A stretch of DNA of 19,644 nucleotides from Candidatus Omnitrophota bacterium. GTDB taxonomy: Bacteria > Hinthialibacterota > Hinthialibacteria > Hinthialibacterales > JAKPRU01. Location of the stretch: the NCBI GenBank assembly GCA_029570205.1, contig JAKQSI010000089.1, forward strand, positions 1 to 19,644, read 5' to 3'. Each line of letters starts with the position of its first letter. Position 1 is the stretch's first letter. The translations under genes and the position numbers were made by a program. Shown here in pieces: positions 1 to 19,644 of this stretch. The notes under the pieces were generated by a model. It worked only from the letters and a program-made list of their open reading frames with translations, was not told the origin of the DNA and did no database searches.

Positions 1-158
1 GGCCTACTACCAGGCAGAGACGCCTGGCCTACTACCAGGCAGAGACGCCTGGCCTACTACCAGGCAGAGACGCCTGGCCTACTACCAGGCAGAGACGCCT
101 GGCCTACTACCAGGCAGAGACGCCTGGCCTACTACCAGGCAGAGACGCCTGGCCTACT
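1..158. repeat. 25-bp tandem repeat array (left end)
   Basis: Six identical head-to-tail 25-bp units (starting at 1, 26, 51, 76, 101 and 126) are followed by an 8-nt partial unit that ends at 158. Each unit holds a perfect inverted repeat, CCAGGC-AGAGAC-GCCTGG, so each copy could form a 6-bp stem with a 6-nt loop. The linker between stems is CCTACTA. There are no variable spacers, so this is not a CRISPR. The array runs off the start of the window, and the true copy number is unknown. The same unit in the same orientation forms the right end of the window. Confidence 0.97.
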
Positions 159-227
159 GCCTGTCAACAATTGGCCAAAGCGGTTAAAATAGCATCAAAG
201 AAATACCTGCGTTTCAGAGGTTACACC

Positions 228-422
228 ATGTTGGAGATCCGCTGTCCGACCTGCAAAAAAGTGCTTCCGGAAGGGCTGGAAACACGGACATTTCCGTTCT
301 GCTCACAGCGGTGTAAGATGGTCGATCTGGGCCGCTGGCTCGATGAAGATTACACCATCAGCGAACCGCTGGAACAATCGCCGCATGATAAGGAATCTCC
401 GCCCGAACCTGAGCCGGTCTGA
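228..422 (+). CDS. yacG: YacG family zinc-finger protein (DNA gyrase inhibitor)
   Basis: This is a 64-residue protein with the YacG zinc finger: C6-x2-C9 and C25-x3-C29 (CPTC and FCSQRC), then the family's typical VDLGRWLDEDY stretch and an acidic, proline-rich tail. Characterised YacG proteins bind GyrB and inhibit DNA gyrase; the size matches the family. I chose the ATG at 228 because the zinc-finger domain begins there and CAGAGG lies 7 nt upstream. An in-frame TTG at 171 would add 19 unconserved residues. The 3' end overlaps lnt in another frame, so the two genes are probably translated together. A promoter was not clear in the 70 bp between the repeat array and the gene. Confidence 0.88.
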   Translation: MLEIRCPTCKKVLPEGLETRTFPFCSQRCKMVDLGRWLDEDYTISEPLEQSPHDKESPPEPEPV

Positions 423-1911
423 TCTGGCCGCTGGAGTGGTCTCCGGCGCTTTGTACATTTTGGCCTTTCCGCCTTTCGAACTCTGGTTTGTCTCCCTGTT
501 TTTTCTTGTTCCGATTTTTGCCCGCTGCACACGCCATGGCAGTTTTCGGCAATCGTTCTGGACAGGTTTTTTTGCGGGGTTGGTCGGATGGTGCGGGCTG
601 ATCTATTGGCTGTGTCATGCCACCGGGGTGGGGATGAGCCTTCTGGTCTGTGTTCTTGCCCTGTATTGGGGGGTGTTCTTTGCGATTGCCGGGCGGTTCC
701 GTACAACCCCGTTTCGATGGATTTTTCTCCCATTGGTCTGGATGATTCTGGAAGCGGCTCGTTCTGTGGGCTACCTGGCATTTGCCTGGGGCCTGGTGGG
801 GCAGTCGCTCGGATCGTTCAGCCTGTTGTTAAACGTGACCTCAGTCACCGGGATTCTTCCCCTTTCCGGCCTGGCGATTCTGGTCAATCTGGGCATTTCC
901 GAGTTCCTTGAAAGTGTTCCGATTTCGAATCGCTTTAAGAAACTCGTGTTCTTCCTGAAAACATCGTCGCGTGTGAGTCCTCCGGTCCATGGACCGGCGA
1001 TCTGCTTTCTGGCGATCCTGATACTGGGAGTTGCGACTGTCTGCGGGCTGACATGGACCGTTGCCCCGGAGGACACCCGAAAAGGCCAACCGCTGCGTGT
1101 CGCAGCCATCCAGGGGAATTACCCGCTAGATGAGAAACTTGAAGAAGACATTGACGCTACGCTGAATCGATACCTTGATTTATCCCGCTCGGCACGAGAG
1201 GAGGGCGCCGAACTCGCCGTGTGGCCGGAAAGCGCGTTGACCTACCCCTTGCGGTACTGGCCGGGAGTGGTGAACCGCTTGCAGGCTTTCTGTGATGAAA
1301 CCGGTATGTACCTGCTTGTGGGCAGTGTGGATGGGAATCAAATCGACTTGGGCGAAAACAGGGAACGCTGGACACTTTACAATTCCGCATTTTTATTCCG
1401 ACCCGGCGCGATGAAAGAGGCGGAGGAGTACCCCTGCGATCTCAGTCCCATTCAACGCTATGACAAAATCCACCTGGTACCGTGGGGCGAGATGGTCCCG
1501 CTGGGGAGATGGTGGCCGTTTTCAATGATTGAATCGGTGATCGAATCGGCAGGCGGCGGAATTTTCGAGCCGGGGAAAGAAATCACCATTTTTGAGGGAC
1601 CCCATGGCGTGAAGTTCGGTGTATCGATCTGCTTTGAATCCACCCTGTCCGGCCTGGCCCATCAGCAACGAGAACTCGGCGCGGATTTCCTGGTCAATAT
1701 CACCAACGATGCCTGGTTCAAAAAAAGCACGGCGCCTTACCAGCACTTGCAACATTGCGTTTTTCGTGCAGTGGAGAATCGCTGCTGGGTGGTTCGCGCC
1801 GCCAACACCGGATTCTCGGCTATCATTGATCCGCGTGGAGAGGTTGTCGCCTGCACGAGCCTCTTCGAGCGGGGATATGTAATCGAGACAGTTTATTCGC
1901 TCAGGGAATAG
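385..1911 (+). CDS. lnt: Apolipoprotein N-acyltransferase, C-terminal helix missing
   Basis: Lnt transfers an acyl chain from phospholipid to the N-terminal cysteine of apolipoproteins at the periplasmic face of the inner membrane. The 508-residue protein has hydrophobic segments over roughly residues 13-230, then a nitrilase-like domain. The catalytic triad is visible: E282 in VWPES, K361 in YDKIHLVPWGE and C416 in GVSICFES. The protein stops at ETVYSLRE, the place where the family normally has a T-x-Y-x-R-x-G-D motif followed by a last transmembrane helix; that end is absent, although the catalytic domain is complete. The start is uncertain: the ATG at 385 overlaps yacG by 38 nt, and an in-frame ATG at 343 would add 14 residues. 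Neither has a strong ribosome site. Confidence 0.92.
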   Translation: MIRNLRPNLSRSDLAAGVVSGALYILAFPPFELWFVSLFFLVPIFARCTRHGSFRQSFWTGFFAGLVGWCGLIYWLCHATGVGMSLLVCVLALYWGVFFAIAGRFRTTPFRWIFLPLVWMILEAARSVGYLAFAWGLVGQSLGSFSLLLNVTSVTGILPLSGLAILVNLGISEFLESVPISNRFKKLVFFLKTSSRVSPPVHGPAICFLAILILGVATVCGLTWTVAPEDTRKGQPLRVAAIQGNYPLDEKLEEDIDATLNRYLDLSRSAREEGAELAVWPESALTYPLRYWPGVVNRLQAFCDETGMYLLVGSVDGNQIDLGENRERWTLYNSAFLFRPGAMKEAEEYPCDLSPIQRYDKIHLVPWGEMVPLGRWWPFSMIESVIESAGGGIFEPGKEITIFEGPHGVKFGVSICFESTLSGLAHQQRELGADFLVNITNDAWFKKSTAPYQHLQHCVFRAVENRCWVVRAANTGFSAIIDPRGEVVACTSLFERGYVIETVYSLRE

Positions 1912-1928
1912 TCGGTATAACCATGTTC

Positions 1929-1959
1929 CGTCATTCCGTCAAATGCCGGAATCCAGGAT
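1929..1959. repeat. Short palindromic dispersed repeat element (decayed)
   Basis: GTCATTCCG-TCAAATG-CCGGAATCC forms a short inverted repeat (ATTCCG at 1933-1938, CGGAAT at 1947-1952). It resembles the widespread bacterial intergenic element whose other strand translates as SWIPAFxGMT; here the minus strand reads SWIPAFDGMTE. A T-rich stretch at 1961-1965 follows, so the element may also serve as a weak terminator for lnt. The likeness to the known element is from memory. Confidence 0.6.
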
Positions 1960-1968
1960 CTTTTTCTT

Positions 1969-1990
1969 CCCCCCCCCCCGTTTACGGGGG
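1969..1990. repeat. C-run and hairpin between convergent genes
   Basis: A run of eleven C residues (1969-1979) leads into a perfect hairpin, CCCCCG-TTTA-CGGGGG at 1975-1990. It lies between lnt (plus) and the response regulator (minus), where a terminator is expected. No T-run follows on either strand, so termination is only a guess. Similar C-rich hairpins are common as intergenic repeats in other genomes. The homopolymer is also a place where a sequencing length error is likely. Confidence 0.55.
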
Positions 1991-2019
1991 AATTGAGGGG
2001 GACCAAATCCGCCCCTGCC

Positions 2020-2697
2020 TCACAGCGCAAACTTATACCCCATCCGATGCACCGTGATGATATACTTGGGATTGTCCGGATCGGCCTCGATCTTCTGCCG
2101 CAGTTTGGCAATATGATTATCGACCGTTCGCGTGGAGGGTGCGGATTCGTAGCCCCAAACCTCTTCGAGAAATCGTTCGCGAGTCACAATCTCGCCGCGA
2201 TGTTCGGCGAGAAGCCGCAGAATCTCAAACTCCCGGGGCGACAATTGCAGCGGCCGGCCGCCTTTGGTGGCCTCGTACCGGCCGAAATGCAGATAGATAT
2301 CGTCGAACTGAAACTCCGACAGACTCGAAAGCGCCCCGGAGCGACGAAGAATCGCTTTGACCCGGGCCAGCAATTCCCGCAGACTGAACGGCTTTGTGAT
2401 GTAATCGTCCGCGCCGACTTCCAGCCCCATCACCCGGTCACTTTCGGAACCTTTCGCGGTCAGCATAATGATCGGCGTGGAACTTCCCTCGCGCTTAAGC
2501 TGCCGGCACAAATCCAGGCCATCCATGCCGGGCAGCATCAAATCCAGAATAATCAGGTCGAACTTGTCCTGCCGAGCCAATCGCAGCCCCTCCAAACCGT
2601 TGCTGGTGCTGACCGTGGCGTAACCTTCAAACTGAAGATTGTCTTCCAGGCCGCGACGCATATCCGGCTCATCTTCCACTATAAGTATCCTGGTCAT
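2020..2697 (-). CDS. OmpR/PhoB-family response regulator
   Basis: This is a 225-residue DNA-binding response regulator, probably controlled by the kinase encoded just upstream. The receiver domain (about 1-115) has the acidic pocket E8-D9-E10, phospho-acceptor D52 (LDLMLPGMDG), T80 and K102 (YITKPF). The winged-helix output domain (about 125-225) ends in RTVDNHIAKLRQKIE and the family's HRMGYKF hairpin. I chose the ATG at 2697 because MTRILIVEDE is the true receiver start. This ATG overlaps the kinase stop as ATGA, the usual sign of translational coupling. GGAGAGAGAG upstream, inside the kinase gene, can serve as the ribosome site. The target genes are unknown; the PhoB-like output domain does not identify the stimulus. 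Confidence 0.95.
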   Translation of the reverse strand: MTRILIVEDEPDMRRGLEDNLQFEGYATVSTSNGLEGLRLARQDKFDLIILDLMLPGMDGLDLCRQLKREGSSTPIIMLTAKGSESDRVMGLEVGADDYITKPFSLRELLARVKAILRRSGALSSLSEFQFDDIYLHFGRYEATKGGRPLQLSPREFEILRLLAEHRGEIVTRERFLEEVWGYESAPSTRTVDNHIAKLRQKIEADPDNPKYIITVHRMGYKFAL

Positions 2698-4397
2698 CGC
2701 ACTTGCTCTCTCTCCTCGTTTTGTCCGGTCAGCGCAGGCGCTCCGTCCGGAATCGGCAAACACAGGGAAAACACGCTGCCTTTGCCGAGTGTACTTTGAA
2801 TATCCAGACGTCCATTGTGTCCCTCGATGATATGCTTAACTACCGAAAGCCCCAGCCCGCTTCCGCCTTGTTCCTGTACACGCGGGTCGTTCACCCGGTA
2901 GAATTTCTCGCATATCCGCTTCAAGTTTTGAGGCGCAATCCCGATGCCTTCATCGCGCACACTCACAACCACCTCCCCATTGTTCCTGAACACCCGTACC
3001 TGCACCAGTCGGCCGTCCCCCGAATACTTCGCCGCATTGGACAACAGATTCCACAGGGCCTGAGCCATCGCCTCGCGGTCAATACGAACCATGGGCAGAT
3101 CCGGTTCGATCTCGACGCTCAGTTCCAGGTTGTTTCGGGAAATATGAAACTGCATCGAATCCACAACGCTTTCCACGATGTCTTTCACGGAACCCCAGTT
3201 CAGCTGATACTGTTTCTGCCCGGCTTCGATTTTCGAAAAATTGAGCACATTGTCAATGATCTTGGAAAGACGCTCGCTTTCACGAGTGATTGTATGAAGG
3301 TATTGGCTGCGACGTTCCTGGTCGCCGATTCGCTCCATTTCCAGAGTCTCCGCGAACAGACGGATCAGTCCGAGGGGAGTCCGAAGTTCATGAGAGACTC
3401 GAGCTACAAAATCGGAACGCATTTTTGCCAGATTCAGCTCCCGTGCTATGTTGCGGATCGAGCCGATGATGGCCAGGATCATAATCGCCGCCGCGCAAAT
3501 CGTCTGTGGAATCCAAATGTTCCGAAAATCATCGATATTGAGCGATCGGCGTATTCCTGCGTTCTTCAGATACCGAACCTCCCAGAACGGGAAAGTATCC
3601 CTCAAAACCAGTCCCTGCGCATCGGTTTCTTCGGAAGCAAATTCGCCGGATTTGGCGATGACACGATCCCCATCCCGGATCTCCAGGGGATAAGAGGCAA
3701 CCGTGTAATGACGTTGCCACATATCATAGAGGACCGGCTGAAGGACGTTCTGGATAACATAATTATCAAGGTCATAGATGTATCCTGCGCAAAGGATGGT
3801 TTCCTGTTTCTCATCCGGACGGTAATAGGTGCAGGTTCCGTGGTAACGCTCCTTTGTCTCGTCCAGCGTGGATACCTTAAAAAAGGCCCCGGCGTGAAGT
3901 GTCGCTCCCGGCTCGATCTTTTCCAGCTGTTCCCGCAAATCATTCACTAAAGAGTCTGAGGGAGGGTCACACCTTTTCCACGTGGTCGATTTGAACACCG
4001 GAGATCGCCCGATTCCGGCATCCTTCTCAGGCAATGTTTCCCTGCAATAAAACAGAAATGGGCCATCTCCCAGGCGGAAAAAGAGCAACTTTGTGAATGG
4101 AAGCGGCATTTCAAACTCGATCCGGCTGTCGAATTGAATGCCGGTGGGTTCTTTCAAGCGGGCATTGATCCATAAACGCATCGCGGTGTCGAATTCGGTC
4201 TCCAGCTTCATCAACTCCATGCTTAGAAAATCGTCAAGGGATTGGGTGTAGCTCTGAAGGTCGGCGTTCAGGTACGGCTCGACAGCCTGCTGGAGCAGAT
4301 TGATCCCGGAGAGACCGAGATAAGTAATCAGCCCGGCAGGTAAAATGATCGCCAGGGGTGCGGTAATCAGCAAACGACGTCGAGATGGAACAGCCAT
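2694..4397 (-). CDS. Sensor histidine kinase with large extracytoplasmic domain
   Basis: This is a 567-residue membrane sensor kinase, partner of the response regulator that overlaps its 3' end by 4 nt. Two membrane helices (about 9-29 and 295-315) enclose a sensor region of about 265 residues that I do not recognise. The cytoplasmic part has the dimerisation and phosphotransfer helix with H336 (SHELRTPL), the N-box ALWNLLSNAAKYS, the G1 box DEGIGI, the F-box region EKFYRV and the G2 box GGSGLGL. No HAMP or PAS domain is evident; the kinase core follows the second helix directly. The start is the ATG at 4397, with GGAAAGG five nt upstream; an in-frame TTG at 4415 is less likely. Confidence 0.94.
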   Translation of the reverse strand: MAVPSRRRLLITAPLAIILPAGLITYLGLSGINLLQQAVEPYLNADLQSYTQSLDDFLSMELMKLETEFDTAMRLWINARLKEPTGIQFDSRIEFEMPLPFTKLLFFRLGDGPFLFYCRETLPEKDAGIGRSPVFKSTTWKRCDPPSDSLVNDLREQLEKIEPGATLHAGAFFKVSTLDETKERYHGTCTYYRPDEKQETILCAGYIYDLDNYVIQNVLQPVLYDMWQRHYTVASYPLEIRDGDRVIAKSGEFASEETDAQGLVLRDTFPFWEVRYLKNAGIRRSLNIDDFRNIWIPQTICAAAIMILAIIGSIRNIARELNLAKMRSDFVARVSHELRTPLGLIRLFAETLEMERIGDQERRSQYLHTITRESERLSKIIDNVLNFSKIEAGQKQYQLNWGSVKDIVESVVDSMQFHISRNNLELSVEIEPDLPMVRIDREAMAQALWNLLSNAAKYSGDGRLVQVRVFRNNGEVVVSVRDEGIGIAPQNLKRICEKFYRVNDPRVQEQGGSGLGLSVVKHIIEGHNGRLDIQSTLGKGSVFSLCLPIPDGAPALTGQNEEREQVR

Positions 4398-4444
4398 GGG
4401 AACCTTTCCAGGCAAAAACGACCCAACACGGCTTCAGTAACTAA

Positions 4445-4473
4445 ATTATACTATCACAAACGGGGCGATTCAG
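4445..4473 (-). promoter_or_regulatory. Candidate sigma70 promoter for the minus-strand kinase-regulator operon
   Basis: Read on the minus strand there is a perfect TATAAT (-10, 4445-4450) and a weaker CTGAAT (-35, 4468-4473) with a 17-nt spacer. Transcription would start near 4438, about 40 nt before the kinase ATG. The poor -35 box would suit an activated promoter. Confidence 0.4.
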
Positions 4474-4500
4474 GCTGCATCGTGTCTGTTGACTCAGCGA

Positions 4501-4547
4501 CGGTTTCGGAGTCCGTTTCAGATCGGTTCACTTTTCAATCGGTATAC
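4501..4547. promoter_or_regulatory. Candidate response-regulator operator with direct repeats
   Basis: Four related hexamers, CGGTTT (4501), CCGTTT (4513), CGGTTC (4524) and CGGTAT (4540), are spaced 12, 11 and 16 nt apart, close to one helical turn. OmpR/PhoB-type regulators usually bind direct repeats spaced 11 bp, and this block lies between two divergent systems of that family. TATACG at 4543-4548 could be the -10 box for the plus-strand operon. No binding site was confirmed. Confidence 0.3.
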
Positions 4548-4599
4548 GTAAACTGAGAGAGGATCTGCAAAGCATTTCCATATTGTCACAGGTTGTTCG

Positions 4600-5277
4600 A
4601 TGCGTATTCTCCTGATTGAAGACGACTTGACTATCGCCACCTTTATCCTCAGGGGTCTCAAGGAGGCCGGCTATGCCGTAGACCATGCGTCCGATGGTGA
4701 AACCGGCTTCCATTTGTTGTGCAATGAACCGTATGATGCAGCGGTGGTGGATATCATGCTTCCGAAAATGAACGGCCTGGTTCTGGTGAGCCAGGCCCGT
4801 AATGAATCGGTCAACACGCCGGTCATTTTCCTCAGCGCCAGGCGCGAGGTGGACGACCGGGTCCGAGGATTGCAGAGCGGAGCGGACGATTATCTTGTCA
4901 AACCGTTCGCGTTCAGCGAGCTTCTGGCGCGCTTGCAGGCGCTGATCCGTCGCGCCGGCGGAGCCACCGAAACGACCCGGCTCACGGTCGGGGACCTGGA
5001 GATGGACCTGCTCAAGCACCGTGTCTGGCGCCGGTCCCGTCCCATTGACATTCAGCCGCGTGAGTTCAGCCTCCTGGAGTACCTTATGCGCAATGCCGGA
5101 CGGGTCGTCTCCAAAACGATGATTATGGAGCATGTATGGAACTACGATTTCGATCCTCAGACCAATGTCGTGGAGGCCTGTGTCTGTCGGTTGCGCACAA
5201 AACTGAACGAGGGATTCGAGACGGAAATCATCCGAACCGTGCGTGGGGTGGGATATGTCCTGGAACACACTGCCTGA
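4600..5277 (+). CDS. OmpR-family response regulator (CusR/IrlR-like)
   Basis: This is a 225-residue regulator: a receiver domain at 1-115 with E7-D8-D9, phospho-acceptor D51 (VVDIMLPKMNG) and the K of LVKPF, then a winged-helix DNA-binding domain at about 125-225 ending in RTVRGVGYVLE. The VVxxHVWNYDFDPQTNVVEACVCRLR-type region is typical of the group often annotated as heavy-metal regulators (CusR, IrlR, CopR). Metal sensing is not shown here. The kinase gene starts inside its 3' end (23-nt overlap), so the two are co-translated. The start ATG has no strong ribosome site; ACAGG lies about 10 nt upstream. Confidence 0.95.
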   Translation: MRILLIEDDLTIATFILRGLKEAGYAVDHASDGETGFHLLCNEPYDAAVVDIMLPKMNGLVLVSQARNESVNTPVIFLSARREVDDRVRGLQSGADDYLVKPFAFSELLARLQALIRRAGGATETTRLTVGDLEMDLLKHRVWRRSRPIDIQPREFSLLEYLMRNAGRVVSKTMIMEHVWNYDFDPQTNVVEACVCRLRTKLNEGFETEIIRTVRGVGYVLEHTA

Positions 5278-6670
5278 CCGTCTCTTCCGTTCCGTTGCAT
5301 TCCGCCTGACCTTGGTCTACGCGGTTTTATTCGCGCTGGTTTCCTGTGCGGGTGTGTACGGGATTTATTTTATGATTGCCACATATTTGCGCAGAGAGAT
5401 TGATGAGGAAATCCTCGACGAAAAAGATGAACTGGCCTATCTGGTTTCCACTCAGGACATCGATCAAATTCGGGAAATGTTCCTTCTGGAAACAAAGGAC
5501 GAAGGATTGAATAACGTGTTCTTTCGGCTTACCTCCTCTTCGGGAGACGTGCGGGTTTCCTGCGGCATGTCTCGCTGGGCAGAGCAGGTTTTCCCATCGG
5601 ATTGGTTTACAGAAAACTACGAAGAAGGCGCTGTGTTGGAAACCGTTGTGGTACAACCGGAGGGCCGGAAAGTGCGGGTGTTTTCGTCGGAAATAGGTCC
5701 GAACAAAGTTCTGCAGATCGGGTTTGCTCTGGACCAGCACGAACGACTTCTGGCCCAGTTTCGACAAAACGCCGCCATGATCATCACGGCTATGCTGGCC
5801 CTCGGAACACTGATCGGGTGGAAAATGGCGAGGAAAGCCATGGAAGGCGTGGAGGATGTCACTCACACCGCCGAGCGGATCACCCAGGGACACCTTGACG
5901 AGCGAGTCCGTGTAGCCCAATACGGCGACGAAATCGCCAAACTGGGAGATGCATTCAATCGAATGGCGGATCGCGTTCAAAAACTGTTGATCGAAATGCG
6001 CGAAATGAACGACAATATCGCTCACGATCTCCGAAGCCCCATTGCCCGCATCCGGGGCATTTCGGAAACAGCCATCGCCTTGAGAACGCCACCCACCGAT
6101 ATTGAACAGACTCTGGGAAACGTCGTCGAAGAATGCGACCGACTTCTTCATATCATCAATACCATGTTGGATATTTCAGAGGCAGAAGCCGGGATCGGTC
6201 GGCTGGAATTGGTGGACATCGATTTGGGGACCGTTATCCGCCAAGCGGTAGATTTGTTCCAGCCGGTTGCAGAGGAAAAGAACATTTTCCTGCGAGCGGA
6301 AGTCAATAGCCTCCCACCAATCCGGGGGGATCTGCGTAAAATCCAACGTGCCTTGGCCAACCTGATCGACAATGCTTTGAAATACACCGATTCAGGAGGC
6401 CAGGTGACTCTTCTGGCAGAGGAATGCGGTCGCTTCCTGAAAATCACCGTTCAGGACACCGGAATGGGGATTCCCGATAAAGATAAGAATAAAATCTTCG
6501 AGCGCTTCTATCGGGGAGATTCCAGTCGAACGCATCCGGGGAGCGGCTTGGGATTAAGCCTTGCATGTGCAATCGCCCACGCCCACGGCGGCGAGATCAC
6601 CTTCCATTCCTCTCTCGGGCACGGAAGCAGTTTTTCTCTCATTCTGCCCCGAAAGAAATCCGAACAATAG
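5255..6670 (+). CDS. HAMP-domain sensor histidine kinase (CusS-like)
   Basis: This is a 471-residue sensor kinase, partner of the regulator just upstream. It has a first membrane helix at about 16-42, an extracytoplasmic region of about 130 residues, a second helix at about 172-190, a HAMP domain at about 190-243, and phospho-accepting H257 in MNDNIAHDLRSP. The ATP-binding domain has ALANLIDNALKYT (N), DTGMGIP (G1), FERFYRGD (F) and GSGLGLSL (G2). The IAHDLRSP form of the H-box is common in CusS-like kinases. I chose the ATG at 5255, with GGGGTGGGA just upstream; the in-frame GTG at 5243 would add four residues. Confidence 0.94.
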   Translation: MSWNTLPDRLFRSVAFRLTLVYAVLFALVSCAGVYGIYFMIATYLRREIDEEILDEKDELAYLVSTQDIDQIREMFLLETKDEGLNNVFFRLTSSSGDVRVSCGMSRWAEQVFPSDWFTENYEEGAVLETVVVQPEGRKVRVFSSEIGPNKVLQIGFALDQHERLLAQFRQNAAMIITAMLALGTLIGWKMARKAMEGVEDVTHTAERITQGHLDERVRVAQYGDEIAKLGDAFNRMADRVQKLLIEMREMNDNIAHDLRSPIARIRGISETAIALRTPPTDIEQTLGNVVEECDRLLHIINTMLDISEAEAGIGRLELVDIDLGTVIRQAVDLFQPVAEEKNIFLRAEVNSLPPIRGDLRKIQRALANLIDNALKYTDSGGQVTLLAEECGRFLKITVQDTGMGIPDKDKNKIFERFYRGDSSRTHPGSGLGLSLACAIAHAHGGEITFHSSLGHGSSFSLILPRKKSEQ

Positions 6671-6711
6671 CACCTCCTCCATACCGGTTTGCAAGCTTTT
6701 TCCGTGAGACC

Positions 6712-6761
6712 CTTTTGCGCAAAAGATTGCAGAACGGTAATGTTTCCATCATTACTCCGTT
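6712..6761. other. Two palindromes in the kinase-phosphoesterase gap
   Basis: The 117-bp gap holds a perfect 14-bp palindrome, CTTTTGCGCAAAAG (6712-6725), and an imperfect hairpin: AACGGTAATG (6733-6742), loop TTTCCAT, CATTACTCCGTT (6750-6761). The hairpin's ten pairs are broken only by a 2-nt bulge. No T-run follows either element, so they are not typical terminators. They sit 26-75 nt before the phosphoesterase start and could be operators or leader-RNA structures. Confidence 0.45.
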
Positions 6762-6787
6762 ATCATCCGGCGCGAAAATAGCAAATT

Positions 6788-7852
6788 ATGTTTCGACATT
6801 GGATGACTTTGGCTTTCCTCATCGCATCACGGATTTGTGCCGCAGGCGCAAACGCGTTGTCACGGATTCTAAAGAAGGCTTGGAAAGAAGAACCTTTCGA
6901 TCCTCGCCCATTGATGGCAGGTGTCAAGAAACGATTCCTGTTGGACAAGGATCAGTTCAGCTTTGTTGTGTTTGGCGACACGGAACTTGAGCCGGAGTCC
7001 CAGCCGCTTTTCGATTTCGCGGAACAATTGCACCCCGATTTCATTGTGCATCTCGGAGATATTGTAGACCGGGGTGCGGATGTCCTGACCATGGATTGGG
7101 ACCGCTTGGCAAGACAACATGGCAGGCTGTTCCGGCGGATCCCATTCTGGCCTGTTATCGGCAACCACGAGATCCGGGGGAATCTCAAGTGGGCGAACGG
7201 TTCCCGTTTCAAACAGTTTTTTGGTCTGGATAAGGACTACTACAGTTTCGATTGCGGGCGGTTTCGCTTCATTATTCTCTCCTGGTCGTTCACCGAGCAG
7301 ATCATGAACGGGGGAGTCTCCCACTCAACGGAGATGGATTGGCTCCTCGATTCGCTCGATTCGGCAATGGGAATGGAAGTCATCCTGTGTCTGCATCGAA
7401 GCATCCACACCGTGGGAAGAAATATCCCACCCGTCCGGGAACTCGAAAATCTGTGCAGGCAGTATGGTGTAAGGCTCGTGTTTGGCGGACATGACCACGT
7501 ATATTATCGAACCTGCCGGGATGGGGTCACCTATATCACTTCGGGCATGGGTGGAAACCGACTGCATCCCCTCTACGGAGTCGGCAAGACCATTGAAGGA
7601 GACGTTTACCTGGGACGGAAACTGCAAAGCGAGCAACTGGTTTGGCGCAAGATCGGGCAGAACACCGAAGAGCCTTTTCCCTCGGAATCTCACGGACTGG
7701 TCGAAGCTGTCGTGGAGGATGACCGGCTGACCGTGCGCGCTCTCAGCCTGAGCGGGATCGAAATCGACCGATTGGTTTTGGATTTGTCCGATTCCGAGGA
7801 AAAACAGACCGTTGTTTTTAAACCCCTGTATTCAGGAGTGACAACGCCTTGA
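6788..7852 (+). CDS. Calcineurin-like metallophosphoesterase, probably exported
   Basis: This is a 354-residue protein of the purple-acid-phosphatase/calcineurin-like superfamily, which hydrolyses phosphate esters with a dinuclear metal centre. Visible motifs, in order, are GDTE (D64), GDIVDRG (D91), GNHE (N126-H127), CLHRS (H203) and GGHDHVYY (H235, H237). The first motif is normally GDxH; here E66 stands where histidine usually is, a change seen in several phosphatase subgroups. The N-terminus is hydrophobic (residues 5-22) and ends in AGANA, a possible signal peptide, although R15 interrupts it. The substrate cannot be told from sequence. It lies between a sensor kinase and a PAP2-glycosyltransferase, all on one strand, which suggests an envelope role. 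The start lacks a good ribosome site. Confidence 0.85.
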   Translation: MFRHWMTLAFLIASRICAAGANALSRILKKAWKEEPFDPRPLMAGVKKRFLLDKDQFSFVVFGDTELEPESQPLFDFAEQLHPDFIVHLGDIVDRGADVLTMDWDRLARQHGRLFRRIPFWPVIGNHEIRGNLKWANGSRFKQFFGLDKDYYSFDCGRFRFIILSWSFTEQIMNGGVSHSTEMDWLLDSLDSAMGMEVILCLHRSIHTVGRNIPPVRELENLCRQYGVRLVFGGHDHVYYRTCRDGVTYITSGMGGNRLHPLYGVGKTIEGDVYLGRKLQSEQLVWRKIGQNTEEPFPSESHGLVEAVVEDDRLTVRALSLSGIEIDRLVLDLSDSEEKQTVVFKPLYSGVTTP

Positions 7853-7975
7853 TGTCTTGCCCATAATCGTCGATCCCTCCTACACTATGAACTCAATTCC
7901 AAACCGGGTGTTCCCGAAACGAATCCGTCTGCTCGCTCCGAAGCGCCCCGGTCTACAGAGGTTTTTCTTTCTTCC

Positions 7976-10429
7976 ATGGCACAGGCACAGATTCAAGGCG
8001 GAAAGAGTTACCTCAAGTGGGCGGTTCCGGCGCTCGTCCTCATGGGGCTTTGCTTGTGGCTGACCCACATTTTCCTCGATTCCACAATTCCGGTCTGGGC
8101 TTACACACATTTGCGCAGTTCGATTGGTGGTCCCTGGTATGAGGCGGTTAAGGAGCTGGGGCAGATTCAGGTTCCATTGTGGCTTTTTTTCCTGATGGCT
8201 GGAGTGGGCAGCCGGAAACGGATTGCGATAGAGGGATTTGCGGCGTTAGCCTTCATGGGAATCTCGGTTATTGTCTTTAAGTTTATTTTTGGGAGGCTTC
8301 GCCCCGCCTACGAACTCGGAACCCGGCATGTCTCGGAAATCCGCGCTTGGGATTTCGGACAGTACTCCTTTCCATCCGGTGACACCACCTGCGCCTTTGC
8401 GGCAGCCGTGGTATTCGCGGTTGTGTTGCCGAAAGCCTGGAAATGGATCCCCTATACAATTGCCGCTGTGGTGGCCGTTCTCCGCGTATTGAGCGTCCAT
8501 CATTACCCCACAGATATCGTGGCAGGCATGTTCCTGGGTGTCGGCTGCGGAGTATCGGCATTGCGTCTTGTCGAACGGTATCTCCGGCGCATTCCCATGT
8601 CCCTGTGGTATCGCCCTCGCTTGTACCTTGCGATCCTTCTGCTTTTCCCTCTGACGGATCTTTTTTCAGATCACGGTGAGGGGCCATTTTTCAGTTTCTT
8701 CGTTTGTTTTGGACCCATCCTGGTCGCCATTCTTCTGATCGCCAAAAGTGACTTCTGGCTGCACCGGCTTGCTTCCGAAGACCAAACGGGATTCCAACAG
8801 GGGAAACGAATCTGCCTGGTTGCGCTGCTCCTGTGCGCTCTCTCTGTATTGCCCAATCTTCCATGGACGACATTCTACGACCGGGACGAGGGATACTATG
8901 CAGGCTGCGCGCGAGAGATGATTTTGCGCGGTGATCCATTTGTGCCCCATTTCAACGGAGAACCCTGGCTGGAGAAACCGCCCCTGACCATCTGGATGAT
9001 GGCCCTTTCCATGAAAGTTTTCGGGCAAAACGAATTCGCTGCCCGGTTGCCGTCCGCGCTGGCCGGATTGCTGGCAGTCTGGATGACATACTCTCTGGCC
9101 AGGCGGATGTACACGTTGACTGCGGGCGTTCTGGCCGGCGTGATCCTGGGAACCAGCCTGTTATTCGCCGGGGCCATGCGTCTCGCGCTTTTGGATACAA
9201 CTCTGGTTTGCACCTTGCTTCTTGCCATGATCGGATTCTGGGATTTCCTGGAAACTCGGAGCCGTAAGGGCCGGCTTCTGTTTTACATCGGGTGCGGTTT
9301 GGGGGTCTTGGCGAAAGGTCCGCTGGGGTTTGTTCTTCCTGTGATCTCGGCGTGCGGTTTTGTTTTGCTTTCCCGTCAGTGGCAGATCCTGAAGGAACTG
9401 CGCCCGGTCTCCGGTTTTCTGATTACAGCCGCCGTTGTGGGTATCTGGGCCGGTCCGGCCCTGTGGATCACCCATGGCGCCTACTTTCACGAACTCGTCT
9501 GGGTCCGCACGCTGGAACCGATTCTTTCGCCCTTGCAGGGGCATGGCGGCGGAAATTGGATCGCCTATTTTCTGCTCCTTCCGGTCTATATCCCGGCGCT
9601 TTTTGTTGGAATGATTCCCTGGAGCATCTTCTTCGTTCCGGCCCTGCGCAACGGAATCTTGAAAGACCGGTCTGAAAACCGTGCGGCATTCCTGGGCGGG
9701 TGGATTATTCCGCAATTCCTGGCGTTCAGCCTGGTCAGCACAAAGCTGCCGCACTATATGCTTCCCCTCTTTCCGGCCCTGGCGATTGTTCTAGGGGCGT
9801 TTCTGGGTGAGTCAATCCGCAATGGGGATGCGCTCATCCGGCGCTTAGGCTCCAAATCGCAGACCTCATTTATTGTGGGGGGGGCTATATTGGCGGCAGT
9901 TATTCTTGGAGCGCCGGCGGGGCTTGGTTTCCTTCACGAGACCCCCTGGTTTCTTCCGGCCGCTCTGGTTGTCGCACTCGGAACAATCCGGGGAATACGG
10001 TTGTTGAGAGGCAACCGGGATCACCGCGCAATGGGGGAACTTGCTGCTGTAACCGTTTTGTGTTTCGCGTTGCTTTGTAGTGTTGCTTTGCCCCGACTGG
10101 ATAAAGCGAAATCCGCCCGGCAGGTCGCGGCCTTTCTCAAAGAGTACTATGGGGAAAAGTCTCTGTCCCAGGCACGAATCGGCATGAGAAGATATCAGGA
10201 AGTGTCTTTCCCGTTTTACTTGGGGCAGCACGTAACGAAACTCTCAGACACACAGGAAATGGAGCAATTCCTTCGCCAAGAGGGTCCCGCCTCTGTCGTC
10301 CTGCCGGAGAAATACCTGGAACGATCTGTCGGTGAAGGTCTTTCCGTTCCATACGAGGTTCTCTGGGAAAAACGCGTCTGGATTCCCGAAAAGGCCGAGT
10401 GGTTGGATCTGGTAATTATCGGCAACTAA
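7976..10429 (+). CDS. PAP2 lipid phosphatase fused to an ArnT-like GT39 glycosyltransferase
   Basis: This is an 817-residue polytopic membrane protein with two recognisable halves. Residues about 10-205 form a PAP2 phosphatase: K102-x6-R109-P110, PSGD (133-136) and R170-x5-H176-x3-D180. The second motif is normally PSGH, so the usual histidine is replaced by D136. Residues about 280-817 resemble ArnT/PMT (GT39) transferases: YDRDEGYYAGCAREM (301-315) with the conserved acidic pair, then EKPPLTIW (333-340) and a long hydrophobic body with a soluble C-terminal domain. Such enzymes take sugars from polyprenyl phosphate; PAP2 enzymes release phosphate from lipid phosphates. A joint role in lipid A or polyprenyl-phosphate-linked glycosylation is inference. 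The ATG at 7976 is the likely start; the ribosome site is weak. The reading frame is unbroken. Confidence 0.88.
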   Translation: MAQAQIQGGKSYLKWAVPALVLMGLCLWLTHIFLDSTIPVWAYTHLRSSIGGPWYEAVKELGQIQVPLWLFFLMAGVGSRKRIAIEGFAALAFMGISVIVFKFIFGRLRPAYELGTRHVSEIRAWDFGQYSFPSGDTTCAFAAAVVFAVVLPKAWKWIPYTIAAVVAVLRVLSVHHYPTDIVAGMFLGVGCGVSALRLVERYLRRIPMSLWYRPRLYLAILLLFPLTDLFSDHGEGPFFSFFVCFGPILVAILLIAKSDFWLHRLASEDQTGFQQGKRICLVALLLCALSVLPNLPWTTFYDRDEGYYAGCAREMILRGDPFVPHFNGEPWLEKPPLTIWMMALSMKVFGQNEFAARLPSALAGLLAVWMTYSLARRMYTLTAGVLAGVILGTSLLFAGAMRLALLDTTLVCTLLLAMIGFWDFLETRSRKGRLLFYIGCGLGVLAKGPLGFVLPVISACGFVLLSRQWQILKELRPVSGFLITAAVVGIWAGPALWITHGAYFHELVWVRTLEPILSPLQGHGGGNWIAYFLLLPVYIPALFVGMIPWSIFFVPALRNGILKDRSENRAAFLGGWIIPQFLAFSLVSTKLPHYMLPLFPALAIVLGAFLGESIRNGDALIRRLGSKSQTSFIVGGAILAAVILGAPAGLGFLHETPWFLPAALVVALGTIRGIRLLRGNRDHRAMGELAAVTVLCFALLCSVALPRLDKAKSARQVAAFLKEYYGEKSLSQARIGMRRYQEVSFPFYLGQHVTKLSDTQEMEQFLRQEGPASVVLPEKYLERSVGEGLSVPYEVLWEKRVWIPEKAEWLDLVIIGN

Positions 10430-10463
10430 ACCGGGCGCCGACTGGAGCGCGGCACACCTCATG

Positions 10464-10520
10464 GGGCGGTTCGTAATCCTCCGCAAGACATTCAAACCGC
10501 TCGTCTTTCTTTTCTCCCTC
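10464..10520 (+). terminator. Weak terminator candidate after the GT39 fusion
   Basis: GCGGTT (10466-10471) can pair with AACCGC (10495-10500), with two further pairs outside (10464-10465 with 10501-10502, one of them G-U). A pyrimidine-rich tail, TCGTCTTTCTTTTC, follows. The 23-nt loop is long, so this is a low-confidence call. It lies between convergent genes, where termination is expected. Confidence 0.3.
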
Positions 10521-10564
10521 CCCTGGCCTCCTTCTTCCTATTTATCCCAGCGCCCCGCAGCCTT

Positions 10565-11071
10565 TTAATCGATCAACCTGTCCGGCTCCTTCTGTTCTTT
10601 GGGTGAGGGACTTTTTATTCCGCGCAATTTCCGCAGGAAATCCGGTGTAGAGAGTTTGTCGTCCTCCTCCTCCAGCCCAAGCCTTTCGACTACGACCATA
10701 CGGCTGGTTCCCCGGTCGGGATCCTCCGTGCCGGTCTCGATCTCTTCTTCCATGCCCATTTTATTGAGAATGTATTTTCGCAGGTGACTGTCGAGTTCCG
10801 GGGTCTGTCCGTCGTCAATCTGGATCATGCCGTCCGCCCGTGTTTTGATCCACCCCAGACGTTTCCAGCGCCCAATTCGCTTCTCCGTAACCCCCTCCAC
10901 TTCCGCACAGATCTCATAGATATGCCGAAGCCGCCCCTTTGCGCTCTTGAGATACATGAGCACTTCTACGAGGACCTGGTCGTCCTCCGGCTCACAGGAA
11001 GGGCACAAAGTTTCGGAGCAGGTTTTCTTCTTAACCGGCGCTCCGCAAAAGCAACAACGTACTTCCCCCAT
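10565..11071 (-). CDS. Zinc-ribbon/HTH protein resembling flagellar-operon protein YvyF
   Basis: This is a 168-residue protein with an N-terminal four-cysteine zinc ribbon (C6/C9 and C23/C26), an acidic link, and a helix-turn-helix-like region at about 33-75 (VTEKRIGRWKRLGWI). The rest is charged and probably disordered. The order zinc ribbon, then V-x-x-YL-x-n-EI-x-n-GV-E-RI-x-RW, matches the YvyF/TIGR03826 group encoded in flagellar operons of Firmicutes. That match is by pattern only. AGGAGG lies 5 nt before the ATG. It is the last gene of a three-gene minus-strand unit, 68 nt after the STAS gene. The protein encoded at 15114-15638 has the same design. A regulatory, DNA- or protein-binding role is likely; the partner is unknown. 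Confidence 0.72.
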   Translation of the reverse strand: MGEVRCCFCGAPVKKKTCSETLCPSCEPEDDQVLVEVLMYLKSAKGRLRHIYEICAEVEGVTEKRIGRWKRLGWIKTRADGMIQIDDGQTPELDSHLRKYILNKMGMEEEIETGTEDPDRGTSRMVVVERLGLEEEDDKLSTPDFLRKLRGIKSPSPKEQKEPDRLID

Positions 11072-11139
11072 AATGTCCTCCTGAGAATCCGATTTGGAAT
11101 CTGCTCACCTCCTTCGAACCCATCCACACCACAATCTCA

Positions 11140-11484
11140 TCACGATTTGCTGAAGGCGGCAATTGCTTCGGAGCGATCCTCGAAAATATCCAGAATATGG
11201 TCGATCCTCGTTGCCGCGAACGTATCCCGCACACGGCGCAGCAAATGGAGAAATTTGATGTCGCCGCCCCGCTCACGCAAATCCCGGGCAAATGCCACAA
11301 ACACCCCCACGGTATAAGAGGAGATCAGGTCCACTTCTTTCATATTCAGCAGAATGCGGACCCGCCCTTCCTTCAAAAGACCGTGGAGCTCCCCCCGCAG
11401 CCAGACCGTATTCTCGAAATCCAGCTCACCGGACAATTTCAGAATGCTCACGTCACCGACATCTTCCCGTTCGATAGGTATCAT
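11140..11484 (-). CDS. STAS-domain protein (anti-sigma factor antagonist type)
   Basis: This is a 114-residue single STAS domain, the fold of SpoIIAA and RsbV, which bind anti-sigma-factor kinases and are controlled by serine phosphorylation. It shows the pattern VGDVSILKLSGELDFENT, then ILLNMKEVDLISSYTVGVFV, where SS is the expected phosphorylation loop, and a final amphipathic helix (ILDIFEDRSEAIAAF). The usual DSSGL is here ISSYTVG, so the loop is diverged. GGAGGG lies 6 nt before the ATG. The start overlaps the stop of the upstream gene as ATGA. No RsbW-type kinase or sigma factor is present in the window, so its partner is elsewhere. Confidence 0.88.
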   Translation of the reverse strand: MIPIEREDVGDVSILKLSGELDFENTVWLRGELHGLLKEGRVRILLNMKEVDLISSYTVGVFVAFARDLRERGGDIKFLHLLRRVRDTFAATRIDHILDIFEDRSEAIAAFSKS

Positions 11485-11867
11485 GCATGTCCCTCCGCGA
11501 CTGAGTCTGCGCCACTTTCGAGAAGAAGCCTTACTTCTTCTTGCGAAAGGATATTCCTCTCATGGAGAACAGCGATCAAGGTCGCCGGGAGGTAACTGTT
11601 TGTCGAGACAATTCCCGAATGATTCACCCGGCTGGTGACCTCACTTATTCTACCTGATTCCATCCCATTTACAGCAGGTCCCTCGGACCCTGGCGGGACA
11701 GGGCGGATTGTCCTCAGCGCCCCCAGAAAATCGTTCAACGTTGTGCTTCGACCGTGATAAACTCGAAATCGCCTCCGGACACCATTGCTTTTCAAATACC
11801 AAGCCACCGCGCCACGTTCCTCGCTATGGATTCCGCACGAAACGTTGGAGATGTATGCCGGCGCCAC
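11481..11867 (-). CDS. Small protein of unknown function, first gene of the STAS operon
   Basis: I do not recognise this 128-residue protein. The C-terminal 40 residues (ATLIAVLHERNILSQEEVRL) look helical and well coded, similar in style to small helical domains that start with an initiator-type acidic helix. The N-terminal two-thirds is less convincing. The proposed GTG start at 11867 has GAGG 7 nt upstream and lies about 30 nt behind a good promoter (11907-11936), which supports the long form. A shorter form from the ATG at 11663 would give 60 residues. The stop overlaps the STAS start (ATGA), so it is translated with that gene. Confidence 0.55.
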   Translation of the reverse strand: MAPAYISNVSCGIHSEERGAVAWYLKSNGVRRRFRVYHGRSTTLNDFLGALRTIRPVPPGSEGPAVNGMESGRISEVTSRVNHSGIVSTNSYLPATLIAVLHERNILSQEEVRLLLESGADSVAEGHA

Positions 11868-11906
11868 GTTTCATCCTCAGCGTGAAATGCTCCCTCCCAC
11901 GTAAGC

Positions 11907-11936
11907 ATCATACGACTCGACCCGTGTCTCCGTCAA
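11907..11936 (-). promoter_or_regulatory. Candidate sigma70 promoter of the STAS/zinc-ribbon operon
   Basis: On the minus strand TTGACG (11931-11936) and TATGAT (11907-11912) are separated by 18 nt. Transcription would start near 11900 and lead into the gene starting at 11867. The promoter lies between that gene and the 3' end of the DUF192 lipoprotein gene, also on the minus strand. Confidence 0.55.
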
Positions 11937-11971
11937 GAAGTTCTGAACAGAGTAGACAAAGATCCCGGAAT

Positions 11972-12511
11972 TCAGTCCGAGCCTGCTTTTAAATAATTCT
12001 TCACTTCTTCAGGCAGTTCCACACGATCTCCGGGCTTGATTCCATTCCGGTCAAACCAGCCCTGGTTCATCTCCAGGGCAAATTGGCACCGATGTCTGGA
12101 ACGATACCGCACTGAGGTATCCAGCGGTTTCATATCCCGGATTACATCAATGGTCCCATCGGGTTTGATGAACGCAATAGAAAGCGGCAGGCGCGTATTC
12201 ATCATCCAGAACGAGAGAAACTCCGGCTCCCTATAGACGAAAAGCATCCCGTGGTTCTCTTCCATAGCTGTGCGGTACATCAGGCCCTGGGTCTGTTCGC
12301 TTTCGCCGAACGCCAATTCCACTTCCGCTGTGACATCGCCGATCCGAAGGATCGCCGTGTGAAGTGGTCCCAAAGCGTACGGCGGGATGCCAAGGCGCGC
12401 CTTGACATCCTCCTCCAGGACTTGCGATGGCTCGTCCGGCTGAGAGTTCCCGCAGCCTGCCGCCGGCAGCAACGCGATACACAGCCAGAGACTTATGGAA
12501 ACTCTGTTCAT
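11972..12511 (-). CDS. DUF192 family lipoprotein
   Basis: This is a 179-residue protein with a lipoprotein signal: a hydrophobic segment and lipobox PAAGC with the acylated cysteine at position 20. The remainder is a DUF192 (COG1430) domain: ILRIGDVTAEVELAFGESEQ, then QGLMYRTAMEENHGMLFVY, FWMMNTRLPLSIAFI and the final GIKPGDRVEL. The biochemical role of DUF192 is unknown; members are small beta-rich secreted or periplasmic proteins. The ATG at 12511 has CAGGAT about 7 nt upstream. It is divergent from a radical SAM gene, with only 76 bp between them for both promoters. Its cysteine fits the presence of lnt in this genome. Confidence 0.88.
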   Translation of the reverse strand: MNRVSISLWLCIALLPAAGCGNSQPDEPSQVLEEDVKARLGIPPYALGPLHTAILRIGDVTAEVELAFGESEQTQGLMYRTAMEENHGMLFVYREPEFLSFWMMNTRLPLSIAFIKPDGTIDVIRDMKPLDTSVRYRSRHRCQFALEMNQGWFDRNGIKPGDRVELPEEVKNYLKAGSD

Positions 12512-12587
12512 TGGACTATCCTGATGAAGGCATTCATATCGTCAATCGGATGATGATAGCGATTTTGAGGACGGAGCGGAATTATTC

Positions 12588-13955
12588 ATGCCGATTCATG
12601 CACTGCTGATTCGCCCATGGATTGAAGATTTCAGCGCGTTCGACCTTTGGATGCGCCCGCTGGGACTGCTGCGCCTGGCAACAGTTCTGCGACGGCTCGA
12701 AGTCCATGTTGACTTGCTGGACTGCCTGAATCGTCGCAGCCCGCTCCTGAAGGGGCTTCCTTTACCTCAACGGCATCGTCTCAACCGATACGACTGCGGA
12801 CACCTGTACCGGGAGGAAATCCCCCACCCGGAAATTCTGAAGAACATTCCTCGTCGGTTCAAACGACATGGCGTACCGCTGGAGCGTGTGAGGCAATGGC
12901 TTCAGGCACAACACCCGCCGGATATTGTCTTCGTTGCCTGTATGGCGACCTACTGGTATACCGGCGCGCAACGAATGGTGAAACTCTGCAAGGAGATATG
13001 GCCCTCTGTTCCTGTGTTTCTGGGCGGGGTGTATCCCTTGCTGTGCCCGGAACATGCCTGCGCAAACAGCGGAGCGGACCAGGTTGTAACAGAGCCGGGT
13101 TGGGAATCCGTCCTTCATACCGCCGCCGATGCGTTGGGAAATCCCGGTTCGGAGGATACCCGCAATGCCGCCGCTGAACCGATTGAACCGGCCTTCGATC
13201 TGCTGCCGGACCGCCGTTCGATTCCGATTCTGACACGTACCGGCTGTCCTTTCCGCTGCACCTATTGCGCCGCCGAGCATCTGGCACCCAAATCCGTTCC
13301 ATTCCCGCCGGAGTGGGTAATCGGCCAAATTCAGGAAGGCATTTCAAATGAGGGACTTACCGATATCGCCTTCTTGGATGACGCGCTTCTGTTCGATCCT
13401 GAGCGGTATGCGAAACCGTTTTTCGAACAAGTCATCCGTGCAAAACTGCCGGTCCGGTTTCATACGCCCAATGCGCTTCATGCGCGGTATATCGACCGCG
13501 AAATGGCCGACCTGATGCACCGCGCGGGTGTATGCACGGTGCGCCTTGGACTGGAGTCTGATGATGCCGGATTTCAGACCGCTTCCGGCGGCAAAGTCAC
13601 CAACGACGAATATGCCACCGCAATGGAAAACCTGAAACAAGCGGGATTCACACCCGAGGAAATCGGAACCTACATTTTGGCGGGCCTACCGGGGCAGGAC
13701 CTGAAATCGCTCCGAAGAACCGCGACTTTTGTGCGCCGGCTTGGATCGCAAATCCGTCTCGCCATGTATTCACCCACTCCAAGGACCGCGCTGTTTGGGG
13801 CACGGGAAGACTTTCGGTTTGACCCGGCGGCAGACCCTCTTCTGCAAAATGACTCGTTAACCCCCTGGCGTTCGCGCCTTTACACCGCCGAAGAGTTTTA
13901 CGAATTGAAGCGTTGGACGGATCGGATGAATGGGCTGGGGAGGGCTAGGGAATGA
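12588..13955 (+). CDS. Radical SAM protein with B12-binding-like N-terminal domain
   Basis: This is a 455-residue radical SAM enzyme. The [4Fe-4S] cluster motif is C220-x3-C224-x2-C227 (TGCPFRCTYCAAEH). Residues about 1-190 have the alternating fold of a B12-binding domain (PDIVFVACMATYW, then VPVFLGGVYP), but the DxHxxG cobalamin-contact motif is absent, so cobalamin binding is doubtful. Later radical SAM features are FLDDALLFD, the substrate-side strand VRFHTPNALHARYID and RLGLESDD. Many such proteins modify tRNA, lipids or peptides; nothing here identifies the substrate. The ATG at 12588 is preceded by GAGGACGGAG about 11 nt away. It is divergent from the DUF192 lipoprotein gene. Confidence 0.88.
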   Translation: MPIHALLIRPWIEDFSAFDLWMRPLGLLRLATVLRRLEVHVDLLDCLNRRSPLLKGLPLPQRHRLNRYDCGHLYREEIPHPEILKNIPRRFKRHGVPLERVRQWLQAQHPPDIVFVACMATYWYTGAQRMVKLCKEIWPSVPVFLGGVYPLLCPEHACANSGADQVVTEPGWESVLHTAADALGNPGSEDTRNAAAEPIEPAFDLLPDRRSIPILTRTGCPFRCTYCAAEHLAPKSVPFPPEWVIGQIQEGISNEGLTDIAFLDDALLFDPERYAKPFFEQVIRAKLPVRFHTPNALHARYIDREMADLMHRAGVCTVRLGLESDDAGFQTASGGKVTNDEYATAMENLKQAGFTPEEIGTYILAGLPGQDLKSLRRTATFVRRLGSQIRLAMYSPTPRTALFGAREDFRFDPAADPLLQNDSLTPWRSRLYTAEEFYELKRWTDRMNGLGRARE

Positions 13956-14034
13956 GAAATCCATTGGTGGGAAATCTGTGAATGTGATATTCTCTATTTG
14001 AGGTTGTAGCGGCATTGAGGAGGTGAATTGGCCG

Positions 14035-14436
14035 ATGAGAACAGCAGTGAAAATGTCCTTTGTTGTTGTATGCTGCTTTGTGATTACCGATCTGATTTAC
14101 CTGACAATCGCTGTCAACCGCCTGACCGAACAGACCAAGAAACAGGATATCTCGGGTGAACCAGGTGAGCGGAGTGTGCTGGAAGGAGTCATTCGTCGGA
14201 ATGTCAAGTGGACATCGGCATACACCCTGAAGATCGATGGGAACGGAACACCGGAGTGTTATCTTTCCGGTGGTGTCCTGGACACCGTGGCAGACGGCAG
14301 CCATGTGCGGGTCACAGGGCGGTTCACGGCATACCGCCATCCGAATGAGGCTGATGTCGGAGATTTGACTCCTTTCCCCCTGCACTGGGGTATTCGAATG
14401 AATGTGGAGAAGGCAACAATACTCCCAAGCCGATGA
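14035..14436 (+). CDS. Small membrane-anchored protein, possible OB-fold
   Basis: I do not recognise this 133-residue protein. It has one N-terminal membrane segment (about 8-28) and then an outward, beta-rich part with the pattern LEGVIRR...YTLKIDG...CYLSGGVLDTV...GSHVRVTGRFT, which resembles small OB-fold proteins. GAGGAGG lies about 11 nt before the ATG at 14035; an in-frame GTG at 14023 overlaps that site and is less likely. It lies between the radical SAM gene and a toxin-antitoxin pair, all on the plus strand, with no obvious functional link. Confidence 0.7.
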   Translation: MRTAVKMSFVVVCCFVITDLIYLTIAVNRLTEQTKKQDISGEPGERSVLEGVIRRNVKWTSAYTLKIDGNGTPECYLSGGVLDTVADGSHVRVTGRFTAYRHPNEADVGDLTPFPLHWGIRMNVEKATILPSR

Positions 14437-14490
14437 GAAGGACACTTGAACACCGCTTTCAGAAGGCTGGGGAGACAAGAGGACAAGCGT

Positions 14491-14730
14491 ATGACCAAGC
14501 TACTTGAGCAAGCGATTGCCGAAATCGGTAAACTGCCCGAGGACGCACAGGACGCCATCGCGGCCAGTCTTCCAGCCGATTTGGCGGATGAACAAAGCTG
14601 GGCGGCACGTTTTGCTGCGACCACTGACGGGCAATGGGATCGCATGACAGAAATTGTTCGACAGGAAATCGCCGCTGGGGATACGATACCCCTTGATGCG
14701 GTGTTCCCAACCGGGGGCATCGAGCCGTGA
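14491..14730 (+). CDS. Putative antitoxin of a RelE/ParE-like pair
   Basis: This is a 79-residue, mostly helical acidic protein, MTKLLEQAIAEIGKLPEDAQ, with a second helical half ending in the AGDTIPLDAVF type seen in small antitoxins encoded before RelE-like toxins. The downstream toxin gene overlaps its stop as GTGA, typical of type II toxin-antitoxin operons. AGAGGA lies 7 nt before the ATG. No DNA-binding domain can be named with certainty. An in-frame TTG at 14446 would add 15 residues and lacks support. Confidence 0.72.
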   Translation: MTKLLEQAIAEIGKLPEDAQDAIAASLPADLADEQSWAARFAATTDGQWDRMTEIVRQEIAAGDTIPLDAVFPTGGIEP

Positions 14731-14996
14731 AAGGAAGTGTTACCAAGAGGTTTCGGAAGCAACCCGCAGATCTCCCGACAGCGATTCAGGAACAAGCGGA
14801 ACGTGCGTACTTTCTTTGGTGTGCGGATGCCTTCCATCCGAGCCTCCAGTTCAAACGAGTAAGCCAACGACAGCCGGTCTACTCAGTACGCATTGGCTCC
14901 GACTATAGGGCCTTGGGGCTGTGGGAGGGTGATCATGTCTGGTGGTTCTGGATCGGTTCACACGCGGAATATGACAATCTGATCAAGCGATTGTAG
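14727..14996 (+). CDS. RelE/ParE-superfamily toxin
   Basis: This is an 89-residue basic protein of the RelE/ParE superfamily: a helical N-terminal part (FRKQPADLPTAIQEQAE), then LQFKRVSQRQPVYSVRIGSDYRALGLW and the final beta strand WFWIGSHAEYDNLI. The SVRIGxxYRAL and WIGxHxxYD patterns are typical of this fold. RelE-type members cut mRNA on the ribosome and ParE-type members act on gyrase; the sequence does not decide between them. The GTG start overlaps the antitoxin stop. The open reading frame is full length and unbroken. Confidence 0.82.
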   Translation: MKGSVTKRFRKQPADLPTAIQEQAERAYFLWCADAFHPSLQFKRVSQRQPVYSVRIGSDYRALGLWEGDHVWWFWIGSHAEYDNLIKRL

Positions 14997-15113
14997 CCGG
15001 TACCGTTTGGCGCTTGGTTGCCTCGAACCAGAATCGAGAGGCGTAGTCGCACACACGATCAGATAATCCAGGTGGCGCGGTCGGGTGTACAGAACAACGC
15101 CGAAACAGACCCC

Positions 15114-15638
15114 TCACGGCCTCTCCAGCAGCACCCCCTTCTTCGGAACCAGCCAGAGCCGTCGCATCTGATAAGGCCGCTTGATTTGCGAATGTCTCTC
15201 CCAATACGCCTCACGAAGCAATTTCACACGGCGCGGCGCACGCTCCCATTCTTCCTCCAGCGCCACGGTCGCCTTCGGCAGCGGCACCGGCGGCGGGCTT
15301 GGCTTGTTGTAACCGCATGAATCGCAGAAGAATCGGTTTTCCATAACCCGCCCGCAACTGGGGCATTTGCATTTCCGAATTGCTGTGCATCTAATCCGAT
15401 GTTTCCTCAGCCACTCCGCCACACGGCCCTCTTCGATAGCCAGCTTCTCCGCGATTTCCTCAATGGTCAATTTAGGATTCTCTTTCAGGCATTCACGTGC
15501 CCGGTCAAGAAGCTCTCGATCGATCTCGAAACAATCCTGACATCGCCCATCCTGATCCACTGGCTGGTAATTCCCGCAATCGACACAGTTCTTGAACCGT
15601 GCCTCTCGAAATCGTGCGTTTACCAGCAATCGGCTCAT
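15114..15638 (-). CDS. Zinc-ribbon/HTH/zinc-ribbon regulator, YvyF-like
   Basis: This is a 174-residue protein with two cysteine clusters around a helix-turn-helix-like region: C18/C21 with C33/C36, then LTIEEIAEKLAIEEGRVAEW (57-76), then C92/C95 with C105/C108. The C-terminal 65 residues are basic and proline-rich. The layout follows the YvyF/TIGR03826 flagellar-operon protein, which has a ribbon, a helical region and a second ribbon, and it resembles the shorter protein at 10565-11071. The likeness is by pattern. The ATG at 15638 has CAGGAT 6-7 nt upstream and lies behind a near-consensus sigma70 promoter. The gene stands alone; the antitoxin-toxin genes converge on it from the left. Confidence 0.72.
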   Translation of the reverse strand: MSRLLVNARFREARFKNCVDCGNYQPVDQDGRCQDCFEIDRELLDRARECLKENPKLTIEEIAEKLAIEEGRVAEWLRKHRIRCTAIRKCKCPSCGRVMENRFFCDSCGYNKPSPPPVPLPKATVALEEEWERAPRRVKLLREAYWERHSQIKRPYQMRRLWLVPKKGVLLERP

Positions 15639-15675
15639 CGGAATCCTGTTCTTTCATAGCATAACATAATGATAC

Positions 15676-15760
15676 ATAGTATTACTATCGACCGAATTCC
15701 TTGAATAGATTATAGCACTCTGTTGATTTTGTATCAATAGTTGCTTACCAGAAATGGTAA
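15676..15760. promoter_or_regulatory. A+T-rich control region with strong minus-strand promoter and inverted repeats
   Basis: On the minus strand TTGATA (15732-15737) and TATAAT (15709-15714) lie 17 nt apart, a near-perfect sigma70 promoter for the zinc-ribbon/HTH gene; transcription would start near 15702. Two exact inverted repeats flank it: ATAGTA-T-TACTAT at 15676-15688, in the 5' untranslated region, and TTACCA-GAAA-TGGTAA at 15745-15760, upstream of the -35 box. These may be operators. The 186-bp gap 15639-15824 is far more A+T-rich than its neighbours and holds no gene. Confidence 0.6.
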
Positions 15761-15824
15761 TTATTTTATATCCTGTTACAATTATTCCCGATTCCAGAAA
15801 GGATTTTTGGCATTTGGGGGGATA

Positions 15825-16580
15825 TCAATCTGAACCGGTTAAATGGATGGTGAAATAAAGCCCTTTGAGAGCGAGATGCGGATCGTGAACATCAAACAGG
15901 CCATCTTCCGCCAGGAATTGGCTGTATCCGCCGGTTCCGATACTCTTATATTCCTTCCCCAATTCATATCGATAGGAGGCGATCATCCCCTGAACGAGGC
16001 ATTTCGTTCCTTGATACAGCCCAATTTCCATCTGTTGAAGTGTTGTTTTTCCAAGGAGTTCCGATGTTTTTTTCCAGTGGTAGGGAGGCAAAAGCGCGGC
16101 CCGTTGGCTTAACGCTTCCTTGGCAATTCCGACCCCGGGGACAATACACCCTCCCAGGTACACCCCTTCCCCGGAAATGATCTCAAAAGTGGTTGCAGTT
16201 CCAAGACTTACAACAATACACGGCGGACCATACAGGCGGATCGCCGCCAGGGAATTGACCAGCCGATCCGTGCCCACTTGATCCGGTTGATCCACCTGCA
16301 TTGGCACCAACTCTCTCACACGCCACTTGGCACGTTTTACCTCAATTCGGCAACGTTCCTCGATGGTATCCCGCACAATGGAACGCAGACTCGGCACGAC
16401 TGATGACATGATGCACTGATCCGGTGGTTCGGTTTGATCCAAAAAAGCGAGGATCTCATTCGAGATTTCCTCGTTTGAAGGGAAATCCTCCGCGATCGCC
16501 AGGTTTTCCCCGACAAACAGACCGATCTTGATCCGGGTGTTTCCGATATCCACGGCGAGCGTACGCACCGGCTGCTCCAT
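15825..16580 (-). CDS. coaX: Type III pantothenate kinase
   Basis: CoaX phosphorylates pantothenate, the first step of coenzyme A synthesis, in the cytoplasm. The 251-residue protein has the ASKHA-fold motifs: DIGNTRIK (11-18), the pantothenate-site GTDR (103-106, D105), SLGTATTFE (125-133) and GGCIVPGVGIA (143-153). In the third motif the family usually has D-x-GTATxxD; here S125 and E133 stand at those places, so activity may differ. I chose the ATG at 16580, 7 nt after the upstream gene's stop, with GGAG about 12 nt before it; a TTG at 16598 is possible. It is probably co-transcribed with the exported isomerase-like gene. CoaX is usually housekeeping. Confidence 0.9.
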   Translation of the reverse strand: MEQPVRTLAVDIGNTRIKIGLFVGENLAIAEDFPSNEEISNEILAFLDQTEPPDQCIMSSVVPSLRSIVRDTIEERCRIEVKRAKWRVRELVPMQVDQPDQVGTDRLVNSLAAIRLYGPPCIVVSLGTATTFEIISGEGVYLGGCIVPGVGIAKEALSQRAALLPPYHWKKTSELLGKTTLQQMEIGLYQGTKCLVQGMIASYRYELGKEYKSIGTGGYSQFLAEDGLFDVHDPHLALKGLYFTIHLTGSD

Positions 16581-16587
16581 TGGGATT

Positions 16588-17490
16588 TCAAGCTCCAAAG
16601 GTCTGCCGAACGAATTCCCGGCTCATCTTCATGCTTTCCACCAGGGGGCGAGTCTGGGGGGTCTTGTCCTCTATCGCCAGCTCAACTGTCAGCCACTCGG
16701 TGTAGCCGATTTTTTTCAGCCGCTCGGCAATTCGTGCATAATCGATATCCCCCGGGCCGAGTTCTTCGGACCAGACACCGCCTACCGAGTTCCTCAGATG
16801 TGTTCCGCGCACTCGTGGACCATACTTCTCCAGCAGGGCATAAGGATCGACCCCGCCCCGGTACATCCAGTGGACATCATCGCAGAGAAAAACCAGGGCC
16901 GGGTCCGTCTTGTCCATGTCCCAACGCAGCTCCCGCGCATCGTTTCGCAACTCCGGTGCATGAAAGTGAACGTCAAGGCATACACCTGCCTTCTTGGCGA
17001 GCTCACCGGCCTTGTTGAGATTCTGTGCCTGAATGTCCAATTCCTGGTCTGTTTTCTCCCGATCCGGAAGCGGGTCCGGGTTGACAATGATATGAAGGCA
17101 ATCCAACGCAAGTGCGATCTCGGCCAGTTGTCCGATTTCATCTACTGTCTTCTTCGCCTTTTCCTCTTCGTGAAAAACGCCACCCCGATACAGGCCGGTC
17201 AATTTGAGTTGATGTTCGTCCAGGAGTCCAGTCATACGGGTGGCCTGGACCGGGTTCGCCACATAATCCGCAAATGTCTCCACACCTTCGTATCCGGCGG
17301 AATGAACTTCCTCGAATATCAGGTCGAGATTTTCCCTGGGGTCTTTGCCCTGTTTGCCCAGTACCTGAGTCCAGACGAATGTTCCCGCGGCAACTCCGGC
17401 AAACTGCCCGGGTTCCCCGGCGGAATGCGCCTCGAATGCCGCTCCGAATCCTGCGGCTGCGACGGTTCCAAGAAAAGTCCTGCGATCCAT
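16588..17490 (-). CDS. Tat-exported xylose-isomerase-like TIM-barrel protein
   Basis: This is a 300-residue protein with a twin-arginine signal, MDRRTFLGTVAAAGFGAAF, followed by a xylose-isomerase-like (AP endonuclease family 2) TIM barrel. Likely metal or substrate residues lie in VHFHAPE (174-180), CDDVHWMYRGG (203-213), GTHLRN (229-234) and VELA (269-272). The family includes sugar isomerases and epimerases. The exported form is common beside Gfo/Idh/MocA oxidoreductases, as here, where such a gene is divergent 108 bp away. The exact sugar is unknown. GGAAGG lies 6 nt before the ATG at 17490. The reading frame is open back to 17988, but the Tat signal fixes the start. Confidence 0.85.
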   Translation of the reverse strand: MDRRTFLGTVAAAGFGAAFEAHSAGEPGQFAGVAAGTFVWTQVLGKQGKDPRENLDLIFEEVHSAGYEGVETFADYVANPVQATRMTGLLDEHQLKLTGLYRGGVFHEEEKAKKTVDEIGQLAEIALALDCLHIIVNPDPLPDREKTDQELDIQAQNLNKAGELAKKAGVCLDVHFHAPELRNDARELRWDMDKTDPALVFLCDDVHWMYRGGVDPYALLEKYGPRVRGTHLRNSVGGVWSEELGPGDIDYARIAERLKKIGYTEWLTVELAIEDKTPQTRPLVESMKMSREFVRQTFGA

Positions 17491-17522
17491 GAGAGAACCT
17501 TCCTTTTCTGAGAGTTTTGTGA

Positions 17523-17552
17523 TTGATTCCCTGCCCGGTGATGCGCTACAGT
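17523..17552 (+). promoter_or_regulatory. Candidate sigma70 promoter for the Gfo/Idh gene
   Basis: TTGATT (17523-17528) and TACAGT (17547-17552) are 18 nt apart in the 108-bp divergent gap. The -10 matches consensus at four of six positions. No clear minus-strand promoter was found for the isomerase gene in the same gap. Confidence 0.3.
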
Positions 17553-17598
17553 GCATCCCTGTAAGGATTATCATTCCGTTCCAGTCAGGAGACCAGCC

Positions 17599-18909
17599 AT
17601 GACCCGCAAAATAACACGCCGATCGTTTATCAAGAATGGGACCGGTTGCGCAATGAGTCTTTCCGCCATGCTCGCCGCAGGTCCCGCTATCAATGTTCGG
17701 GGAGCCAACGACAAGATCGTGATCGGTTGTATCGGAGTCGGAGGCCGGGGACTCCTGGATATGCGTGTTCTTCGGGGATTCGAGGATGCCGAGATCGGCG
17801 CGGTCTGCGATGTCTATCGGCCCCACCTGGATCGCGCGCTCGATGCCACCGGAGGGAAAGCCAGGTCCTATCTCGATTATCGCAAGTTGCTGGAACAAAA
17901 AGATCTGGATGCCGTTTCCATCGGAACCCCGGATCATTGGCACGCATTGACTATGATTCACTCCTGCCAGGCCGGAAAACATGTCCATGTCGAGAAGCCG
18001 ATTTCACTGACCATCCGGGAGGGCCGGATGATGGTGAAGGCGGCACAGAAATACGATCGGGTTGTGCTGGTCGGCGCGGAGTTCCTGTCTGCGCCTCATT
18101 TCAAACAAGCGATTGAGATCATCCGTCGGGGCGATATCGGGAAAATCACCGAAGTCCATTGCTGGAATTTCGACAATATCGCCCCGGAAGGAATCGGCAA
18201 CCCGCCGGATACCGATCCGCCGGAAGAACTCGATTGGGATCTGTGGCTCGGACCGGCCCCCAAAGTGCCTTACAATCCCAACCGCTGCATCTATAACTTC
18301 CGCTATTTCTGGGACTATTCCGGCGGACAACTGACCGATTGGGGGGTCCATTATTTCGGTATCATTCATGCGGCATTGGACTGCGATGCCCCCCTATCGG
18401 CGAATGTGTACGGCGGCAAGTACGGTGTTAGCGACAACAGGGAAACGCCCGACACCATCGAGGCGGTATGGGAATATCCGGGCGGAGTCCTTGTGAAATA
18501 CTCGTATCGTCTTTGCAACGGTCATTCCCCCAACGGGAGAGAACATGGGATTGAGTTCAACGGAATCAACGGAACCCTGATCGTCAACATGGACGGATTC
18601 GAGATTCTTCCGGAACGCAAAAAAGGCAGCAAGACCGAATACCGCATGGAGGCGCAGAAAGTGATCGGAAAAACCATCGAGGAACCCCACCTGCGTCATT
18701 TCCTCGATTGCATTAAAACCGGCGCTCAACCGGTTTGCGACATTGAACGAGGTCATCGGGCAACCTCCGCGCCGCAAATCGGCAATCTTTCATACCATAC
18801 CCGCCAGCGGGTTGTCTGGGATCGCGAGAAGGAGCGGGTCATCAATGTAGAAGAGGCCAACCGCCTGCTGTCAAAGGAGTACCGTGAACCATGGAAACTG
18901 GAGGTGTAA
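17599..18909 (+). CDS. Tat-exported Gfo/Idh/MocA-family oxidoreductase
   Basis: This is a 436-residue NAD(P)-dependent sugar dehydrogenase-type protein with a Tat signal (RRSFIKNGTGCAMSLSAMLA). The nucleotide-binding motif is G46-x-G48-G49-R50-G51 in CIGVGGRG, and the catalytic-type lysine is K133 in the EKP motif (132-134). The family's later DWGVHYFGI segment follows. Similar exported forms are common in planctomycetes and other uncultivated phyla that degrade polysaccharides and act on oxidised sugars; the substrate is unknown. AGGAG lies about 7 nt before the ATG at 17599. The divergent Tat-exported isomerase-like gene may work on the same sugar. Confidence 0.92.
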   Translation: MTRKITRRSFIKNGTGCAMSLSAMLAAGPAINVRGANDKIVIGCIGVGGRGLLDMRVLRGFEDAEIGAVCDVYRPHLDRALDATGGKARSYLDYRKLLEQKDLDAVSIGTPDHWHALTMIHSCQAGKHVHVEKPISLTIREGRMMVKAAQKYDRVVLVGAEFLSAPHFKQAIEIIRRGDIGKITEVHCWNFDNIAPEGIGNPPDTDPPEELDWDLWLGPAPKVPYNPNRCIYNFRYFWDYSGGQLTDWGVHYFGIIHAALDCDAPLSANVYGGKYGVSDNRETPDTIEAVWEYPGGVLVKYSYRLCNGHSPNGREHGIEFNGINGTLIVNMDGFEILPERKKGSKTEYRMEAQKVIGKTIEEPHLRHFLDCIKTGAQPVCDIERGHRATSAPQIGNLSYHTRQRVVWDREKERVINVEEANRLLSKEYREPWKLEV

Positions 18910-18914
18910 CGGCC

Positions 18915-18937
18915 CTCTATACCACCATTCCATAGAG
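18915..18937 (+). terminator. Weak hairpin after the Gfo/Idh gene
   Basis: CTCTAT (18915-18920) and ATAGAG (18932-18937) form a 6-bp stem with an 11-nt loop, 5 nt after the stop codon. No T-run follows, so termination is uncertain. Confidence 0.25.
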
Positions 18938-18989
18938 ACAAGCCCGTGTGCCTGCCATGACAGATAGACTGGCATAGTCGTTGTATTCG

Positions 18990-19013
18990 ACAGGCGGGGA
19001 CGCGTGTCCTACC
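18990..19013. repeat. Decayed single copy of the 25-bp repeat
   Basis: These 24 nt match the array unit at 18 positions in the same orientation. The stem arms are ACAGGC and GCGTGT in place of CCAGGC and GCCTGG. The outermost pair changed from C-G to A-T, which keeps pairing, while one inner pair is lost. It lies 30 nt before the FliG-C start codon. Confidence 0.65.
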
Positions 19014-19043
19014 GGGCTGACAATTTCCTGGAGGAAAAACAAC

Positions 19044-19487
19044 ATGGACACGAAGAAAAAAGGACCGGGTGGCGTGGAAAAGCTGGCGGGTATTCTAGGC
19101 CACGTGGATCGCAAAACCGAGCAGAAAGTTCTCGAAACCCTCCAGGGACGCGCGCCGAAAGTGGCCGGGAAGATTCGGGAGAAACTGGTTACGTTTGATG
19201 ACCTGGCTGTCATGGACGATCGCACCATCCAGGCGGCGATGCGCCACATCGACCGCAGTCTGCTCGCTATGGCGCTGAGAGGAGCGCCCGCCGACCTTAT
19301 GCAGAAAATCCTGCGCAACATGTCCGAGCGCGCGGGAGAAATGCTGACCGATGAGATCGAACGTCTCGGCCCGCAGCCACGATCCAAAGTCGGCGAGGCG
19401 CAACAGGAGATCATGAAAGTCCTCCGAGACCTCGAAAACGCCGGTCGAATCAGCCTCACTCGACCCGATGACCGGTTTGTCGAATGA
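19044..19487 (+). CDS. Stand-alone FliG C-terminal (motor-switch) domain protein
   Basis: This is a 147-residue protein that matches the C-terminal part of the flagellar motor-switch protein FliG. It begins with GGVEKLAGILGHVDRKT, a FliG middle-domain pattern, then LVTFDDLAVMDDRTIQAAM and the C-domain signature RGAPADLMQKILRNMSERAG, followed by GPQPRSKVGEAQQEI. Full FliG proteins have about 330-350 residues, so the FliF-binding N-terminal half is absent. FliG-C touches the stator MotA in flagella, and its armadillo-type folds mediate stacking. Whether this protein acts in a motor is unknown. GGAGG lies 9 nt before the ATG at 19044; an upstream in-frame ORF extension lacks FliG likeness and covers the decayed repeat. 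Confidence 0.88.
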   Translation: MDTKKKGPGGVEKLAGILGHVDRKTEQKVLETLQGRAPKVAGKIREKLVTFDDLAVMDDRTIQAAMRHIDRSLLAMALRGAPADLMQKILRNMSERAGEMLTDEIERLGPQPRSKVGEAQQEIMKVLRDLENAGRISLTRPDDRFVE

Positions 19488-19503
19488 TTCCAGCCCTTCT
19501 TTA

Positions 19504-19644
19504 CCTACCAGGCAGGGACGCCTGGCCTACTACCAGGCAGAGACGCCTGGCCTACTACCAGGCAGAGACGCCTGGCCTACTACCAGGCAGAGACGCCTGG
19601 CCTACTACCAGGCAGAGACGCCTGGCCTACTACCAGGCAGAGAC
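19504..19644. repeat. 25-bp tandem repeat array (right end)
   Basis: The array begins with a partial unit (19504-19523) carrying one A-to-G change, then four full units starting at 19524, 19549, 19574 and 19599, and a 21-nt partial unit at the window edge. Sequence and orientation match the left array. It starts 16 nt after the FliG-C stop. Confidence 0.97.

Follow-up and report, generated by a model that had tools for sequence, protein, structure and literature searches.

In Mesorhizobium and Oligotropha, LpxE and then RgtF act in turn on lipid A to swap phosphate for GalA, and in Rhizobium the same is done by LpxF and then RgtD (PMC7663294, PMC5644692, PMC7795004). Each pair consists of a PAP2 phosphatase and a GT39 polyprenyl-phosphate-sugar transferase, working sequentially at the periplasmic face. 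In M. loti, rgtE, lpxE and rgtF are clustered (PMC5644692). A PAP2 enzyme of lipid A can also be physically associated with ArnT, as the P. aeruginosa PAP2 protein LpxT binds ArnT and the interaction alters polymyxin resistance (PMC13142001). No description of a PAP2-GT39/ArnT fusion was found in the open-access literature searched. Table 4 of one study appears to assign a single O. carboxidovorans locus tag, RS09935, to its lpxF and rgtD matches alike (PMC7663294), and RS09935 is perhaps an unremarked PAP2-GT39 fusion. In O. carboxidovorans OM5, GalA sits at the 4' position of lipid A.

The gene described here joins these two enzyme types in a single frame. It lies in a window of 19,644 nucleotides, the whole stretch of DNA that was analysed, at positions 7976-10429 of the plus strand, where an open reading frame of 817 amino acids begins with ATG and contains no internal stops. 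Pfam PAP2 (PF01569) matches residues 89-200 (E 1.1e-16, 61 bits against a cut-off of 27), and PMT_2 (PF13231) matches residues 334-489 (E 2.5e-21, 77 bits against a cut-off of 26). PMT (PF02366) is also found (E 2.4e-18), and PMT_2 and PMT together span residues 303-489. The sequence-only reading had taken the frame for a lipid phosphatase joined to an ArnT-like, polyprenyl-phosphate-dependent glycosyltransferase, and the intact frame and both domain assignments bear this out.

The fusion is a real, conserved and recurrent domain pairing. Another species of the genus (G001, L023/L033) has a full-length ortholog of 820 amino acids, 79% identical over residues 1-817, and since this same full-length frame comes from a separate assembly, the fusion is not an accident of frame or assembly. 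A third genome of the genus (G002) matches residues 388-817 at 96%, with the remainder missing at a contig end. The independent full-length frame and the G002 match up to the contig end together rule out a sequencing or assembly chimera. The frame is under purifying selection in every part, with dN/dS of ~0.22 in the PAP2 half, ~0.18 in the linker, ~0.14 in the transferase half and ~0.12 at the C-terminus (~0.16 overall).

The PAP2 domain occupies residues ~10-203 (8003-8584, plus strand, as are all parts of the fusion) and has six predicted transmembrane helices. Motif C1 is present as K102-X6-R109-P110 (KFIFGRLRP, 8279-8305), invariant in our alignments, and C3 as R170-X5-H176-X3-D180 (8483-8515), in which motif and alignments mark His176 as the nucleophile. 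The KX6RP and RX5HX3D signatures and the fold are thus those of the PAP2 superfamily, while the canonical PSGH of C2 and the SR that opens C3 are absent. The fusion instead has L169-R170 at C3 and PSGD at C2 (8372-8383), where P133-S134-G135 is followed by Asp136 in place of His. PSGD occurs in only two of the 41 PAP2 homologues with a readable motif, both of them members of the genus. The active phosphatase LpxE of A. aeolicus carries the same change (PMC6581854), so PSGD does not exclude activity.

PAP2 homologues were found in viral contigs, and with them a usable model of this half could be made: AF2 on residues 1-300, from 27 sequences, gave a pLDDT of roughly 73-93 for the greater part of the core. 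Its closest solved fold is A. aeolicus LpxE, a lipid A 1-phosphatase (6ebu; Z 16.6, rmsd 3.0 over 155 aa), followed by G6PC1 (Z 14.7), YodM (14.1) and PgpB (12.9). A sequence search of the PDB also retrieved 6ebu, against residues 86-197 (E 1e-6). The two proteins share KX6RP, RX5HX3D and PSGD, but A. aeolicus LpxE is a stand-alone protein of ~180 aa with 24% identity over 155 residues. Placement of the PAP2 half in an LpxE clade is not supported, as the PAP2 tree does not join the window protein to A. aeolicus LpxE as a sister. The fusion is not matched by the LpxE model NF007159, which itself matches other PAP2 proteins weakly, and A. aeolicus LpxE is reportedly very distant from other LpxEs. 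Models for undecaprenyl-diphosphate phosphatases score below their cut-offs, with 38.5 bits for the SepP type (NF047884, cut-off 250) and 23.1 bits for the YbjG type (NF008813, cut-off 229).

The second half is a GT39/ArnT-like GT-C transferase, with a membrane domain at residues ~273-712 (8792-10111), Pfam PMT_2/PMT matches above cut-off, and both the DE and the KPP motif. ArnT, the lipid A 4-amino-4-deoxy-L-arabinose transferase, belongs to the same fold family, and its structure 5ezm was retrieved in the PDB sequence search against residues 294-612 (E 9e-24). Over residues 281-725, the equivalog model for ArnT (NF009784) gives 175.6 bits, where its cut-off is 567 and E. coli ArnT reaches 805.6. 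In alignment with 5ezm, the invariant or near-invariant D304-E305 (8885-8890) correspond to ArnT D55/E56 of the acceptor/metal site, K334 in EKPPL (8975-8977) to K85, which binds the carrier phosphate, D407 (9194-9196) to D158, and K447 in AKGP (9314-9316) to K203. The functions of these ArnT residues have been described (PMC7801869). The viral contigs were also searched for GT39 homologues, to deepen the alignment, and yielded none. Residues 713-817 (10112-10426) have no transmembrane helix and form a soluble domain, predicted to be periplasmic like the C-terminal domain of ArnT (PMC5377068). Judged by motifs and alignment, both halves retain their catalytic residues.

Between the halves lies a linker with two extra transmembrane helices (residues ~212-266, 8609-8773), which AF2 placed, at low confidence, at residues 212-231 and 237-266. 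Hydropathy agrees, with six PAP2 helices, two linker helices at ~212-231 and ~237-266, and the first ArnT helix at ~279-295. Loops on the cytoplasmic side that flank the linker have 4-6 Lys or Arg residues, whereas there are none in the short loop within the linker, which is assigned to the periplasm. The active sites of LpxE (PMC6581854) and ArnT (PMC5377068) are both periplasmic. Because helix parity and the positive-inside rule combine with these known locations, the PAP2 and GT39 sites of the fusion are both predicted to lie on the periplasmic face, not on opposite membrane faces, the arrangement that would have told against the sequence-only reading. A full-length AF2 model (10 sequences) reached a pLDDT of 39 and was discarded, so the same-face placement is a parity argument.

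Upstream of the fusion, on the same strand, are genes for an OmpR-type response regulator (4600-5277), a HAMP histidine kinase (5243-6670) and, directly before the fusion, a metallophosphoesterase (6788-7852; PF00149, E 2.5e-16). Their products are 92%, 86% and 72% identical to those of G001, where the order of all four genes is kept and the downstream genes differ. The metallophosphoesterase, conserved in the genus, has a possible N-terminal signal sequence. The response regulator and kinase belong to two adjacent, divergent OmpR-type two-component systems at 2020-6670, one on each strand (RR1/HK1 minus, RR2/HK2 plus), conserved in the genus. Further along, on the minus strand, 10565-11071 and 15114-15638 weakly resemble YvyF (TIGR03826), a flagellar-region family, and one of the two adjoins a gene resembling an anti-sigma-factor antagonist (11140-11484). 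The fusion's own neighbours are thus a two-component system and a metallophosphoesterase, and the window holds no lipid A biosynthesis genes.

The host makes Kdo-lipid A: its genome encodes LpxC, and LpxK with KdtA beside it. The LpxC sequence (G000:C48:33376-34188, L046) lies within an open frame of 519 aa, longer than LpxC alone, that may be an LpxC-FabZ fusion. Along with these genes for phosphorylated lipid A, the genome holds a candidate donor synthase of the ArnC/RgtE type, an ArnC-like GT2 with 36% identity across residues 9-315 of 322, so the components expected around a GalA-type system are present. A GT39-GT2-DedA cluster is encoded as well. UppP is also encoded, with a strong match (255 bits). 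It ends a 904-aa frame (G000:C93, L049 1-2307) whose upstream part resembles a solute-binding protein, possibly a fusion or a read-through coincidence of frames. No second PAP2 protein was found in the host genome, which is 93% complete; the fusion is its only one.

The pairing extends well beyond this genus. Our sample comprised 386 genomes, mostly one per family. A single frame carries both PAP2 and GT39 in at least 9 of these, from 7 families (G000, G001, G111, G377, G137, G274, G279, G142 with two loci, and G138 with the order reversed). Homologues are therefore not always encoded as two genes, a result that would have spoken against the sequence-only reading, and the idea that the fusion is unique to the genus was rejected. 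About eight further genomes among the matches listed have the two as separate neighbouring genes (G034, G181, G036, G183, G238, G367, G121 and G005), with 12 bp between the PAP2 and GT39 matches in G183; G005 belongs to the window's own order. Elsewhere in the window's class no PAP2-GT39 fusion was found, and most genomes of the class have no recognisable PAP2. In a plasmid collection, no record spans 80% or more of the window's fusion or of the fusions of L036 and L038. On the GT39 tree the fusion label needs three changes, two of them forced by starred branches, and on the PAP2 tree five, three of them forced. Because both trees require such changes, repeated fusion is likely, with many of the deep branches weak.

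The other fusions (G377/G111, G142, G137, G274, G279 and the reversed G138) span 670-1156 aa and, unlike the window protein, mostly carry PSGH or PSNH. Those of G137, G274, G279 and the C4 locus of G142 also differ in having an Rgt-like GT39 and in standing in an operon with an ArnC/RgtE-type GT2 and LPG_synthase_TM (the GT2 of G142-C4 was judged by its N-terminus only). The separate genes of G183 stand in the order heptosyltransferase II, GmhB, heptosyltransferase I, PAP2, GT39, ArnC-like GT2 (258 bits), LPG_synthase_TM. In G193, a PAP2-LpxB fusion, MsbA (613 bits, above cut-off) and GT39 follow one another in overlapping frames. By their neighbours, then, PAP2-GT39 pairs in other genomes are tied to lipid A or LPS, in keeping with the proposed link to envelope glycosylation.

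Several other unusual PAP2 frames were seen in the course of this survey. The fusion of PAP2 with LpxB, the lipid-A-disaccharide synthase, occurs at L035 2248-4086 (G193:C218) and L170, and is another PAP2 fusion pointing to lipid A. The reversed GT39-PAP2 frame of G138 (C1, L040 2282-5752; 1156 aa) has ~470 further residues with no Pfam match and directly follows a GT2 gene. In two other genomes, PAP2 is fused to an alpha/beta-hydrolase-like domain (L041 1634-3097 and L042 2475-3869).

We propose that the fusion is a bifunctional inner-membrane enzyme whose target, lipid A or a different LPS-type lipid, would be modified on the periplasmic side. The PAP2 half would strip a lipid phosphate by way of a phosphorylated His176, while K102, R109 and R170 keep hold of the phosphate. 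A polyprenyl-phosphate-sugar would serve as donor, supplied by an ArnC/RgtE-type GT2 whose gene lies elsewhere in the genome. The GT39 half would then move one sugar onto the freed hydroxyl, as RgtF and RgtD do, or, in the manner of ArnT, onto a phosphate that is still present. Und-P would be released, and the fusion would keep phosphate removal and sugar transfer together. We give about an even chance to this reading, a one-polypeptide version of LpxE/LpxF with RgtF/RgtD or ArnT that takes a phosphate off lipid A and puts a sugar on. We infer the lipid substrate, the position, the sugar and the passage of one molecule between the two sites.

This reading is favoured because of GT39 chemistry, the LpxE+RgtF and LpxF+RgtD pairs, and the binding of LpxT to ArnT. 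Other points for it are the retained catalytic residues, the closeness of the PAP2 half to A. aeolicus LpxE in sequence and fold, the shared PSGD, the host's LpxC, LpxK, KdtA and ArnC-like GT2, the recurrence of the pairing and its LPS neighbours elsewhere. The fusion is also the sole PAP2 of a host in which UppP covers Und-PP recycling. Against it, those LPS neighbourhoods belong to other GT39 types, mostly more distant and Rgt-like, the window contributes no lipid A gene, the PAP2 tree sets the protein apart from A. aeolicus LpxE, and the NCBIfam scores for ArnT, SepP and other UppP-type PAP2 models are far below cut-off.

Alternatively, the PAP2 half could be a carrier-lipid phosphatase, turning Und-PP into Und-P for the GT39 donor and never touching the acceptor. 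PAP2 enzymes including LpxE do act on Und-PP (PMC6581854), and the best NCBIfam matches outside ArnT are the SepP and YbjG types, although at scores far under their cut-offs. Und-P is, besides, the limiting carrier. GT39/ArnT enzymes, however, consume polyprenyl-monophosphate sugars and release Und-P, with no Und-PP formed, so this reaction would gain from a phosphatase for the acceptor and not from a coupled one for Und-PP. As the host also has its own UppP, we consider the carrier role unlikely. The sequence-only reading had left open whether a phosphate or a pyrophosphate is cleared, from lipid A or from the carrier; the lipid A phosphate is now favoured by the neighbours found elsewhere, and the carrier pyrophosphate has become the less likely target. 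A different membrane acceptor, such as PGP/PG, a diacylglycerol glycolipid or a surface polysaccharide, could instead be dephosphorylated to an alcohol by PAP2 and glycosylated by GT39. GT39 acceptors include proteins and polysaccharides, PAP2 phosphatases are promiscuous, with A. aeolicus LpxE hydrolysing PGP (PMC6581854), and no lipid A gene adjoins the window gene; the LPS and lipid A genes beside the pairs of G183 and G193 make such an acceptor distinctly unlikely.

An LpxT-like phosphotransferase or regulatory partner in place of a phosphatase would make the fusion a covalent form of LpxT-ArnT, tuning the competition for the same phosphate. PmrAB controls arnT in other bacteria, and the two-component genes beside the fusion might act on it in a comparable way. 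The effect of the P. aeruginosa LpxT-ArnT contact on polymyxin resistance (PMC13142001) is in line with this possibility, and the LPS-operon examples are compatible with either reading. The fold, however, best matches the phosphatase LpxE, in a comparison set that included no LpxT structure or model, and we regard an LpxT-like role as very unlikely. It is also conceivable that a lost stop codon merged two membrane enzymes of one operon, which still act independently. The adjacent, overlapping PAP2 and GT39 genes of G034, G183 and G036 would make such read-through fusion easy. Yet fusions are found in 7 families, with the domains in either order, a single gain or loss of fusion does not account for the trees, and the linker is under purifying selection, all of which leaves independent action highly improbable.

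If the lipid A reading is correct, two steps known only from separate enzymes (LpxE or LpxF, with RgtF, RgtD or ArnT) are done by one protein. The charge of the outer membrane, resistance to polycations and recognition by the immune system are all governed by these steps. The recurrent fusion and adjacency are also Rosetta-stone evidence that unassigned PAP2 proteins encoded beside GT39, usually annotated as no more than "phosphatase PAP2 family", are lipid A/LPS phosphatases. The prediction for poorly known phyla is a lipid A that is poor in phosphate and capped with sugar. It is tempting to go further and picture a single-enzyme exchanger that replaces phosphate by sugar at the same lipid A position with no release from the protein, a solution with repeated origins in distant phyla that would alter lipid A charge from one gene. 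This stronger version is tentative, and on the unlikely side.

Finally, the fusion is probably a single-protein form of the known two-enzyme swapping or masking of lipid A phosphates, and not a new kind of system. It differs from LpxE+RgtF and LpxF+RgtD in being one polypeptide where they are two proteins, and in having an ArnT-like transferase half. It differs from the LpxT-ArnT complex, in which LpxT adds phosphate and the contact is non-covalent. ArnT itself lacks a PAP2 domain and transfers Ara4N onto a phosphate, and the fusion falls far below the cut-off that defines its equivalogs while conserving the counterparts of D55/E56, K85, D158 and K203.
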